Shown here piece by piece: positions 1-64,000 of a DNA stretch of 64,000 nucleotides (within the stretch, counting starts at the first letter, position 1; every line of letters begins with the position of its first letter). A model generated the notes under the pieces. That model worked only from the letters and a program-made list of their open reading frames with translations, was not told where the DNA came from and made no database searches. Origin of the DNA: Haloparvum sedimenti (GTDB taxonomy: Archaea; Halobacteriota; Halobacteria; Halobacteriales; Haloferacaceae); NCBI RefSeq assembly GCF_001462205.1, contig NZ_LKIR01000062.1, forward strand, positions 13,143 to 77,142, given 5' to 3'. Position numbers and translations under genes: made by a program.

Positions 1-171
1 GAGCAGCGTCTCCTCGGGGGAGCGACCGACCTCCGGGAGCGCCTGCTTCAGCGACTTGAGGACGCTGAAGTCGCCACAGCCCGGACACCACGTGGGCTGC
101 GGCTCCACGCTCGGGGTGTACTCGTCGCGGTCGACCTCTCGCTCCTCGCCGATTGCTGAGAATGCGCTCAT
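1..171 (-). CDS. porB: 2-oxoacid:ferredoxin oxidoreductase beta subunit, probably pyruvate (5' part only)
   Basis: This is the TPP-binding beta subunit of a CoA-dependent 2-oxoacid:ferredoxin oxidoreductase, cut off by the window edge after 57 codons. The N-terminus carries PTWCPGCGDF, the Cys-x-x-Cys motif of beta subunits that helps bind a [4Fe-4S] cluster. The start is the ATG at 171-169, three bases after the porA stop, so the two subunits are cotranscribed as A then B. Assignment to pyruvate rather than 2-oxoglutarate is inferred from the longer alpha partner and from a second, shorter pair at 41457-44080. Only the N-terminal segment is visible, so the thiamine motif cannot be checked here. 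Confidence 0.85.
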   Translation of the reverse strand, partial: MSAFSAIGEEREVDRDEYTPSVEPQPTWCPGCGDFSVLKSLKQALPEVGRSPEETLL

Positions 172-174
172 GGG

Positions 175-2070
175 TTAGTCACCTGCCGCGGGGACGAAGG
201 TGGTCTCGTTGCCGGGAATCTCCGCGTCGCCGTCGACGACGACGCGCTCGAACCCGTCGACGATCTCGTCGGGCTCGAAGGGGTTCCCGTTGTACTTCAG
301 CAGGCTCGACAGCTGCTCTCCGTAGCGGCCGAGGTTCTTCTGGACGAGCCCGCGGAACTGTCCGGAAGCGGTCATCTCCACGACGAGCACCTCGTCGACG
401 CTCTCGACGAACTCCGCGACCTCGTCGGTCGGGAACGGAAGCATGTCCGAGACGCCGAGCGACTTGACCGAGTGACCGGCCTCGTTGAGTCGGTCGACGG
501 CCTCCTCGACGGTTCCCTGCTGGCTGCCGAACGTCATGATGCCGTACTGGGCCTCGTCGGGGCCGTGATACGTCTGCGTGGACTCCGTGTCCAGGTCCGC
601 GCGGATCGCCTCCAGCTTCTGCGTGCGGCGGTCGATCTGCGCGACGCGGTTGTCCGGGCTCTCCGCGATGTGGCCCGTCGGGTCGTGCTCGTTGCCCGTC
701 GCGAGGTAGCGGCCGCCCTTCTGGCCCGGGACGGACCGCGGGGAGACGCCGTCCTCCGCCTCGTGCTGGAAGCGGTGGAACTTCCCGTCCTCGCTGTGGG
801 GCTGCTCCGCCAGCAGGTCCTCCGAGAGCGTCTTCCCGAGCGTCGGGTTGGGCTCGCGGTCGAAATGGCTCTTGGAGACGCTGACGAGTTCGCCGCCGAG
901 CTTCTGGTCGTACAGCAGGATCGTCGGGATCTGGTACTCGTAGGCAAGCCGGAACGCGAGCCGCGACTGCTCGTACGCCTCCGCGACTGTGCCGGGTGCC
1001 AGCACGACGCGCTGGGAGTCACCCTGCGAGGTGTAGAGGACGTGTTCGAGGTCGGACTGCTCCGGCTTCGTCGGCATCCCGGTCGAGGGACCGGCACGCA
1101 TCGCCTCCACGAGGACGACCGGCGTCTCGGTCATCTCCGCGAGGCCGAGCGGCTCGGACATCAGCGCGAAGCCGCCGCCCGAGGAGCCGGACATCGCCTT
1201 CACGCCGGCGTGGGAGGCCCCGACCGCGAGCGCGGCCGCCGCGATCTCGTCTTCCACCTGCTCGGAGATCCCACCCAGTTCGGGCAGGTTCTTCGTCATG
1301 ATGGTGAACACCTCGGTCCACGGCGTCATGGGGTAGCCGGCGATGAACCGGCACCCCTCGTCGATGGCGCCGTAGGAGATGGCGTCCGAACCGGACATCA
1401 GGAGCTGTTCCTCCTCGTGCTCGCCGGTCGGGACGGACACGTCGTGGGCGTCCACGTCGTACTCCTCGCGGACCTGGTCGTACGCGGTCTGCAGGATCTC
1501 GAGGTTCGGCTCGAGGATCTTCTCCGGCATCGCGTCGCGCATGAGGTCCTGGACGTGGTCTAAGTCCATCCCGGTCAGCGCGCAGGTCGCGCCGACGCCG
1601 GCCGTGTTCCGCATGACCTCGCGGCCCTGCTCTCGCGCGAGGCCCCGCAGGTCGAGCGGGTAGACGTGCCAGTCGTTCTCCTCGGCGCGCTCCTCGAAGT
1701 CCGGGATCTCGGAGGCGTCGAGCAGGCCCTCGTCGTAGACGATGACCCCGCCCTCGCGCAGCTCGTCGAGGTTCTCCGAGAGCGGCTTGATCTCCTCGTT
1801 CCCGTAGACGGCACCCTCCGAGGGGTTCCGGGCGAAGGAGTCGCCCAGCGCCAGGAGGAAGTTGTAGCCGTCGCCGCGGGACTTCACCTCGTCCGCGGAC
1901 GCGCGGATCTCCGTGTAGGTGTGGCCGCCACGGATCCGCGACGGATAGTGCCGATGCGTGAACACGTGGAGCCCCGACCGCATCAGGGCTTTTGCGAAGT
2001 TCTGGCTGGTCGAAGCGATCCCGTCGCCGGACCCCCCCGAGATTCGCCAGATGAGTTCGTCGGTAGTCAT
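175..2070 (-). CDS. porA: 2-oxoacid:ferredoxin oxidoreductase alpha subunit (gamma-alpha fusion), probably pyruvate
   Basis: The 631-residue protein joins a gamma domain (about residues 1-200, starting with a glycine-rich GGSGDGIAS at 11-19) to an alpha domain (from about 225, with GYPMTPWTEV at 245-254 and GPSTGMPTK at 327-335). This fused order is the haloarchaeal form of these enzymes. They convert 2-oxoacid plus CoA to acyl-CoA plus CO2 and reduce ferredoxin in the cytoplasm, replacing a pyruvate dehydrogenase. The beta subunit follows after three bases. The pyruvate assignment rests on family knowledge that halobacterial PorA is longer than KorA (631 versus 585 residues here); substrate cannot be read directly from sequence. 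Confidence 0.85.
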   Translation of the reverse strand: MTTDELIWRISGGSGDGIASTSQNFAKALMRSGLHVFTHRHYPSRIRGGHTYTEIRASADEVKSRGDGYNFLLALGDSFARNPSEGAVYGNEEIKPLSENLDELREGGVIVYDEGLLDASEIPDFEERAEENDWHVYPLDLRGLAREQGREVMRNTAGVGATCALTGMDLDHVQDLMRDAMPEKILEPNLEILQTAYDQVREEYDVDAHDVSVPTGEHEEEQLLMSGSDAISYGAIDEGCRFIAGYPMTPWTEVFTIMTKNLPELGGISEQVEDEIAAAALAVGASHAGVKAMSGSSGGGFALMSEPLGLAEMTETPVVLVEAMRAGPSTGMPTKPEQSDLEHVLYTSQGDSQRVVLAPGTVAEAYEQSRLAFRLAYEYQIPTILLYDQKLGGELVSVSKSHFDREPNPTLGKTLSEDLLAEQPHSEDGKFHRFQHEAEDGVSPRSVPGQKGGRYLATGNEHDPTGHIAESPDNRVAQIDRRTQKLEAIRADLDTESTQTYHGPDEAQYGIMTFGSQQGTVEEAVDRLNEAGHSVKSLGVSDMLPFPTDEVAEFVESVDEVLVVEMTASGQFRGLVQKNLGRYGEQLSSLLKYNGNPFEPDEIVDGFERVVVDGDAEIPGNETTFVPAAGD

Positions 2071-2142
2071 ATTGTGCCTGGCCCTCCGTAGGCCTAGTGT
2101 CTCAGGGTTTCGCCGCGCCCGTAATAGGGCTTGCTATGGATT

Positions 2143-2159
2143 CACAATGAACGATTGTG
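2143..2159. promoter_or_regulatory. palindrome upstream of porAB, candidate operator
   Basis: CACAAT and ATTGTG form perfect six-base arms around five bases, 73-89 bases before the porA start. It is the clearest dyad in the 173-base gap between aroC and porA. A regulator binding site is inference; the motif is not one I can assign to a named factor. Confidence 0.3.
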
Positions 2160-2243
2160 GGGGATTCCGATCTGCACAAAAATTGCGCCGCCGGCCACGG
2201 CTTCCGGACTCCCGGATACTCCGCGCGAACGGGCGGGACTCGC

Positions 2244-3431
2244 CTACTCGCCGTCCGGCCGCTCCGCGTGGTAGTCGGTGTCGTACTCACCCGGTCGGCC
2301 GTCCAGCCGGTCCGGGTTGATCCGCCCGGCGAGCAGCATGAAGTCGAGGACGGTGCAGTAGATCATCGCCTCGACGACCGGGACCCCGCGCGGGGGCAAC
2401 ACGGGGTCGTGGCGGCCGACGACCTGAATGTCCTTCTCCTCGCCCGTCTCCCAGTCGACCGTCGTCTGCTCGCTCGGGATGGAGGTGGGGGCGTGCAGCG
2501 TCACCTCGCCGTAGATCGGCTCGCCGGTGGTGATACCGCCCTGCAGCCCGCCGTGGGCGTTGCCGACCGGGACCGGGTCGCCCTCCTCGCTCGCGGTCTC
2601 GGGGTGTGACTCCCCGTCGTCGAACTCCCAGTCCTCGTTGCGCTCGGTGCCGGGGACCGACGCGGCCTCCCGTCCGAGGCCGAACTCGAAGGCGGTGGTC
2701 GCGGGGACCGCCATCAGCGCCGCGCCGAGCCGCGAGGGGAACGAGTCGAACCGCGGCGCGCCGAGCCCGCGAGGGACGCCGCGCGCCTCGAAGTAGATGG
2801 AGCCGCCGATGGAGTCGCCCTGCCGCTGGTACTCCTCCGCGAGCTCCTGCATCTCCGCGGCCGCCTCGGGGTCCGCACAGCGCACGTCGTTCTCCTCGCT
2901 TTCCTCCAGGAGCTGCTCGAAGCTCACGTCGTCGGTCTCCACGTCGCCGATGCGGTTGACGTGCGCCTTGATTTCCACGTCGTGCTCGGACTGTTCGAGC
3001 ACCTGCTTCGCGACCGCGCCCGCCGCGACCCAGTTCACCGTCTCGCGCGCCGACGACCGGCCGCCGCCGCCCCAGTTGCGCGTGCCGAACTTCGCGGAGT
3101 AGGTGTAGTCGCCGTGCGAGGGCCGCGGTGCGGTGACGTACGGCTCGTACTTGCCCGAGCGCGCGTCCTTGTTCTCGATGGTCATCCCGATCGGCGTGCC
3201 CGTGGTGTAGCCGTCCTGGATCCCCGACCGGATCTCGACCGCGTCGGGTTCGCCCCGCGAGGTGGTGATCATCGACTGGCCCGGCTTCCGCCGGTCGAGG
3301 TCGCGCTGGATCGCCTCCGTCGAGAGGTCGACGCCCGCGGGACACCCCGACACCGTGACGCCCATCGCGTCCCCGTGGCTCTCCCCGTAGGTGGTCACCT
3401 GAAAGAGGCGACCGAACCGGTTGCCGTTCAT
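2244..3431 (-). CDS. aroC: chorismate synthase
   Basis: Chorismate synthase removes phosphate from 5-enolpyruvylshikimate-3-phosphate to give chorismate, the last common step to aromatic amino acids, using reduced flavin. The 395-residue protein begins with the family signature MNGNRFGRLFQVTTYGESHG and contains the other conserved blocks, RPSHGDYTY near residue 104 and GGGGRSSARET near residue 121. Length matches archaeal AroC. It is transcribed alone on this strand, with a repeat-rich gene-free region behind its start. The ATG at 3431 gives the canonical N-terminus, so the start is secure. Confidence 0.96.
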   Translation of the reverse strand: MNGNRFGRLFQVTTYGESHGDAMGVTVSGCPAGVDLSTEAIQRDLDRRKPGQSMITTSRGEPDAVEIRSGIQDGYTTGTPIGMTIENKDARSGKYEPYVTAPRPSHGDYTYSAKFGTRNWGGGGRSSARETVNWVAAGAVAKQVLEQSEHDVEIKAHVNRIGDVETDDVSFEQLLEESEENDVRCADPEAAAEMQELAEEYQRQGDSIGGSIYFEARGVPRGLGAPRFDSFPSRLGAALMAVPATTAFEFGLGREAASVPGTERNEDWEFDDGESHPETASEEGDPVPVGNAHGGLQGGITTGEPIYGEVTLHAPTSIPSEQTTVDWETGEEKDIQVVGRHDPVLPPRGVPVVEAMIYCTVLDFMLLAGRINPDRLDGRPGEYDTDYHAERPDGE

Positions 3432-3631
3432 TACCTCGTCGTTGGGACGCGGGCATTTAGGCGTTGCACTCCGTGCAAGCGGGCGGCCGCGGTCGTGCGC
3501 GCACGGTGGCCCGGGCGGACTCGGACGGAACTGCGGCTCCCCTGCTGTGGCGGTTGCGGGCGGTTACGGTGCCATGGCGGTGATTGTGGGGTTGCAGGCA
3601 GTTCCAGGCAGTTGCGGAGCGGTGCTGTGCG

Positions 3632-3686
3632 GTCGGCGCGCGCCGCGGCGACCGCGAAGCGTGTCGCCGCGACCGCGCGAGGGAGG
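3632..3686 (+). repeat. dispersed repeat module, copy 1 (partner at 40113-40167)
   Basis: These 55 bases match 40113-40167 at 52 positions, by direct comparison. Inside both copies GCGGCGAC and GTCGCCGC are perfect inverted arms (3645-3652 and 3663-3670 here) around a ten-base loop, and the three differences lie in that loop (GAAG here, TTCG there). Conserved arms with a changed loop suggest a folded element. Confidence 0.75.
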
Positions 3687-3780
3687 CGGTGGCGCGGCCG
3701 CCTGCTGTGCGTTGCGGTTCGCGGCCGCGCCGCCGCCGAGGCTGGGGAGGTGCGAGGCCTGCGGTGCGGTTGCGGTGCCG

Positions 3781-3903
3781 GGTGGGACTGAAAGGGGCAG
3801 TCGGCTCGATCCGGCCCCGACGACGTAAGCACCGCAGCGGGCGTTGCGGAGAGCGAGGAGCGCAGCGAGGCGCGGTCGGTCGAGCCGACTGGGGCTTTCT
3901 GGG
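3781..3903 (+). repeat. stem-loop element, copy A
   Basis: This 123-base segment matches 34436-34558 with seven mismatches and no gaps by hand alignment. GAAAG at 3790-3794 pairs with CTTTC at 3895-3899, and the 12-base arms 3798-3809 and 3880-3891 are perfectly complementary. The apical part contains GCGGGCGTTGCGGAGAGCG, shared at 18 of 19 bases with the reverse-strand element at 34091-34209. Whether it acts as an RNA, a mobile DNA end or something else cannot be told from sequence. Confidence 0.8.
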
Positions 3904-4152
3904 TGGTGCTGTCTCAAGCAGCAGGATCAGGAATGAACACGGCAGCGTATGAGGGAGAGCCGGCTGGGGCTTTCGGGAAGTCTCCAGCCCGAGCAGCAGG
4001 ACCAGCAGCAGTCACAGAAAACCCAGACACGTCGCAGGGGAAGTCGGCTGGAACGTTCAACGCGGCCCCACCTCGGTCACGACGCAGCGACCGCTGACGG
4101 GGCTCGCCGTCACGATCACCGCGGTCCCCGCATCGATCAGTCCCGAATCACG

Positions 4153-5451
4153 CTACCACGTCAGCCCCTCGTAGGTGATGCCGTCGCGGCGCTCGACGAT
4201 CCGGCGGCCGTCGACGACGACGGACTCGGCCATAGCGTCGAACTCGTCGTCGAGGGCGGCGAACTCGTCCCAGTCGGTGACGACGACCGCGCCGGCGGCG
4301 TCCTCGAGCGCCGCCGCGGCGGAGTCGGCGTAGGAGACCTCGCCGTCCGAGAACCGCTCGCGCATGTTCGCGGTCGCGACGGGGTCGTAGGCGACCACCT
4401 CCGCACCGCGGGCGAGCAGGCCCTCGATGACGGGGATCGCCCGCGAGTTCCGCACGTCGTCGGTGCCGGGCTTGAACGCGAGTCCGAGCACCGCGACGCG
4501 TCGCCCGCTCACGTCGACGTGGTCGTCCAGCAGGTCGAGCAGGCGCTCCGGCTGGCGGTCGTTCACCGCGGTCGCGGCCTCCAACATCGCGGGGTCGTAG
4601 CCGGCCGCCTTCGCGGCCGCCGTGATGGCCGCCACGTCCTTCGGGAAGCAGCTTCCGCCCCAGCCGACTCCCGACCGGAGGAACCGCGACCCGATGCGGT
4701 CGTCGAGGCCGACGGCGTCCATCACCTCGTAGGCGTCGACGCCGAACTCCTTGCAGACGTTGCCGAGGTCGTTCGCCAGCGACACCTTCGCCGCGAGGAA
4801 GGCGTTGTTGGCGTACTTGATCAGCACGGCCGTCTTCGGGTCGGTTCGGACCACGTCGGGGTCCTCGCTCGCGATAAGCGGCTCGTAGACCGCCTCCAAC
4901 CGCTCCAGCGCCCAGGTGCCGTCCGTCCCGAAGACGACCTTGTCCGGCTGCTGGAAGTCCTCGACGGCGGTCCCCTCACGCAGGAACTCGGGGTTCGTCG
5001 CGACGCCGACGCGGTCGGCGGCCTCGCCCGCGCCCGCGAGGACGGCCTCGCGGACTTCCTCGACGCCGGGCGGCGTGACGGTGCTCTTGACGACGACGAG
5101 GTGGCGCTCGTCGGGACCGAGCCTCGCGAGCGCCTCGCCGACCATCTCCCCGGCCGCGGTCAGCCCTCCCAGATCGATACTGCCGTCCGCGCGCGAAGGC
5201 GTGCCGATGGCGAGGAACGTCACCTCGGCCGCGGCGAGGTCGTCGTAGGACGTCGTCGCGCGCAGGCGGTCGCCGACGTGTTCCGCCAGCAGCTCGTCGA
5301 GTCCGGGCTCGTGGATCGGCGCGCTGCCGTCGTTGATCGCCGCGACGACCGCCTCGTCGATGTCGATCGCGGTCACGTCGTGGCCCATCTCGGCCAGGCA
5401 GGCCGCGAGCGTCGTCCCGACGTAGCCGCTCCCGACGACGTTGATCTGCAT
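4153..5451 (-). CDS. aglM: UDP-glucose/UDP-sugar 6-dehydrogenase, AglM-like
   Basis: This NAD-dependent enzyme oxidises a UDP-hexose to the uronic acid, in haloarchaea mainly for N-glycan and surface sugar synthesis. The 432 residues show the N-terminal Rossmann motif [11 protein letters not shown], the conserved LIKYANNAF near 210, and the catalytic cysteine in [10 protein letters not shown] at about 268. The ATG at 5451 is chosen over one nine codons upstream because the Rossmann strand then begins at residue 2, as is usual. UDP-N-acetylmannosamine dehydrogenases share this fold, so the exact sugar and the symbol are inferences. No glycosyltransferase cluster adjoins it. Confidence 0.8.
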
Positions 5452-5541
5452 ACGCGAGGAAACCGCGCCGGGCCTCAAGAGTGTTGCTCGACGGAACGGG
5501 ACGCGAACACGCCGTGGCCGGTCGCTTCGTGAACCGCGCCC

Positions 5542-5865
5542 TCAAAACGGCAGCAGGTCCCGCAGCCGCGCGATCGGACCACCGCCCTGCCGGCGCCGGC
5601 GCTCGAAGACGGGATGCAGTTCGTCGAGCAGTTCGGTCCGCGTCTCGAACCGGTCGGCGTCGGCCTCCGCGAGCGCCGCGTCGAGCGTGAGGGTGTGCCC
5701 CGACGCGTCGTACGGGACCTCCGCGTTCCTGACCGCGGCGCGGACCTCCTCGGCCGTCGCGGGGAACTGGAGGTCCGTCTCGTCGAGGCGGGCGTCCAGC
5801 GCCGCGATCCCGAACTCGATCGCGTCCGGTTCCTCGGTACCCCCGGTCGGCGGTCTGGCTGCCAT
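5542..5865 (-). CDS. small haloarchaeal protein, DUF5789-like
   Basis: A 107-residue acidic protein with no signal peptide or membrane segment. It contains FGIAALDARLDE near residue 19 and a basic tail rich in Arg and Gly. It resembles the haloarchaeal DUF5789 family of unknown function; this is recalled and not searched. It sits alone between the UDP-sugar dehydrogenase and the enoyl-CoA hydratase on the same strand, with 74-90 base gaps. No function is proposed. Confidence 0.65.
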   Translation of the reverse strand: MAARPPTGGTEEPDAIEFGIAALDARLDETDLQFPATAEEVRAAVRNAEVPYDASGHTLTLDAALAEADADRFETRTELLDELHPVFERRRRQGGGPIARLRDLLPF

Positions 5866-5939
5866 CGGGGAAGCGTGTGGCCTCCGGCCTCAAAAATCCG
5901 GCCCCGTCGGCTCTCCGACGCCGCCCGCTCGCGAGCCCC

Positions 5940-6743
5940 TTAGCGCCCCTCGAACTCGGGCTCCCGCTGCTCGACGAACGCCGCGATGCCCTCGGCGTGG
6001 TCGTCGGAGTCGAGTACCGCCGCCTGTGCGGCGGCCTCGTTCTCGATGGCGGCGTCGAGGCTCCCGTCCGGCCCGTGTCTGAGCAGGCGCTTCGAGGTGC
6101 GGAGGGCGACGCTCGGTCCCTCGGCGATCTCCGCGACGAAGGCCTCCGCCTCCGTCTCGAACTCGTCGTCGGGATAGACGTGGTTCGCGAGCCCCAGGTC
6201 GAGCGCGCGTTCGCCGGCGACGAGTTCGCCGGTGAAGACGAGCTCCCGGGCGACGTTGTCGCCGACGAGCCGCGGCAGGAGGTACGAGGTGCCCGAGTCG
6301 ACCGCGAGGCCGACGTTTCTGAACCCGAAGCCGATCGACGCGGATTCGGAGAGGAGCTGGATGTCGCAGGCGATCGCGAGATTTCCGCCCGCGCCGAACG
6401 CGGGGCCGTCGACCTTCGCGACGGTGGGGAACTCACACTCCGCGACGCGCCGGACCGCCCGGCCGGTGTCGCGGACGACGTGGCGGACCGCGTCCTCCAG
6501 CGGCTCGTCGCCCTCGTGGCGGTCGACCATCATCGACACGTCGCCGCCGGCACAGAAGGCCGCCCCCTCGCCCTCCAGCACGACGACGCGCGCGTCGGAC
6601 CCCTCCACGGCGTTCACCGCGTCGACGATCCCGCGGGCCATGTCCACGCTCAGGGCGTTCCGGCGCTCGGGCGCGGTCAGTACGACCCGGGCGATCCCGC
6701 CCTCACGCTCCAGCCGCACCGTGTCGATGTCGAGTTCGGTCAT
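5940..6743 (-). CDS. enoyl-CoA hydratase/isomerase family protein
   Basis: A 267-residue crotonase-fold enzyme, the family that hydrates or isomerises acyl-CoA double bonds. The oxyanion-hole segments are visible: GAAFCAGGDVSMM around residues 59-71 and KVDGPAFGAGGNLAIACD around 109-126. The acidic residues after the second segment, needed for true hydratase activity, cannot be placed confidently by eye. It is distinct from MenB at 13339. A role in fatty acid or amino acid breakdown is likely, but substrate is unknown. Its start at 6743 faces the halocyanin gene, so the 84-base gap holds divergent promoters. Confidence 0.85.
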   Translation of the reverse strand: MTELDIDTVRLEREGGIARVVLTAPERRNALSVDMARGIVDAVNAVEGSDARVVVLEGEGAAFCAGGDVSMMVDRHEGDEPLEDAVRHVVRDTGRAVRRVAECEFPTVAKVDGPAFGAGGNLAIACDIQLLSESASIGFGFRNVGLAVDSGTSYLLPRLVGDNVARELVFTGELVAGERALDLGLANHVYPDDEFETEAEAFVAEIAEGPSVALRTSKRLLRHGPDGSLDAAIENEAAAQAAVLDSDDHAEGIAAFVEQREPEFEGR

Positions 6744-6827
6744 GGTCCGGACCTTTCGCGGCCGGCATATAGCCGTTTCCCGCCGGCGGAGCGCGGTGCT
6801 TTACCGTCCCCTCCACCAAGACCGACC

Positions 6828-7292
6828 ATGGACGAGACGACGCGACGGCGGGTGCTCGCGGGTGCGGCCGGTCTCGGCGCGGTCGCGACCGCGGGCTGTC
6901 TGGGCGGTTCGGACGGCGGAGACGACGAGGCCGAGGAGCTGTACGGCGACTGGTTCTCGGGCGTCGGGAACTTCGATGGCACCGAGAACGTGCTGGGGCA
7001 GGACGCCATCCGGATCGCGGTCGGCGCGGCCGGCGGGCTGGCGTTCGCACCGCCAGCGGTCCGGGTCCGAACCGGAACCCGGGTCGTCTGGGAGTGGACC
7101 GGCGAGGGCGGCACCCACGACGTGACCGAGGAGAACGGCGTCTTCGAGTCCGACTCCTACCGCGACTCCGGCAGCACCTTCGAGCACACCTTCGAGGAGA
7201 CGGGCGTCTACCGGTACGTCTGTACCCCCCATCAGGCGAGCGGAATGCGCGGCGCCGTACACGTCGTGGACGAGGAGTACGAGGCCGAGTAG
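6828..7292 (+). CDS. halocyanin-like blue copper lipoprotein
   Basis: Halocyanins are small membrane-anchored blue copper proteins that carry electrons on the outer face of the haloarchaeal membrane. The 154-residue sequence has a twin-arginine signal (TTRRRVLAGAAG) and a lipobox ending in Cys24 (TAGC), then an acidic linker and a plastocyanin-like domain. The expected copper ligands are present: His97 (GGTHDV), Cys132, His135 and Met140 (YVCTPHQASGM). The ATG at 6828 gives the full signal peptide. The partner oxidoreductase is not in the neighbourhood, although the menaquinone genes downstream belong to the same respiratory chain. Confidence 0.92.
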   Translation: MDETTRRRVLAGAAGLGAVATAGCLGGSDGGDDEAEELYGDWFSGVGNFDGTENVLGQDAIRIAVGAAGGLAFAPPAVRVRTGTRVVWEWTGEGGTHDVTEENGVFESDSYRDSGSTFEHTFEETGVYRYVCTPHQASGMRGAVHVVDEEYEAE

Positions 7293-7311
7293 TCGAGCAC
7301 CCGAGACGACA

Positions 7312-7386
7312 GATTTCTGTCGGCGGTATTCGGTGGTGGATTTCTGTCGGCGGTATTCGGTGGTGGATTTCTGTCGGCGGTATTCC
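7312..7386 (+). repeat. 27-base tandem repeat between convergent genes
   Basis: The word GATTTCTGTCGGCGGTATTC starts at 7312, 7339 and 7366, so the period is 27 bases with 2.8 copies. It fills the gap between the halocyanin stop (7292) and the end of menC (7424), which run toward each other. It may serve as a bidirectional terminator or be a replication-slippage product. The first two full units are identical. Confidence 0.85.
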
Positions 7387-7423
7387 GTCGGCGAGTTCCG
7401 TTCCCGGCCTCCGTCGCGCCCGT

Positions 7424-8533
7424 TCAGAACACGAGGTCGTCGAACGCCTCGCCGGCGACGCCCGGGTCCTCCGGGACCCCGATCGCCCCGCCGGCCGCGG
7501 GCGCCGGGTCAAGTGCCAGGTCCTCGGCGAGCAGGTCCGCGGTCGCGAGCCCGCAGGCGGACACGTCGGGGATCGCGGCCGCCACGTGGACCGCTGCGGT
7601 CCTGGCGACGACCGCGTCGACGGTCGTGGTGACGACCGGCTCGACGCCCGCGTCCCGGGCGCGGACCGCCGCCGACAGCGCGCGGTCCGGTCCTCCCAGC
7701 GCCATGGGCTTGAGCACGACCGCGTCCGCGGCGCCCGCCGACAGCACCGCGTCGAGACCGGCCGCGGCCAGCGACTCGTCGAGCGCGACGCCCACGTCGA
7801 ACCCCTCCCGGAGCGCAGCGTGCCCGGCGAGGTCTTCCGGCGGGAGGGGTTGCTCGACGGACGCGAGGTCGATCTCGGGAGCGGCGGTCGCCGCGAGCGC
7901 GCGTTCCGCCGTCTCTCGGTCCCATGCGCCGTTGGCGTCGGCACGGAGGGCGACGCGAGGAGGAACGGCCTCGCCCGCGGTCTCCGCGGCGTCGTCGACC
8001 GTCTTTCTGACGGCGCGCAGGCGTTCGAGATCCGCACCGAGGTCGCGAGCGCCGACTTTCACCTTCACCGTTCGGAACCCCGCCTCGACCGCCTCGCGGG
8101 CCGCGGCCGCGGTCGTCGCCGGGTCGCTGTCACCGACGGTGGCGTTGACCGGGACCGCGTCCGTGGGTGCGGGCAGGCCCTGACTCGCGGCGAGGCGGTC
8201 GGCGAGGGACTCACCTGCCGCCCGCGCGTCGGCGTCGAGGCGTGCGAGCGATACCGCGTGACGCGCCGCGGGCGCGTCCGAAAAGCGCTCGGCGTCGAGG
8301 TCGGGCGGGCTCGCGTCCGGGCTCGCCCGCTCGGCCGCGGCCTCCAGCGCACGCTCGCACGCCGCGAGCGACTCGGTCCATCCCGGGAGCGGCGTCGCCT
8401 CGCCCACGCCGCGGGACGGGACCGCGTCCGCCTCCGGCTCGACGCCGACGACGAACCCCTCGCGCTCCGCGATCTCACCCCGGGCGGTCCCGAGCGGACG
8501 TGCGAGCGGAAGCGAGAAGCGCCGTGCGTGCAT
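7424..8533 (-). CDS. menC: o-succinylbenzoate synthase
   Basis: A 369-residue enolase-superfamily enzyme that dehydrates SHCHC to o-succinylbenzoate in menaquinone synthesis. The catalytic KxK appears as TVKVKVG near residue 156, metal-binding acids in LRADANGAW and SVEQPLP, and the second lysine region in VVLKPMALGG. The MR/MLE family also includes racemases, but the gene follows menA by 15 bases on the same strand, which fixes the pathway. Both are probably read from one promoter before menA. MenB is encoded separately at 13339. Confidence 0.88.
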   Translation of the reverse strand: MHARRFSLPLARPLGTARGEIAEREGFVVGVEPEADAVPSRGVGEATPLPGWTESLAACERALEAAAERASPDASPPDLDAERFSDAPAARHAVSLARLDADARAAGESLADRLAASQGLPAPTDAVPVNATVGDSDPATTAAAAREAVEAGFRTVKVKVGARDLGADLERLRAVRKTVDDAAETAGEAVPPRVALRADANGAWDRETAERALAATAAPEIDLASVEQPLPPEDLAGHAALREGFDVGVALDESLAAAGLDAVLSAGAADAVVLKPMALGGPDRALSAAVRARDAGVEPVVTTTVDAVVARTAAVHVAAAIPDVSACGLATADLLAEDLALDPAPAAGGAIGVPEDPGVAGEAFDDLVF

Positions 8534-8548
8534 GATCAGGCGATCACC

Positions 8549-9481
8549 TCACACCGCCAGCCCGACCGCGAACAGGCCCGCGTAAGCCGCGAGCAGCTTT
8601 CCGGTCGCCTCCAGCGCCGGGTTGAGCGCCTCGCCGCCCGTCTCGGTCAGGACCGTCCGGCTCACGCTCGCCGCGAGCGGGAGCGTGAGAAGCGGTGCGA
8701 GCACCGGGAGGTCGTAGCCGTCCCGGAGTATGAACCAGACGGGCGTCAGGTACGCGAGCGCGAGCAGGGCGAGGAACTGGGCGCGGGAGAAGCGGTAACC
8801 GAACCGGACCGCGAGCGTCCGCTTGCCGGTCTCGGCGTCCTCCTCCAGGTCGCGCACGTTGTTCACCACGAGGATGTTCGTGGAGATCGCCGCGACCGGG
8901 AGGCTGGCGACGACCGCCGCGAGGGTGACGGTCCCCTCAGGGATCCCGGTGGGGAACGGGCCGGCGAGGAGAGCCGCCGCCTGCACGTAGTAGGTGCCCG
9001 TCACCGCGACGACGCCGAAGAAGACGAAGACGAACAGGTCCCCGAGGCCGTGGTAGCCGAGGGGGTAGGGACCGCCGGTGTATGCGACGCCCGCGGCGAC
9101 CGACAGGAGGCCGATCACGAGGATCGGGATTCCGCCGACGTAGACGAGGTAGGTCCCCACGAGGATCGCGGCCGCGAACGTCAGCCACATCGCCCGCTTC
9201 ACCGCCGGCGGCTCGATGATCCCCGCGGCCGTGACGCGGGTGAACCCCTCCCGGTCCTCGGTGTCCGCGCCCTGCACGGCGTCGTAGTAGTCGTTCGCGA
9301 AGTTCGTCCCGACCTGGATCAGCGCGGCCCCCACGAACGCGAACAGCGCGGGCAGCGGGGCGAACACGCCGTCCGAGACCGCGAGGCCGACGCCGACCGC
9401 GACCGGCGCGGCCGCCGCGGGGAGCGTCTGCGGGCGGGCCGCCATGACCCACGCCCGCGTCCGCGACACCTCAGTGCTCAT
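8549..9481 (-). CDS. menA: 1,4-dihydroxy-2-naphthoate polyprenyltransferase
   Basis: This UbiA-family membrane enzyme attaches the polyprenyl chain to dihydroxynaphthoate. The 310 residues form about eight or nine hydrophobic helices. The first Asp-rich prenyl diphosphate site reads NFANDYYDAVQGADTED (about 61-77), and the second is VVNNVRDLEEDAETGKRTLA near 190-210. The ATG at 9481 is chosen because translation further upstream would add a long basic segment unlike the family. It heads the menA-menC pair and is divergent from the gene at 9542, with only 60 bases between starts. Confidence 0.92.
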   Translation of the reverse strand: MSTEVSRTRAWVMAARPQTLPAAAAPVAVGVGLAVSDGVFAPLPALFAFVGAALIQVGTNFANDYYDAVQGADTEDREGFTRVTAAGIIEPPAVKRAMWLTFAAAILVGTYLVYVGGIPILVIGLLSVAAGVAYTGGPYPLGYHGLGDLFVFVFFGVVAVTGTYYVQAAALLAGPFPTGIPEGTVTLAAVVASLPVAAISTNILVVNNVRDLEEDAETGKRTLAVRFGYRFSRAQFLALLALAYLTPVWFILRDGYDLPVLAPLLTLPLAASVSRTVLTETGGEALNPALEATGKLLAAYAGLFAVGLAV

Positions 9482-9541
9482 TGGCGGTGGTTGGCCCGAG
9501 TGCCCCCTTAAGGTTACCATCGGGGCCGCCGTATCGCCGGC

Positions 9542-10129
9542 ATGGCTCGCGTACCCTACGTCGACCCCGCGGACGTGCCCGCGGAGCACCGCGACCTGCT
9601 GAACTCCCGCCTGCAGGGGAAGCCCCTGAACCTCTACCGCGCGCTGGGCAACGCGCCCGCCGTCCTCGTGGGCTTCAGGGGCCATCTCGAGGCGCTCTGG
9701 TCGGAGACGGGACTCACCGAGCGCGAGCGCGAGCTCGTCATCCTCGCGAGCGCGGCCGCGGTCGGGAGCCGGTACGAGTGGCACCAGCACGTCAACATCG
9801 CCCGCGACGCGGGGATCGACGACGAGGCCATCTACGCCGTCACCGCGTTCGCGCGCGAGGACCCCGAGACGCTCGCGGACGCCGACGCGCTCGCGGACGC
9901 GGGGCTTGACGCCGACGAGCGCGCGCTGGTGGCGTACGTTCGTGCGGTCGTTCGCGGGGAGACGGACGACGCGCTCCACGCGGCGCTCGCGGAACACTAC
10001 CCAACGGACACCGTCGTCGGCGTCGCGGTCATCGCTGGCACGTACACCGGTCTCGCGCACGTCATTGACGCGTTGAAGCTGGACCTGGAAGCGGACGAGG
10101 AGCCTCTCTCCGGGTGGGACCCGCGGTGA
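9542..10129 (+). CDS. carboxymuconolactone decarboxylase/AhpD-like protein without the CxxC pair
   Basis: A 195-residue all-helical protein of the AhpD/CMD family. The usual redox motif is missing: where AhpD proteins have E-x-x-C-x-x-C-x-x-x-H, this one reads RYEWHQHVNIARDAG (residues 78-91), with no cysteine at all in the protein. It therefore cannot act by the AhpD disulphide mechanism. The family includes decarboxylases and proteins of unknown role. It shares a short divergent promoter region with menA; a link to quinone chemistry is only a guess from position. Confidence 0.75.
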   Translation: MARVPYVDPADVPAEHRDLLNSRLQGKPLNLYRALGNAPAVLVGFRGHLEALWSETGLTERERELVILASAAAVGSRYEWHQHVNIARDAGIDDEAIYAVTAFAREDPETLADADALADAGLDADERALVAYVRAVVRGETDDALHAALAEHYPTDTVVGVAVIAGTYTGLAHVIDALKLDLEADEEPLSGWDPR

Positions 10130-10175
10130 GGGTCGGAGCCGCCACACGCGATTAGCACACTCCCGTGGGTCCGAC

Positions 10176-12962
10176 CTACGCGTCGCCGGCCGTGTCGACC
10201 CCGGTCACCTCGACGCGCGCGCCGCCGCTCTCGCCTTCGACCAGCCTGACCCCCCAGTCGTGGGCCTCCGCGATCCCCTGGACGATGGAGAGGCCGAACC
10301 CGGTGCCGTCGGAACTCGTGGAGTGGCCCGCCTCGAAGACCGTCCCGCGGTCCGTCTCCGGGACGCCGACTCCGTCGTCCTCGACGTAGAAGCCGTCCGG
10401 CAGGTCGCCCACCGTCACCGTCACGTGGGGTCCCCCGTGCTCGACCGCGTTGGCCATCAGGTTCTCGAGGAGCTGCTGGAGCCGGCTCCGGTCGGCCCGG
10501 ACCGTCCGATCGGTTTCGACGACACACGCGGCCGCATTCGTCTCGCCGACGTTCTCCCAGCAGCCCGCGGCGAGCGCGGCGAGGTCGACCGACTCCGGAT
10601 CCCCGACCGCTTCCCCGTTCCGTGCGAGCGTCAGGAGGTCGTCGATCAGCTCGCCCATCCGGTCCAGCGCCCGCGAGACCGGCGGGAGGTGCTCGTTGTC
10701 GGTCTCCTCGAGCGCGAGGTCGAGACGCCCCTGTGCAACCGTGAGGGGGTTCCGGAGGTCATGGCTGACGACGTGGGCGAACTCCTCGAGCCGCTCGTTC
10801 TGGCGCTTCAGCTCGTCGCGGCGCTGTCGGAGTTCGTGCTCGCGTTCCAGTTCGTCGAAGGCCGTCTCCGTGGCGGTCGCGAGGATGCGCGCGAGGAACT
10901 CGTCGGTGGCGTCGAACGCGTTCGGCTCCGTCTCCCCCACGGAGATCGTTCCGTGATCGCCGATCGGGAGGACCATCAGGCTCCGGAGGCCGGTCCCGCG
11001 GTCGACCGCCCCCACGCCGTCCTCGATGTCGTCGTAGACGCCGACCGTGCCCGCTTCGTAGCACTTCCAGTTGAGGCTGCCCGACTCCGGCGTGAACACC
11101 TCACGCTCCGGGAGCGTGTCGCTCACGGAGTCCGACTCCGCGATCGGGACTAGGCCGTTCGCCTCGGGATCGTAGAGCCGGACTACCGTCGCGGAGAACC
11201 CGAGGATCTCCTCGGCGGCGGCGACGGCGCAGTCCGCGATCGCGTCCCGCGACTCGGCCCGGATCAGGTCCCGGGTCGCGTCGTGGAGCTGTCCGAGCCG
11301 GTCCTCGCGGGTTCGCAGCGTCTCCTCCCGCGTCACGCGCTCGAGCGCGGTCTCGAGGTGGTTCGCGAGGATCTCGACCAGGAAGCGGTCCGTCTCGGTG
11401 AACGCGTACGCCTCGGGCGAGGAGATGATGAACAGCCCGCGGTCGCCGATCGGATGCAGTAGCACGCTCTCGGCGGGCGTCTCCTCGTCGAGTCGGGGCG
11501 AGGCGGACGCTTCGGGGAGATAGATAGATTCCTCGCCCTCGAACGCTTCCCAGGCGAGGGCGGCGCGGCTCCCGCCCGGCGACCCGCGATCGTAGGAGGG
11601 AGGGTCCTCGAACATGTCCGGAACGGAGTCGCCGAGTGCGACCGGTTCGAGCACCGTTCCCGCCTCGTTCAGGAGGTGGACGCCGCTCAGCGTCGCGCCG
11701 ATCAGCTCGTCCGCGGCCTCGTTCGCCAGTCGCGCCGTCTCCGCCGTGGACTGCGTGTGGTTGAGCTCTCGCGTCCACTCGCGAAGCTGTTCCAGCTTCC
11801 GCTCGCGGCGCTTCCGGTCGGCGATGTTCCGGCTGTTCACGATGAACCGCTCCTCGCCGTCGAGGTCGAGCCGGCGAACGTGGACCTCGACCGGGAACGT
11901 CGAGCCGTCGCGGCGCTCGTAGACGGTCTCCAGTTCCAGCCGATCGCCGACGGGGATGTCCCGCCAGATCTCGTCGGTGTCTTCCGGGTCGATCCGGCGG
12001 TCGAGGTCCGCAACGGTCATGTCGGTGAGCTCGGCCTCGTCGTATCCCGTCTCCCGACAGAGGCGGGGGTTCGCGTCGAGGATGTTTCCCTCGACGTCGT
12101 GGACGTCGATCATGTCCGGGGAGTCCTCGAACAGCGCCTCGAGCCGGGCGGTCGTCCGCTGGAGGCGTTCCTCGCGCCGCTTGCGGTCGGTGATGTCGGT
12201 GATGAACCCCTCCAGCGCGACGAGTTCGCCGTCGTCATAGACGCCGCGTCCGCGCTCCCAGGCCCATCTGGTCGCTCCATCGGCGGTGACGATCCGGTAG
12301 GTCACCTCGAAGCTCCCGTCCGTGTCGAGGGCGTCCTGCACCGCCGCCCACATCTCCTCGCGGTCGTCCGGATGGAGCACGTCGGTCCCCCACTTGACCT
12401 CGTTCCGCTCCAGCGTCGCCGCGGAGTAGCCGGTGAGCGCCTCCACTTCGCCTCCAACGGTCATCATGGGCCAGTCGGGCTCGTTCCGGCAGCGGTAGAT
12501 CATCCCGGGGAGGTTGCTGATCAGGGTCTCCAGCCGGCGCGTCCGCTCGGACAGCTTACGGCGGGCCTGCGTGGCGTCGACGGCGTTGTCGATCCGGTTC
12601 GCGAGCAGTTCGTACTGTTCGGTCGCGGTCCCCTTCTGGAGGTAGTCGGTCACGCCGGCGGAGATTGCCTCTCCGGCGACCTCCTCGGACCCCTTTCCGG
12701 TGAAGAGGATGAACGGCAGGTCGGGGTGGTCCTCGCGGACGGCTCGGAGCAACTCGATGCCGTTCAGTCCGGGCATCTCGTAGTCCGAGACGACGCAGTC
12801 GAACGCGGACGCGGACAGCAGCTCCAGCGCCTCCTCGGCGTCCGCCGCGGATCGCACCCGGATCCGGTCGTCCTCGCGCTCGAGGAACGCCCCCGCCATC
12901 TCCGCGAACTCGGGGTCGTCCTCGACGTGGAGCACGCGGATCGACGCGTCCTGATCGCTCAT
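10176..12962 (-). CDS. soluble hybrid sensor: receiver, two PAS, two GAF and histidine kinase
   Basis: A 928-residue signalling protein with an unusual order. It starts with a response-regulator receiver (residues 5-125; phospho-acceptor Asp60 in VVSDYEMPG, conserved LFTGKG near 91). PAS domains follow at about 145-265 and 285-400, then GAF-like domains at about 405-555 and 570-710. A HisKA domain has His734 in VVSHDLRNP, and the HATPase has its N box at LLENLMANAVEHG (about 833) and G boxes DDGVGVP and GTGFGLSI. No membrane span is seen, so it senses in the cytoplasm. The signal and output are unknown. CATAAG at 12989-12994 (reverse of a TATA-like CTTATG) lies 27 bases before the start, suggesting a leaderless message. 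Confidence 0.9.
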   Translation of the reverse strand: MSDQDASIRVLHVEDDPEFAEMAGAFLEREDDRIRVRSAADAEEALELLSASAFDCVVSDYEMPGLNGIELLRAVREDHPDLPFILFTGKGSEEVAGEAISAGVTDYLQKGTATEQYELLANRIDNAVDATQARRKLSERTRRLETLISNLPGMIYRCRNEPDWPMMTVGGEVEALTGYSAATLERNEVKWGTDVLHPDDREEMWAAVQDALDTDGSFEVTYRIVTADGATRWAWERGRGVYDDGELVALEGFITDITDRKRREERLQRTTARLEALFEDSPDMIDVHDVEGNILDANPRLCRETGYDEAELTDMTVADLDRRIDPEDTDEIWRDIPVGDRLELETVYERRDGSTFPVEVHVRRLDLDGEERFIVNSRNIADRKRRERKLEQLREWTRELNHTQSTAETARLANEAADELIGATLSGVHLLNEAGTVLEPVALGDSVPDMFEDPPSYDRGSPGGSRAALAWEAFEGEESIYLPEASASPRLDEETPAESVLLHPIGDRGLFIISSPEAYAFTETDRFLVEILANHLETALERVTREETLRTREDRLGQLHDATRDLIRAESRDAIADCAVAAAEEILGFSATVVRLYDPEANGLVPIAESDSVSDTLPEREVFTPESGSLNWKCYEAGTVGVYDDIEDGVGAVDRGTGLRSLMVLPIGDHGTISVGETEPNAFDATDEFLARILATATETAFDELEREHELRQRRDELKRQNERLEEFAHVVSHDLRNPLTVAQGRLDLALEETDNEHLPPVSRALDRMGELIDDLLTLARNGEAVGDPESVDLAALAAGCWENVGETNAAACVVETDRTVRADRSRLQQLLENLMANAVEHGGPHVTVTVGDLPDGFYVEDDGVGVPETDRGTVFEAGHSTSSDGTGFGLSIVQGIAEAHDWGVRLVEGESGGARVEVTGVDTAGDA

Positions 12963-13070
12963 TCATCCGACGTTTCGAAGCGCGCCAGCATAAGTGTGTG
13001 ACACAATCGTACGCGCACGGTGCGGGGAAAAACCGGTGGCAGCCTGCGAGGCACCCTCTCCGGTCACGAT

Positions 13071-13190
13071 GCGGTGCTGTGGCGGTGTGGCGGTTGCGGT
13101 GCTGTGGCGGTGTGGCGGTTGCGGTGCTGTGGCGGTGTGGCGGTTGCGGTGCTGTGGCGGTGTGGCGGTTGCGGTGCTGTGGCGGTGCTG
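13071..13190 (+). repeat. 25-base tandem array
   Basis: GCGGTGCTGT recurs at 13071, 13096, 13121, 13146 and 13171, giving a period of exactly 25 bases and about 4.8 copies. The units are almost identical. Since 25 is not a multiple of three, no reading frame is preserved. Related but scrambled GCGGT words occur at 3542-3620 and 40081-40110. It lies in the 376-base gap upstream of the sensor kinase gene. Confidence 0.9.
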
Positions 13191-13290
13191 TTTCTGTCGA
13201 GATTTTTGTACCGCGGCGGCGCGAGGGCGCGCAGCGCCCGCAGCGCCGACCGCGGCCCCTTTTTGATCGACATTTTTCAAGGAGCGGTGA

Positions 13291-13329
13291 GCGCGGCGCT
13301 CTGCGCCGCGCGAACCCGACGCAGAAAAA
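13291..13329 (-). terminator. possible menB terminator
   Basis: Read on the minus strand, a T5 run (13329-13325) follows the menB stop by ten bases, then comes a hairpin with eight-base GC arms (13304-13311 and 13291-13298). T runs alone can end archaeal transcripts. The hairpin comes after the T run, so it is not a bacterial-type terminator. Confidence 0.35.
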
Positions 13330-13338
13330 GGTCGAGGT

Positions 13339-14250
13339 TCAGTAGTGCCAGGGGTAGTCGTCGAACTCGGGGTCCCGCTTCTCGAGGAAGGCGTCGCGGC
13401 CCTCCTGGGCCTCCTCGGTCATGTACGCGAGGCGCGTGGCCTCGCCGGCGAACACCTGCTGGCCGACCATGCCGTCGTCGGTCATGTTGAACGCGTACTT
13501 CAGCATCCGCATCGCGGTCGGGGACTTGCTCGTCATCTCGTCGACCCACTCCAGGGCCACGTCCTCCAGCTCCTCGTGGGGGATCGCCTCGTTGGCCATG
13601 CCCATGTCGACCGCCTCCTCGGCGGAGTAGGTCTTGCCGCGGAAGAACACCTCGCGGGCCTTCTTCTGTCCGACCTGCTTGGCGAGGTACGCGGAGCCGA
13701 AGCCGCCGTCGAAGGAGGCCACGTCGGGGTCCGTCTGGAGGAACTTCGCGTGCTCGTCGCTCGCGAGCGTGAGGTCACAGACGACGTGCAGCGAGTGGCC
13801 GCCGCCGACCGCCCAGCCGGGGACGACCGCGACCACGGGCTTGGGCATGAAGCGGATCAGCCGCTGGACTTCGAGGATGTGGAGCCGGCCGGCGCGCGCT
13901 TGGCGGACCAGTTCGTCGTCCTCGTCGCCCGCCTCGTCGTCGTCGCGGTACTCGTACCCGGAGCCGCCGCGGACGGACTGGTCGCCGCCGGCGCAGAAGG
14001 CCCAGCCGCCGTCCTTCTCCGAGGGGCCGTTGCCGGTCAGGAGGACGCAGCCCACGTCCGCCTGCTTGCGGGCGTGGTCGAGCGCGGCGTACAGCTCGTC
14101 GACGGTGCCGGGCCGGAAGGCGTTGCGCACGTCAGGGCGGTCGAAGGCGATGCGGACGGCGGGGACGTCGACCCCGCGGTGGTAGGTCACGTCGTCGAAC
14201 TCGTCGGTCACTTCCTCCCACGCGTCGGGGTCGAACAGCTCCGAGACCAT
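13339..14250 (-). CDS. menB: 1,4-dihydroxy-2-naphthoyl-CoA synthase
   Basis: MenB closes the second ring of the naphthoquinone from o-succinylbenzoyl-CoA. The 303-residue crotonase-fold protein has the family blocks: GWAFCAGGDQSVRG (about 82-95), VPGWAVGGGHSLHVVCD (about 144-160), the catalytic region TDPDVASFDGGFGS, and the diagnostic C-terminal FDDYPWHY. It is separated from menA-menC by the sensor kinase gene, so it is transcribed on its own. An acidic insert near residues 97-115 (RDDDEAGDEDDE) is a haloarchaeal embellishment. Confidence 0.95.
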   Translation of the reverse strand: MVSELFDPDAWEEVTDEFDDVTYHRGVDVPAVRIAFDRPDVRNAFRPGTVDELYAALDHARKQADVGCVLLTGNGPSEKDGGWAFCAGGDQSVRGGSGYEYRDDDEAGDEDDELVRQARAGRLHILEVQRLIRFMPKPVVAVVPGWAVGGGHSLHVVCDLTLASDEHAKFLQTDPDVASFDGGFGSAYLAKQVGQKKAREVFFRGKTYSAEEAVDMGMANEAIPHEELEDVALEWVDEMTSKSPTAMRMLKYAFNMTDDGMVGQQVFAGEATRLAYMTEEAQEGRDAFLEKRDPEFDDYPWHY

Positions 14251-14271
14251 ACCCGCGCTTGCACGGGGGCG

Positions 14272-14282
14272 CTCATAAATGA
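14272..14282 (-). promoter_or_regulatory. TATA-like promoter of menB
   Basis: Read on the minus strand this is TCATTTATGAG, an A/T-rich box in a GC-rich setting, centred about 27 bases before the menB ATG (14250). The spacing predicts a leaderless or near-leaderless transcript and shows menB need not depend on the small gene upstream. Confidence 0.55.
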
Positions 14283-14315
14283 CCGCGGGTCGCGACGCGG
14301 CGTGGTCGACGAGAA

Positions 14316-14483
14316 CTACGCCCCGTCTTCGCGCTCCTCGACCGCCTCGCGCAGCGTCGCGACGTGGGTCTCCACCAGTTCGAGCGTGGCGTCCGCGTCG
14401 GCGTACCCTTGATCGTACTCCTCCTTCGCGCGCTCGTACTCGGTCAGAAACGTCTCGACCGCGTCGTCGAGGTTCTCGGACAT
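14316..14483 (-). CDS. small acidic helical protein, function unknown
   Basis: A 55-residue protein made mostly of predicted helix, with heptad-like spacing (AVETFLTEYERAKEEYDQ, then LELVETHVATLREAVEE) and strongly acidic. The ATG at 14483 is preceded at the right distance by a clear TATA box (14508-14515), which supports it as a real leaderless gene. It stands 65 bases upstream of menB on the same strand. I do not recognise a named family; two coiled helices suggest a protein-interaction role. Confidence 0.65.
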   Translation of the reverse strand: MSENLDDAVETFLTEYERAKEEYDQGYADADATLELVETHVATLREAVEEREDGA

Positions 14484-14507
14484 GGGGAGGACTCCGTCCG
14501 CCGCCGG

Positions 14508-14515
14508 CTTATAAG
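14508..14515 (-). promoter_or_regulatory. TATA box CTTATAAG for the 55-residue gene
   Basis: The palindromic octamer CTTATAAG is centred 28 bases before the ATG at 14483. This is the normal haloarchaeal spacing for a leaderless message. Confidence 0.6.
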
Positions 14516-14567
14516 GACCGACGACCGCCTCCGGAACCCCTAATGTCCCGCGACCGCCCCCTCGCGC

Positions 14568-16040
14568 ATGGACGATTCGGAGCCGAGCGCGGACGGACCG
14601 GAGACGACCGCGGGTGACCGCGCACCCGATCATCCGTACGCCGGCGCGGCGGATCCGGGACCGGAGCCGGCCGCGACCGCGCGCGAGTTGGACGCGGCCG
14701 ACCCGCTCGCGGGGTTCGCGGACCGGTTTCACCTTCCGGAGGACGCGCTGTACATGGACGGCAACTCGCTGGGGCCGGCCGCCGACGCCGCGCTGGCGAG
14801 CCTCGACCGCGTCGTCGACGAGTGGCGGGAGCTGTTGATCGGCGGCTGGACCGACGCCGAGCCGCCGTGGTTCGAGTACGCCGAGCGCGTCGGCGACGCG
14901 ATGGCGCCGCTCGTGGGCGCCGCACCCGAGGAGGTCGTCGTCGGCAACTCGATCACCGTCAACGTCCACACGCTCGTCGGGACGTTTCTGGACGAGCTGC
15001 TGGCCGGGAACGGCCCCGATATCGAGGGCCACGCGGCCGCGGATGGGACGTGGGGATCGGGTTCCGGGGACGCGGTCGGCGGAGACGCGGTCGGCGGAGG
15101 CGACGCCGCCCGCCCCGCGCCCGCGGTGCTGGTCAACGAGCTCGACTTCCCCTCGGACCACTACGCGGTCCGCGCGGCCCTGCGGACTCGAGGGATCGAC
15201 CCCGACGAGAAGTGCCGCGTCGTGGAGAGCCGCGACGGGCGCACGATCGACCCCGCGGACGTGGAGGCGGCGCTGGAGCGACACGACGACGTGGGGATCG
15301 TCTACATGCCGACCGCGCTCTACCGCTCCGGACAGCTGTTCGACGTGTCGCGGATCGCGGCGGCGGCCCACTCCCACGGCGCTTACGCCGGCTTCGACGC
15401 GGCTCACACCGCGGGCGTCGTTCCCCACGAGTTCTCGGCGGCGGGCGTCGACTTCGCGACGTGGTGCACCTACAAGTACCTCAACGCCGGTCCCGGATCC
15501 ATCGCCGGGCTCTACGTCGCCGAGCGTCACCACGGCCTCACCCCGGCGCTGGCGGGGTGGTGGGGTCACGAGAAGGCGACTCAGTTCGAGATGAACATGA
15601 CCTACACGCCCGCCGACTCCGCCGGCGCGTGGCAGATCGGGACGCCGCCGATCCTCGCGACGGCGCCGCTGGACGGTGCGCTCAAAGTCGTCCGGGAGGC
15701 GGGGATCGACTGCGTCCGCGCGAAGTCGCTGGCGCTGACGGACTTCCTCGCCGCGCTCGTGGACGCGCGGCTGCCGGCGGTATCGGTTGGAACTCCCCGC
15801 GACCACGACGCCCGCGGCGGTCACCTCGCGCTGGAACACACCGACGCGGAGCAGCTGAGCCTCGCGCTGAAGGACCGCGGCGTCGTGGTCGACTTCCGGC
15901 CGCCGAACGTGGTTCGGGTCTGTCCCGCGCCGCTTTACACGAGCTTCGGGGACGTGGTGGAGGTCGTCGCCACCCTCGAAGCGATACTCACGGACGACGC
16001 TCACGAGGCGTTCGACCCGACCGGCGACGGCGTCACCTGA
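14568..16040 (+). CDS. kynU: kynureninase
   Basis: A PLP-dependent enzyme that cleaves kynurenine (or 3-hydroxykynurenine) to anthranilate and alanine. The 490 residues include the N-terminal LYMDGNSLGP (62-71), VGNSITVNVHTL (about 125-136), the PLP-contacting Asp277 in AGFDAAHTAG, and the Schiff-base Lys303 in WCTYKYLNAGPG. A Gly/Asp-rich insert at about 155-185 and an acidic tail before residue 40 make it longer than bacterial KynU (about 420). A kynurenine formamidase-like gene lies at 22731, beyond the lysine operon, so a tryptophan-to-anthranilate route is plausible; no tryptophan dioxygenase is seen. Confidence 0.93.
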   Translation: MDDSEPSADGPETTAGDRAPDHPYAGAADPGPEPAATARELDAADPLAGFADRFHLPEDALYMDGNSLGPAADAALASLDRVVDEWRELLIGGWTDAEPPWFEYAERVGDAMAPLVGAAPEEVVVGNSITVNVHTLVGTFLDELLAGNGPDIEGHAAADGTWGSGSGDAVGGDAVGGGDAARPAPAVLVNELDFPSDHYAVRAALRTRGIDPDEKCRVVESRDGRTIDPADVEAALERHDDVGIVYMPTALYRSGQLFDVSRIAAAAHSHGAYAGFDAAHTAGVVPHEFSAAGVDFATWCTYKYLNAGPGSIAGLYVAERHHGLTPALAGWWGHEKATQFEMNMTYTPADSAGAWQIGTPPILATAPLDGALKVVREAGIDCVRAKSLALTDFLAALVDARLPAVSVGTPRDHDARGGHLALEHTDAEQLSLALKDRGVVVDFRPPNVVRVCPAPLYTSFGDVVEVVATLEAILTDDAHEAFDPTGDGVT

Positions 16041-16130
16041 TCCCGGACGGCGAGGCCGGTCCACGACCTCCGAGGGAGGACCCCGACACCCGCCGCGGCC
16101 CTCCCTGCCGAAGTAGTTCGGCCGCGGACG

Positions 16131-16141
16131 CAACGTATAAG
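16131..16141 (+). promoter_or_regulatory. promoter for the lysine operon leader
   Basis: CAACGTATAAG has TATAA at 16136-16140. The usual 25-28 base offset puts the transcription start near 16163-16167, about 246 bases before dapA and right at the GTG of the small ORF at 16166. No comparable TATA box is seen in the last 60 bases before dapA. Confidence 0.45.
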
Positions 16142-16165
16142 ACGCTCTCGGCCGCACGGGCGAAC

Positions 16166-16240
16166 GTGACACAGACCGCGTCCACGACCTGCTCCGCGGC
16201 TCCCGAAGCGGCGCGGCTCTTCTCGAAAAAACGCGCGTGA
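16166..16240 (+). CDS. possible 24-residue leader peptide with tandem Lys codons
   Basis: A GTG-started ORF of 24 codons begins where transcription from the TATA box at 16136 should start, so it could be translated leaderless. Near its end it encodes SKKRA, with both lysines as AAA AAA, a codon used sparingly in GC-rich haloarchaeal genes. It lies ahead of a complete lysine biosynthesis operon. Leader peptides rich in the end-product amino acid are typical of ribosome-stalling attenuation in bacteria, but that mechanism is not established in haloarchaea. It may be a chance ORF; conservation has not been tested. Confidence 0.3.
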   Translation: MTQTASTTCSAAPEAARLFSKKRA

Positions 16241-16362
16241 CGCGTCCGCAGGCGGGAGTGGCGACCCCGTCACGGACGACCCCCGGCACCGGGCAGCACC
16301 CGGACGCGCTCGTGCGCGTGCTTCGTTCCGACTCGCGACCGACACCCGACAGTCGACACCCA

Positions 16363-16382
16363 CCCGCGGCACCATCCGCGGG
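16363..16382 (+). other. GC-rich hairpin just before dapA
   Basis: CCCGCGG and CCGCGGG are perfect seven-base arms around CACCAT, ending 29 bases before the dapA ATG. In the long leader predicted from 16136 this would fold in the RNA. The stretch from it to the ATG is C/A-rich and unstructured. A regulatory role is inference. Confidence 0.35.
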
Positions 16383-16411
16383 ACCCCACACGACACACAC
16401 CGACACACCCC

Positions 16412-17323
16412 ATGACCGACATCACGCTCGACGGCGTCTTCCCCGCGATGACGACGCCGTTCACGGACGACGGCATCGACCACGACCAGCTTGCGGCCAA
16501 CGCGCAGTACCTCGAAGCGGCGGGCGTCGACGGACTCGTTCCCGTCGGCTCCACCGGCGAATCGGCGACGATGACCCACGACGAACACGTCGAGGTGATC
16601 GAGACCGTCGCGGCCGCGGTCGAGGACGTGCCCGTCATCGCCGGCACCGGATCGAACAACACCGCGGAGGCGCTCTCGCTCTCCCAGCGCGCGGCCGATG
16701 CCGGCGCGGACGGACTCCTGCTCATCTCGCCGTACTACAACAAGCCCGAACCCGCGGGCTTCCTCGAACACTACCGCACGGTGGCTGACGCGGTGGACCT
16801 CCCGCAGATCGTCTACAACGTCCCCTCGCGGACGGGGCAGTCCATCCCCGCGGACGTGACCGTCGAACTCGCCGACCACCCCAACGTCGCGGGCTACAAG
16901 GCGGCCTCCGGCGACCTCAACCTGATCTCCGAGGTCGTCGAGCGCACGCGAGAGAAGGAGTTCTCGGTCCTCTCGGGCGACGACGGGCTCACCCTCCCCA
17001 TCCTCTCGGTCGGCGGCCGCGGCACCATCAGCGTCGTCGCCAACGTCGAACCGGAGCGCACCTGCGCGATGGTCGGCGCAGCGCTGGCGGGCGACTACGA
17101 TCGCGCCCGCGAGCTCCACCACGAGCTCGGGCCGCTGACGCGCGCGCTGTTCACGGAGACGAACCCCATTCCGGTGAAGGAGGCGATGCACCTCCGCGGG
17201 ATGGGCTCGCCGAGAGTCCGCCCGCCGCTCACGCGGCTCTCGGAGGAGCACCGCGAGGAACTGGCCGACCTGCTCGCGGAGTACGAGGGCGGCGAACCGG
17301 ACGTCGCGGAGGCGACGCGATGA
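16412..17323 (+). CDS. dapA: 4-hydroxy-tetrahydrodipicolinate synthase
   Basis: DapA condenses pyruvate with aspartate semialdehyde, the first committed step of lysine synthesis. The 303 residues form the expected TIM barrel. Catalytic residues are visible: Tyr135 in PQIVYNVPSRTG, Arg140, and the Schiff-base Lys163 in NVAGYKAAS. GSTGESATM (46-54) is the pyruvate carboxylate-binding loop. It is the first main gene of a six-gene operon, and its TGA overlaps the dapB ATG by four bases. Aspartokinase and aspartate semialdehyde dehydrogenase are not in the window. Confidence 0.93.
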   Translation: MTDITLDGVFPAMTTPFTDDGIDHDQLAANAQYLEAAGVDGLVPVGSTGESATMTHDEHVEVIETVAAAVEDVPVIAGTGSNNTAEALSLSQRAADAGADGLLLISPYYNKPEPAGFLEHYRTVADAVDLPQIVYNVPSRTGQSIPADVTVELADHPNVAGYKAASGDLNLISEVVERTREKEFSVLSGDDGLTLPILSVGGRGTISVVANVEPERTCAMVGAALAGDYDRARELHHELGPLTRALFTETNPIPVKEAMHLRGMGSPRVRPPLTRLSEEHREELADLLAEYEGGEPDVAEATR

Positions 17324-18150
17324 GCGGGCGCGGCTCGGACGCGGGCGACGCTGACGGTGCGGACGACGCCGAACCGGTCCGCATCGCCGTCACCGGCGCG
17401 GGCGGACGAATGGGCGGCGAGGTGATCGAGGCGGCGACCGAGCGCGCGGACGTGCGCGTCGTCCTCGCGGTGAACCGCTCCGAGACGGAGCCGATCGCGG
17501 GCGTGGCGGTCGACCCTGCCGAGGACCTCGACCGACTGCTCGCGGACGCGGACCCGGACGTGCTGGTCGACTTCACCGGTCCCGACTCCGCGGCCGACTA
17601 CGCCGAGGCGGCCGCCGAGGCGGGCGTCGCGGTCGTCACCGGCACCACGGGCTTCGACTCCTCGGGGACGCGACGGCTCCGCGAGGCGAGCGAGGCGGTT
17701 CCGCTGTTGAAGGCGTCGAACTTCTCGCGGGGGGTGCTGGCGCTCCGCCGGGCCGTCCGCGAGGCGGTGCGTGCGGTCCCGAGCTACGATGTCGAGCTGA
17801 CCGAGACGCATCACAACGGCAAGCGCGACGCCCCCTCCGGCACCGCGAAGACGCTCCTCGACGATATCGAGGATGAGCGCGACGACCTCGACGCGCGGAC
17901 ACACGGTCGCGAGGGCGAGGCGCCGCGTGACCCCACAGAAATCGGCGTCCACGCCCGCCGAGCGGGCGACGTGACCGGCGAGCACGAGGTGCTGCTGGCG
18001 GGCAACCGCGAGACGCTGGAGCTGACCCATCGGGCGGGCGACCGCGCCGTGTTCGCGATCGGCGCGCTCGACGCGGCCGTCTGGCTCGCCGACCAGCCCT
18101 CCGGCCGCTACGAGTTCGCGGACGCGGTCGATGCCGCAACCGACGAGTAA
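17320..18150 (+). CDS. dapB: 4-hydroxy-tetrahydrodipicolinate reductase
   Basis: DapB reduces the DapA product to tetrahydrodipicolinate with NAD(P)H. Of 276 residues, the first 22 are an acidic Gly/Asp-rich extension, followed by the Rossmann motif VTGAGGRMGGEV (about 26-37), VVTGTTGF (about 106-113), and the signature ELTETHHNGKRDAPSGTA (about 153-170) with the catalytic His and Lys. The C-terminal domain is complete. Its start lies inside the dapA stop (ATGA), so translation is coupled. Thirty bases separate it from dapD, including a short T-poor spacer without an obvious promoter. Confidence 0.93.
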   Translation: MSGRGSDAGDADGADDAEPVRIAVTGAGGRMGGEVIEAATERADVRVVLAVNRSETEPIAGVAVDPAEDLDRLLADADPDVLVDFTGPDSAADYAEAAAEAGVAVVTGTTGFDSSGTRRLREASEAVPLLKASNFSRGVLALRRAVREAVRAVPSYDVELTETHHNGKRDAPSGTAKTLLDDIEDERDDLDARTHGREGEAPRDPTEIGVHARRAGDVTGEHEVLLAGNRETLELTHRAGDRAVFAIGALDAAVWLADQPSGRYEFADAVDAATDE

Positions 18151-18180
18151 AAACGACCCACTCCCTTCACACGACACAAC

Positions 18181-19020
18181 ATGACGCTCGAAACCGACAT
18201 CGAGGACCTCTGGCGGCGCTACGACCAGGGACTGACCGCGACCGACACGACGGCGGACGACGAGGCGACGCTGGACGCGTTCCTCGACGCGCTGGAGGCC
18301 GGCGAGGTCCGCGCGGCCGAGAAGACCGGCGACGACGTGACCTCCTGGACGGCCAACGAGTGGGTCAAGCGAGGCATCCTGCTCAACTTCGGCCTCCGGC
18401 AGACCGAGGCGCGCGAGTACGGCGGCGTCACCTACCACGACGTGCTCCCGCTGCGCGACACCGCCGATCTGGCGGAGCGCGGAACGAGAAACACGCCGGA
18501 CGGAACCGCGATCCGGCGCGGCGCCTACCTCGGCAGCGACTGCATCATGATGAGTCCCTCGTTCGTCAACATGGGCGCGTACGTCGGTGACGGCACGCTC
18601 GTCGACTCGTGTGACACGGTCGGCTCCTGTGCCCAGCTCGGCGAGGGCGTCAAGCTCGGCGCGAACACGCTGATCGGCGGCGTGCTCGAGCCGGTCGAGG
18701 ACGCCCCCGTGGTCGTCGAGGACAACGTCTCGCTCGGCGCTGGCTGTCGGGTCACCTCCGGCTTCCGCGTGGGAGAGAACTCCGTCGTCGGCGAGAACAC
18801 CCTGCTGACGCCGCGCATCCCGGTGTACGACCTCGTGGAGGAGGAGGTCCTCTACGGCCACCTGCCGTCGGACCGCCGCGCGTTCACCCGGATGGTGGAG
18901 TCCTCGGTCGGCGACCACGACCTCTTCGAGGGCGGCGCGTACAAGCCCGCGGTCGTCGCGACCGACGTGGAGGAGCGCACCCTCGAGGCCACCGAGCGGG
19001 AGGAGGCGCTCCGGGAATGA
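18181..19020 (+). CDS. dapD: tetrahydrodipicolinate N-succinyltransferase
   Basis: DapD transfers succinyl from succinyl-CoA to the opened tetrahydrodipicolinate. The 279-residue length fits the family. The middle consists of left-handed beta-helix hexapeptide turns (for example GAYVGDGTLVDSCDTVG near 131-147 and GAGCRVTSGFRVGENSVVG near 186-204), as in trimeric acyltransferases. Its presence, with dapE, shows this organism uses the succinylase branch and not the acetylase or LysW routes. The stop overlaps the lysA start by four bases. Confidence 0.93.
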   Translation: MTLETDIEDLWRRYDQGLTATDTTADDEATLDAFLDALEAGEVRAAEKTGDDVTSWTANEWVKRGILLNFGLRQTEAREYGGVTYHDVLPLRDTADLAERGTRNTPDGTAIRRGAYLGSDCIMMSPSFVNMGAYVGDGTLVDSCDTVGSCAQLGEGVKLGANTLIGGVLEPVEDAPVVVEDNVSLGAGCRVTSGFRVGENSVVGENTLLTPRIPVYDLVEEEVLYGHLPSDRRAFTRMVESSVGDHDLFEGGAYKPAVVATDVEERTLEATEREEALRE

Positions 19021-20459
19021 GCGACGCCACCGCCGGGGACGCCGCGACGGACGCCGCCTCCGCGCCCGCCTCCGATCTCGGCCCCGACGTACGTCGAGTC
19101 GCGGACTGGGACGCGGACCGGCTCCGCGACCTCGCCGCGACGCACGACACGCCGCTGTACGCCATCGACCTCGACCGCGTGCGGGAGAACTGCGCGCGGC
19201 TTCGCGCCGCGTTTCCCGACGCGGACGTTCGCTACGCCGTGAAGGCCCACACTGGACGGGCCGTCCTCGAGACGGTCCGCGAGGCGGGCCTCGACGCCGA
19301 GTGCGCCTCCGCCGGGGAGCTCCACCGCGCGCTCGCGGCCGGCTTCGCGGGCGACCGGCTCCACTACACCGCGGTCAACCCGCCGGCCCGCGACCTCGAC
19401 TACGTCGTCGACGAGGCGTGGACCGACAACCCCGACCTGACGGTCACCGCGGGCGCGGTCGACACCCTCGACCGCCTCGCGGAGCGCGGGTACGACGGCC
19501 GCGTCTGCGTCCGCGTCAACCCGGGCGTCGGCGCGGGCCACCACGAGAAGGTCCGCACCGGCGCGAACGCGAAGTTCGGCGTCCCGTACGACCGCGCGGC
19601 GGAGGTCGTCCGCGACGCGACGGAGCGGTTCGAGGTCGTGGGCATCCACGCCCACGCCGGCTCCGGTATCGACCCGAGCCAACTCGACAGCCACCGCGAA
19701 CTCGTCTCTCGGATGGGGGAGCTGGCGCGGACGCTGACCGCGCCGAGCGCGGACGACGCCGACGGGACCGGCGACGCGGCCGCCCCCGTCGACCTGGAGT
19801 ACGTCGATGTCGGCGGCGGCTTCGGCGTCCCCTACGAGGAGGACGCGCCGGCGCTGGACCTGGACGCGGTGGCGGCCGCGACCCGCGAGGCGCTCGGCGA
19901 GGTCCCCCGACCGCCCGCCGCGGGGGGCGGTTCCGGCGAGGGCGAAACCGCCGGCCTCGCGGTCGAGCCCGGTCGCTACGTCGTCGCGGACGCGGGCGTC
20001 CTGCTGACGCGCGTCAACACGGTGAAGCCGACGCCGGAGACGGTCGTCGCGGGCGTTGACGCCGGCATGACCGACCTGCTCCGCCCGGCGATGTACGACG
20101 CCTACCATCCCATCCGCAACCTCGGCGGAGGATCGTCGGCGGCGGCCGACGCGGACCCAATGGACCGCGAGACGGTCGGCGTCACCGTCACCGGCCCGAT
20201 CTGCGAGAGCGCCGACGTGTTCTGCGAGAACCGACCGCTCCCGGAGCCCGAGCGCGACGACCTGCTGGCGCTGGGCATTGCGGGCGCGTACGGCTACGAG
20301 ATGGCGAATCAGTACAACTCCCGGCCGCGGCCCGCGGAGGTCGCGCTCGGAGGGGAAGACGCGAACGGCGGGGACGCGAGCGACGCCGAACCGGACGCCG
20401 ACGCCCGCGTCGTCCGCCGCCGCGAGACGCTCGCTGACCTGACGGAGGTGGAGGCGTGA
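19017..20459 (+). CDS. lysA: diaminopimelate decarboxylase
   Basis: LysA decarboxylates meso-diaminopimelate to lysine. The 480-residue fold-III PLP enzyme has its Schiff-base Lys76 in RYAVKAH, the phosphate-binding HAHAGSGID (about 209-217), DVGGGFGVPY, VEPGRYVVADAG, and the C-terminal GPICESADV and GAYGYEMANQYN with the catalytic Cys and Tyr. Acidic Gly/Ala-rich inserts (near 240-258 and 300-312) are typical of halophilic versions. It is unusual only in position: the final pathway enzyme is encoded in mid-operon, between dapD and dapF, with four-base overlaps on both sides. Confidence 0.94.
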   Translation: MSDATAGDAATDAASAPASDLGPDVRRVADWDADRLRDLAATHDTPLYAIDLDRVRENCARLRAAFPDADVRYAVKAHTGRAVLETVREAGLDAECASAGELHRALAAGFAGDRLHYTAVNPPARDLDYVVDEAWTDNPDLTVTAGAVDTLDRLAERGYDGRVCVRVNPGVGAGHHEKVRTGANAKFGVPYDRAAEVVRDATERFEVVGIHAHAGSGIDPSQLDSHRELVSRMGELARTLTAPSADDADGTGDAAAPVDLEYVDVGGGFGVPYEEDAPALDLDAVAAATREALGEVPRPPAAGGGSGEGETAGLAVEPGRYVVADAGVLLTRVNTVKPTPETVVAGVDAGMTDLLRPAMYDAYHPIRNLGGGSSAAADADPMDRETVGVTVTGPICESADVFCENRPLPEPERDDLLALGIAGAYGYEMANQYNSRPRPAEVALGGEDANGGDASDAEPDADARVVRRRETLADLTEVEA

Positions 20460-21367
20460 GCCGCGCGACGAGCGCCGTGGAGTTCACGAAGTACCACGGC
20501 ACGGGCAACGACTTCCTCGTCGTCGACGCCACCGATCCGGTCCCGGACCGGGCCGCCTTCGCTCGCACGCACTGCGACCGCGAGACGGGCGTGAGCGTCG
20601 GGGAGTCGTCGCGGAACGGCGGCACGAGCGCAGCGACCGGGCGTCGGGGCGCCGATGGCGTGCTCTTTCTGGACGTGACCGAGCGCTACTCCCCGGCTCG
20701 CGTCGTGATGACGCTGGTCCAGCCGGACGGCTCGACCGCCTCGATGTGCGGCAACGGCGCGCGGTGTGCGGCCGCGTGGGCCCAGGAGCGCACCGGCGAG
20801 ACGGAGTTCATGATCGACACGCAGGCGGGGACCAGACACGCGCACGTGAGCCCGGACGACGACTACGTCGAGATCGAGATGGGGACGCCCGCGTTCGACC
20901 CCAAGCGCGTCCCGGTCGAGCACGACGGCCCGCTGATCGAGACCGAGGTCGAGGGGCTGACCGTCACCGCCGTGAACACGGGCGTCCCGCATGCGGTCGC
21001 GTTCGTCGAGGACGTGGACGCACACGACCTCGCGGCGGTCGCGGAGCCGGTCCGTCACGCGGCGATCTTCCCCGAGGGCACGAACGTCAACCTCGCGTCG
21101 CCGGCCGGCGAGACGGAGGAGGGGGTCCCGGTGTTCGCGCAGCGCACGTTCGAGCGCGGCGTCGAGGACGAGACGCGATCCTGCGGGACCGGCGGCGTGG
21201 CCATCGGCGCGGCCGCGGTCCACACGGGCCGCGTCGACGGCGAGGAGGTCCACACCACCCCGCCCGGCGGTCGGCTGGAAGTGACGGTCCCGGACGACGC
21301 CCCGGCGTGGCTGGCCGGTCCCGTCGAGGTGGAGTACGAAGGGACGCTCCCCGCCGATCCGCGATGA
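20456..21367 (+). CDS. dapF: diaminopimelate epimerase
   Basis: DapF interconverts LL- and meso-diaminopimelate without cofactor, using two cysteines. Both are present: Cys98 in SMCGNGARC and Cys243 in RSCGTGGVAIG. The 303 residues contain the two mirror domains of the family. Translation begins at GTG 20456, which overlaps the lysA TGA (GTGA); the next residues lead straight into FTKYHGTGNDF, so this start is right. A polar insert at about residues 45-65 replaces a short loop found in bacterial enzymes. Confidence 0.93.
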   Translation: MSRATSAVEFTKYHGTGNDFLVVDATDPVPDRAAFARTHCDRETGVSVGESSRNGGTSAATGRRGADGVLFLDVTERYSPARVVMTLVQPDGSTASMCGNGARCAAAWAQERTGETEFMIDTQAGTRHAHVSPDDDYVEIEMGTPAFDPKRVPVEHDGPLIETEVEGLTVTAVNTGVPHAVAFVEDVDAHDLAAVAEPVRHAAIFPEGTNVNLASPAGETEEGVPVFAQRTFERGVEDETRSCGTGGVAIGAAAVHTGRVDGEEVHTTPPGGRLEVTVPDDAPAWLAGPVEVEYEGTLPADPR

Positions 21368-22614
21368 CCGGACCTCCGGACGGAGTCGGACCGGTCGACG
21401 TGGCCGACCTCGACGCGTCTCCTCCGACCGATCCCGAGGCCTACGACCCCGTCTCGTTCCTCGTCGAAATGGTGCGGCTTCCGTGCCACGAGGACGTGAC
21501 GGATGCACGAGACCTGCTGGTCGCGACGCTCGCGGAACACGGCGTCGACGCCGCGGTTGACGACGCCGGAAACGTCCTCGCCACGCGAACGCCCCCTGGA
21601 GAGTCTGCGGACGCCGACCCCCACGTCGTCCTGAACACGCACCTCGACACGGTCTCGCCCGACGTGCCCTTCGAGCGCGACCGTGACGCGGTCGTTGAGG
21701 ACGAGGCGGGCGTGGACGTGATCCGCGGGCGGGGCGCCTGCGACGCGAAAGGACCGCTCGCGGCGCTGGTGGGAGGGTTTCTGTCCGCCGATGTCGACCG
21801 CGGTCGGCTCACGCTCGCGATCACGCCCGACGAAGAGGTGCTCTCGCTCGGTGCCGCGGCGCTGACGGGGAAGCTGTCGGGCACCGCGGACGCGCTCGAC
21901 GGCGACCTGTTTCTGGTCGGGGAGCCGACCGGGCTGGATGTCTGCACCGCCGCCAAGGGGCGCTTCGAGGGGACGGTCGAACTCGCCGGCGAGAACGCCC
22001 ACGCCGCCGAGTTCGCGGGCGTCAACGCCGTCGCGGCCGCGGAGGACGCGCTCGCGGCGATCCGGACCTTCGACGCGGACGCCGAGGCGCACCCACAGCT
22101 CGGCCCGCCGAAGCTCACGCCGACCGCCATCGAGGGCGGCGGCGCGACGAACCAGGTGCCGGACCGGTGTGCGGTGACGGTCGACCGGCGGAGCGTGCCC
22201 CCCGAATCCGTGGGTGGGTTCCGAGACGAGCTCGAAGCGGACGTGCGCGCGGCGGTCGACGACGCCGTGGGCGTCGCGGTGTCGCTAACCGAGCGCGACT
22301 CGCCGTTCCTGGAGGCGTTCGCCACCGACCCCGACCACCGACTCCCTCGGACGCTCCGGCAGGCCGTCGACGGCACTCGGCCCGCGGGCGCCGCCGCCGA
22401 GCGCGGCGCGGAGGCTCGCCCCTTCTCCGCGGCGACCGAAGCCTCGTACTTCGCGCCCGCCCCGACGGTCGTCTTCGGCCCCGGCGACCTCGCTGACGGC
22501 GACGGTGCGGTCGCGCACGCCGAGCGCGAGTACGTCCGCGTCCGCGAGGTCGAGTGGGCGACCGCGGCGGTCGAACGCGCGCTCTCGGCCCTGCTGGGAC
22601 CGGTGGAGGCGTAG
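21364..22614 (+). CDS. dapE: succinyl-diaminopimelate desuccinylase
   Basis: This M20-family zinc peptidase removes succinate from N-succinyl-LL-diaminopimelate. In 416 residues the metal ligands and catalytic acids appear in order: His93 and Asp95 in NTHLDTVSPD, Asp127 in RGACDAKG, and Glu157-Glu158 in TPDEEVLS. The ATG at 21364 overlaps the dapF stop by four bases. M20 enzymes have many substrates, but the operon and the co-encoded DapD make DapE the natural reading. An N-succinyldiaminopimelate aminotransferase gene is not in the operon and must be elsewhere. Confidence 0.9.
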   Translation: MTGPPDGVGPVDVADLDASPPTDPEAYDPVSFLVEMVRLPCHEDVTDARDLLVATLAEHGVDAAVDDAGNVLATRTPPGESADADPHVVLNTHLDTVSPDVPFERDRDAVVEDEAGVDVIRGRGACDAKGPLAALVGGFLSADVDRGRLTLAITPDEEVLSLGAAALTGKLSGTADALDGDLFLVGEPTGLDVCTAAKGRFEGTVELAGENAHAAEFAGVNAVAAAEDALAAIRTFDADAEAHPQLGPPKLTPTAIEGGGATNQVPDRCAVTVDRRSVPPESVGGFRDELEADVRAAVDDAVGVAVSLTERDSPFLEAFATDPDHRLPRTLRQAVDGTRPAGAAAERGAEARPFSAATEASYFAPAPTVVFGPGDLADGDGAVAHAEREYVRVREVEWATAAVERALSALLGPVEA

Positions 22615-22644
22615 TCGGGTTTTACGACCGGCCGTGCTTCTGCC

Positions 22645-22677
22645 TTTTTTGTCACCGGCCGTGCTGAGGCCGTTTTT
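22645..22677 (+). terminator. T-rich terminator after the lysine operon
   Basis: T6 (22645-22650) and T5 (22673-22677) runs follow the dapE stop at 31 and 59 bases in an otherwise GC-rich gap. Runs of T in the coding strand are the usual archaeal termination signal. The repeated ACCGGCCGTGCT-like words beside each run suggest a duplicated unit. Confidence 0.5.
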
Positions 22678-22730
22678 CTGCCGCGGCGTCGCGTGACCGC
22701 ACTTTTGAGACCCCCCGCCGATGGACGACC

Positions 22731-23390
22731 ATGTACCGCGACCTCTCGCACCCCCTCCGGACGGGCGCGCCGACCTACCCCGGCGACCCGGACGTGTCGG
22801 TCGAGCCGGCCGCGACCCACGAGGCGGACGGTTACTCGGTTCACTCGGTCGAGCTCGGCAGCCACGCCGGCACCCACGTCGACGCGCCGCGACACACCGA
22901 ACCCGACGGCGCGACGCTCGACGACGGCGGGGTCGGCGAGTGGGTGTTCGACGCGCGCCTCCTCGACCTGACGCCGTGTGAGGCCCGGGAGGGGATCGAA
23001 CCGGCCGCGTTCCCCGACGACCTCGACCCCGAGATCGACCTGCTCGTCGTCCGCACCGGCTGGGCCAATGCGTGGGGAACCGACGCCTACCGCGACCACC
23101 CGTTTCTGACCCCCGCGTTCGCGGAGCGATGCGTCGACGCGGGCGTCGGTGTCGGTATCGACGCGTTCGGTCCCGACCCGACCGCGCCCGCGGAGCCGAC
23201 CGACCACGAGCCCGGCGACGAGCCGACTGGCTTCCCCGCCCACCACGCGCTGCTCGGCGCGGACCGGCCGATAGTCGAGAACCTGCGGAACCTCGCCGGC
23301 CTGCCCGACCGGTTCACCGTCTACGCTTTCCCGCTCCCGCTCGCGGAGGGCGACGGCGCCCCGGCACGAGTGGTCGCGGAGACACGGTAG
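22731..23390 (+). CDS. cyclase-family metal hydrolase, probable kynurenine formamidase
   Basis: A 219-residue member of the KynB/cyclase family, which hydrolyses N-formylkynurenine and related amides. The family metal motif HxGTHxDxPxH is intact at residues 45-55 (HAGTHVDAPRH), and the later VGIDAFGPDPT and HHALLGADRPIVENL blocks are also family features. The kynureninase gene at 14568 supports a role in tryptophan breakdown, though the lysine operon lies between them. Other substrates are possible, since the family is broad. It has its own promoter space after the operon terminator. Confidence 0.8.
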   Translation: MYRDLSHPLRTGAPTYPGDPDVSVEPAATHEADGYSVHSVELGSHAGTHVDAPRHTEPDGATLDDGGVGEWVFDARLLDLTPCEAREGIEPAAFPDDLDPEIDLLVVRTGWANAWGTDAYRDHPFLTPAFAERCVDAGVGVGIDAFGPDPTAPAEPTDHEPGDEPTGFPAHHALLGADRPIVENLRNLAGLPDRFTVYAFPLPLAEGDGAPARVVAETR

Positions 23391-23429
23391 GCGGTCGGGC
23401 TCTGGCTCCGGTCACCGCCTCCGATGCGG

Positions 23430-24383
23430 TCAGTATCGCCGGCGTGCGCCGACCGCGAGGATGCAGCCGATCGCGAGCGTCCCGGCGCCGAGGAACCCCG
23501 CCGCCAGCAGCGCGTCCCCGGAGAGGGACCCGCCGCCCGGGACGCCGACGCCGTCATCGTCGTCCGAACCCGTTCCCGACGGTTCGTAGTGGTAGTTCGG
23601 GTGAATGGGCTCGTACGTCCGGTTCTTCACGGTGAGGTTGCCCTCGGGTTCGCCCGCGAACTCGACCATGTCGAGGCTGTCGTTCATGTCCGAGTAGTCG
23701 TTCGTGTACAGCCGAACTTCCCCGCGGACGACCGCGTCCGGCGGCTCGTTCAACTCGATGACCGCGGTCCCCGTCTCGTTGGGCCTCGCCTCCGGCCGTC
23801 CGACCGCGTTCCCGGTCTCCTCCGTCGAGACGACGACGTGCTGGCGATGCGCGTGCGGAGTCGGGTTCTCGACCGTGACGTGGAGTTCCGTCCGCGGATC
23901 CGCGGCCGTCCCGTTCGCCACGAGGTCGACGTTCGTTATCTGCGGGAGCGGCATGTCGTCCGCGTCCGCGGCCGTGGGCGTGGCGTTGTAGGTGTGCTGG
24001 ATGGTTGGGCCGAAGGTTCCGACTTTTACCGTTTGCTGATGTTCGGAGGGGTCCTGCATAACCGCGAGATCGAAGGTCCAATACCCGGTTTCCCCCGGTT
24101 GGAGGTCCTCGCCGACATGCCGGATCGTCGTTCTGACGACCTGAAGTGCGAATGACGCCTCCCGGGTTTGTCTATTGAGGTTCAGTGACGAGACCTCCAA
24201 CGTCATGTTCGAGTAGAAGTCAGCGGTGATCTGGAAGCCCCGTTCCGTTTGTATCGTCTCCGAGTGGACGATCTCTCCTCCCTCGTTGGCTCCGTTCCCT
24301 TCATCCGCCAGTCCAGGTGCTGCCATTGTACCGATCGTTCCGATCAGTAACATCCCGATGAGCAGCACTCGTCCGTCGATCAT
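23430..24383 (-). CDS. secreted, C-terminally anchored surface protein, second gene of a coupled pair
   Basis: A 317-residue protein of unknown function. The N-terminus is a Sec signal (MIDGRVLLIGMLLIGTIG) with cleavage likely after residue 26. The rest is predicted beta-rich ectodomain with several N-glycosylation sequons. A linker rich in Asp and Gly (GTGSDDDDGVGVPGGG) precedes a single membrane span (about 289-312) and an Arg-rich end, so it is anchored with a cytoplasmic tip. The ATG at 24383 is chosen because it overlaps the upstream TGA (ATGA) and begins the signal peptide. Residues 1-128 lie in an AT-rich patch unlike the rest of the gene. Confidence 0.75.
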   Translation of the reverse strand: MIDGRVLLIGMLLIGTIGTMAAPGLADEGNGANEGGEIVHSETIQTERGFQITADFYSNMTLEVSSLNLNRQTREASFALQVVRTTIRHVGEDLQPGETGYWTFDLAVMQDPSEHQQTVKVGTFGPTIQHTYNATPTAADADDMPLPQITNVDLVANGTAADPRTELHVTVENPTPHAHRQHVVVSTEETGNAVGRPEARPNETGTAVIELNEPPDAVVRGEVRLYTNDYSDMNDSLDMVEFAGEPEGNLTVKNRTYEPIHPNYHYEPSGTGSDDDDGVGVPGGGSLSGDALLAAGFLGAGTLAIGCILAVGARRRY

Positions 24384-26150
24384 TTCACACCACATCCCGC
24401 GCCACGGCAATCGTCTCGCTCCGCCGGATCGCGGTTTCTGAAGCGCTCTATCATCTCTCGCTCCGAGACAAATCCTTCTTCGACTATCGTTTGTTTGAAC
24501 ACATCGACCTTTCGGATGTTTCTTTCGACCGCGTCGGTACCGGGCGAGTAGTACACGGTGTCACCTTCGACCGTTAGTTCGGACTGAGTGACCGTCTCCG
24601 GATCAGCTACTTCATCCGTCGTCTCCGAACGCGTTCCGACCTGTTTTCGCAACGTCCACGTGGTCGACGTGGTTGTTCGACCGACTCGGTACTCATCACT
24701 CCTGACGTGGTTGTCCACCACCAGACGGTCGGAGGTCTCCATGTAGTCTCGCCACTCCGAGATGCTCGGTCGAACGACAACCTGCTTACTCGCCACGTAC
24801 GTGTACTCGGTGACCGTCGTGGTCTCCGTTTCTTTGTGCTGGTACTCCGTCTCAGTCACTCGGTCACGAACCTTGACCGAGCGGGAAGATCCACTCCGAC
24901 GATCCCAGGGACTGTAAGCGTGTGACGACCAGTACGTCCCCCCATACCTGCTTCGATACTGATATTCTGTCCGATACTCCGCGGACTGGATCGTTCGCGT
25001 CCGCTGCCGGCCGGTGTATCCAGAGGAGATCGACGATCGCCACTCGTACGATGTCGTCACTTTTTGCCGCCTCGTCGAGGTTCGTCCCGACTTATGCCAC
25101 CCGTCAGATCGGCGGACGAAATGGCGTCGCATGAGTGAACTATCGAACTCTTTACTCTTCGTTTCAATAATTGCATCCTGTTCGTGGTGGCGCTGGATCG
25201 TGTAGACCGTGTTCTGCTTCGTCTCGGTTACTGAGTATCCACGATCCTGACTCGCGCTCTTCAGATGCTCGGACGAGACAGACACCTCGTCGTACACCGG
25301 GGATTCCACCTCGTAGCGCGAATCCGTCACGTCGATGTTGTAATAGAACTTTCCAGTTCTGCTGAGTGTCGGGAGAGGTAATCTGAAGCTCCGTTCCGTT
25401 TGCTCTGGATGTTCTGCATTATACACGCGTAGGGCAACGGGATCGTTTAGATAGGATCCCAGAGTAGTTTCGATGTCCCCGATCCAGCGGTTTTCCTGTT
25501 CTGCCGGGTCTTTTGTCGTCTCGACCTGACCAGGGCCATTGATCAGTTCAAATCGAACGTCCGCTTTTTCGAAGTTCTCTTCCTTCAAATAGAATTGTTC
25601 TGTTTTGAAGCTCAGACCGAGTGTCTCGTAGGGATCGTACTCCGTTTGACTGTGCGTAATCAGGTCGATTGTCGGCGAATAGTACTCGTCCAGCGTCGTC
25701 GTTTTTCTGACCTCTTGGTCGTGTCCGTCAGTGATCGAGAGGGTGATCGTGCTTTTGACGTTTTTTACGCTAGATGAGAATACGGGGCTTTCCTCGACGA
25801 GGTCAGGTAACCACGTGAATGCGAGTTCCGTCCCGTCCGGGTCGAATGAATCACTAGCGTCGATTACGATCCGGGGAACGTGGTTGTTCTTTTCGTGCTC
25901 AACGTGGACATTCAACCTTGCTTCGGGTTTACTTTCGACGACGTCAATGTATGTCACATCATTATCGACGACGAGATTCTGCCGCCGATCAAGGAGCAGA
26001 AGCTCCTCCTCGACCTGGTAGAGATATGGTGATGTGTAGGCGACGTTGATGGTCTTAACGAGGGTTTCATTCGATATTTCTTTTGTATCGACATTCAATT
26101 CTTTCTCATTTTCTCTTTGGTATCTGGTCTCCATCCCGACCCCCTCAATC
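24000..26150. other. AT-rich patch crossing the junction of two surface-protein genes
   Basis: Base composition drops sharply inside this block. By hand count 25561-25620 holds 24 G+C in 60, while 27061-27120 in the same gene holds 48 in 60. The edges are near 26150 and 24000 and do not coincide with gene ends: the block covers roughly residues 441-1030 of the large protein and 1-128 of its partner. Reading frames continue through both edges. This points to recombination with a divergent allele. Confidence 0.75.
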
Positions 26151-27472
26151 GGGTAGCCGTTCAGGTCCACGGTCACCTTCATCGTCGCGGTGTAGCGTTC
26201 GGGGTCGATTCGCTCGTGGTAGGAGTCGACCGGCGTGTTCAGGACCTCGATCGACTCGATATGCGGGATGCCGGCGACTTCGACGGTCTCCGTGACGCGA
26301 ACGGTTTGCCCGTAGGTGTCGGTCGCGACCGCGGTCACCTCGTATTCGGTGTTGTCCTGGAGCCCGTCCGCGCGGAACTCCGACTCGTGGCGCCGGACGC
26401 CTCGCCGCGTCGCGCGCTCGACCAGTTCGCCGTCGATGAACACCTCCACGGAGCGGAGCGCGTTCAGGTCGTCCTCCGCGACGACTGCGCCGCTGATGGT
26501 CCCGTCATAGCCGTCGAGGTCGCGGAGCCGGAGGTCGACCGGCGGCTTCGCGACCACCTCGCGGGTCCCGTCCGCGAACGTCGCCACGCGCTTGCTCCCG
26601 TCGCGGTACTCGACGAGCGCGGAGAGCCGGTGGCGGCCGGGCTCCCACGTTCGGCGGAGCGTCTCGCCGGTCGCGACCGGCTCGCCGTCGACGCGCCAGG
26701 TGACCGCGGCGACGGCCGCGCCACCGCCGGAGTCGACCGAATACGTCGCAGTGAGCGGTTCCTCCTCGAACACCTCCTGTGGACCGTGGATCGTCGGGTC
26801 CTCTGTCGCCGCGGTACCGCCGTACCAGCCGGAGCGGTCGTTCGCCTCCTCCGGCTCCGTAACCGAGACCGTCCGGTCGTCGCTCGCCGACTGGTCGGCG
26901 GCGTCGAGAACCGTCACGTCGACGGTTCGGGGATCGAGCGTGGTGATGGTGCGGTTCAGGGTGGCTTCGGCTCCCGGCCGGTGCTCGGTCTCGACGACCT
27001 CCCCGTCGACTCGCCAGACGACGCGGTCGATGGGCGCGTCGCCCGGCTCGATCGCGGCCGTGAAGGCGGCGGTGTCGCCGACCGACACCGCCGACGGGCC
27101 CTCGAGCGCGACCGCGGGCGGGTCCCCCTCGGAGACGCGGACGTGGAGCGTGTCGCTGGCCGTCCGCCCCGCGTCGTCGGTCACGGTGAGCGTCACGTCG
27201 TAGGTCCCTATCGCGGCCGCCTCGAAGGCCGGCGTTCGGCCGGTCGGCGTCGCGACCGTGGTACCGTTCGGAGCCATAACCTCCCACTCGTAGGCGACGA
27301 TCTCACCGTCCGGCGCGTGCGATCCGCCACCGTCGAGGTACACGGTCGTCCCCTGTGAGACCGACTGGTCCAGACCGGCGTCGGCCAGTGGCGCTTCGGC
27401 GTCGGCCGCTCCCGCGAGCGGAACGCCGAGAAACAGACACACGAATAGCAGTGCGAGCGCGTACCGTCTCAT
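24380..27472 (-). CDS. large secreted PKD-domain surface protein
   Basis: A 1030-residue extracellular protein. A signal peptide (residues 1-22, MRRYALALLFVCLFLGVPLAG) is followed by a PKD domain (about 28-112; YEWEVM, GTYDVTLTVTDDAG) and further Ig-like repeats to about 440. The distal part is a second PKD-like segment (DASDSFDPDGTELAFTW near 540) and then a Tyr, Arg, Thr and Glu-rich region from about 760 to 960. There is no C-terminal membrane span; it may be held by the coupled protein at 23430, whose start overlaps its stop (ATGA). Adhesion or cell-surface recognition is plausible for PKD proteins, but no activity can be read. Confidence 0.75.
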   Translation of the reverse strand: MRRYALALLFVCLFLGVPLAGAADAEAPLADAGLDQSVSQGTTVYLDGGGSHAPDGEIVAYEWEVMAPNGTTVATPTGRTPAFEAAAIGTYDVTLTVTDDAGRTASDTLHVRVSEGDPPAVALEGPSAVSVGDTAAFTAAIEPGDAPIDRVVWRVDGEVVETEHRPGAEATLNRTITTLDPRTVDVTVLDAADQSASDDRTVSVTEPEEANDRSGWYGGTAATEDPTIHGPQEVFEEEPLTATYSVDSGGGAAVAAVTWRVDGEPVATGETLRRTWEPGRHRLSALVEYRDGSKRVATFADGTREVVAKPPVDLRLRDLDGYDGTISGAVVAEDDLNALRSVEVFIDGELVERATRRGVRRHESEFRADGLQDNTEYEVTAVATDTYGQTVRVTETVEVAGIPHIESIEVLNTPVDSYHERIDPERYTATMKVTVDLNGYPIEGVGMETRYQRENEKELNVDTKEISNETLVKTINVAYTSPYLYQVEEELLLLDRRQNLVVDNDVTYIDVVESKPEARLNVHVEHEKNNHVPRIVIDASDSFDPDGTELAFTWLPDLVEESPVFSSSVKNVKSTITLSITDGHDQEVRKTTTLDEYYSPTIDLITHSQTEYDPYETLGLSFKTEQFYLKEENFEKADVRFELINGPGQVETTKDPAEQENRWIGDIETTLGSYLNDPVALRVYNAEHPEQTERSFRLPLPTLSRTGKFYYNIDVTDSRYEVESPVYDEVSVSSEHLKSASQDRGYSVTETKQNTVYTIQRHHEQDAIIETKSKEFDSSLMRRHFVRRSDGWHKSGRTSTRRQKVTTSYEWRSSISSGYTGRQRTRTIQSAEYRTEYQYRSRYGGTYWSSHAYSPWDRRSGSSRSVKVRDRVTETEYQHKETETTTVTEYTYVASKQVVVRPSISEWRDYMETSDRLVVDNHVRSDEYRVGRTTTSTTWTLRKQVGTRSETTDEVADPETVTQSELTVEGDTVYYSPGTDAVERNIRKVDVFKQTIVEEGFVSEREMIERFRNRDPAERDDCRGAGCGVK

Positions 27473-27621
27473 TCAGTCGAGGAATCATAATCTCTCTTTC
27501 TGAGTTAAGTGTTCGGATCTATGGGTCGAATTATCTCTGATAATTTTGTGTTTAATGTCCTCGGAACGCGGATCGATGGAGAAGCCCGACAGTTATACCC
27601 TCCGCGCCCGACGCCGGAAAC

Positions 27622-28458
27622 GTGCAGAAGACCGTACTCATCACCGGCTGTTCCTCGGGTATCGGCCGCGCGACGGCGCGGGCGTTCAACGACGAGGGCT
27701 GGACGGTGTACGCGACCGCACGGAACCCCGCGGACGCACAGACGCTCGGGGACGAGGGCTGCGAGCTCGCGACGCTCGACGTGACGGACCAGGCGGACGT
27801 CGACCGCGTCGTGGACCGGATCCTCGACGAGGAGGGGGCCATCGATTGTCTGGTCAACAACGCCGGATACGGCCAGTTCGGCCCGCTGGAGGACGTGCCG
27901 ACGGAGAAGGTCCACGAGCAGTTCGACGTGAACGTGTACGGTCCTCATCGGCTCATCAGGGCCGTCCTCCCGCACATGCGCCGCGAGCGCGAGGGGACGA
28001 TCGTCAACCTCTCGTCGGTCGCCGGACGCGTCGCGTTCCCCGGCGGGGGCGTCTACAGCGGTTCGAAGTTCGCGGTCGAGGCGATGTCCGACGCGCTGCG
28101 CGGCGAGGTATCCGAGTACGGCATCGACGTGGTCGTCGTCGAGCCCGGTCCGGTTCGGACGAAGTTCAGTGACCGCGCGGAGCGTGAGGCTGAGGACGAC
28201 GAGGACGGGGTGGACCGGTCCGGCGCGTACGAGGACCTCTACGATGTCTTCGACGACGCGCAGCTGATCGGCGGGGACGGCCCGGGCTCCGTCGAGCCCG
28301 AACTCGTCGCGGCCGAGATCCTCAACGCGGCGAGCGCCACGAAGCCGCCCGCACGGGTCCAGCCCGGGACGGCCGCCCGGGTCGGCGTGCTGGCGCGGTT
28401 CCTCCCCGACGCGGTACGCGACAAGGGGTACGAACTGCTCGCGAAGCTGACGCGGTGA
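27622..28458 (+). CDS. short-chain dehydrogenase/reductase
   Basis: A 278-residue classical SDR. The cofactor motif is TGCSSGIGRAT (8-18), the structural NNAG motif follows at about 80, and the catalytic Ser, Tyr and Lys occur as NLSSVAG and VYSGSKFAVEAM (about 145-156). It starts at GTG 27622; the next ATG would cut into the Rossmann fold. SDRs of this type act on small carbonyl or hydroxyl compounds, and the substrate cannot be read. It is divergent from the large surface protein; the 149-base gap between them is AT-rich and should hold both promoters. Confidence 0.88.
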   Translation: MQKTVLITGCSSGIGRATARAFNDEGWTVYATARNPADAQTLGDEGCELATLDVTDQADVDRVVDRILDEEGAIDCLVNNAGYGQFGPLEDVPTEKVHEQFDVNVYGPHRLIRAVLPHMRREREGTIVNLSSVAGRVAFPGGGVYSGSKFAVEAMSDALRGEVSEYGIDVVVVEPGPVRTKFSDRAEREAEDDEDGVDRSGAYEDLYDVFDDAQLIGGDGPGSVEPELVAAEILNAASATKPPARVQPGTAARVGVLARFLPDAVRDKGYELLAKLTR

Positions 28459-28488
28459 GCGGGGCCGTTCCGGGAGACGCGGGCTGGG

Positions 28489-29748
28489 TCAGCCGAGGAA
28501 GTCCGCGATGTTCGTCTGCAGCCCCGCGGCCATCGTCGACTTGCGCCGGAGTCGCGAGAGGGGGACCGGGAGGTGGTCCGCGACCCCGCGGACGGCCTCA
28601 CCGAACGTCTCCGCTTCCCCGAACTCCCCCTCGAAGGCGTTCCTGACGGCCTCGCGGACCTGCCAGACGCCGACGGGGCCCCAGTATGCGTCGGAGACGT
28701 GTCTGAGGACGAGAACCTTCGCCTGCCGACCGCGGTCGGAGAGGTGCTCCAGCACGCCGAGCCGCGCGGCGTAGTACGCGCCCGCGGTCTCGTCGACGTA
28801 GCCCGTCCGCCCCTCGCGGCCCTCGTGGGCGGCGGCGAGGTAGATGCCGGCCTCCGGGTCGGGGTTCCAGACGGAACCGGGGGCCTTCATCTCGACGAGT
28901 TCGTACTCCCACTCGCCGGGGGCCAGTACCACCCAGAAGGCGTTCCCGAGGTACTCGTTGCGGTGGACCTCGACCGAGTCGACCGAGGGCGCGTCCCGGA
29001 TCGTTCCGCGGAGGTACTGGCCGACCGTGTCGTCGACCGCGGTGATCGACCAGCGCGTCGGGACGAGCCGCCGGTTCTCCCCCTGTCCGAGCGCGCCCGC
29101 CGAGAGGATGGAGTTGATCTCGTACACGTCGAACCCCCGGCGGTAGAGGTACGTCATCGCCCCCTGCGCGCGCCAGTCGTCGTCCTCCAGCGTCTTCTCG
29201 ACCGGCCGCGGGACGTGCGGGTTCTCGCCGAGCGACGCGTCGCGAGCGCGGGCACGCGGTCCGACCGGCGCGCCCACGTCGTCGATGTCCACGTCCAGAT
29301 CCGGCTTCGAGTCGAGCCCGATCTCCACGTCGACGGGTCGGTCCGCGATGGCGACCTCGCGCTGGGTACCGAGCCAGCCATCCCACGCGTCGTGGACGTT
29401 GTCGACCTCGGCGGTCCGGTTTGAGTTGAGGAGCCCGGAGCGACGCTCGAACACGTCGCCGATGGAGACTCCCTCGTCGTACCAGTCGCCGGAGGTGCGG
29501 AACCGCTCGGCTTGCTCCTCGCGGCCGACCGGCGACAGGATGCCCGTCGAGACGTTCGGGTAGTTCGAGCGCCCGACGAAGATGGACGGCGAGACGGAGC
29601 CGACCAGCGAGTCGCCGGAGAGCGCGTCGTCGAACCGGTCCTGAAACGTCTCGAGGTGGTCGAGCACGCCGTAGTCCTTCTCTTGGGCGAGGCGGCGGCG
29701 CTCGGCGCGCTCGTTCCGCTCGAACTCCACGAACTCGTCGAGCCGCAT
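28489..29748 (-). CDS. nreA: NreA-family DNA repair protein with PCNA-binding tail
   Basis: A 419-residue archaeal Nre protein. The family is linked genetically to repair of DNA damage and to PCNA binding. The C-terminus ends in QTNIADFLG, a good match to the PCNA-interacting peptide Q-x-x-I/L-x-x-F. The body has the conserved PSIFVGRSNYPNVSTG (about 54-69) and the C-terminal domain with GAYYAARLGVLEHL. Many Nre proteins start with a zinc finger; this one lacks a CxxC at its N-terminus. The ATG at 29748 gives the family start MRLDEFVEFE. It is divergent from metG. Confidence 0.88.
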   Translation of the reverse strand: MRLDEFVEFERNERAERRRLAQEKDYGVLDHLETFQDRFDDALSGDSLVGSVSPSIFVGRSNYPNVSTGILSPVGREEQAERFRTSGDWYDEGVSIGDVFERRSGLLNSNRTAEVDNVHDAWDGWLGTQREVAIADRPVDVEIGLDSKPDLDVDIDDVGAPVGPRARARDASLGENPHVPRPVEKTLEDDDWRAQGAMTYLYRRGFDVYEINSILSAGALGQGENRRLVPTRWSITAVDDTVGQYLRGTIRDAPSVDSVEVHRNEYLGNAFWVVLAPGEWEYELVEMKAPGSVWNPDPEAGIYLAAAHEGREGRTGYVDETAGAYYAARLGVLEHLSDRGRQAKVLVLRHVSDAYWGPVGVWQVREAVRNAFEGEFGEAETFGEAVRGVADHLPVPLSRLRRKSTMAAGLQTNIADFLG

Positions 29749-29906
29749 TCTGTTTCGGCTACGGCGGCAATGGGTTTGAACGTTGCCCGCGCGGGTTCGC
29801 GTGTGGGTGCGTGCGGCGACCCGAGAAACGGCCGGTTTCGACCGCGGCGAGGGACGCGCGGAACCAGCGGGCTTTTGCCCCGCTTGCCCGAGGACACACA
29901 CGAGCA

Positions 29907-32069
29907 ATGAGCCACGAGGACTTCCCCACCGACGACCCCGCGGTGGTGACCTGCGGGCTGCCGTACGCCAACGGCGACCTGCACGTCGGTCACCTCCGCA
30001 CCTACGTGGGCGGCGACGTGTACGCCCGCGCGCTGCGCACACTGGGCCAGCAGACCGCGTTCGTCTCCGGCTCGGACATGCACGGCACGCCCGTCGCGGT
30101 CAACGCGGAGCAGGAGGGCGTCTCCCCCGAGGAGTTCGCGCTCGGCTGGCACGAGGAGTACGAGGCGACGTTCCCGAAGTTCAACGTCGCGTTCGACAAC
30201 TACGGCCACACCCACGACGAGACCAACACCGAGCTCACCCAGGAGCTGGTCCGCGACCTCGACGAGGCTGGCCACGTCTACGAGAAGGAGATCATGGTCG
30301 CGTACGACCCCGAGGACGACCAGTACCTCCCCGACCGCTACGTCGAGGGGACCTGTCCGTACTGCGGCGCCCACGCCCGCGGAGACGAGTGCGACGAGGG
30401 GTGCCAGCGCCACCTCGAGCCCGGCGAGATCGAGGACCCCGTCTCCACCATCACCGGCAACCCTGCCGAGTACCACGAGCGGACCCACAAGTTCTTCGAG
30501 GTGTCCGCCTTTTCCGACTACCTCTCCGACTTTCTCGACCGCCTTGAGGGGACCTCGAACGCGCGGAACCAGCCCCGCGAGTGGATCGAGCAGGGGCTCC
30601 AGGACTGGTGTATCACCCGCGACATGGACTGGGGGATCGACTACCCCGACGCGGAGGGCGAGGAGTCCGACCTCGTGCTGTACGTCTGGGTCGACGCGCC
30701 GATCGAGTACATCGCCTCCACGAAGCAGTACTCCGAGCGCGTGGGCAGCGGGGTCTTCGACTGGGAGGCGGTGTGGGGCGCGGGCGAGCACGCCGCGACC
30801 GCCGCGGACGCCACCGACCCCGACGCGGTCGACCCCGACGAGGTCGGCGGCGAGGTCGTCCACGTCATCGGCCGCGACATCATCCAGCACCACACGGTAT
30901 TCTGGCCCGCGATGCTCCGCGGGACGGGCCACGTCGAGCCGCGTGCCGTGATGGCCTCGGGCTTCGTGACGCTGGGGGGTAAGGGCTTCTCGACGAGTCG
31001 CGACCGCGCCGTCTGGGCCGACGAGTACATCGACGAGGGGTTCCACCCCGACCTGCTGCGCTACTACCTCGCCACCAACGGCGGGTTCCAGCAGGACGTC
31101 GACTTCTCGTGGGAGCGCTTCCGCGAGCGCGTCAACAACGAGCTGGTGGGGACGGTCGGCAACTTCCTCTACCGCTCGCTTTTGTTCGCGCACCGCAACT
31201 ACGAGGGAGCTCCCGAGGACGTCGAGGGGCCGAGCGACGAGGTCGAGAGCCGGATCGACGGCGCGGTCGCCGACTTCACCGACGCCGTTAACGACTACTC
31301 GGTCCGCGACGCGGGCGACGCGGTCACCCATCTCGCGGCGTTCGGCAACGAGTACATCCAGCGCAACGAGCCGTGGAGCCTCGTCGACGACGACCCCGAG
31401 CGCGCGAAGCAGGTCGTCTACGACTGCGTCCAGATCGCGAAGGCGATCGCCGTCCTCTTCGAGCCGGTCGCCCCCGAGAAGTGCGAGCGCCTCTGGGCCC
31501 AGCTCGGCGAGGACGGCTCCGTCCACGACGCGACGCGTGCCGACGCGCTGGCGGCGCCCGCGGGGGCGTTCCCGGAGCCAGCCGCCCTGTTCGAGAAGAT
31601 CGAGGAGGAGCGCGTCGAGGAGCTGAACGCGAAGCTCGAGGAGCGCGTGGCCGACGCGACCGAGGACAACGAGAACGAGGAGACGGCGGACGCAGCCGAT
31701 GAGGATTCCGACACCGACGACGCCATGACCGACTTCGACCCCATCACCGACGACCGCATCGACTTCGAGACGTTCGAGGAGCTCGACATCCGGGTCGGCC
31801 GGATCGAGAGCGCGGAGGGCATCGAGGGCGCGGACAAGCTCGCGAAGCTCACCGTCGACATCGGCGTGGAGACGCGCCAGATCGTCGCCGGGATCAAGCA
31901 GCTCCACGACCTCGACGCCATCGAGGGCGAGAAGGTGGTCGTCCTCGCGAACCTCGAGAAGGCGGAGCTGTTCGGCGTCGAGTCGAACGGCATGGTGCTG
32001 GCGGCCGGCGAAGAGGCCGACCTGCTGACGACCCACGGCGACGCCGAGCCGGGCGAGCGGATCCGGTAG
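29907..32069 (+). CDS. metG: methionyl-tRNA synthetase
   Basis: Class I synthetase that charges tRNA-Met. In 720 residues the HIGH motif is HVGH at 26-29, the zinc knuckle follows (CPYCGAHARGDECDEGC), and the KMSKS loop appears in the variant KGFSTSR. An acidic linker (about 588-606) leads to a C-terminal tRNA-binding OB domain (DIRVGRIESAEG to GVESNGMVLAA), found as a fusion in some archaea and as a separate protein in others. The ATG at 29907 is preferred because upstream translation is low-complexity and nreA starts divergently at 29748. Confidence 0.95.
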   Translation: MSHEDFPTDDPAVVTCGLPYANGDLHVGHLRTYVGGDVYARALRTLGQQTAFVSGSDMHGTPVAVNAEQEGVSPEEFALGWHEEYEATFPKFNVAFDNYGHTHDETNTELTQELVRDLDEAGHVYEKEIMVAYDPEDDQYLPDRYVEGTCPYCGAHARGDECDEGCQRHLEPGEIEDPVSTITGNPAEYHERTHKFFEVSAFSDYLSDFLDRLEGTSNARNQPREWIEQGLQDWCITRDMDWGIDYPDAEGEESDLVLYVWVDAPIEYIASTKQYSERVGSGVFDWEAVWGAGEHAATAADATDPDAVDPDEVGGEVVHVIGRDIIQHHTVFWPAMLRGTGHVEPRAVMASGFVTLGGKGFSTSRDRAVWADEYIDEGFHPDLLRYYLATNGGFQQDVDFSWERFRERVNNELVGTVGNFLYRSLLFAHRNYEGAPEDVEGPSDEVESRIDGAVADFTDAVNDYSVRDAGDAVTHLAAFGNEYIQRNEPWSLVDDDPERAKQVVYDCVQIAKAIAVLFEPVAPEKCERLWAQLGEDGSVHDATRADALAAPAGAFPEPAALFEKIEEERVEELNAKLEERVADATEDNENEETADAADEDSDTDDAMTDFDPITDDRIDFETFEELDIRVGRIESAEGIEGADKLAKLTVDIGVETRQIVAGIKQLHDLDAIEGEKVVVLANLEKAELFGVESNGMVLAAGEEADLLTTHGDAEPGERIR

Positions 32070-32131
32070 ACGCCGGACCGGGAACGCCGGACCGCGGGGC
32101 GCGGTCGAAGCCGGAGCGCCGACCCCGCGAG

Positions 32132-33832
<1,701 letters not shown>

Positions 33833-33953
33833 GCCCGGAGGTTTCGCCGGACAGTTCTTAAGCGTTTTTCACACGTTTCGGTGACGGCGAGACTTGCGGC
33901 GATATGCGGATCGGGGTGGATGAGTCGCCGAAAAGGCTGATTGGAACGTTCCT

Positions 33954-34106
33954 GACCGCTCGCGATACGTTTGTTCTGGATCAGTCAAGCGTCCTGCTGC
34001 ACTTACTGCCGACGACACCCAGAAAGCACCCGACCGCTCGCTTTAGGTTTGCTCTGAATCAGTCAAGCGCTCTGCTGCGCTTGCCGCTAACACCCAGAAA
34101 GCCCTC
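33954..34106 (-). repeat. direct-repeat tail of the reverse stem-loop element
   Basis: Two related units of about 78 and 75 bases (33954-34031 and 34032-34106) each contain GACCGCTCG, ATCAGTCAAGCG, CTGCTG and ACACCCAGAAAGC in the same order. The second runs into the stem-loop at 34091-34209. On the minus strand each unit carries the 3' box GCTTTCTGGGTGT, so the element's end has been amplified. A similar degraded tail follows copy A at 3958-4055. Confidence 0.7.
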
Positions 34107-34209
34107 GACCGGTCGCGGGTTCTCAGCAGGATATCCGCGCTCTCCACAACGCCCGCGCGGATAGAGCCTGTCTGAGAACCCGCGACCGGCCTCGCCCTTT
34201 CAGTCCGCC
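34091..34209 (-). repeat. stem-loop element, reverse copy with a different stem
   Basis: Read on the minus strand it starts with GGCGGACTGAAAGGG and ends with GGGCTTTCTGGGTG, the same boxes as copies A and B. The stem between is unrelated in sequence yet perfectly paired: 34172-34189 with 34109-34126 (18 bases), then 34155-34163 with 34132-34140 (nine bases). The apical loop GCGGGCGTTGTGGAGAGCG matches copy A at 18 of 19 bases. Confidence 0.75.
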
Positions 34210-34331
34210 AGGGGGTGATTTGTGGAGTCAGTTGTTGAGGCTGATTGCTTGGTGATTCGTCACACCGGCTGTCGAGTCAAGCGTGGCCTCACTCCTCCCC
34301 AACCTCAGCCGACCGCGGCCTTCGCGTTTCT

Positions 34332-34380
34332 CCGGCTGCGGTCGGGTTCCGCCGGAAATCGGAGATTTCCGAGCAGCCGG
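34332..34380 (+). other. nested hairpin in the gene-free region 33833-34696
   Basis: CCGGCTGC (34332-34339) pairs with GCAGCCGG (34373-34380), and inside it CGGAAATC pairs with GATTTCCG (34353-34371, three-base loop). It lies between the two stem-loop elements, which point in opposite directions. No gene is evident anywhere in the 864 bases from 33833 to 34696. Confidence 0.5.
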
Positions 34381-34435
34381 CGTGCAGTAGCGCGCCGGCG
34401 AGGGAGGTCGCGGGCCGGCCGCCTGCGGTGCGGTG

Positions 34436-34558
34436 GGTGGGATTGAAAGGGGCAGGCGGCTCGATCCGGCCCCGACGCCGTAAGCACCGCAGCGGGCTGT
34501 GCGGAGAGCGAGGAGCGCAGCGAGGCGCGGCCGGTCGAGCCGCCTGGGGCTTTCTGGG
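34436..34558 (+). repeat. stem-loop element, copy B
   Basis: This copy matches 3781-3903 with seven mismatches in 123 bases. Arms 34453-34464 and 34535-34546 are perfectly complementary. The stem differs from copy A at one pair: T in the left arm and A in the right arm of A become G and C here, so pairing is kept. The closing GAAAG (34445-34449) and CTTTC (34550-34554) are unchanged. Confidence 0.8.
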
Positions 34559-34696
34559 AGTTAGCGTTCCGAGTAGCAGGATCTGCAACCGAGACGAACA
34601 CGGGCCCGTCTGAGGGAGAACCAGCCACGAACTCGCCCTGCTCACCACCCACTGAAGTTGTAAGCATCTTTTACACGCCGCCCACCAACGCCACCT

Positions 34697-35806
34697 ATGG
34701 CGACACGCGAGGCGACCTGGCGCTACCGCGAGCGGTTCGGGGACGCGTTCGGGCGCACCTTCTTCCGGCGGTTCGGACCCGGCGTCGTCTCCAGCGTCGG
34801 GATCGGGACGTACCTCGGCGAGCCGACCGACGCGGTCGACGAGCGCTACCGGGCGGCGATCCGGCTCGCGCTGGAGTCGGGCGTCAACGTCGTCGACACG
34901 GCGGTCAACTACCGCTGCGGCCGCTCCGAGCGCGCGGTCGGCGACGCGCTCGCGGCCGCGGACGTCGACCGCGACGCGGTGCTGGTGGCCACGAAGGGCG
35001 GCTTCGTCCCCTTCGACGGCACTCGACCCGAGGACCCGGCCGCGTACGTCCGCAAAGAGTTCCTCGACGCGGGAGTCGTGGACCGCGAGGACCTCGCGCG
35101 CGGGAGCCACGCTATCGCGCCCGGCTTCCTCGACGCGATGCTCGACCGATCGCTGTCGGCGCTCCGGCTCGACGCGGTCGACTGCTACTACGTCCACAAC
35201 CCCGAGACGCAACTCGCCATCCGCTCGAGGGCCGAGGTCTACGACGCGCTGGAGGCGGCCTTCGAGCTGCTGGAGCGCCGGCGGCTCGCGGGCGACCTCG
35301 GCCGGTACGGCGTGGCGACGTGGGAGGCGTTCCGGGTGCCGGAAGGTCACGAGTCGTACCTCTCGCTGCCGGCCGTGATCGAGCGGGCGGAGCGAGCCGC
35401 TGAGACGGTCGGCGCTGACGACTGCGGCTTCGAGGCGGTCCAGCTCCCGTTCAACGTCGCGATGGCGGACGCGTTCACGCGCGCGAACCAGCCGCGACCG
35501 GACGGCCCCGCGGGGGAGGCCGACGAACGCGTCTCGACGCTGGAGTGCGCCCACGAGGCCGGAGTCGGCGTGTTCACGAGCGCGAGCATCGGCCAGGGGG
35601 AGCTGTCCACCTCGCTACCGGACTACGTGGCGGACCGACTGGCGGGCGACACGCCCGCCCAGCGCGCGCTCAACTTCGCGCGGAGCGCGCCGGGCGTGAC
35701 CTGCTCGCTGGTGGGTGCGAGCGGCCGCGACCACGTCCGCGAGAACGTCGCGGCGGGAACGTTCGACCCGCTGGGGGCGAACGCCTTCGACGCGGTCTTC
35801 GAGTGA
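34697..35806 (+). CDS. aldo/keto reductase family protein
   Basis: A 369-residue TIM-barrel oxidoreductase of the aldo/keto reductase superfamily. Candidate catalytic residues are Asp and Tyr in VVDTAVNYRCGRSE (about 54-67), Lys in VATKGGF (about 98) and His in CYYVHNPE (about 160). The C-terminal NADP-binding part reads GVTCSLVGASGRDHV. It is longer than the usual 300-330 residues because of extra turns near 115-140 and 265-280. No neighbour suggests a substrate. The ATG at 34697 immediately follows the repeat-rich stretch. Confidence 0.85.
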   Translation: MATREATWRYRERFGDAFGRTFFRRFGPGVVSSVGIGTYLGEPTDAVDERYRAAIRLALESGVNVVDTAVNYRCGRSERAVGDALAAADVDRDAVLVATKGGFVPFDGTRPEDPAAYVRKEFLDAGVVDREDLARGSHAIAPGFLDAMLDRSLSALRLDAVDCYYVHNPETQLAIRSRAEVYDALEAAFELLERRRLAGDLGRYGVATWEAFRVPEGHESYLSLPAVIERAERAAETVGADDCGFEAVQLPFNVAMADAFTRANQPRPDGPAGEADERVSTLECAHEAGVGVFTSASIGQGELSTSLPDYVADRLAGDTPAQRALNFARSAPGVTCSLVGASGRDHVRENVAAGTFDPLGANAFDAVFE

Positions 35807-35888
35807 GGGGAACGCGGCCGGGCCGGGGACGGGGGGCGGCTCGCCTGGACCCCGGTGCGCTCGGCGAATGTGGTTCGAGAAACGTGGG

Positions 35889-35979
35889 AAAAATGGGCCC
35901 GAACAGTGATTCTGACAAAAAACGACCTGACAAAAAACGAGCCCAACAAAAGTGCGCGTAGAAGCGTGCGTCCGAAAAA
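35889..35979 (-). terminator. multiple T-run terminator of the small zinc-finger gene
   Basis: On the minus strand, downstream of the stop at 36005, T runs of 5, 4, 6, 6 and 5 occur within 91 bases (plus-strand A runs at 35975-35979, 35947-35950, 35932-35937, 35917-35922, 35889-35893). The two T6 runs lie in a 15-base direct repeat (CTGACAAAAAACGA on the plus strand). This is an unusually strong archaeal terminator. Confidence 0.6.
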
Positions 35980-36004
35980 GCGCGCTCGGGGGAGTGGGGA
36001 CGCC

Positions 36005-36175
36005 TCAGCGGAGTTCCTTGAACTCGGCCTCGCACTCCGGACAGATCCGCACCGAGTACACCTTCTCGGGGTCGTTCTGCTTCTTGAGCACCTTCTCGCA
36101 GGCCGCGCAGTTGAGCCGCTCGTAGGTGTCCTTGAACAGGTCCCCGTCGCGTAGCCCCTTCCGAGTCGACTTCAT
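36005..36175 (-). CDS. small two-CxxC zinc-finger protein, HVO_0758-like
   Basis: A 56-residue protein beginning MKSTRKGLRDGDL with two zinc-binding pairs, CAAC (about 22-25) and CPEC (about 45-48), and a basic N-terminus. It resembles the haloarchaeal HVO_0758 family of small zinc-finger proteins, a recalled match not searched. The reading frame is shorter than most listings would report but has a clean ATG at 36175 and stop at 36005, and a strong terminator follows. Small Zn-finger proteins in haloarchaea often affect motility or gene expression, but no role is claimed here. Confidence 0.75.
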   Translation of the reverse strand: MKSTRKGLRDGDLFKDTYERLNCAACEKVLKKQNDPEKVYSVRICPECEAEFKELR

Positions 36176-36369
36176 ACGCGGGAGTTGGACGCCGGGCGTG
36201 TTAAAGACCCCGCCGCGGGCGCGTGGATACGTGGCGGTCGGGAATGTGGCCGTCGTCGCAGTCGCCGCGAGGTCACCGGACGGTCGACACGCGGTCGGCG
36301 GACGGTCACCGCACGTTCGTTGCCGTCCCCTTTCGGAACGCTTGAAACGGCCGACGTGTTACGGCGACT

Positions 36370-37527
36370 GTGTCTCGCGCCAAGCTGTTCGGGTCGCTGT
36401 GCGGGTTGGTGTTCCTCGTCAACTTCGCGCGGGTGATCTTCGCCCCGCTCGTCGGCGAGTTCATCGACGAGTTCGCGATCCGGGAGGGGACGGCCGGCCT
36501 CGTCGTCACGCTGGCGTGGGTCGGCTCCGCGGCGCCGCGGTTCCCGACCGGCTGGCTGCTCACGAAGGTGCCGCGCCACCACGTCGTGCTCGCGTCCGGC
36601 GCCATGCTCTCGCTCGGCGCCGTCTTCCTGGGGTTCACCGACGGCGTCGCGTGGCTGATGGTCGGCGCGTTCGCGGTCGGCACCGCCTCCGGCGTCTACT
36701 TCGTCTCCGCGAACCCCTTCATCTCGGAGCTGTTCCCCGACCGCGTCGGCCGCGTGATGGGGATCCACGGCATGGCGAGTCAGGTCGCGGCGGTCGTCGT
36801 CGCCCCCGTCGCAACCGTCGCGCTGTGGTACGACTGGCGCTACGCGTTCTTCGGGCTGGGCGTCCTCGCAGCCCTCCTAACCGCCCTGACGTACGTGCTC
36901 GCGCGCCGCGCGGACCTCCCCGACGTGGACGTGGCTGCGACCGGCTTCCTCGCCGCGGCCCGCTCCGAATGGCACATCATCGTCGCCGGCGTCGCGCTGA
37001 TGGGGATCACGAGCTTCGTCTGGCAGGGGCTGTTCAACTTCTACGAGCTCTACATGGTCGCGAAGGGGCTGCCGCAGGCGACGGCCAGAAACCTCCTGAC
37101 GGTCATCTTCGCCGCCGGCGTCCCTGCGTTCTTCATTTCGGGCTCCCTCGTCGACCGCTTCCCGCGCGTGCAGTTCCTGCTCGCTGTCATCGCCTCGTTC
37201 GTCTGCTCGGTGTTCCTGATCGTCGCCGCCTCCGGGCTCTGGCCGCTCGTCGCCGCCACGACGCTGGCCGGCTTCACCATCCACGCGATGTTCCCCGCGG
37301 CGGACGCGTACATCCTCGACACGCTCCCGGACACGACGCGCGCGACCGCGTACGCCGTCTTCTCCGGCGGCATGATGCTCACGCAGGCGCTCGGATCCTC
37401 GGCGGTCGGGGCGCTCGTCGAGCGGGGAATCGCCTACGACACGGTGTTTACGGTCTTTGCGGCCGGACTCGCGGTGCTCGTCGTCGTCTTCGCGGGACTG
37501 GACCGCGCCGGGCGGATCCCCGGGTGA
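36370..37527 (+). CDS. MFS transporter
   Basis: A 385-residue major facilitator with about twelve hydrophobic helices. The first half includes the loop 2-3 region GWLLTKVPRHHVV, close to the MFS signature position, and GIHGMASQVAAVVVAP in helix 5. The start is GTG 36370, giving MSRAKLFGSLCGLVFLVNFA with helix 1 beginning at residue 6. Substrate is unknown; it belongs to the general MFS_1 type, with no drug-exporter motif recognised. It stands alone, 86 bases before the glycosyltransferase gene on the same strand. Confidence 0.88.
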   Translation: MSRAKLFGSLCGLVFLVNFARVIFAPLVGEFIDEFAIREGTAGLVVTLAWVGSAAPRFPTGWLLTKVPRHHVVLASGAMLSLGAVFLGFTDGVAWLMVGAFAVGTASGVYFVSANPFISELFPDRVGRVMGIHGMASQVAAVVVAPVATVALWYDWRYAFFGLGVLAALLTALTYVLARRADLPDVDVAATGFLAAARSEWHIIVAGVALMGITSFVWQGLFNFYELYMVAKGLPQATARNLLTVIFAAGVPAFFISGSLVDRFPRVQFLLAVIASFVCSVFLIVAASGLWPLVAATTLAGFTIHAMFPAADAYILDTLPDTTRATAYAVFSGGMMLTQALGSSAVGALVERGIAYDTVFTVFAAGLAVLVVVFAGLDRAGRIPG

Positions 37528-37613
37528 GGGGTCGGCAACGCGGCCACGGATCGACGACCGCTGTTCCTCCGCGACCCGCGGCCTTTTGAGTCGGCCGGCC
37601 CTCCCTTCGGTCG

Positions 37614-38711
37614 ATGGAGTACGTCCAGGAGCGCGTGACGACCCTCCACGCGCTGACGGACCGGACGCCGGACGCGCCGACCGACCGCGCGGCGGTGGTG
37701 GTGCCGATGACGGAACGCGAGTACGGCGGGCTGGCGGCCGAGCGCGTGCTGACCGCGCTAGAGGCGGTCGACCCGGCCCGCGTGGTCGTGCCGCTGCGCG
37801 CGACCCCCGAACACGCCGGACCGTTCCACGAGTGGCTGAGCGAGTTCGACCTTCCCGTGGAGACGCTCTGGTGTGACGGACCGCGACTGGCGACGCTGCT
37901 CGCCGAGCACGGTCTCGACGGCGAGCGCGGGAAGGGACGCGACGTGTGGCTCGGGCTCGGCCGCGCGATCACCGAGGAGTTCGTCGTCGTCCACGACGCG
38001 GACACGCGCAGCTACAGCCCGGCGTACGTCCCGCGTCTGTTGTTCCCGCTCGCGCACGGCCACGCCTTCTCGAAGGGCTACTACGCCCGCGTCGAGGACG
38101 GGAAGCTCTACGGACGCCTGTTCCGGCTGCTGTACCGGCCGCTCGTGCGAGCGCTCGCGGACGCACACGACGCGCCGATCGTGGACTATCTGGACGCGTT
38201 CCGGTACGCGCTCGCGGGCGAGTTCGCGGCGACGAGCGACCTGGTGGCCGGGCTGCGGATCCCCCGCGGCTGGGGCCTGGAGGTCGGGACGCTCGGCGAC
38301 GCGTTCGCGCAGGCCGGCTTTTCCGGCTCGGCGCAGGTCGACCTCGGACGCTACGAGCACGACCACCGCTCCGTCCGCGGGCCGACCGGGCTCGCCGACA
38401 TGAGCGATGCGGTCACGGGGGCCGTCCTCCGAGCGCTCGCGGATCACGGCGTCGAGCCGGACCTCGACGCGCTGCCGGGCCGGTACCGGGAGGCGGCCGA
38501 GCGGATCGTGACCGGCTACGCCACCGACGCCGCGTTCAACGGGCTCGAGTACGACCGCGAGGCCGAGTTGGCGCAAGTCGAGACGTACGCCGACTCCGTG
38601 ACCGCGCCCGGAGCGGACACCCGGCTCCCGGCGTGGGCCGAAACGGGGCTCTCGCCCGACGCGGTCCGCGAGGCGGCGCGGGCCGACCTCTCGGAGGTGC
38701 TCGGCTCGTGA
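37614..38711 (+). CDS. glycosyltransferase with DxD motif, glucosyl/mannosyl-3-phosphoglycerate synthase-like
   Basis: A 365-residue GT-A type glycosyltransferase. The nucleotide-sugar and metal site is HDADTRSYSP with Asp128-x-Asp130. The following segments (FSKGYYARV, RLFRLLYRPLVRAL, GWGLEVGTL) are like those in glucosyl-3-phosphoglycerate or mannosyl-3-phosphoglycerate synthases, enzymes that make charged compatible solutes. That specificity is suggested by pattern and not proven. No phosphatase for the product adjoins it. Its stop overlaps the next gene (GTGA), so the two proteins are translationally coupled. Confidence 0.7.
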   Translation: MEYVQERVTTLHALTDRTPDAPTDRAAVVVPMTEREYGGLAAERVLTALEAVDPARVVVPLRATPEHAGPFHEWLSEFDLPVETLWCDGPRLATLLAEHGLDGERGKGRDVWLGLGRAITEEFVVVHDADTRSYSPAYVPRLLFPLAHGHAFSKGYYARVEDGKLYGRLFRLLYRPLVRALADAHDAPIVDYLDAFRYALAGEFAATSDLVAGLRIPRGWGLEVGTLGDAFAQAGFSGSAQVDLGRYEHDHRSVRGPTGLADMSDAVTGAVLRALADHGVEPDLDALPGRYREAAERIVTGYATDAAFNGLEYDREAELAQVETYADSVTAPGADTRLPAWAETGLSPDAVREAARADLSEVLGS

Positions 38712-39265
38712 CCGACTTCGGTGACCCGGCTGAGGGGCCCTCGGCCGCCAGCATCGCGGCTCGCGACGAGATCGCCGGCGTCGTCGACCTGTTCGGCGCC
38801 CTCACGCGCGCCGAGCTGCGGAAGGCGCTCTCGGAGCTGGCGTTCAAGCGGGGCGCCGACGTGGACGAGGCGGCGGTCGACGCGGCGGTCGACGCCGCGA
38901 TCCGCGAGTACGCGCTGGTTCCGGTCGACGCGTCGCCGGACGGGGGCGGGACCGTCCCCGCGGTGAGCGACGACGACCTCCTCGCGGTCGGGCCGGCCGC
39001 GTTCCCGACGCTGCCCGAACGGGCGGAGGACCTCCCGCACATTCTCGACGTGCCCGACCGCGACCCCGACCGCGCGGCGCTCGGGCGCGCCGTGGCGAGC
39101 CGGCTCCGCGCGGAGGCCGACGCCCTCCTCGACGCGTCGGGGTCCCGCGGGGGCGACCGCGCCGAGACCCTGCTCGACGTCTGCTACGACCTCGACGTGT
39201 GGGCGCCCGTAGAGACCGACGACGTGCGCGACCGGTTGACCGAGGCGCTGGCCGACGCCGAGTGA
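38708..39265 (+). CDS. acidic haloarchaeal protein coupled to the glycosyltransferase, function unknown
   Basis: A 185-residue protein starting at GTG 38708, four bases inside the preceding gene. It is highly acidic, rich in Ala, and mostly helical by eye. EIAGVVDLFGALTRAELRKA near the N-terminus looks like a winged-helix recognition pattern, and LDVPDRDPDRAALGRAVASR follows later. No catalytic motif was found. Tight coupling suggests it works with, or regulates, the glycosyltransferase. I do not recognise a named family. Confidence 0.65.
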   Translation: MTDFGDPAEGPSAASIAARDEIAGVVDLFGALTRAELRKALSELAFKRGADVDEAAVDAAVDAAIREYALVPVDASPDGGGTVPAVSDDDLLAVGPAAFPTLPERAEDLPHILDVPDRDPDRAALGRAVASRLRAEADALLDASGSRGGDRAETLLDVCYDLDVWAPVETDDVRDRLTEALADAE

Positions 39266-39382
39266 CGGCGACGCGAGCGGCGCCGGTCGCCGCGGCCGGG
39301 CGGCCGCCCGACACAGTCGCAGGATCCCGGCCGGGACTGCACGGAGGACAAGACTAACGCCGGCCGGGACCCAGATCCGGGC

Positions 39383-39982
39383 ATGGACCTGTCCGGGCTC
39401 CGGCACCGCACGCCGGTCGCGGTCACCGACGCCGCGCGCGAAGCGGCGGTCCTCGCGCCCCTCCTCCGACGGGACGACGAGCCCCACCTGCTGTTCACCA
39501 AGCGCGCCGACCACCTCGGCGAGCATCCCGGGCAGATGAGCTTCCCCGGCGGCGGTCGCGAGCCCTCCGACGCTGACCTCCGCGCGACCGCGCTCCGGGA
39601 GGCCAACGAGGAGATCGGCCTCCGCCCCGAGGAGACCGAGATCCACGGCGCCCTCGACGACATCACCACGGTCACCGACTACGCCGTCCGCCCGTTCGTC
39701 GCGACGGTCCCCGACCGCGAGTACGTCCCCGACGAGAGCGAGGTCGCGGAGGTGGTGGTCCTCCCGGTCGCCGCGCTCACCGACCTCGCCAACTACGAAT
39801 CGGAGCGCCGCGACCACCCGGAGTACGGCGACCACCGCGTCCACTTCTTCCGCGTCGACGGCTACACCGTCTGGGGCGCCACCGGCCGCATGCTCGTCCA
39901 GCTGCTGGAGCTGACGACCGACTGGACCATGCCGCCGCAGGTCGACCGCGTCGTCGACCCCGACGCCGACTTTCCGGTCTGA
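39383..39982 (+). CDS. Nudix hydrolase, CoA pyrophosphatase-like
   Basis: A 199-residue Nudix enzyme. Two signatures overlap: the CoA-binding motif LLFTKRADHLGEHPGQMSF (about 35-53) and the Nudix box GGGREPSDADLRATALREAN followed by EEIGL (about 55-79). In the Nudix box the first Glu is replaced by Asp, as in other members of this CoA-cleaving subgroup. The subgroup splits CoA or acyl-CoA to 4'-phosphopantetheine and 3',5'-ADP. It is a single gene, followed by a repeat-rich gap. Confidence 0.85.
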   Translation: MDLSGLRHRTPVAVTDAAREAAVLAPLLRRDDEPHLLFTKRADHLGEHPGQMSFPGGGREPSDADLRATALREANEEIGLRPEETEIHGALDDITTVTDYAVRPFVATVPDREYVPDESEVAEVVVLPVAALTDLANYESERRDHPEYGDHRVHFFRVDGYTVWGATGRMLVQLLELTTDWTMPPQVDRVVDPDADFPV

Positions 39983-40448
39983 GTGCCCGCAGGGCGACGC
40001 GGCGCGGCTGCCTCAGTCGGGCTGCACTCACGGCGGGAATTCCGCGCGATCCCGGAAAAACGCTCGGCCGGCGGCGGTGCTGTGCGGGGCAGTGCGGTTG
40101 CGGTGCCGTGCCGTCGGCGCGCGCCGCGGCGACCGCTTCGCGTGTCGCCGCGACCGCGCGAGGGAGGGCCGGCCGCGGCCGCGCTGCGTTGCTGTGCGGT
40201 TCCGCGGCCGCGGCCGACCCGAGGCTGGGGAGGTGTGAGGCTGCTGTGCGGTGCGGGGCGGTGGCTGGGGCGGTGGCTGGGACGGTGGCCGAGGCACTCT
40301 GGTGGTGCCGTCCAGAGCAGCGGGATCTGCCGAGACAGAAAAACCGCCGCACAGAGATCCAACGGGGCGCACCGGGAGTCTCGCGTCCCAGCGGTTCGAT
40401 CCCCGACCGGGACGGAAACGGCGAACACGGCGCCGCGGCGAGCGTCGC
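39983..40448. other. gene-free, repeat-rich 466-base region
   Basis: No gene is credible here. From about 40081 to 40110 there are GCGGT-rich words like those at 3542 and 13071. The 55-base module follows at 40113-40167, then GAGGCTGGGGAGGTG at 40221-40235, three GGTGGCTGGG-like words at 40260-40285, and GAGCAGCGGGATCTGC at 40315-40330, which resembles the tail after copies A and B. The stem-loop core itself is absent. Confidence 0.7.
40113..40167 (+). repeat. dispersed repeat module, copy 2 (partner at 3632-3686)
   Basis: 52 of 55 bases match 3632-3686. The inverted arms GCGGCGAC (40126-40133) and GTCGCCGC (40144-40151) are intact, and the loop reads CGCTTCGCGT here against CGCGAAGCGT there. 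Confidence 0.75.
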
Positions 40449-41099
40449 CTAGCCGAAGTTCTCGACCTTCGCCGCGTCGGGGTCGCCGCCGGCGGCCTCG
40501 ATCGCGTCGCCCGCGGCCGCCACGAACGGCGCGAAGCCGAAGACGAACACCTGCTCGTCGTCGGCGCCGGTGACCGCCTCCTCGACCGCCTCGTCGAACG
40601 CCTCGGTCTCATCGGTTCCCACGACGTGGACGGACGCGCCGTTCTCCTGCAGGTCGTTGAGGCGGGCGCCGTGAGCCGGCGCGTCATCGCGGTAGACGAC
40701 CGCGGCCTCGTTGCCGTCCGCGAGCGCGCGCTCGCCGATCGCGACCGCGGGCCCGATGCCCGGTCCGCCCGCGAGCACCACGACGCGCGCCTCGCCCTCG
40801 TAGTGGTCGTCGCCGTAGGGTCCCGAGATCTCCACCTCGTCGCCCGCGCTCAGGCCGGCGAGGTACTCCGAGAAGGGACCGCCCTCCGAGGGGTCGACCT
40901 CGATGGTGACCTCGAACTCCTCGTCCACGTCCGGCGAGGAGAGGGTGTAGAAGCGTGCGTACCCCTCTCCCTCGACCGTCGCGGAGATCTTCACGAACTG
41001 TCCCGGCTCCGCCGTAAAGCCGTCCGGGGTCGCGAACCGCACCGCGACCGTGTCCGGGCCGACCGACGCCGACGCGGTGACTGTGACCGTCGTGTCCAT
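40449..41099 (-). CDS. FAD/NAD(P)-binding reductase, ferredoxin-NADP reductase-like
   Basis: A 216-residue two-domain flavin reductase. The FAD domain carries ARFYTLSSPD (about 48-57), equivalent to the RxYS motif, and the NAD(P) domain begins VVVLAGGPGIGPAVAIGE (about 107-124) and ends VFVFGFAPFVAAAGDA. There is no 2Fe-2S domain and no Cys cluster, so it may pass electrons to or from a free ferredoxin, of which the two 2-oxoacid oxidoreductases in this window are major users; that link is inference. The ATG at 41099 begins the first beta strand. It is divergent from korA. Confidence 0.82.
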   Translation of the reverse strand: MDTTVTVTASASVGPDTVAVRFATPDGFTAEPGQFVKISATVEGEGYARFYTLSSPDVDEEFEVTIEVDPSEGGPFSEYLAGLSAGDEVEISGPYGDDHYEGEARVVVLAGGPGIGPAVAIGERALADGNEAAVVYRDDAPAHGARLNDLQENGASVHVVGTDETEAFDEAVEEAVTGADDEQVFVFGFAPFVAAAGDAIEAAGGDPDAAKVENFG

Positions 41100-41456
41100 A
41101 CCGGCGTCTCGGCCGTGCGCCGAATGAGGGTTGTGCTTCGGGCGAGGGTGGCCCGGAACTGGGACGGGACCCGGCTTCGTGCCGCACCGGGATTCGACAA
41201 GTGACGAATTCGGGTACAGAAATTGCCGAAACGAGCCGCGGATACGGGCGATCTTCACGACAGTTGCCGATGACTACTGTGGTTCGTCGGGTCGACTCTC
41301 CGAATTCGGTGGACATACACGAAATTAGCTGCGTTTAGAAACAGTATTGCTGAACATTCGTTTTCTATATACTCCTATCTGGGACGGTTTTTAGATAATG
41401 CCCCGGTTCATGCTTTCAGAAGCCTTTTGATTGGTCCGGATGAAGCCAGAGACAGC
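41100..41456. promoter_or_regulatory. 357-base divergent promoter region before korA
   Basis: The gap becomes AT-rich toward korA. TCTATATACT at 41363-41372 and CCTTTTGA at 41424-41431 are TATA candidates; the second is about 27 bases before the chosen korA ATG. CAGTATTGCTGAA (41342-41354) is the exact reverse complement of a 13-base word upstream of the reductase gene at 44929. No gene is seen. Confidence 0.4.
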
Positions 41457-43214
41457 ATGGCTGCGGACTTCAACTGGGCCATCGGCGGGGAAGCCGGCGA
41501 TGGCATCGACTCGACGGGGAAGATCTTCGCGCAAGCGCTCTCCCGAGCGGGTCGACACGTATTCACGTCGAAGGACTTCGCGTCCCGGATTCGCGGCGGC
41601 TACACCGCGTATAAGGTTCGCACGTCCGTCGACAAGGTACAGAGCGTCGTCGATCGACTGGACGTGCTGATCGCGTTGACGCCCCGGACCATCGAGGAGA
41701 ACCTCGACGAGCTCCACGACGGTTCGGTGATCATCTACGACGGCGAGCGGACGACGATGCAGGACGTCGAGATCCCCGGCGAGATGGTGGGGCTCGACGT
41801 GCCGCTCAAGCGGCTGGCCGAGGAGGCCGGCGGGGCCATCATGCGAAACGTCGTCGCGCTCGGTGCCGCCTGCGAGGTGACGAACTTCCCCATCGAGAAC
41901 CTCGACTCCGCGCTGGAGAAGCGGTTCAAGGACAAGGGCCAGCAGCTCGTCGACAACAACATGGAGGCGGCCCGCGCGGGCCAGTCGTACGTCGAGGAGG
42001 AGTACGACCACGCGTTCGACTACGACCTCGACACGACCGACGAGGACTACGTCCTGCTCAACGGCGACCAGGCGATCGGCATGGGCGCCATCGCGGCCGG
42101 GTGCCGGTTCTACGCCGGCTACCCCATCACGCCCGCGACGGACGTGATGACCTACCTGAAGGGCCGCATCGAGCAGTTCGGCGGGCACGTCATTCAGGCT
42201 GAAGACGAACTCTCCGCGATCAACATGGCGCTCGGGGCCGCCCGCGGGGGCGCCCGCTCGATGACCGCGACCTCCGGCCCGGGGATCGACCTGATGACCG
42301 AAACGTTCGGGCTGATCGCGACCTCGGAGACGCCGCTGGTCATCTGTAACGTGATGCGCTCGGGTCCCTCGACGGGGATGCCGACGAAGCAGGAACAGGG
42401 CGACCTGAACCACATGCTGTACGGCGGTCACGGCGAGATCCCGCGGTTCGTGCTCGCGCCGACCACCATCGCGGAGTGTTTCTGGAAGACCGTCGAGGCG
42501 TTCAACCTCGCCGAGAAGTACCAGATCCCCGTGTACCTCACCGCGGACCTCTCGATGGCGGTGACCGAGCAGACGTTCACGCCGGACACCTTCGACATGG
42601 ACGAGGTCGAGATCGACCGCGGCTTCGTCGTCGACGAGGCCGACATCGACGGGCACCTCTCCGAATCGGGCGGGTTCCAGCCGCACGAGATCACCGAGGA
42701 CGGCATCTCGCCGCGCGCGTTCCCCGGCACGTCGGGCGGCGCGCACATGTCCACCGGGCTGGAGCACGACGAGCAGGGCCGGCGGACCGAGGACACCGAC
42801 ATGCGCGTCGAGCAGGTCGACAAGCGCAACCGAAAGGTCGAGACGGCAAAGGAGCGCGAGGACTGGAGCCCGCGCGAGTTCGGCGACCCCGAGGCCGACA
42901 ACCTCGTCATCACCTGGGGCTCGAACGAGGGCGCGCTCGCGGAGGCGCTGGAGTTCCTCGACGACGAGGGCATCGACCTGCGCGTGCTCTCGGTGCCGTA
43001 CATCTTCCCGCGGCCGGACCTGTCGGACGCGGTCGAGGCCGCCGAGAACGTCGTCGTCGTGGAGTGTAACGAGACGGGACAGTTCGCGGACATCGTCGAG
43101 CACGACGTGCTCGAACGGGTCGACCGCGTCAACAAGTACACCGGCGTGCGGTTCAACGCGGACGAACTCGCCGCCGAGATCGAGGCGACCCTCGCGGAGG
43201 GAGCGGAGGCGTAA
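41457..43214 (+). CDS. korA: 2-oxoacid:ferredoxin oxidoreductase alpha subunit (gamma-alpha fusion), probably 2-oxoglutarate
   Basis: A 585-residue subunit with gamma domain first (NWAIGGEAGDGIDSTGK, 6-22) and alpha domain after about residue 195 (GCRFYAGYPITPATDVMTYL, 215-234; GPSTGMPTKQEQGDLNHML, from 303). It oxidises a 2-oxoacid to acyl-CoA and reduces ferredoxin, here most likely 2-oxoglutarate in the citric acid cycle. That choice follows from its shorter length and the shorter beta subunit relative to the pair at 1-2070. The ATG at 41457 is preferred to an earlier start because NWAIGG should sit close to the N-terminus. Confidence 0.85.
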   Translation: MAADFNWAIGGEAGDGIDSTGKIFAQALSRAGRHVFTSKDFASRIRGGYTAYKVRTSVDKVQSVVDRLDVLIALTPRTIEENLDELHDGSVIIYDGERTTMQDVEIPGEMVGLDVPLKRLAEEAGGAIMRNVVALGAACEVTNFPIENLDSALEKRFKDKGQQLVDNNMEAARAGQSYVEEEYDHAFDYDLDTTDEDYVLLNGDQAIGMGAIAAGCRFYAGYPITPATDVMTYLKGRIEQFGGHVIQAEDELSAINMALGAARGGARSMTATSGPGIDLMTETFGLIATSETPLVICNVMRSGPSTGMPTKQEQGDLNHMLYGGHGEIPRFVLAPTTIAECFWKTVEAFNLAEKYQIPVYLTADLSMAVTEQTFTPDTFDMDEVEIDRGFVVDEADIDGHLSESGGFQPHEITEDGISPRAFPGTSGGAHMSTGLEHDEQGRRTEDTDMRVEQVDKRNRKVETAKEREDWSPREFGDPEADNLVITWGSNEGALAEALEFLDDEGIDLRVLSVPYIFPRPDLSDAVEAAENVVVVECNETGQFADIVEHDVLERVDRVNKYTGVRFNADELAAEIEATLAEGAEA

Positions 43215-43216
43215 CC

Positions 43217-44080
43217 ATGAGCTCAGAGATCCGATTCACCGACTTCAAGTCCGACAAGCAGCCGACGTGGTGCCCGGGGTGCGGCGACTTCGGCACGATG
43301 AACGGCATGATGAAGGCGCTCGCGGAGACGGGCAACGACCCCGACAACACCTTCGTCGTGGCGGGCATCGGCTGCTCCGGCAAGATCGGCACGTACATGC
43401 ACAGCTACGCGCTCCACGGCGTTCACGGACGCGCGCTGCCCGTCGGCACGGGCGTGAAGATCGCCCGCCCCGACATCGAGGTGATGGTCGCGGGCGGGGA
43501 CGGCGACGGCTACTCCATCGGCGCGGGCCACTTCGTTCACGCCGTGCGGCGCAACGTCGACATGACGTACGTCGTGATGGACAACCGCATCTACGGGCTC
43601 ACGAAGGGGCAGGCCTCGCCGACCTCGCGCGAGGACTTCGAGACCGCCACCACGCCGGAGGGGCCGAAGCAGCCGCCGGTTAACCCCCACGCACTGGCGC
43701 TCGCTTCCGGCGCGACCTTCATCGCGCAGTCGTTCTCCTCGGACGCGCTCCGTCACCAGGAGATCGTTCAGGAAGCCGTCGAACACGACGGGTTCGGCTT
43801 CGTGAACGTCTACTCGCCGTGTGTCACCTTCAACGACGTGGACACCTACGACTACTTCCGCGACAGCCTCGTGGACCTCAAGGAGGAGGACCACGACCCG
43901 ACCGACCGCGAGGCGGCCAAGGACGTCATCCTCGACCAGAACAAGGAGTACCAGGGCGTCGTCTACAAGGACGAGGACTCGGTGCCGTACCACGAGCAGC
44001 ACGGCGTCGACGAGGACATGTCGATCATCCCCGACGGCGCGCCCGAGGGCGCGACCGACCTCGTTCGCGAGTTCTACTGA
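43217..44080 (+). CDS. korB: 2-oxoacid:ferredoxin oxidoreductase beta subunit, probably 2-oxoglutarate
   Basis: The 287-residue TPP-binding subunit. PTWCPGCGDFG holds Cys19 and Cys22, a third cluster cysteine is in GIGCSGK (Cys53), and the thiamine diphosphate and Mg site is GGDGDGYSIG (93-102) with the partner MDNRIYGLTKG. It starts two bases after korA, so the pair is one transcript. A T5 run at 44096-44100 follows the stop and may end it. Confidence 0.87.
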   Translation: MSSEIRFTDFKSDKQPTWCPGCGDFGTMNGMMKALAETGNDPDNTFVVAGIGCSGKIGTYMHSYALHGVHGRALPVGTGVKIARPDIEVMVAGGDGDGYSIGAGHFVHAVRRNVDMTYVVMDNRIYGLTKGQASPTSREDFETATTPEGPKQPPVNPHALALASGATFIAQSFSSDALRHQEIVQEAVEHDGFGFVNVYSPCVTFNDVDTYDYFRDSLVDLKEEDHDPTDREAAKDVILDQNKEYQGVVYKDEDSVPYHEQHGVDEDMSIIPDGAPEGATDLVREFY

Positions 44081-44095
44081 GCCGCCGTCCGCAGC

Positions 44096-44100
44096 TTTTT
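44096..44100 (+). terminator. T-run after korB
   Basis: Five T bases occur 16 bases after the korB stop, in the gap before the convergent lipoprotein gene. This is a weak but typical archaeal termination signal. Confidence 0.35.
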
Positions 44101-44175
44101 CGTCGGCGTCGATATTCGCATCGGCGAGCGACGCGGTTTCTGCGCCGTCAGTGACCGCTCAGAACCCGCGCGGCG

Positions 44176-44790
44176 TCACTCCGAGCCCTGGTGTTCGACC
44201 GTCTCCATCAGGTCAAGCAGCGTCGCCTTCTCGTCGACCGCGGCCGGGTGGAGGCCGACGAGGACCACCACGTCGCCCTCGTGGGCGACGGTCGCGAGGT
44301 GGATCCGAAGCGGGACCTCCTCTCCGTCGACCTGCGTGGTCGTCGCGAAGGTCGTCACCTCGGTCTCCGTGTCGAGAACGGTCCGCGTCTCGGAGCCGAC
44401 GACCTCCACGTCGCTGGCGTTGAGGTCGGCCGAATCGCCGGCACGGTCGAGGACGCGCTGGACGAGTTCCTCGTTCGAGAGCCGCACGACGGGGTTGACC
44501 GACTGGCCGGCGACCGTCGCGTCGGGCGTCGACGCGACCGTGAGCGAGGCCTGCCGCTCGCTGCTGGCGTAGGTGGCGACCCACGAGGTGGCGGTGACGT
44601 CGGCGCTCACCCCGGCCACCTCGATGGATTCGTTGATCGTGAACGGTTCCGGTTCCGAAGCCTCGTAGCCCGCCTCGGAGAGCGCGTCGTCGGGCACGCT
44701 CGCGGGCGAGGACTCGAAGCTGTACGCGCCGCCCGTACAGCCGGCGAGCAGCACGACGACCGCGAGAGCGGCGACGATCCTGGTTCGCAT
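44176..44790 (-). CDS. secreted lipoprotein, DUF6517-like
   Basis: A 204-residue lipoprotein. The signal reads MRTRIVAALAVVVLLAGC, with lipobox LAGC, so it would be lipid-anchored outside the membrane. The body has the run GYEASEPEPFTINESIEVAG and TSWVATYAS, resembling the haloarchaeal DUF6517 family, which is recalled and not searched. It converges on korB. The ATG at 44790 is chosen because it begins the signal peptide; an ATG seven codons earlier adds residues not typical of one. Function unknown. Confidence 0.7.
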   Translation of the reverse strand: MRTRIVAALAVVVLLAGCTGGAYSFESSPASVPDDALSEAGYEASEPEPFTINESIEVAGVSADVTATSWVATYASSERQASLTVASTPDATVAGQSVNPVVRLSNEELVQRVLDRAGDSADLNASDVEVVGSETRTVLDTETEVTTFATTTQVDGEEVPLRIHLATVAHEGDVVVLVGLHPAAVDEKATLLDLMETVEHQGSE

Positions 44791-44889
44791 ACGGTCAGGA
44801 AGGCGCTGCATTACTTATAAACTTGGCGTGCCGACGACGCGACCGGAGCGACCGCCGCGAAACCCGTCGACTCGCGGAGGACAGGACTC

Positions 44890-44909
44890 TTCAGCAATAC
44901 TGATAAATC
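44890..44909 (+). promoter_or_regulatory. promoter of the geranylgeranyl reductase-family gene
   Basis: TTCAGCAATACTG (44890-44902) runs directly into the TATA-like TGATAAATC (44901-44909), which lies about 24 bases before the ATG. The 13-base upstream word recurs inverted before korA. The spacing suits a leaderless message. Confidence 0.5.
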
Positions 44910-44928
44910 GCGGGCATCACCTTCGGCT

Positions 44929-46161
44929 ATGAGCGACCGTTTCGACGTGGTCATCGCCGGAGCCGGCCCCGCGGGTGCACAGTGTGCCCGCGACCTCGCG
45001 GCGCGGGACTACGACGTCCTCGTGCTCGAGACGGAGCCGGAGTCCGAGTTCCCGCGTCAGAGCAACAAATCGACCGCGGGGACGTTCCCCTCCATGATGG
45101 CGTCGTTCGGCGTGCCCGACGACGTGGTGATGCAGTTCACCGACGACGTGGTGTTGGAGTCGCCCAACCGCCACTACGTCCAGCACCAACCGGGCGCAGT
45201 ACTGGAGTTCGCGGATTTCAAACAGTGGCTCGTCGCGGACGGCCGCGAGAAGGGCGCCGAGTACCGCTTCGACTCGCGCGTCTCCGCGCCGATCACGGAG
45301 AACGGCGACGTGGTCGGCGTCCGCTACGACGGCGACGAGGAGGTCCGCGCGGAGATCGTGGTCGACGCGACCGGTCCGGCGGCGCCGCTGGCCAAGAAGC
45401 TCGACGTCGTGGATCTGAAGCGGGAGAACCAGGCGATCGGCATCGAGTGGGAGATGGAGGGGATCGACGTGAACCACCCCGACTACGCGGACCTCCGCGA
45501 CGCGATGATGCTCCGGCTCGATCACGACCTCGCGCCCGGCGGGTACTCGTGGATCTTCCACACCGGCGGCGACACCGCGAAGGTCGGCCTCTGCTACATC
45601 CAGAACGACAGACACCGCCAGACCGCCGAGGAGGGGACCACCATCGACGGCTACCTCGAGAAGTGGCTCGACCGCGACCCGCGCTTCCGGAACGCCGAGA
45701 AGCTGGACGGAAAGGTCCACCGCGGCTCGGCGCACATCCAGCTCCCGACCGGCATGAGCACGGACTCGTTCATGGCCATCGGCGACACCGTCCCGAGCAT
45801 CGACCCCCTGTGGGGCGAGGGGATCCACAAGGGGATGCAGTCGGGCCGCGCGGCCGCCGCGACCGCGGACCGCTGTCTAACGGGCGAGACCGACACCTCC
45901 GCGGCCGCGATGGAGACGTACGACGACCTCTGGCACGCAGAGGTCGCGCCGAACGCCCGCAAGCGGCTGCTGATGACGGAGCTGTTGTACCTCGCGCCCA
46001 ACGAGCGCTACGACCGCCTGATGGCGGACCTTGAGGGCACGGACGACGACGTGCTCGCGGCCGTCAACGGCGGGAACCCCGCGGCCCTGCGGCACCTGAT
46101 CCACCTCGACGACCTCCCGCTTTTGGTCTCGTTCGCGAAGCAGCGCTGGCGCGGGAACTGA
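44929..46161 (+). CDS. geranylgeranyl reductase-family flavoprotein
   Basis: A 410-residue FAD-dependent reductase of the family that saturates isoprenoid chains of archaeal lipids, menaquinone or other polyprenyl compounds. The N-terminal dinucleotide motif is VVIAGAGPAGAQCARDLA (8-25), the FAD-ribose region follows, and the C-terminal GD motif is FMAIGDTVPSIDPLWGEGIH (about 281-300). It lacks the motif of ferredoxin type and has few Cys. Whether it reduces membrane lipid or the menaquinone side chain is unknown; the men genes are 30 kb away. It is followed by an unrelated membrane protein gene. Confidence 0.85.
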   Translation: MSDRFDVVIAGAGPAGAQCARDLAARDYDVLVLETEPESEFPRQSNKSTAGTFPSMMASFGVPDDVVMQFTDDVVLESPNRHYVQHQPGAVLEFADFKQWLVADGREKGAEYRFDSRVSAPITENGDVVGVRYDGDEEVRAEIVVDATGPAAPLAKKLDVVDLKRENQAIGIEWEMEGIDVNHPDYADLRDAMMLRLDHDLAPGGYSWIFHTGGDTAKVGLCYIQNDRHRQTAEEGTTIDGYLEKWLDRDPRFRNAEKLDGKVHRGSAHIQLPTGMSTDSFMAIGDTVPSIDPLWGEGIHKGMQSGRAAAATADRCLTGETDTSAAAMETYDDLWHAEVAPNARKRLLMTELLYLAPNERYDRLMADLEGTDDDVLAAVNGGNPAALRHLIHLDDLPLLVSFAKQRWRGN

Positions 46162-46250
46162 CGACCCGGTGACGTGACCGCCGTCGTGCGCCCCGGTCGG
46201 TCCAGCGGAAGGCACAAAGTTCACGTCACCCCGGGCGCGAGTAGCGGGCG

Positions 46251-46988
46251 ATGGAACGACGGTCACCGGGCCTGCTCGACGCGATCCGGATCGACGTGTT
46301 GCGGCTCCACGAGACGTGGATGGAGCTGCTGTTTCCCCGCCAGCTCGACGCGAGCCACGTCCTCGGCAAGTGGAAACCCGAGACGGCCCCGCAGAAGGTC
46401 GGCTACTACCTCTGGGCGGTGCTGGGCGCGCTCCCCGTGCTGCTCGGCTATCCGCTCCTGCTCGTCGGGTTCGCGACGCGCCACTACGCCGCGCGGCTCG
46501 ACTCCGCGGTGACGCGGATCGGCGTCCTCGGCGCGGTCGGCACCGCGGCGGTCGTCTGGGGCGCGCTGACGGTCGTCACGCGTGTCCAACTCTCCACCGA
46601 GGCGTTCCTCGCGGTCGGCGCCGCGAGCGTCGTCGCGGTCGTCGCGGCGGGCCTCGCCGCGCTGTTCGCGAAGGTCGGCGGCCGGATCACGAGCGTCCTG
46701 CTCGCGTACCCCGCGGCGATGACGGCGCTGTTCCTGCCCCCGGTCGTCGCGGCGCTGTTCACGCCCTCGCTCGGGAACGTGATCTTCCCGAACAGCACGG
46801 AGCTGGCGATCTGGCTCCTCGACAGCGTGCTCGCGGTCGGCGGGATCAACGAGTGGCTCCGCGCCAACTTCACGCTCGAGGGCACCGGCTACGTGCTGAT
46901 GTGGCTCGCGCTGTCCGTGCCGGCCGGCTGGCTGCTGGGCCTGCTCGTCGCGCTCGCGGACCTGATCCGGCCGCGGGCGGACGGCTGA
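46251..46988 (+). CDS. polytopic membrane protein, function unknown
   Basis: A 245-residue integral membrane protein with about five hydrophobic helices (near 55-75, 85-108, 116-137, 146-170, 210-235). The soluble N-terminal part is short and contains LFPRQLDASHVLGKWKPE (about 27-44). DUF4013- or Yip1-like topology is possible but not shown. It is 90 bases after the reductase on the same strand and may be read with it. No conserved polar residues suggesting transport or catalysis were identified. Confidence 0.7.
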   Translation: MERRSPGLLDAIRIDVLRLHETWMELLFPRQLDASHVLGKWKPETAPQKVGYYLWAVLGALPVLLGYPLLLVGFATRHYAARLDSAVTRIGVLGAVGTAAVVWGALTVVTRVQLSTEAFLAVGAASVVAVVAAGLAALFAKVGGRITSVLLAYPAAMTALFLPPVVAALFTPSLGNVIFPNSTELAIWLLDSVLAVGGINEWLRANFTLEGTGYVLMWLALSVPAGWLLGLLVALADLIRPRADG

Positions 46989-47038
46989 AGGGACGGCGGT
47001 CGCGACCGTCCATCAGGCCATCCCGATCGGATTCTCGC

Positions 47039-47395
47039 TTACGCGTCCGCCATCCCTCGGCAGCTCTCGGCGCATTCCTGCAGGACCTCGGCACAGACCT
47101 GACAGTGGGTGGCGTCGTGTTTTCCACACTCCTCCGCACAGGCCTCGCACGCCTCCGCGCAGGCGGCTGCGAGCGTGGAGCTGTACTGCGACCGACGGGC
47201 CATGAACCGAGCGTGCAGCGACGTGAGGTCGGCGACGTCTCGACAGAGGCGGGCGCACCGCTCCATGTCGGGGTCGCCGAGACACTCGTCGGCGCACCAT
47301 TCGGACGCCTCTGCGGCCTCGTTGCAGTTCTCGATGCACTCGCGCTGGTCATCGCTCAGACCCTCGATCCTGTCGACCGTTTCCGTGAGAGACAT
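47039..47395 (-). CDS. four-helix cysteine-rich protein, Csp-type copper storage family
   Basis: A 118-residue protein with 14 cysteines, at positions 20, 24, 34, 38, 47, 51, 79, 83, 86, 90, 98, 101, 108 and 112. The spacing of three or four residues lines them along helices, as in the DUF326/Csp copper-storage proteins, which bind many Cu(I) ions inside a four-helix bundle. There is no signal peptide, so it belongs to the cytosolic type. No copper ATPase or regulator adjoins it. Function follows from family and Cys pattern. Confidence 0.85.
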   Translation of the reverse strand: MSLTETVDRIEGLSDDQRECIENCNEAAEASEWCADECLGDPDMERCARLCRDVADLTSLHARFMARRSQYSSTLAAACAEACEACAEECGKHDATHCQVCAEVLQECAESCRGMADA

Positions 47396-47579
47396 TGCGC
47401 CTCGGGATTCGGTCGGGACGGGAGAGAGTGCGACGCCTGCATATCCAAGGGCATTATCCAGGGACCAGCCGCCACGGCTCTCCCGAGGGGCCGCCAACCG
47501 CGCGAAAGCCGCGGCTTCAGGCCGTATCAACACCGACCCCCTCGTCGAACGGCTGCGGCAGCAGCGAAAGCGTCCGATC

Positions 47580-50183
47580 TCAGTCCGCCTTCGCCTGCCA
47601 GTCCCGAACCGTGTCCACGCCGACCCCGTCCACGTCCGCGGCCAGGTCGTCCGGGTCGGCCTCCTTGAGGTCCGAGACCGACTCGACGCCCGCGCCCTCG
47701 AGCTTCTCGGCCGTCTTCTCGCCGATGCCCTCGACGGCCTCTAACTCGGAGCCGTTCTGTCGGGCCTGATACTCGCGGTAGTTGCAGATCGGGCAGCCGA
47801 GCTCCCACGGCTCGTCGCCGGAGTGGACGCGCAGGTGCGGGAGGTCGTGCTCCTCGCAGGTCTCGTCGGTCACCTCGATCTCGCCGCGCCGCGGCAGCGG
47901 GAGCGAGTAGTCGCAGTCCGGGTAGCGCGTACAGCCGACCAGTCGGGAGCCGGACCGGAGCTGTTTGATCGCCAGCTCGCCGCCCTCCTCCTCGCCGCAC
48001 TCCGGACAGACGCCGATCACCTCGTCGTCCTGCTCGTCCGCCTCGTCGGCCTTACACTGCGGGCAGCCGTGGACGAACGTCTTGCGCCCGGCGAGCATCT
48101 TCACGTGCGCGAGCCCGTGCTCCTCGCACTCCTCGTCGAGGATCAGGGGCTTCCCCGTGGAGGGGAGCGGGAGTGTGTACTCGCAGTCGGGATAGCCGTC
48201 ACAGCCGACGAAGTAGGAGCCGTGCCGGGACTTTCGGACCAGCAGATCCTCGCCGCACTCCGGGCAGGGGCCGAGCGTCTTGTCGGCCTTCAGCGAGTCG
48301 CGGAGGTGGTCCCCGACCTCCTCGCGGGACTCCGTCAGCTCCGCGAACACCGTCTCCAGAAGCTCGCGGGACTCCTCGGTCACCTCCTCGTAGGTGGTCT
48401 CGCCGTCCGCGATGGCGCGCATGTCCGCCTCCAGCTGGGCGGTCATCTCCTCGGAGACGACGCGGTCCGCGAACTGCTCGGCGGCCTCGACGACCGCCTC
48501 CGCGAGCCGCGTCGGCCGCGGCGGGTCGTTCTCGATGTAGCCGCGGTCGTACAGTTTTTCGAGCGTACCGTGCCGAGTCGCCTTCGTCCCGATGCCCAAC
48601 TCCTCCATCTTCTCGATGAGCCGCGACTGGCCGTAGCGCCGCGGCGGCTGGGTCTCCTTCGCCTCGAGCGTCCGCTCGTCGAGGGCGAGCGTCTCGCCCT
48701 CCGCCACGTCCGGGACGGCCGTCTCGCTGGAGGACAGGTACGGATACACGTCGTGGTAGCCGGCCTCCACCAGCCGCTTGCCGTTGGCCTTCATTCGGAG
48801 GCCGCCGTCGGCGGCGAGCGAGGGCTCGACCGCGTCCGGTTCGTCGGCCTGCGCGGGGTCGCGCAGCGCGGCGCGGGGGTCCGCCTCGGCGGCGATCTCG
48901 GTCGCCGCGCCGTTCGCGAGCGCGACGACGCGGAGGTGCTCCCACTCGGCCGAATCGGCGACGGTGGCGAAGAATCGCCGGACGATCAGCTCGTACACCT
49001 CCCACTCGTCGTCCGAGAGGTCCGCGGCCGACGGGAGCTCGCCGGTCGGGTGGATCGGCGGGTGGTCGGTCGTCTCCTCGTCGCCCTCGGTGGGCTCGAT
49101 CTCCTCCTGTTCGAGCAGGCCCTTCGCCTCGTCCGAGAAGCCGGAGTTCAGGAACGCCTCCAGCAGTTCGCGGGGGTCCAGGTCCTCGGGGTAGACGGTG
49201 TTGTCCGTCCGCGGGTAGGTGACGTAGCCGGCGGTGTAGAGGTCCTCCGCGATGGACATCGCGCGCTGGGCGGTGTAGCCGAGCGAGCCCGCGGCGCGGA
49301 TGAACTGTGTCGTGTTGAACGGCGCCGGCGGGTCGTCGGTCCGGGTGCGGCGGCTGACGGAGTCGACGGTCGCGCCCTCGGCCGCCCGGAGCGCCTCGTC
49401 GAGCGTGTCGGCGGTTGCCTCGTCCCAGACGCGCTCCGACTCGTTGTCGTGCGCGTTCTTGTAGAAGTACTGTGCCGAGAAGGGGTCCCCGCCGTCCTTC
49501 GTGAGGTCGCCGTACAGCTCCCAGTAGTCCTCGGGGTCGAACGCCTGGATCTCCCGCTCGCGGTCGACGATGAGCTTCAGCGTCGGCCCCTGCACCCGGC
49601 CGACGGAGATGAAGTCGTCGCCGAGCTGGCGGGCCGACAGCGAGAGGAACCGCGTGAGCGCCGCGCCCCACACGAGGTCGATCACCTGCCGAGCCTCGCC
49701 GGCCGCGGCCAAGTCGAAGTCGAGGTCGTCGGGGTTCTCGAAGGCGTTCTTCACCTCGTTGTCGGTGATCGAGGAGAAGCGCACGCGGTCGACCGGCGCG
49801 TCCTCGTTCACCTCGCGGACCAGCTCGTAGGCCTCCTTGCCGATCAGTTCGCCCTCCCGGTCGTAGTCCGTCGCGATGACGACCCGGGAGGCGTTGCGCG
49901 CGAGGCGCCGCAGGGCCGCGACGATGCTCTCCTGGGTCGGCTCCTTGGTCGTCGGCGCGTCGATCAGCTCGACCGGCTCCACGTCGCGCCAGTCGTTGTA
50001 CTCCGCGGGGAAGTCGACGCCGACGACGTGGCCCGACAGGCCGATGCAGCGCTTGCCGCCCCACTTGTAGACGTTGACGCCGTTCATCCGGTCGGCCTCC
50101 GCGGACTCCCCGCTCAGGATGTCCGCGATGCGCCGCGCGGCGTTGTCCTTCTCCGTGATGATCAGCTCCGGACCCCGACTCAT
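47580..50183 (-). CDS. topA: DNA topoisomerase I (type IA)
   Basis: An 867-residue type IA enzyme that relaxes negative supercoils. The Toprim domain begins ELIITEKDNAARRIA and has the metal acids ATDYDREGE (104-112). The active tyrosine is Tyr323 in VTYPRTDNTVY. Three C-terminal zinc-ribbon repeats follow (for example CPECGEDLLVRKSRHGSYF), then a helix-hairpin-helix near the end (VEGIGEKTAEKLEGAGV), a common archaeal addition. It is distinct from topoisomerase III by the zinc ribbons, although archaeal naming varies. It lies downstream of the CPBP and LonB genes on the same strand. Confidence 0.93.
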   Translation of the reverse strand: MSRGPELIITEKDNAARRIADILSGESAEADRMNGVNVYKWGGKRCIGLSGHVVGVDFPAEYNDWRDVEPVELIDAPTTKEPTQESIVAALRRLARNASRVVIATDYDREGELIGKEAYELVREVNEDAPVDRVRFSSITDNEVKNAFENPDDLDFDLAAAGEARQVIDLVWGAALTRFLSLSARQLGDDFISVGRVQGPTLKLIVDREREIQAFDPEDYWELYGDLTKDGGDPFSAQYFYKNAHDNESERVWDEATADTLDEALRAAEGATVDSVSRRTRTDDPPAPFNTTQFIRAAGSLGYTAQRAMSIAEDLYTAGYVTYPRTDNTVYPEDLDPRELLEAFLNSGFSDEAKGLLEQEEIEPTEGDEETTDHPPIHPTGELPSAADLSDDEWEVYELIVRRFFATVADSAEWEHLRVVALANGAATEIAAEADPRAALRDPAQADEPDAVEPSLAADGGLRMKANGKRLVEAGYHDVYPYLSSSETAVPDVAEGETLALDERTLEAKETQPPRRYGQSRLIEKMEELGIGTKATRHGTLEKLYDRGYIENDPPRPTRLAEAVVEAAEQFADRVVSEEMTAQLEADMRAIADGETTYEEVTEESRELLETVFAELTESREEVGDHLRDSLKADKTLGPCPECGEDLLVRKSRHGSYFVGCDGYPDCEYTLPLPSTGKPLILDEECEEHGLAHVKMLAGRKTFVHGCPQCKADEADEQDDEVIGVCPECGEEEGGELAIKQLRSGSRLVGCTRYPDCDYSLPLPRRGEIEVTDETCEEHDLPHLRVHSGDEPWELGCPICNYREYQARQNGSELEAVEGIGEKTAEKLEGAGVESVSDLKEADPDDLAADVDGVGVDTVRDWQAKAD

Positions 50184-50347
50184 TGCGTCCCGCTACGCCG
50201 CTCCCCCGCCTAAACCTTTCGTGCCGGAACCGCCGAAAACCGCAAGCACACGCGGGGACGGGCGCGTCCGGGCGCGACGCAGCCGCGCACTCGCCTCGCG
50301 CCGGCCCGCGTGCGCGAGGTGGATGGCGAATGGCGAGGCGTCGTCGC

Positions 50348-51121
50348 CTACTCGGGTCTCTCGGCGGACGAGAGGGGGTTCCGACCGACCCCCTCGCGAA
50401 CGCCGAACTCCAGCGCGTCCACGACGTAGTGGGCGACGACGACCGCGAGCAGGCTCCCGGTGGCGACGAACAGCGCGCCGAGCACGGCGCCGAGCAACGC
50501 GGCGACCGCCACGCCGAGCGCGCCCTGCGCGCCGTGCCCGAGCCCGAAGGCGACCGACGAGACCGCGACGAGGAGCCACGGGTCGAGGCCCAGCCCGAGC
50601 GCCAGCGCGCCCACGAGCGCGCCCCTGAAGACGGCCTCCTCGGTCGCGGCGATGACGGGGACGACGACGCCCAGGAGGAGTCCCCACTCGCCCCGCGTCG
50701 TGGGCGCCATCGCCTCGCGGAGCCGCGTCGACGGGCTGTACCCGGCCCGGCGCGCGAGCGCGGCCGCGGCCTCGTTACCGAGGTACAGAAGGGTGCCCGC
50801 GACGACGCCGACCGCGAGGAGGCGAGGCGTCGCGACCGCCGCCGCGAGGCCGAACGCCGCGGCGGGCACCTCGGTCCACCACGCGAGCGCGGCCAGCACC
50901 CCGAGCGCGAGCGCCTGCGAGACCGCCACGTTCGCCAGGAGCGCGCGCGTGGTGAGGACCGGACGCGGTGGATCGGCGGCGGTCTCGGAGCTCCTGTGCT
51001 CAGGCTCGTCGACCCCGACGATCTGGACGCGGTCGAGCGTTCGCCGCGACCGGTGCGTCAGAAACAGCAGGACCGCGGTCAACAGGCCGGCGCCGGCGGC
51101 GAAGGCGGTCCAGTCGGTCAT
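50348..51121 (-). CDS. CPBP-family intramembrane metalloprotease
   Basis: A 257-residue membrane protein of the CPBP (Rce1-like) family. The three signatures are present: the double-Glu motif ATEEAVFRG (about 165-173), FGLGHG (about 200-205) and HYVVDALEF (about 233-241). Six or seven hydrophobic helices surround them. Relatives cleave prenylated proteins or handle bacteriocin immunity; here the substrate is unknown. It follows lonB by 44 bases, and both could be one transcript for membrane-linked proteolysis. The ATG at 51121 is the start of the first helix. Confidence 0.85.
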   Translation of the reverse strand: MTDWTAFAAGAGLLTAVLLFLTHRSRRTLDRVQIVGVDEPEHRSSETAADPPRPVLTTRALLANVAVSQALALGVLAALAWWTEVPAAAFGLAAAVATPRLLAVGVVAGTLLYLGNEAAAALARRAGYSPSTRLREAMAPTTRGEWGLLLGVVVPVIAATEEAVFRGALVGALALGLGLDPWLLVAVSSVAFGLGHGAQGALGVAVAALLGAVLGALFVATGSLLAVVVAHYVVDALEFGVREGVGRNPLSSAERPE

Positions 51122-51165
51122 GAGGTGATGAGTCGGTGAGAAACGTCGGAAAACGGGACCCGGCG

Positions 51166-53403
51166 CTACTGCGGGCTGGGGTTCGAGGAGCCGGCGACGC
51201 CCCCCTCCTTCAGCGCGGAGCCGGTGATCGACTTGAGGCGAGCGACCAGCGAGTCCTTGTCGGGTTCGCCCTCCAGGGCGATGTCGAGGACCTCGCTGAT
51301 GTGCGAGACCGGGATGATCTCGATCATCTCGCGGTACTCGTCCTCGATCATCACGTCCTGCTCGTTGGCCTTCGGGATGATCACCCGGTCGCAGCCGGCC
51401 TTCGCGGCCGCCTCGATCTTGTGGGTGACGCCGCCGACCGGGAGCACGTCGCCGCGGACCGACAGCGAGCCGGTCATCGCGAGGCTCTGGTCGACGCCGA
51501 TGTCCTCCAGCGCGGAGATGACGGCGGTCGCGACCGTGATGGACGCGGAGTCGCCGTCGACGCCCTGCTGGCCCGTCTGGATGAACTGGATGTGGATGTC
51601 CTTCTCGGAGATGTTCTCGTCGGAGAACTTCTTGATGATCGCCGAGACGTTCTGGACGGACTCCTCGGCCATCTCCTTCAGCTGCCCGGTGGCGATCACC
51701 TGGCCGCCGCTCTGCGTGGGGGTGACCTCCGCCATCACGGGGAGCATGATGCCCGAGTCCTCGCCCATGACGGCGAGCCCGTTGACGCGGCCGGTGACGT
51801 ACCCCTCCGAGACCTGCAGCTCGTAGTCCTTGCGGCGCTCGATGTAGTCGTCCGCGAGCTGCTGCTCGATGGAGCGGGAGCGGCCCTTCGCCGACAGCAC
51901 GTGCTCGCGGGTGGTGTAGTCGGCGTCCTCGCCGCGGGCGATGTCGCCGGCGACGCGGACCAGCCCACCGAGGTTCCGGAACAGGAGCGTGAGGTGCCCC
52001 TTCCGGCCGGAGCGGCGCTTCGCCTCGAGGATGACCTCCTCGACGGCCTCCGCGGTGAACTCCGGCAGGCGGCCGTCCTTCGCGACCTCCTGGGCGATGA
52101 ACCGGACGTACTGCCGGCGCATCTTCGGGGTGTCCTCGATGGTGTCCTCCATGTACACCTCGTAGCCGTACCCCTTGATCCGGGAGCGCAGCGCCGGGTG
52201 CATGTTCTCCATCGCGTCGAGGTTCCCGGCCGCGATCATGACGAAGTCCGTCGGGACGGGCTCGGTCTGGACCATCGCGCCCGAGGAGCGCTCGGACTGG
52301 CCCGTGATCGAGAACTCGCCCTCCTGGATCGCCGTCATGAGGTGCTGCTGGCTGCGGATGTCGAGCGTGTTGATCTCGTCGACGAACAGCACGCCCTTGT
52401 TCGCCTGGTGGATGGCGCCGGCCTCGACGCGGTCGTGGCTCGGCGTCTCCATCCCGCCGGACTGGAACGGGTCGTGGCGCACGTCGCCCAGCAGCGCGCC
52501 GGCGTGGGCGCCGGTGGCGTCCTCGAACGGCGCGGTCTGGGTGTCCGCGTTGTTCACCAGCAGGTTCGGCACCATCGCGTCCGAGCCGCGGTTCATGTAG
52601 CGGAACGCGAGGTAGATGATCCCGGCCGCGAGGATGCCGAGCAGGATCTGGCTGGTGATGATCAGCGCGTAGCCGAGCACCACCGCGATGATGATCCACA
52701 TCAGGAAGCTCCGCATCTGGTTGCGCTTGCGGGCCTCCTCCTTGTGGGCCTCGACGATCTGTTCGCCCTTGCCGGCGGGGACCGTCCGGACCTTCGGCTT
52801 GTTGCCGTCGTCCGGATTGTGGTAGACCAAGACGTCCTGAAGCTCCTCCTTCGGGAGCATCTCGGCCATCGCCTTCGCGAGCATCGACTTCCCCGTCCCC
52901 GGGGAGCCGATCATCATCACGTGGCGGCGCTGCTTGGCCGCCTTGATGATCACGTCGCGGGCGTGTTCCTGCCCGATGACCTGGTCGACGAGCCGGTCCG
53001 GGATCTCGATCTCCGACGTGGAGTCGATCTTGAGCCCGCCCAGCAGGTCGTCCTCGTCCGGGTCGTCCTCGATCTCGGCGCCCTCGACCTCGACGGTGCT
53101 GCCGAGTTCGTCGATACCCCCGTCGTCGTCGACCGGGCTCTCGTCGACCGGACCCTCACCGACCGGGTCCTCGTCGACGCCGTCCTCGGCCGCGCCGCCG
53201 CTCCCGAGCGAACCGTCCCGGCTCGCGGGTGCGGTCGGATCGTCGCCGGTGTCCGCTTCGCCGGTGTCCGGCGGATCCTCCGCCGGCGGGACGGCGTCGT
53301 CCCCGTCCCGACCGTCGGCGGCGTCCGAGTCGGGGTGCTCGTCGCTCACGGGCGCGTCGTCCCCCTCGCGGCCCCCCTCGGTCGTGTCCTTTTCGTTGCT
53401 CAT
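51166..53403 (-). CDS. lonB: membrane-anchored ATP-dependent protease LonB
   Basis: A 745-residue archaeal Lon. The Walker A site is GSPGTGKSM (166-174). Two membrane helices interrupt the AAA domain (about 232-268), the hallmark of LonB, tying it to the membrane. The Ser-Lys dyad is Ser619 in GVDGDSASI and Lys662 in VTHKIEAA. The first 125 residues are an acidic, disordered extension. LonB is essential in some haloarchaea and controls carotenoid and lipid enzymes; that is family knowledge. It is the first gene before CPBP and divergent from nadM. Confidence 0.95.
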   Translation of the reverse strand: MSNEKDTTEGGREGDDAPVSDEHPDSDAADGRDGDDAVPPAEDPPDTGEADTGDDPTAPASRDGSLGSGGAAEDGVDEDPVGEGPVDESPVDDDGGIDELGSTVEVEGAEIEDDPDEDDLLGGLKIDSTSEIEIPDRLVDQVIGQEHARDVIIKAAKQRRHVMMIGSPGTGKSMLAKAMAEMLPKEELQDVLVYHNPDDGNKPKVRTVPAGKGEQIVEAHKEEARKRNQMRSFLMWIIIAVVLGYALIITSQILLGILAAGIIYLAFRYMNRGSDAMVPNLLVNNADTQTAPFEDATGAHAGALLGDVRHDPFQSGGMETPSHDRVEAGAIHQANKGVLFVDEINTLDIRSQQHLMTAIQEGEFSITGQSERSSGAMVQTEPVPTDFVMIAAGNLDAMENMHPALRSRIKGYGYEVYMEDTIEDTPKMRRQYVRFIAQEVAKDGRLPEFTAEAVEEVILEAKRRSGRKGHLTLLFRNLGGLVRVAGDIARGEDADYTTREHVLSAKGRSRSIEQQLADDYIERRKDYELQVSEGYVTGRVNGLAVMGEDSGIMLPVMAEVTPTQSGGQVIATGQLKEMAEESVQNVSAIIKKFSDENISEKDIHIQFIQTGQQGVDGDSASITVATAVISALEDIGVDQSLAMTGSLSVRGDVLPVGGVTHKIEAAAKAGCDRVIIPKANEQDVMIEDEYREMIEIIPVSHISEVLDIALEGEPDKDSLVARLKSITGSALKEGGVAGSSNPSPQ

Positions 53404-53540
53404 AGAATCGAGTGTCGCTACTGAAAACGTGGCGACGGCGATTGATATACTTTCTCCCCGAGTGCGCGAGGGCTACCGGGACGTAGACGGCTTCGTCACC
53501 AGTTCTATCGGCCGAAAACGCTATCGCGGGCGACCCGCCG

Positions 53541-53550
53541 TATTTATAAA
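53541..53550 (+). promoter_or_regulatory. TATA box of nadM
   Basis: TATTTATAAA is the clearest TATA box in the window. It is centred 28 bases before the nadM ATG, giving a leaderless transcript. Confidence 0.7.
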
Positions 53551-53573
53551 TCGCCCGCGTCCAACTGCCGCGT

Positions 53574-54089
53574 ATGCGGGGGTTCTACATCGGACGCTTT
53601 CAGCCGTTCCACGACGGCCACCGCCACATGGTCGAGGAGATCGCCACGGAGGTCGACGAGCTCGTCCTCGGGATCGGCTCCGCGGGCGACTCCCACTCCA
53701 CGCGCAACCCCTTCACCGCCGGCGAGCGCGTGATGATGGTGACCAAGGCGGTCGAGGAGCTGGACCTGACCACCTACGTCGTCCCCATCGAGGACCTCGA
53801 CCGCAACTCCGTCTGGGTGAGCCACGTCGAGAGCATGACCCCGAAGTTCGAGGTGGCCTACTCCAACAACCCCCTCGTCGTCAGGCTGTTCGAGGAGGCG
53901 GGCGTGGAGGTCCGCGGCTCCCCCATGTTCAACCGGGACGTGCTGGAAGGGACCGAACTCCGCGAGCGGATGATCCACGGCCGCGACTGGGAGTCGCTCG
54001 TCCCCGAGGCCGTCGTGAACGTGATCGAGGAAGTCGGCGGCGTCGCGCGCATCCAGCGCGTGGCCGAGACCGACACCAACGGGGAGTGA
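53574..54089 (+). CDS. nadM: nicotinamide-nucleotide adenylyltransferase
   Basis: A 171-residue archaeal NMN adenylyltransferase that makes NAD from NMN and ATP. The nucleotidyltransferase signature is GFYIGRFQPFHDGH (3-16), with the HxGH variant FHDGH, followed by GIGSAGDSHSTRNPFTAGER (about 34-53) and the C-terminal FNRDVLEGTELRERM. The start is fixed by a TATA box at the right distance. The next gene begins two bases after its stop, so they form an operon. Confidence 0.94.
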   Translation: MRGFYIGRFQPFHDGHRHMVEEIATEVDELVLGIGSAGDSHSTRNPFTAGERVMMVTKAVEELDLTTYVVPIEDLDRNSVWVSHVESMTPKFEVAYSNNPLVVRLFEEAGVEVRGSPMFNRDVLEGTELRERMIHGRDWESLVPEAVVNVIEEVGGVARIQRVAETDTNGE

Positions 54090-54091
54090 CC

Positions 54092-54904
54092 GTGATCACG
54101 CTCGCCTCCGACTTCGGTCCCCCGTACCCCGCCGCGATGCGCGGCGTCGTCCGGCGCCGCACCGACGCCGAGCTCCTCGACGTGAGCCACGACCTCCCGC
54201 GCGGCGACGTGCGCGCGGGCGCCTTCTGGCTCCGCTTCCTCCTCCCGGAGTTCCCACCAGCCGTCCACTGTGCGGTCGTCGACCCGGGCGTCGGCACCGA
54301 CCGCGCCGCCGTCGTCGTCCGCGCCGGCGATCACGCGGTCGTCGCGCCGGACAACGGGCTCGCGATCCCAGCGGCTCGACGCCTCGCCGCCGGTAGACGG
54401 GGCGGTCCCGTCGACGCTCCCGCCGAGGACGACCCGGGGATAGCGGTGTTCGCCATCGACGCCCCCGAACCGGACTCCGCGACGTTCCACGGTCGGGACG
54501 TGTTCGCGCCCGCGGCCGCGGACGTCCACGACGCCGGCGTCGACGATCTCGCGGCCGTCGACCGGATCGCCCCCGCCGAGGACTACGTGGACCTCTCGCT
54601 GCCGACCGCGACCGTGGACAGAAACGCGGCGGGCGAACCGGTGTCGGCGGTCGGCGAGGTGATGGTCATCGACACCTTCGGCAACGTCATCACCAACGTT
54701 CCGGGCGCGGTGTTGGACGGCGTCGAGTCGGTCGAGGTGAACGGCGAGCGCGTCCCGGTCGGCGAGACGTTCGCGGACGTCGACCGCGGCGAGCGCCTCG
54801 TCACGGTCGGGAGCCACGGCTACGTGGAGTGTGACGTAAACGACGGCCGCGGCGACGAGCGCTTCGGGCTCGGGTCGCGGTCCCCCATCCAGCTCGTGTT
54901 CTGA
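54092..54904 (+). CDS. SAM hydroxide adenosyltransferase (DUF62 family)
   Basis: A 270-residue member of the family that uses water to split S-adenosylmethionine into adenosine and methionine. The N-terminal ITLASDFGPPYPAAM (2-16) and VVDPGVGTDRAAVVV motifs, the PDNGLAIP loop and the C-terminal VIDTFGNVITNVPG are the family blocks; the related fluorinase and chlorinase share this fold. It starts at GTG 54092, two bases after nadM. The next internal start would remove the catalytic SDFG. Why SAM breakdown is coupled to NAD synthesis is unclear. Confidence 0.9.
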   Translation: MITLASDFGPPYPAAMRGVVRRRTDAELLDVSHDLPRGDVRAGAFWLRFLLPEFPPAVHCAVVDPGVGTDRAAVVVRAGDHAVVAPDNGLAIPAARRLAAGRRGGPVDAPAEDDPGIAVFAIDAPEPDSATFHGRDVFAPAAADVHDAGVDDLAAVDRIAPAEDYVDLSLPTATVDRNAAGEPVSAVGEVMVIDTFGNVITNVPGAVLDGVESVEVNGERVPVGETFADVDRGERLVTVGSHGYVECDVNDGRGDERFGLGSRSPIQLVF

Positions 54905-54967
54905 CCGGCCGCAGTCGGCCGCACCGCAGTCGGCCGCACTACCGGCAACCGCGGTCCGTGCGCCCCG

Positions 54968-55471
54968 CTATCGCTCGGCGTCCGCGGCGGTTCCCTCCGC
55001 GGGTTTCTTCTCGTCCGCGTCGGCGCCCTCGCGGACGAACACGACCGGACACTCGGCGCTCATCATCACCTGGTGGGAGGTGCTGCCGAAGACGGCCTTC
55101 CCCGTGGAGGAGCGCTTTCGACCGCCGACGAACAGCATGTCGGCGTCCCGGTCGTCGACGACGCCGAGGATGCCCTCCACGGTCGGCTCGACCGTACTCT
55201 CGACTTCGTGGCTCACGTCGGCGTCCCCGAGGGCGTCCGTGAGACAGACGACGCTCTCCAGCCGCTCGGCCACCTTATCGGGCTCGGGCGGGTCCTCCGG
55301 GTCGTAGCCCGCCTCCGTGACGCCCTGCCGGAAGGCGCGCTCGGAGAAGGCGTGGTACAGCACCACGTCGGCGCCGCTCGGCTCGGCGACATCAGTCACC
55401 GTCTCGGTCAGCTGGCGGATGCGCGACTCCTCGGTCGGACCGATGGCGACCACGAGGGTTTGGAGGCTCAT
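54968..55471 (-). CDS. universal stress protein family
   Basis: A 167-residue UspA-fold protein. It begins MSLQTLVVAIGPTEESR and ends with the nucleotide-binding motif FVGGRKRSSTGKAVFGSTSH (about 114-133) followed by CPVVFVREG, close to the ATP-binding G-2x-G-9x-G pattern. An acidic tail follows (ADADEKKPAEG). Usp proteins affect stress survival, but the specific role is unknown. The ATG at 55471 gives the first beta strand at residue 4. It is divergent from the regulator at 55559, separated by 87 bases. Confidence 0.88.
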   Translation of the reverse strand: MSLQTLVVAIGPTEESRIRQLTETVTDVAEPSGADVVLYHAFSERAFRQGVTEAGYDPEDPPEPDKVAERLESVVCLTDALGDADVSHEVESTVEPTVEGILGVVDDRDADMLFVGGRKRSSTGKAVFGSTSHQVMMSAECPVVFVREGADADEKKPAEGTAADAER

Positions 55472-55558
55472 ACCCGTTCTTCGTGACGCCGGCGTAAATG
55501 GGTCCGGATGCCGGCGACGGCAACGTATTTTGTCCCGGTGGTCCAACTGTCGGCCGAT

Positions 55559-56380
55559 ATGGACGACGCCCCGCACCGCGACGCCCGCTACCTCGCGGGC
55601 TCACCGGTCCGGATCGCGGTGTTGCGCGAACTCGACGCGGAGCCGCGACGCCCCGCGGCGCTGACCGAGCGCGTGGACGCGACGCGTACGACGGTCCAGC
55701 GGATCCTCGCCGGCTTCCGCGAGCGCGACTGGGTCCGCAAGGCGGACGCGCGGTACCGGCTCACCGCGACCGGGGACCGCGTGCGGGCCGCCTACGAGGA
55801 CCTGCTCGCCGAGGCAGATCGCGCCCGCGAGGTCGGGCCCCTCGTCGCGAACGTCGACGCCTTCGAGGCGGGGCTTCCGCCGGCCGCGCTGGAGGTCGGC
55901 GAGGTGACCGTCGCGGACGACCGCGACCCGTTCGCTCCGGTCGACCGCTTCCTCGACGTGTTTGCGGACGCCGCCGGCGGTCACGTCCGGGCCGTCTCCC
56001 CCATCGTCAGCCGCGCGTTCAACGAGTCGGCCGTCGAACTGCTGGACGCGGGAACGACGATCGACCTCATCATCGACCGGGCGGTGTTGGCAGCTTCCGA
56101 GAGCGATTTCGAACCGGCGCTGCGGCGGGCGATCGAGGACGGCTCCGTCTCCGTGTACGTCCACCCCGAGCCGGTCGAGACCGGGCTTTGCGCGTTCGCG
56201 GACACGGCCTGCCTCGCGGCCTACGACGACGGAAACAACATGCGCGCGCTGCTGTCGTCCGACGCCGCCGTGGTCCGAAACTGGGTCGACGACCGGATCG
56301 ACGACGCGCTGGAGCGCTCCCGACCGCTCGCGACCGTCTTGGGTGGCGAGGAGACGACGACCGACGACCCGACGCCTTGA
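55559..56380 (+). CDS. winged-helix transcriptional regulator with ligand-binding C-terminal domain
   Basis: A 273-residue regulator. The first about 75 residues form a winged helix (LAGSPVRIAVLRELD, then TRTTVQRILAGFRERDWV). The C-terminal domain (about 105-245) ends SDAAVVRNWVDDRIDDALE, a layout common among haloarchaeal HTH proteins with a FilR1-type domain. An upstream ATG at 55508 was rejected: the TATA-like CGTATTTTG at 55524-55532 lies about 30 bases before 55559, which fits a leaderless start there. The ligand and targets are unknown; it neighbours the stress protein gene. Confidence 0.8.
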   Translation: MDDAPHRDARYLAGSPVRIAVLRELDAEPRRPAALTERVDATRTTVQRILAGFRERDWVRKADARYRLTATGDRVRAAYEDLLAEADRAREVGPLVANVDAFEAGLPPAALEVGEVTVADDRDPFAPVDRFLDVFADAAGGHVRAVSPIVSRAFNESAVELLDAGTTIDLIIDRAVLAASESDFEPALRRAIEDGSVSVYVHPEPVETGLCAFADTACLAAYDDGNNMRALLSSDAAVVRNWVDDRIDDALERSRPLATVLGGEETTTDDPTP

Positions 56381-56555
56381 GCGCACGGCGTCGGAGACAC
56401 CGCTGAGCGTCCGTGCGACCGCGGAGAACGGTGGGTCGGTGTGGGGGACCGAGCGGCCAGCGGAGGGCCGAATGCGGGCACCGGAACCGCTACCGGACCG
56501 GTCGCCGCTTCGCGGACGACTGGCGATAAATGGTCGCCGGCCGCCGTACCTATAC

Positions 56556-57317
56556 TTACTTGCGGTCGCTCGTCTTCGGCTCCGATACAGTTACAGGATC
56601 TGTAACACCCGGTTCGCCGTCCCGTCCGTCCTCGCTCTCGTCCCCGAATGCGTCTTCATTCACGTCCCCGAGTGCGTCCTCGAGGCCCCACTCGGCGGCG
56701 CGTTCGGCCGCCTCCTCGCGGGCCTGCTCGCGGATAGCGGCGACGCGGTCGTCGTCCGCCAGAAACGCGGCGACCGCGCTCCCTCCGCCGGCGGACTCCT
56801 CGCGCCGCTCCGCGGGGGCGATCTCCCGAGTCCGGTCGGCTAGATCGGGATCGCCGGCCAGCTCCGCGGCGGGCGCACCCGGTGTGACTCGCAACGCCGG
56901 CGTCTCGTGTGCCTCGGACAGCGCCGAGGGCGGCAGCCGGTACAGCTCGACCCGGATGGGACCGGGACCTGCGAGCGCCGCGAGGGCGTCGGCGCCGCCG
57001 TCGTCGGTTGCCGGATCGTACGCGAGCACCGGCACGCCGTCGGCGAAGGTGAGAACGCCGCGTGCCTCGCCGTCGAGCAGTAACGTCTCCCCGGGTGCGA
57101 CGGTCGCGTAGCCGGTGAGCCGGTCCTCGAGCGCGGTCCGGAGGAGCGTCGCGGGGTCGGTGACGACACGCGATCGGAGTAGCTCGCCGCGAGGGATGTG
57201 GAGCTCCTCCGCGGCTTCGGGCGTCTCGGGCGGTTCGACCCCGTCGGCGTCCTCGGGCGCGTCGCTCCCGGCGGCGGTCTCGTTCCCGTCGTCGGTCGGC
57301 CCGCCAGCCTTTCTCAT
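56556..57317 (-). CDS. acidic protein coupled to a MinD-like ATPase, function unknown
   Basis: A 253-residue acidic protein. The segment LHIPRGELLRSRVVTDPATL (about 39-58) and LTGYATVAPGETLLLDGEAR (about 67-86) look like a conserved domain, followed by a disordered Glu/Asp-rich end with EEAAERAAEWGLEDALGD. There is no membrane span. The start overlaps the MinD-like gene's stop (ATGA), so it is made together with it and may be its effector. I do not recognise the family. Confidence 0.65.
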   Translation of the reverse strand: MRKAGGPTDDGNETAAGSDAPEDADGVEPPETPEAAEELHIPRGELLRSRVVTDPATLLRTALEDRLTGYATVAPGETLLLDGEARGVLTFADGVPVLAYDPATDDGGADALAALAGPGPIRVELYRLPPSALSEAHETPALRVTPGAPAAELAGDPDLADRTREIAPAERREESAGGGSAVAAFLADDDRVAAIREQAREEAAERAAEWGLEDALGDVNEDAFGDESEDGRDGEPGVTDPVTVSEPKTSDRK

Positions 57318-58114
57318 GGCCGGTCGGGAACGACGGCGCTCCGGAAGCGGTCCGCCAGCGCATCCGCGCCGTCGTCGGCCGGTTCCCCCACCCCGGGCGG
57401 GCCGTCGGGACGCACGTCGAGCCGGTCGGCAGCCCGGCGGTAGGCGGCCGCGGCGTCGCTGTCGGGCGCGTGCGCCAGTAGCGGCTCGCCCGCGCGGCGC
57501 GCCTCGCGGACCGGGTCCGAGGCGGGAACCTGCGCCAGCGTCGGCCCGCCGAAGCGGCGCTCCGCCTGCTCGGCGACGCGGTCGGCGTCCCCGCGCACCT
57601 TGTTGAACAGCACGCCCGCGGTCCCCGTGCCGTACGAGCGCGCGTACTCCTGCACCTTCAGCCCGTCCGAGAGCGCGGGGATGGTGGGCTGGACCACGAC
57701 AACGGTCCGGTCGGCCAGCACGACCGGCAGCACCGCGGACTTCGACCCGAGCGCGGCCGGCGAGTCCAGAAGCACCACGTCGGCGTCGCGGCCCAACTCG
57801 GCGACCACGTCACGGAGCCGCGCCGGGTCCGCCGCCTCGAAGTCGGCCAGCGAGGTGCCGCAGGGGACGACCGTCATCCCGAACCGCTCGTAGGTCGCCT
57901 CCCCGATGCCGGTGCCGGTGCCCTCGACCAGCAGGTCGTGTAGCGTCACCTCCACGTCGTCCAGCCCGGCGTGGAACAGCAGGTTCGCCATTCCGGTGTC
58001 GGCGTCGACGACCGTCACCTCGTACGCCTCGGCGAGCGCCATCCCCAGCGCCAGCGTGCTGGTGGTCTTGCCCGTCCCGCCCTTGCCGCTGGCGACCGCG
58101 AACGCCTCGACCAT
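57314..58114 (-). CDS. MinD/ParA-type ATPase
   Basis: A 266-residue P-loop ATPase of the MinD/ParA family. The deviant Walker A is ASGKGGTGKTTST (about 8-20), switch I carries VVDADTGMANLLF, and switch II is VVLLDSPAALG. Members position molecules or organelles at the membrane or cell pole; haloarchaea encode several. A membrane-targeting helix at the C-terminus, as in bacterial MinD, is not evident. The start at 58114 fits the Walker motif position; a longer frame begins 30 codons earlier. It follows cobQ by 22 bases and overlaps the next gene. Confidence 0.85.
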   Translation of the reverse strand: MVEAFAVASGKGGTGKTTSTLALGMALAEAYEVTVVDADTGMANLLFHAGLDDVEVTLHDLLVEGTGTGIGEATYERFGMTVVPCGTSLADFEAADPARLRDVVAELGRDADVVLLDSPAALGSKSAVLPVVLADRTVVVVQPTIPALSDGLKVQEYARSYGTGTAGVLFNKVRGDADRVAEQAERRFGGPTLAQVPASDPVREARRAGEPLLAHAPDSDAAAAYRRAADRLDVRPDGPPGVGEPADDGADALADRFRSAVVPDRP

Positions 58115-58136
58115 GGGACCTATCCCGCCTACTCGG

Positions 58137-59924
58137 TTAAAAATTATCCCCTCTCCTCCCGTCCAAAAGGTCGCCGTCCGACCGATCGTCGTTCGACCGG
58201 TCATCGTCGGTGAGGTCCAACGCCCCGAGGTCCACGTGGTCGCACAGCAGGTCCGCGGCGCGGTCGTGCGCGGACCCGGCCGCGTCGGCGTCTGCGCGCG
58301 CGAGCGCGGCGGCCCGGTCCCGTCCGGCGGCCGTGAAGACCGCGTCCACGAACGCCTCTCGGGTTTCGTCGTTCTCGAACAGCCCGTGGAGGTAGGTGCC
58401 GAGGACGCCGGCGCGGTCGCCCCCGCGGTCGACCGCGACTCCTAGCGCCGCGCCCTCGCGGTCCTCGCGTCCGGGCCCGTCTCGGCCCGGAGCGAAGGGG
58501 ATCCGAACCGCGCCCTCGTCGGTGCCCGGGGCGAGCCGCGTCTCGCCCATATGGATCTCGTACCCCTCGACCGCTCCCGAGGCGCCCGCGAGCGGCCCGG
58601 TCCCGTCGACCTCGAGCGTCGTCGCGACGACGCGCTTGTCGGCGCTGAAGGCGGTCTCGACGGGCAACAGGCCGACGCCCGCCACCGTCTCGCGGTCGCC
58701 CGTCCCCTCCACGTCCGCGCGGAGGATCCGCTCGCCGAGGATCTGGTAGCCGCCGCAGAGCCCGACGACCGGTCCCTCGACGTGCCGGAGCGCGTCGACG
58801 AGGCCGGCCTCGCGGAGCGCGAGCAGGTCGTCGACGGTGTTCTTCGTACCCGGGATCACGACCGCGTCGGCGTCGGCGAAGGGATCGGCAGCCGTAGGCC
58901 CATTCTCCCGGTCGGTGTCCCGGACCGGGACGTACGCCACGCGGACGCCCGGCTCCGCGGCGAGCGGTTCCAGGTCCGTCACGTTGGAGGCGCGCGGGAG
59001 CCGCGGAACCGCGACCGTCACCGCCAGCTCCGCCGGGACGCCGTCGTCCGCGCCGCGGACCGCGCGCTCGTCGGGCGCCGGGAGCGCGACGCTGTCCTCC
59101 TCGGGGAGTCCGGGGTCGTCGTGAGGGATCACGCCCAGCACCGGCACGTCGGTCCGGTCCTCGAACTCCTCGATCCCAGGCGTGAGCAGCGAGCGGTCCC
59201 CGCGGAACTTGGTGACGACGGCCCCGACGACGCGCTCGCGGAGGTCGTCGGGCAGGAGCTCCAGCGTCCCCACGAGCGAGGCGAAGACGCCGCCCCGCTC
59301 GATGTCCGCGACGAGCAGGATTTCGGCGTCCGCGACTCGCGCCGTCTCCACGTTCGCCAGGTCGCGGTGCTGGAGGTTTATCTCGGCGATGGAACCGGCG
59401 CCCTCCGCGACGACCACGTCGTGGGCGCTCGCGAGGCGCGCGTGGGCCGCGACCGCCGCCGCGCGCGCGTCGTGCCAGTGCTCCTCGTAGTAGTCGCCGG
59501 CCGCGTAGTGGGCGACCGCCTCGCCGTTCAGCACCAACTGCGACTCCCCGCCGCCGCGGGGCTTCAGGAGGACGGGGTTGTGGTTGGTCTCCGGTCGGAC
59601 GCGCGCGGCACGGGCCTGCACGTACTGGGAAACGCCCACCTCGCCGAAGCCCGTGCTGTCCGCGGCGCCCGCGGTGTTCGTGGTGTCCACGGCGCCCGTG
59701 CCGTTCGTGTCGACCGATTTCGGCACCGCCCGGGCGTTGTTCGACATGTTCTGTGCCTTGAACGGCGCGACGGAGACCCCGTGGTCGGCGAGAACGCGGC
59801 AGAGCCCGGCCGCGACCGTCGACTTGCCCACGTGGGAGGCCGTGCCGGCGACGAGGAGGGTGCGGGCCGAGGAGTTCCGTCCGTGGCTCTCCCCGCCACC
59901 CTCGCCGTCCGCGCCCCCCGTCAT
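58137..59924 (-). CDS. cobQ: cobyric acid synthase
   Basis: CobQ amidates the corrin side chains of adenosylcobyrinate diamide. The 595 residues include the P-loop [17 protein letters not shown] (about 26-42), the family motif [11 protein letters not shown] (about 56-66), [14 protein letters not shown], and the glutamine amidotransferase domain with nucleophile Cys in [13 protein letters not shown] and the catalytic His near [11 protein letters not shown]. An acidic insert after [13 protein letters not shown] and a long acidic C-terminus make it longer than the usual 480-510. It starts two bases after cobA. Confidence 0.93.
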
Positions 59925-59926
59925 GT

Positions 59927-60655
59927 TCAGAACTCCGTGCCCATGCGGGCGCGCTGCCCCGCGTCGATGGGGTGTTTCTCCTTGGCGACGCGGGTGATCA
60001 GGTCCGCCTCGTCGTAGAGGTAGTCGGGCTTCGCGTGGCTCCCGGTCAACACGAGTTCGAGCGACGGCGGTTTGGCCGCGATCAGGTCGAGCACGTCCGC
60101 CTCGTCGAGCAGCCCCTTGTCGACCGCGTACAGCACTTCGTCGAGGATCAGGAGGTGGACGCCCTCGTCGGCCTCGCCGTCGAGCGGCAGGGGGGCGTCG
60201 AGGTCGGCGTCGGCGGCCGCGTCGATCAGGTCCTGTGCGCGGGCCAGTCCCCCCTGCGCCTTCGCGGCGTGGTCGTCGTCCGCGGAGCCGTCCCGGAAGC
60301 CGTGCCAGCCGTAGTGGCCCGTGTTCTCGTAGGAGAAGCCCGGCACCGCGGCGATGGCGTCGTACTCGCCGCGGACCGATTCGACGGAGTCGGCGCCCCC
60401 CTTCATGAACTGAAGCATGTGGACGCGGAAGCCGTGGCCGGCCGCGCGGAACCCCATCCCGAGCGCCGCGGTCGTCTTCCCCTTCCCGTCGCCCCACCAC
60501 GCCTGCACCAGGCCGAACTCCTCGGGCGCGCGCGCCTCGATGCCGCGCGCCTCCGGCGTGACTCCCCCGCCGGGGGTCCCGCGCTCCCGGGCGCGGTCGC
60601 GTCTGTCCCCGTCGTCCCCGCCGCCTCGTTCGCGCGTGCCGTCCGCGTTGTCCAT
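59927..60655 (-). CDS. cobA: cob(I)yrinic acid a,c-diamide adenosyltransferase
   Basis: CobA/CobO attaches the 5'-deoxyadenosyl group to the corrinoid. The P-loop is [20 protein letters not shown] (about 55-74), followed by [10 protein letters not shown] and the later [16 protein letters not shown] and [19 protein letters not shown]. The first 45 residues are a low-complexity acidic and Arg-rich extension ([14 protein letters not shown]). The ATG at 60655 begins that extension, and a later start cannot be excluded. Coenzyme B12 serves methylmalonyl-CoA mutase at 32132. Confidence 0.92.
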
Positions 60656-60725
60656 GCGAGTTGGATCGACACAAGCGAACTTGAATGGGTCGGAACGGGT
60701 CGCCCCTCGGCTCTCCGACAAAGGT

Positions 60726-60757
60726 TTAGATATGTCTAATCTTTCTATTCGATAGAA
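60726..60757. promoter_or_regulatory. two palindromes between cobA and the metal transporter, candidate operators
   Basis: TTAGA-TATG-TCTAA (60726-60739) resembles the TTAG...CTAA dyads bound by DtxR/MntR-type metal regulators. Four bases later TTCTAT-TCG-ATAGAA (60743-60757) is a second dyad with six-base arms. They lie 35-66 bases before the transporter ATG, near the TATA-like CCTTTTGTG (60760-60768), and 71-102 bases before cobA. Which regulator binds is inference. Confidence 0.5.
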
Positions 60758-60791
60758 GTCCTTTTGTGTCTCTACCACCCACGGTCCGATA

Positions 60792-61856
60792 ATGAGTAAG
60801 ATAGAAACGACCGCCGTCCGGGGGAACACCCTCACCCGGCGACGACTGCTCGCGGCGGGCGCGAGTTCGCTCGCCGCCGGCGCGGCGGGCTGTCTGAACG
60901 GCACCGCCCTCGGGTCGACCGGGGAGAGCGACGGGCCGCGCGCGGTCGCCTCCTTCTTCAGCTTCTACGACTTCGCGCGGGAGGTGGCCGCGGACACGCC
61001 GGTGACCGTCGAGAACCTCGTCCCGACCGGGCTCCACGGCCACGGCTGGGAGCCGGACGCGAGCGTGACGCGCGACATCCTCGAGGCGGACGCGTTCGTT
61101 CACGTCGGCGCCGACTTCCAGCCGTGGGCCGACCGCGCCATCGAGACCGTTCACGACGACGGGGCGGACACGGACCTGATCAACGTCCGCGAGGGCGTGG
61201 ACCTGATCCCGCTGGCCGAGAGCCTCGACCGCGACGAGGAGGGCGTCGGCGACGACCGCGCGCTCGACCCGCACTTCTGGCTCGACCCGACGCGGGCGGC
61301 GACCGCGGTCGACAACATCGTCGAGGGGTTCGCCGAATCGTTCCCGGACCACGAGGCGACGTTCCGCGCGAACGGCGATGCCTACAAGGAGAACGTGCTC
61401 GCGGCCGTCGACGAGCGCTACGCCGCGACGTTCGACCGCGCCGACCGGGGCGTCGTCCAGTTGGCCGCGCACAACGCGTTCGGCTACGTCTCCGACCGCT
61501 ACGACGTGGAGATCCGGCCGCTCGTCGTCAACCTCGCGGCCAGCGGCGACGTGAAGCCCTCCGACATCCGGCGCGCGAAGGAGGTCATCGACGCCAACGA
61601 CATCAGGTACGTCGGCGCGGGCGTCTTCGAGAGCCGGAAGCCGGCCGAGCAGCTGATCGCCGAGACCGGGGTGGAGGCGTACTTCCCTGTCACGCCCTAC
61701 GCCGGCGTCCGCGAGGACTGGGTCGAGGCGGGATGGGGATACGAGGAGATCGCCGACAACATCAACCTCCCCACCTTCGACGTGGTGCTCGGCAACGTCC
61801 CGCCCGAGGAAGCCGGGCCGGAGGGCTGGGCCGACCGGTGGAGGAATTTCGAATGA
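60792..61856 (+). CDS. metal ABC transporter substrate-binding lipoprotein, ZnuA-like
   Basis: A 354-residue cluster-A-I solute-binding protein for Zn or Mn. A twin-arginine signal (LTRRRLLAAGASS) and a lipobox (AAGC, Cys36) place it outside the membrane. Metal-ligand regions include GLHGHGWEPDAS (first His, about 79-90), DPHFWLDP (about 159-166) and HNAFGY (about 219). The His-rich loop often found in Zn-specific members is absent, so Mn is also possible. It heads an operon with an ATPase and a permease. A DtxR-like palindrome in its promoter suggests metal control. Confidence 0.88.
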   Translation: MSKIETTAVRGNTLTRRRLLAAGASSLAAGAAGCLNGTALGSTGESDGPRAVASFFSFYDFAREVAADTPVTVENLVPTGLHGHGWEPDASVTRDILEADAFVHVGADFQPWADRAIETVHDDGADTDLINVREGVDLIPLAESLDRDEEGVGDDRALDPHFWLDPTRAATAVDNIVEGFAESFPDHEATFRANGDAYKENVLAAVDERYAATFDRADRGVVQLAAHNAFGYVSDRYDVEIRPLVVNLAASGDVKPSDIRRAKEVIDANDIRYVGAGVFESRKPAEQLIAETGVEAYFPVTPYAGVREDWVEAGWGYEEIADNINLPTFDVVLGNVPPEEAGPEGWADRWRNFE

Positions 61857-62686
61857 GCGGTGAGGGATCCCCCACCTCTTCGCCGCTCATCGACCTCGAC
61901 GGCGTCTCGTTCGCGTACGCCGCGACGCCGGTGGTCGAGGACGTGTCGCTGAGCGTCGACTCGGGCGAGTACGTCGCGGTCGTGGGACCCAACGGCTCCG
62001 GCAAGTCGACGCTCCTGCGACTGATCCTCGGACTGGAGGAACCCGACGCCGGGAGCGCCCGGCTGTTCGGCGAGCGCGCGGCCGGCTTCGACGCCGGCGA
62101 GCGCGTCGGCTACGTCGCGCAGGGCGCCCGCGACGCCTCCTCGATGCCGATCACCGTCCGCGAGGTCGTGAAGATGGGTCGGTTCCCGCACGTCGGCTTC
62201 GGGCGGCTGTCGGCCGACGACTGGGCCGCGGTCGACGACGCCATCGCCACGGTGGGGATGGAGGCGTTCGCGGACCGACGGATCACGAAGCTCTCCGGCG
62301 GCCAGCGACAGCGGGCGTTCATCGCGCGGGCGCTCGCGAGCGACGCCGAGCTGCTGGTCCTCGACGAGCCGACCGTCGGCGTCGACGCCGAGTCCGTCGC
62401 GGCGTTCTACGACCTGCTGGACGCGCTCAACGACCGGGGCATCACGGTCCTCCTGATCGAGCACGACCTCGGCGCGGTGACCGACCACGCCGAGCGCGTG
62501 GTGTGTCTGAACCGCGAGGTCTACTTCGACGGGCCGACCGAGGCGTTCCTCGACAGCGACGCGCTCGCGCGGGCGTTCGGCGCGACCGCGGGGCTCGTGG
62601 CCGACGCCGGAGGGTCCCCGGCCAGTGAGGGGGAACGGGCCGGCACCGCGTCCGGCCTCGGAACTCCCCCCGGAGGTGAGGACTGA
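61853..62686 (+). CDS. metal ABC transporter ATP-binding protein
   Basis: A 277-residue ABC ATPase energising Zn/Mn uptake. Walker A is VGPNGSGKSTLLRL (about 42-55), the signature is KLSGGQRQRAFIARAL (about 143-158), Walker B is ELLVLDEPTVGVD, and the H-loop His is in LLIEHDLG. A Gly/Ser-rich tail of about 25 residues follows the core. It begins four bases inside the preceding gene (ATGA) and ends in TGATG, sharing a base with the permease start. Confidence 0.92.
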   Translation: MSGEGSPTSSPLIDLDGVSFAYAATPVVEDVSLSVDSGEYVAVVGPNGSGKSTLLRLILGLEEPDAGSARLFGERAAGFDAGERVGYVAQGARDASSMPITVREVVKMGRFPHVGFGRLSADDWAAVDDAIATVGMEAFADRRITKLSGGQRQRAFIARALASDAELLVLDEPTVGVDAESVAAFYDLLDALNDRGITVLLIEHDLGAVTDHAERVVCLNREVYFDGPTEAFLDSDALARAFGATAGLVADAGGSPASEGERAGTASGLGTPPGGED

Positions 62687-63660
62687 TGACGAACCCCCTC
62701 CTTGCACCGCTCTACTGGCTGCTTTCGGCGTGGTCGTGGCTCATGTTCCGGCTCGCGGAGGTCACCGGGCTCGGCCTGCTCGACTATCCGTTCATGCACC
62801 GCGCACTCCTCGTCGGGCTCTGCATCGGCGTGATGGCGCCGCTTATCGGAACCTTCCTCGTCCACCGGCAACTGGCCCTGATCGGGGACGCGCTCGCGCA
62901 CACCGCGTTCGCGGGCGTCGCGGTCGGACTGTTCCTGAACGCCGTCCTCGACTTCGGCGTCTCGCCGTACCTGACCGCGGTGATCGTCGCGATGATCGCG
63001 GCGCTCGCCATCGAACTCATCTCGGAGGTGACGGACGCGTACAACGACGTGTCGATGGCCATCGTGCTCTCGACGGGGTTCGCGCTCGGGACCGTCCTGA
63101 TCAGCCTCAACGCGGGCGGCCTCTCCGTGAGCGTCGACCAGTACCTGTTCGGCAACCTCGCGACCGTCGCCGCGGACGACGCCGCCCTCCTTCTGGTGCT
63201 CTTCGCCGTCATCGTCGGCACGGTCGCGGTCGCGCGCAACCAGCTGCTGTACGTCACCTTCGACGAGACGGCCGCGCGCGTCGCCGGGATCCGCGTGAAC
63301 TGGTACAACCGCGCCACGGTCGTGCTCACGGCGATGGTCGTCGTCGGCGCGATGCAGATCATGGGCGTCATCCTCGTCGCCGCGATGCTCGTCGTGCCGG
63401 TCGCCGCCGCCACCCAGATCTCGCGGAGCTTCACCGGCGCGCTCCTCTCCTCCGTCGTGCTCGCGGAGCTCGCGGTGCTTCTGGGCATCGGCGTCTCCTA
63501 CTACGCGGAGGCGACCGCGGGCGGCGTCATCGTGCTCGTCGCGGTCGGCATCTATCTGGTCTGCGTGGCCGCCGGCAAGCTCCGCGAGGGGCGCGCGGAG
63601 GAGACCGAGGCGCCCGAGCTGGACGCGATGGCGGCCGACCGCGAGGCCGCGGACGACTGA
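62686..63660 (+). CDS. metal ABC transporter permease, ABC-3 family
   Basis: A 324-residue permease with eight or nine hydrophobic helices, of the family that moves Zn, Mn or Fe. The IGDALAHTAFAGVA segment (about 66-79) is the characteristic ABC-3 motif, and VRIMG-like residues are replaced by GAMQIMGVILVAAMLVVPVA (about 221-240), which is conserved among ZnuB proteins. The end is acidic. The operon thus encodes all three parts of one importer. It is followed by an unrelated MarR-like gene. Confidence 0.9.
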   Translation: MTNPLLAPLYWLLSAWSWLMFRLAEVTGLGLLDYPFMHRALLVGLCIGVMAPLIGTFLVHRQLALIGDALAHTAFAGVAVGLFLNAVLDFGVSPYLTAVIVAMIAALAIELISEVTDAYNDVSMAIVLSTGFALGTVLISLNAGGLSVSVDQYLFGNLATVAADDAALLLVLFAVIVGTVAVARNQLLYVTFDETAARVAGIRVNWYNRATVVLTAMVVVGAMQIMGVILVAAMLVVPVAAATQISRSFTGALLSSVVLAELAVLLGIGVSYYAEATAGGVIVLVAVGIYLVCVAAGKLREGRAEETEAPELDAMAADREAADD

Positions 63661-63760
63661 GTGGAAGTGTGGAGCCCGCCGGAATCACTAACGTTTCGCT
63701 GTTTACGTCGCTTTCACGCAGAACATCTTTTACGGCCGAGGACGTACGTCCGCGCGACGA

Positions 63761-64000
63761 TGTCCATCGACCGAGAGACCTTCGAGAACACGAGCGAGCG
63801 CGAGCTGGAGGGGTTTTCGGTCCCCGACCAGGTGCTCGGGTTTCTCGTCGCCAACTCCGACCGCGCGTTCGAGGCCCGCGAGATCGCGTCCCGGACCGGT
63901 CTCGACGAGGGATCGGTCAGCACCGCGCTCTCGCGGTTGAAGAGCCGGGGACTGGTCGAACACAAGGCGACGTACTGGGCGGCGACCGACGACGAGAAAC
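63761..64000 (+). CDS. winged-helix (MarR-like) protein, start only
   Basis: The first 80 codons of a gene cut by the window edge. VPDQVLGFLVANSDRAFEAR, then REIASRTGLDEGSVSTALSR (the likely recognition helix) and LKSRGLVEHKATYWAA (the wing) form a winged helix like those of haloarchaeal MarR-type proteins. The rest is missing, so a toxin-antitoxin or regulatory role cannot be told. The ATG at 63761 has ACATCTTTTACGG 27-39 bases upstream, a plausible TATA region for a leaderless message. It follows the metal transporter on the same strand. Confidence 0.75.

Follow-up and report, generated by a model that had tools for sequence, protein, structure and literature searches.

Replaced segments within an old AT-rich valley of a haloarchaeal surface-protein gene pair

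A stretch of 64,000 nucleotides from Haloparvum sedimenti (the window, which here always means this whole stretch) holds two neighboring genes across which the base composition changes abruptly: the G+C content falls inside the reading frame of the first gene (gene A) and recovers only inside the second (gene B). The preliminary description of this DNA took the AT-rich part for one exchanged patch that had replaced the distal part of A together with the proximal part of B, and proposed that the two parts travel together because they touch each other. Is the valley a piece of foreign DNA that arrived recently, and what has been exchanged within it? We approached both questions by comparing the pair with its orthologues in other haloarchaea.

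The gene pair and the age of its AT-rich valley

Gene A (24380..27472, minus strand) encodes a secreted PKD/Ig-repeat protein of 1030 aa, as judged from its open reading frame, its orthologues and a Pfam PKD_4 match at residues 26-113 (E 2.7e-14; 53.4 bits vs a cut-off of 27). A PKD domain (PF18911/PF00801) scored over the curated cut-off in the window's A and in 16/16 members of the scanned set of A proteins. Gene B (23430..24383, minus strand) encodes the partner, a protein of 317 aa that has a hydrophobic leader, two Ig-like domains and a C-terminal membrane helix in its AF2 model and follows A in the orthologous loci. The window's B matched no Pfam family. Its start is most likely the ATG at 24383, which overlaps the TGA of A as ATGA; the TTG at 24410 is a less likely start. 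Both reading frames stay open across the AT-rich patch.

Searching with A, we found relatives at E <= 1e-50 in 9/171 genomes of the same family and 43/394 genomes of the class, the window's own genome included. A contig scan with the single A protein gave no match, and the same scan with the alignment as query gave matches. The comparison set consisted of 52 orthologous A-B loci from other haloarchaea, belonging to several families, and of the window (53 loci in total). The A proteins of the 52 other loci are 27-33% identical, and a B homologue comes after A in all of them (52/52), including L066, where B is cut by the contig end. In L055, B is broken by a frame change and A is intact. At a further locus with A, L163, a homology search did not find B.

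The surroundings of the pair are also constant in most hosts. Two subunits of a 2-oxoacid:ferredoxin oxidoreductase are the divergent upstream neighbors in 35/53 loci, and an Mrp-type ATPase and MoaA are the downstream neighbors in ~30 loci, all of them named from sequence reading. As the pair keeps a fixed place beside housekeeping genes in 35/53 genomes, most hosts do not carry it as a mobile island. The window's pair is placed between cyclase and short-chain dehydrogenase genes (region 22731-28458), and not at the oxidoreductase/Mrp/MoaA site. Since this genomic place differs from that in most haloarchaea, the pair appears to have moved or to have been separately gained in the window's lineage.

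The AT-rich valley (24000..26150, unstranded; GC 0.54, or 0.537 to three places) was delimited by GC windows and by GC at the codon positions. Counting the letters, we obtained exactly the G+C values reported earlier, 48/60 at 27061-27120 and 24/60 at 25561-25620. In 300-bp windows, GC is 0.70-0.75 at 26300-27349 and 0.47-0.54 at 25100-26299, and it has returned to 0.67 by 23750-24049; overall, it lies at 0.47-0.59 between about 24050 and 26150 vs 0.70-0.75 around the locus. The GC3 of A is 0.82-1.0 over codons 51-450, 0.54 at 451-500, and 0.50-0.74 over the remaining codons. The corresponding values for B are 0.66-0.76 over codons 1-150 and 0.88-0.94 beyond. The drop inside one frame and the recovery in the next gene were thus described correctly, as GC3 falls at A codon ~450 and is back near B codon 150. 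Compared with 2-kb windows taken over 140 kb of the contig, GC in the valley is 3.3 SD under the average, and no other dip of that length in these 140 kb goes as deep. A run of AT-rich stretches (minimum 0.46), perhaps an island, occupies 100-131 kb of contig C103, outside the window; that contig otherwise has 68% GC.

We ruled out amino-acid make-up as the sole cause of the valley, because a GC3 deficit of -0.41 persists at A 451-500 after correction for amino acids and local codon use. Weak codon selection across the whole A gene was ruled out by the GC-rich first 400 codons of A, and position within A therefore matters.

The GC3 valley was present at the same codons in 53/53 loci. Averaged over these loci, the GC3 of A is 0.65 at codons 401-450, falls to 0.39 at 451-500, stays at 0.52-0.66 up to codon 1000 and is 0.43 at the end of A; that of B is 0.42-0.44 at codons 1-100, 0.59 at 101-150 and 0.66-0.77 later. 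The deficit at A 451-500, corrected as above, averages -0.48 and is found in every locus. Since 52/52 other loci carry the step at the same codons, the composition step is old: it is a long-term property of this part of the module and no recent foreign patch. Arrival of the patch as one piece from an AT-rich donor, carrying distal A and proximal B, would suit the sharp edges and the 3.3 SD dip, but as the cause of the step it is refuted by the other loci, which come from several families, and we give it hardly any credence. Exchange could still have occurred on top of the old step in the window's genome. More generally, a sharp GC step within a gene can be old and conserved and need not be a recent import.

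The preliminary description had expected an old compositional feature to show the same step together with uniform divergence. The step is indeed shared, but the divergence is far from uniform. Mean pairwise identity is 0.53 at A 401-450, drops to 0.18 at 451-500 and is about 0.2 at the end of A and the start of B, which leaves two hypervariable segments. Across 28 bins, variability correlates with the GC3 deficit (rho 0.63, p 3e-4).

Replaced blocks at two segments

The first hypervariable segment, V1 (25943..26140, minus strand), covers A residues ~445-510 and was placed by the identity of 0.18 at 451-500, by a 214-bp replacement in the species pair L113/L114 and by the map of alignment breaks. 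The second, V2 (24053..24610, minus strand), covers A residues ~955-1030 and B residues 1-~110, and was placed by an identity jump in the pair L056/L061, by unalignable blocks and by a mapped edge. The window positions of both were mapped from exchanges in other species pairs (Halorussus, Haloprofundus and Halobacterium). Their outer edges, 26140 for V1 and 24053 for V2, lie close to the edges of 26150 and 24000 proposed for the patch.

In a comparison of 29 close pairs from 24 loci, alignment breaks were most frequent at V1 and V2; they hardly occurred in A 1-440, from B residue 181 onward or in the flanks. In close species pairs, V1 and V2 are replaced by unrelated sequence and the remainder stays alignable, so parts of the two genes have indeed been exchanged without frame breakage. 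The exchanged DNA is not the one patch that had been envisaged, but two segments, separately exchanged, within an old AT-rich frame. The AT-richness extends to the middle of the valley (A 521-830), where replacement is rare, and exchange alone therefore does not explain the composition.

For V2, the Haloprofundus pair L056/L061 shows a nucleotide identity of 38-53% over the final ~60 codons of A and the initial ~120 codons of B, followed by an abrupt rise to 88% within B after V2. Performing blastn, we find that ~525 bp at V2 are left unaligned in this pair and ~485 bp in the Halobacterium pair L069/L121, with sharp edges in both.

Short variable segments in fixed frames are typical of systems that program variation within one genome, where silent copies, an invertible segment or a diversity-generating retroelement would supply V1 and V2. 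Such a source is very improbable here: we found V1-like sequence only once in the window's genome, significant V1 matches in 18 Halorussus genomes fell at the A locus only, the repeats around V1 and V2 were not convincing, and no recombinase or reverse transcriptase was noticed among the recurring neighbors across the 53 loci.

The pair might otherwise act as a contact-dependent weapon similar to polymorphic toxins, whose variable parts would be cargo or a receptor-binding tip and not a self/non-self receptor. A similar hypothesis was proposed for VARTIG, an Ig-protein system of Thermococcales (PMC8416519). However, no toxin-like domain was recognized in any scanned A and neither A nor B matches a Pfam toxin family, although a toxin of an undescribed kind may escape such scans. 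The downstream gene set is not variable, and V1 sits in the middle of A and not at its end. We consider a weapon improbable.

The remaining alternative is rapid evolution in place, in which the segments would have diverged through point mutations and short indels, with positive or relaxed selection and poor codon adaptation, and with no exchange of alleles. Several observations would fit this: V1 is saturated in most species pairs (22-45% identity), a significant synonymous excess at V1 is seen in some pairs only, and variability follows the GC3 deficit. The Halorussus pair L113/L114 argues against it. These two loci lie in ~75 kb of syntenic DNA of ~93% identity, which contains a single unalignable island of equal length, V1, with 214 bp in each; the other breaks differ in length and behave as insertions or deletions. 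The A genes are ~92% identical overall vs 33-45% over some 60-70 codons (V1). At identical residues, the same codon is used in 5/17 cases in V1 vs 749/913 outside it (p 4e-6), and in 7/19 when the V1 edges are re-set (p 2e-5). As the synonymous sites have been replaced too, V1 in this pair is not the product of ordinary divergence under protein selection. The abrupt edges of V2 also speak against rapid evolution, which we regard as unlikely, although it keeps more in its favor than the other alternatives.

The V1 of L113 resembles that of more distant species (G436, G440 and G419) more closely than its sister's V1, as expected for alleles older than the species. In a tree of this short segment, L113/L114 as a clade was not rejected (AU test, p 0.137), a result that rapid evolution would also accommodate. 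We found no donor with a nearly identical V1, and relatives in viral contigs were not confirmed.

Given the replaced blocks at V1 and V2, we infer that very divergent alleles are swapped in place by homologous recombination through the conserved flanks. The donors would most likely be close relatives with a different allele. Gene conversion in Haloferax volcanii nearly always takes in both of two sites that lie 600 bp apart, and it yields whole genes, not chimeras (PMC8223754). Such long haloarchaeal tracts, set beside a 214-bp island within flanks of ~93% identity, suggest a donor with near-identical flanks, the rest of whose tract is invisible. Near-identical donor flanks in turn suggest that V1 alleles segregate among close relatives.

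Why the valley is AT-rich may follow from the same exchange. Alleles too unlike to pair would likely escape the process that keeps the genome GC-rich; for GC-biased conversion, there is bacterial evidence (PMC4450053). Alternatively, the alleles may be drawn from an AT-richer pool; the data are compatible with either cause. Taken as a whole, we favor, with a probability of roughly 0.6, an old two-gene surface module in which V1 and V2 alleles are exchanged in place, with a role in recognition and with a valley of long standing.

Predicted architecture of the two proteins and their possible contact

Using AF2, we obtained for A a string of PKD/Ig-like domains followed by long beta strands (mean pLDDT 75.5, pTM 0.33). 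A predicted Ig-like domain at residues 404-512 (25937..26263, minus strand), drawn from the AF2 strands and the conserved columns, contains V1. Most strands of this domain belong to V1 in the model, and the opening part of the domain, around PVDSYHERIDPERY, ranks with the best conserved columns. The long beta strands at residues ~707-1000 (24473..25354, minus strand), modeled at moderate confidence, are a possible stalk. In this long-strand region, the window's A does not have a stretch of up to ~65 residues at ~835-850 (window ~24920-24970) that is present in most other A proteins; it is rich in Thr, Arg and Tyr and often has two cysteines. Foldseek returned generic Ig-repeat matches only, with low TM-scores.

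The model of B (mean pLDDT 73) shows a hydrophobic leader and two Ig-like domains, at 35-133 and 147-255, from which a loose linker leads to a helix at 290-316. This hydrophobic helix, with its RRR end, is the predicted membrane helix (23436..23516, minus strand). From the AF2 layout and the constant pairing of the genes, B probably holds A at the cell surface through its C-terminal membrane helix. V2 thus unites the tail of A and most of the first Ig-like domain of B.

A is secreted, and the N-terminal Ig domain of the membrane-bound B would meet the C-terminal tail of A; contact between these two parts is plausible. The earlier proposal, that parts are exchanged together because they touch, holds only weakly. 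V2 crosses the junction in some pairs, but the cleanest V1 swap (L113/L114) keeps its B, and co-divergence of V1 and B over 50 loci was not significant once the remainder of the genes was accounted for. The partial rho was 0.06 for V1 to B and 0.08 for the A tail to B, both within the permuted range; for V1 to the A tail, it was 0.20 vs a permuted maximum of 0.14. Among 103 closer pairs, which are not independent and were taken without permutation, the N-terminal domain of B against segments of A gave partial values of 0.39-0.55.

The C-terminus of A in the window carries a cysteine pair, C1022 and C1027 (24392..24409, minus strand). Among the final 40 residues of A, we counted two cysteines in 34 of 50 loci, none in 16 and never one, despite the hypervariable tail. 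The loci without the pair include Halobacterium, whose B carries two cysteines instead.

A possible recognition role and related systems

Selection for rarity or recognition is the usual explanation for long-lived alleles of surface proteins. The V1 and V2 variants would most likely serve cell-surface recognition, be it to tell self from non-self when cells touch or mate, or to evade viruses; rare types would be favored, and alleles would outlive species splits. Mating in haloarchaea proceeds by cell fusion and is more efficient within a species (PMC5496957). Haloarchaeal recognition molecules are little known, and a fixed locus whose segments can be swapped is a direct candidate for setting the specificity of contact or mating, or for a part in virus adsorption.

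The closest known system, compared by its described features, is VARTIG of Thermococcales (arCOG07710; Makarova et al. 2021, PMC8416519). In both, the gene of a large secreted archaeal protein with Ig repeats precedes that of a second Ig protein, and an Ig domain of the large protein is hypervariable via between-species exchange at one place (here V1, in a predicted Ig-like domain). Unlike in VARTIG, where the C-terminal Ig domain of the large protein varies, the variable domain here is internal (~445-510 of 1030), and a second variable segment, V2, spans the tail of A and the first domain of B. None of the A and B proteins carries the C-terminal motif D[ND]NxxxG[GD] of VARTIG at its end. In contrast to the variable downstream gene set of VARTIG, B always comes next here, then conserved housekeeping genes in most loci, and the haloarchaeal locus is at a fixed place in most genomes. 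As three VARTIG features are lacking, we did not file the A-B pair as VARTIG.

The VARTIG authors looked for a counterpart in other archaea, among them haloarchaea, without success (PMC8416519); the present locus brings to haloarchaea an Ig variability that was reported absent outside Thermococcales. They could not place the edges of exchange, whereas haloarchaeal genomes are close enough to do so. Tentatively, and with less confidence than in the reading above, we suggest that A and B form a widespread haloarchaeal allorecognition-like module with long-lived, swapped alleles in two segments, one of which crosses the junction so that interacting parts move together. It would then be the first VARTIG counterpart outside Thermococcales.

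TraA/TraB of myxobacteria (PMC6372800) offers a functional analogy only, and a relation was not detected. It is likewise an overlapping two-gene operon for a surface receptor and its partner; TraA acts in homotypic self-recognition, and the alleles of its single variable domain depart from the species tree (PMC6372800). However, TraA/TraB has a PA14-like variable domain, cysteine-rich repeats and an outer-membrane barrel, whereas A and B have PKD/Ig domains and a predicted membrane helix. PA14 was absent among the Pfam matches of A in 16 loci.

Searching the literature, we found no paper on the A-B gene pair and no previous description of segment exchange in it. Haloarchaeal surface proteins are also varied by homologous recombination in the cell-wall genomic island 1 of Haloquadratum walsbyi, where a ~250-bp exchange in the S-layer gene is described and the variation is ascribed to virus pressure (PMC4535781). 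This exchange is the nearest haloarchaeal precedent that we found in the literature. The Haloquadratum case is a large island of changing gene content, whereas A-B is one fixed two-gene locus with two defined segments.

A further group of haloarchaeal reading frames (L010-L015 and L169-L195), mostly of 640-950 aa, has no likeness to the remainder of A and shares its N-terminal PKD part at 37-54% identity.
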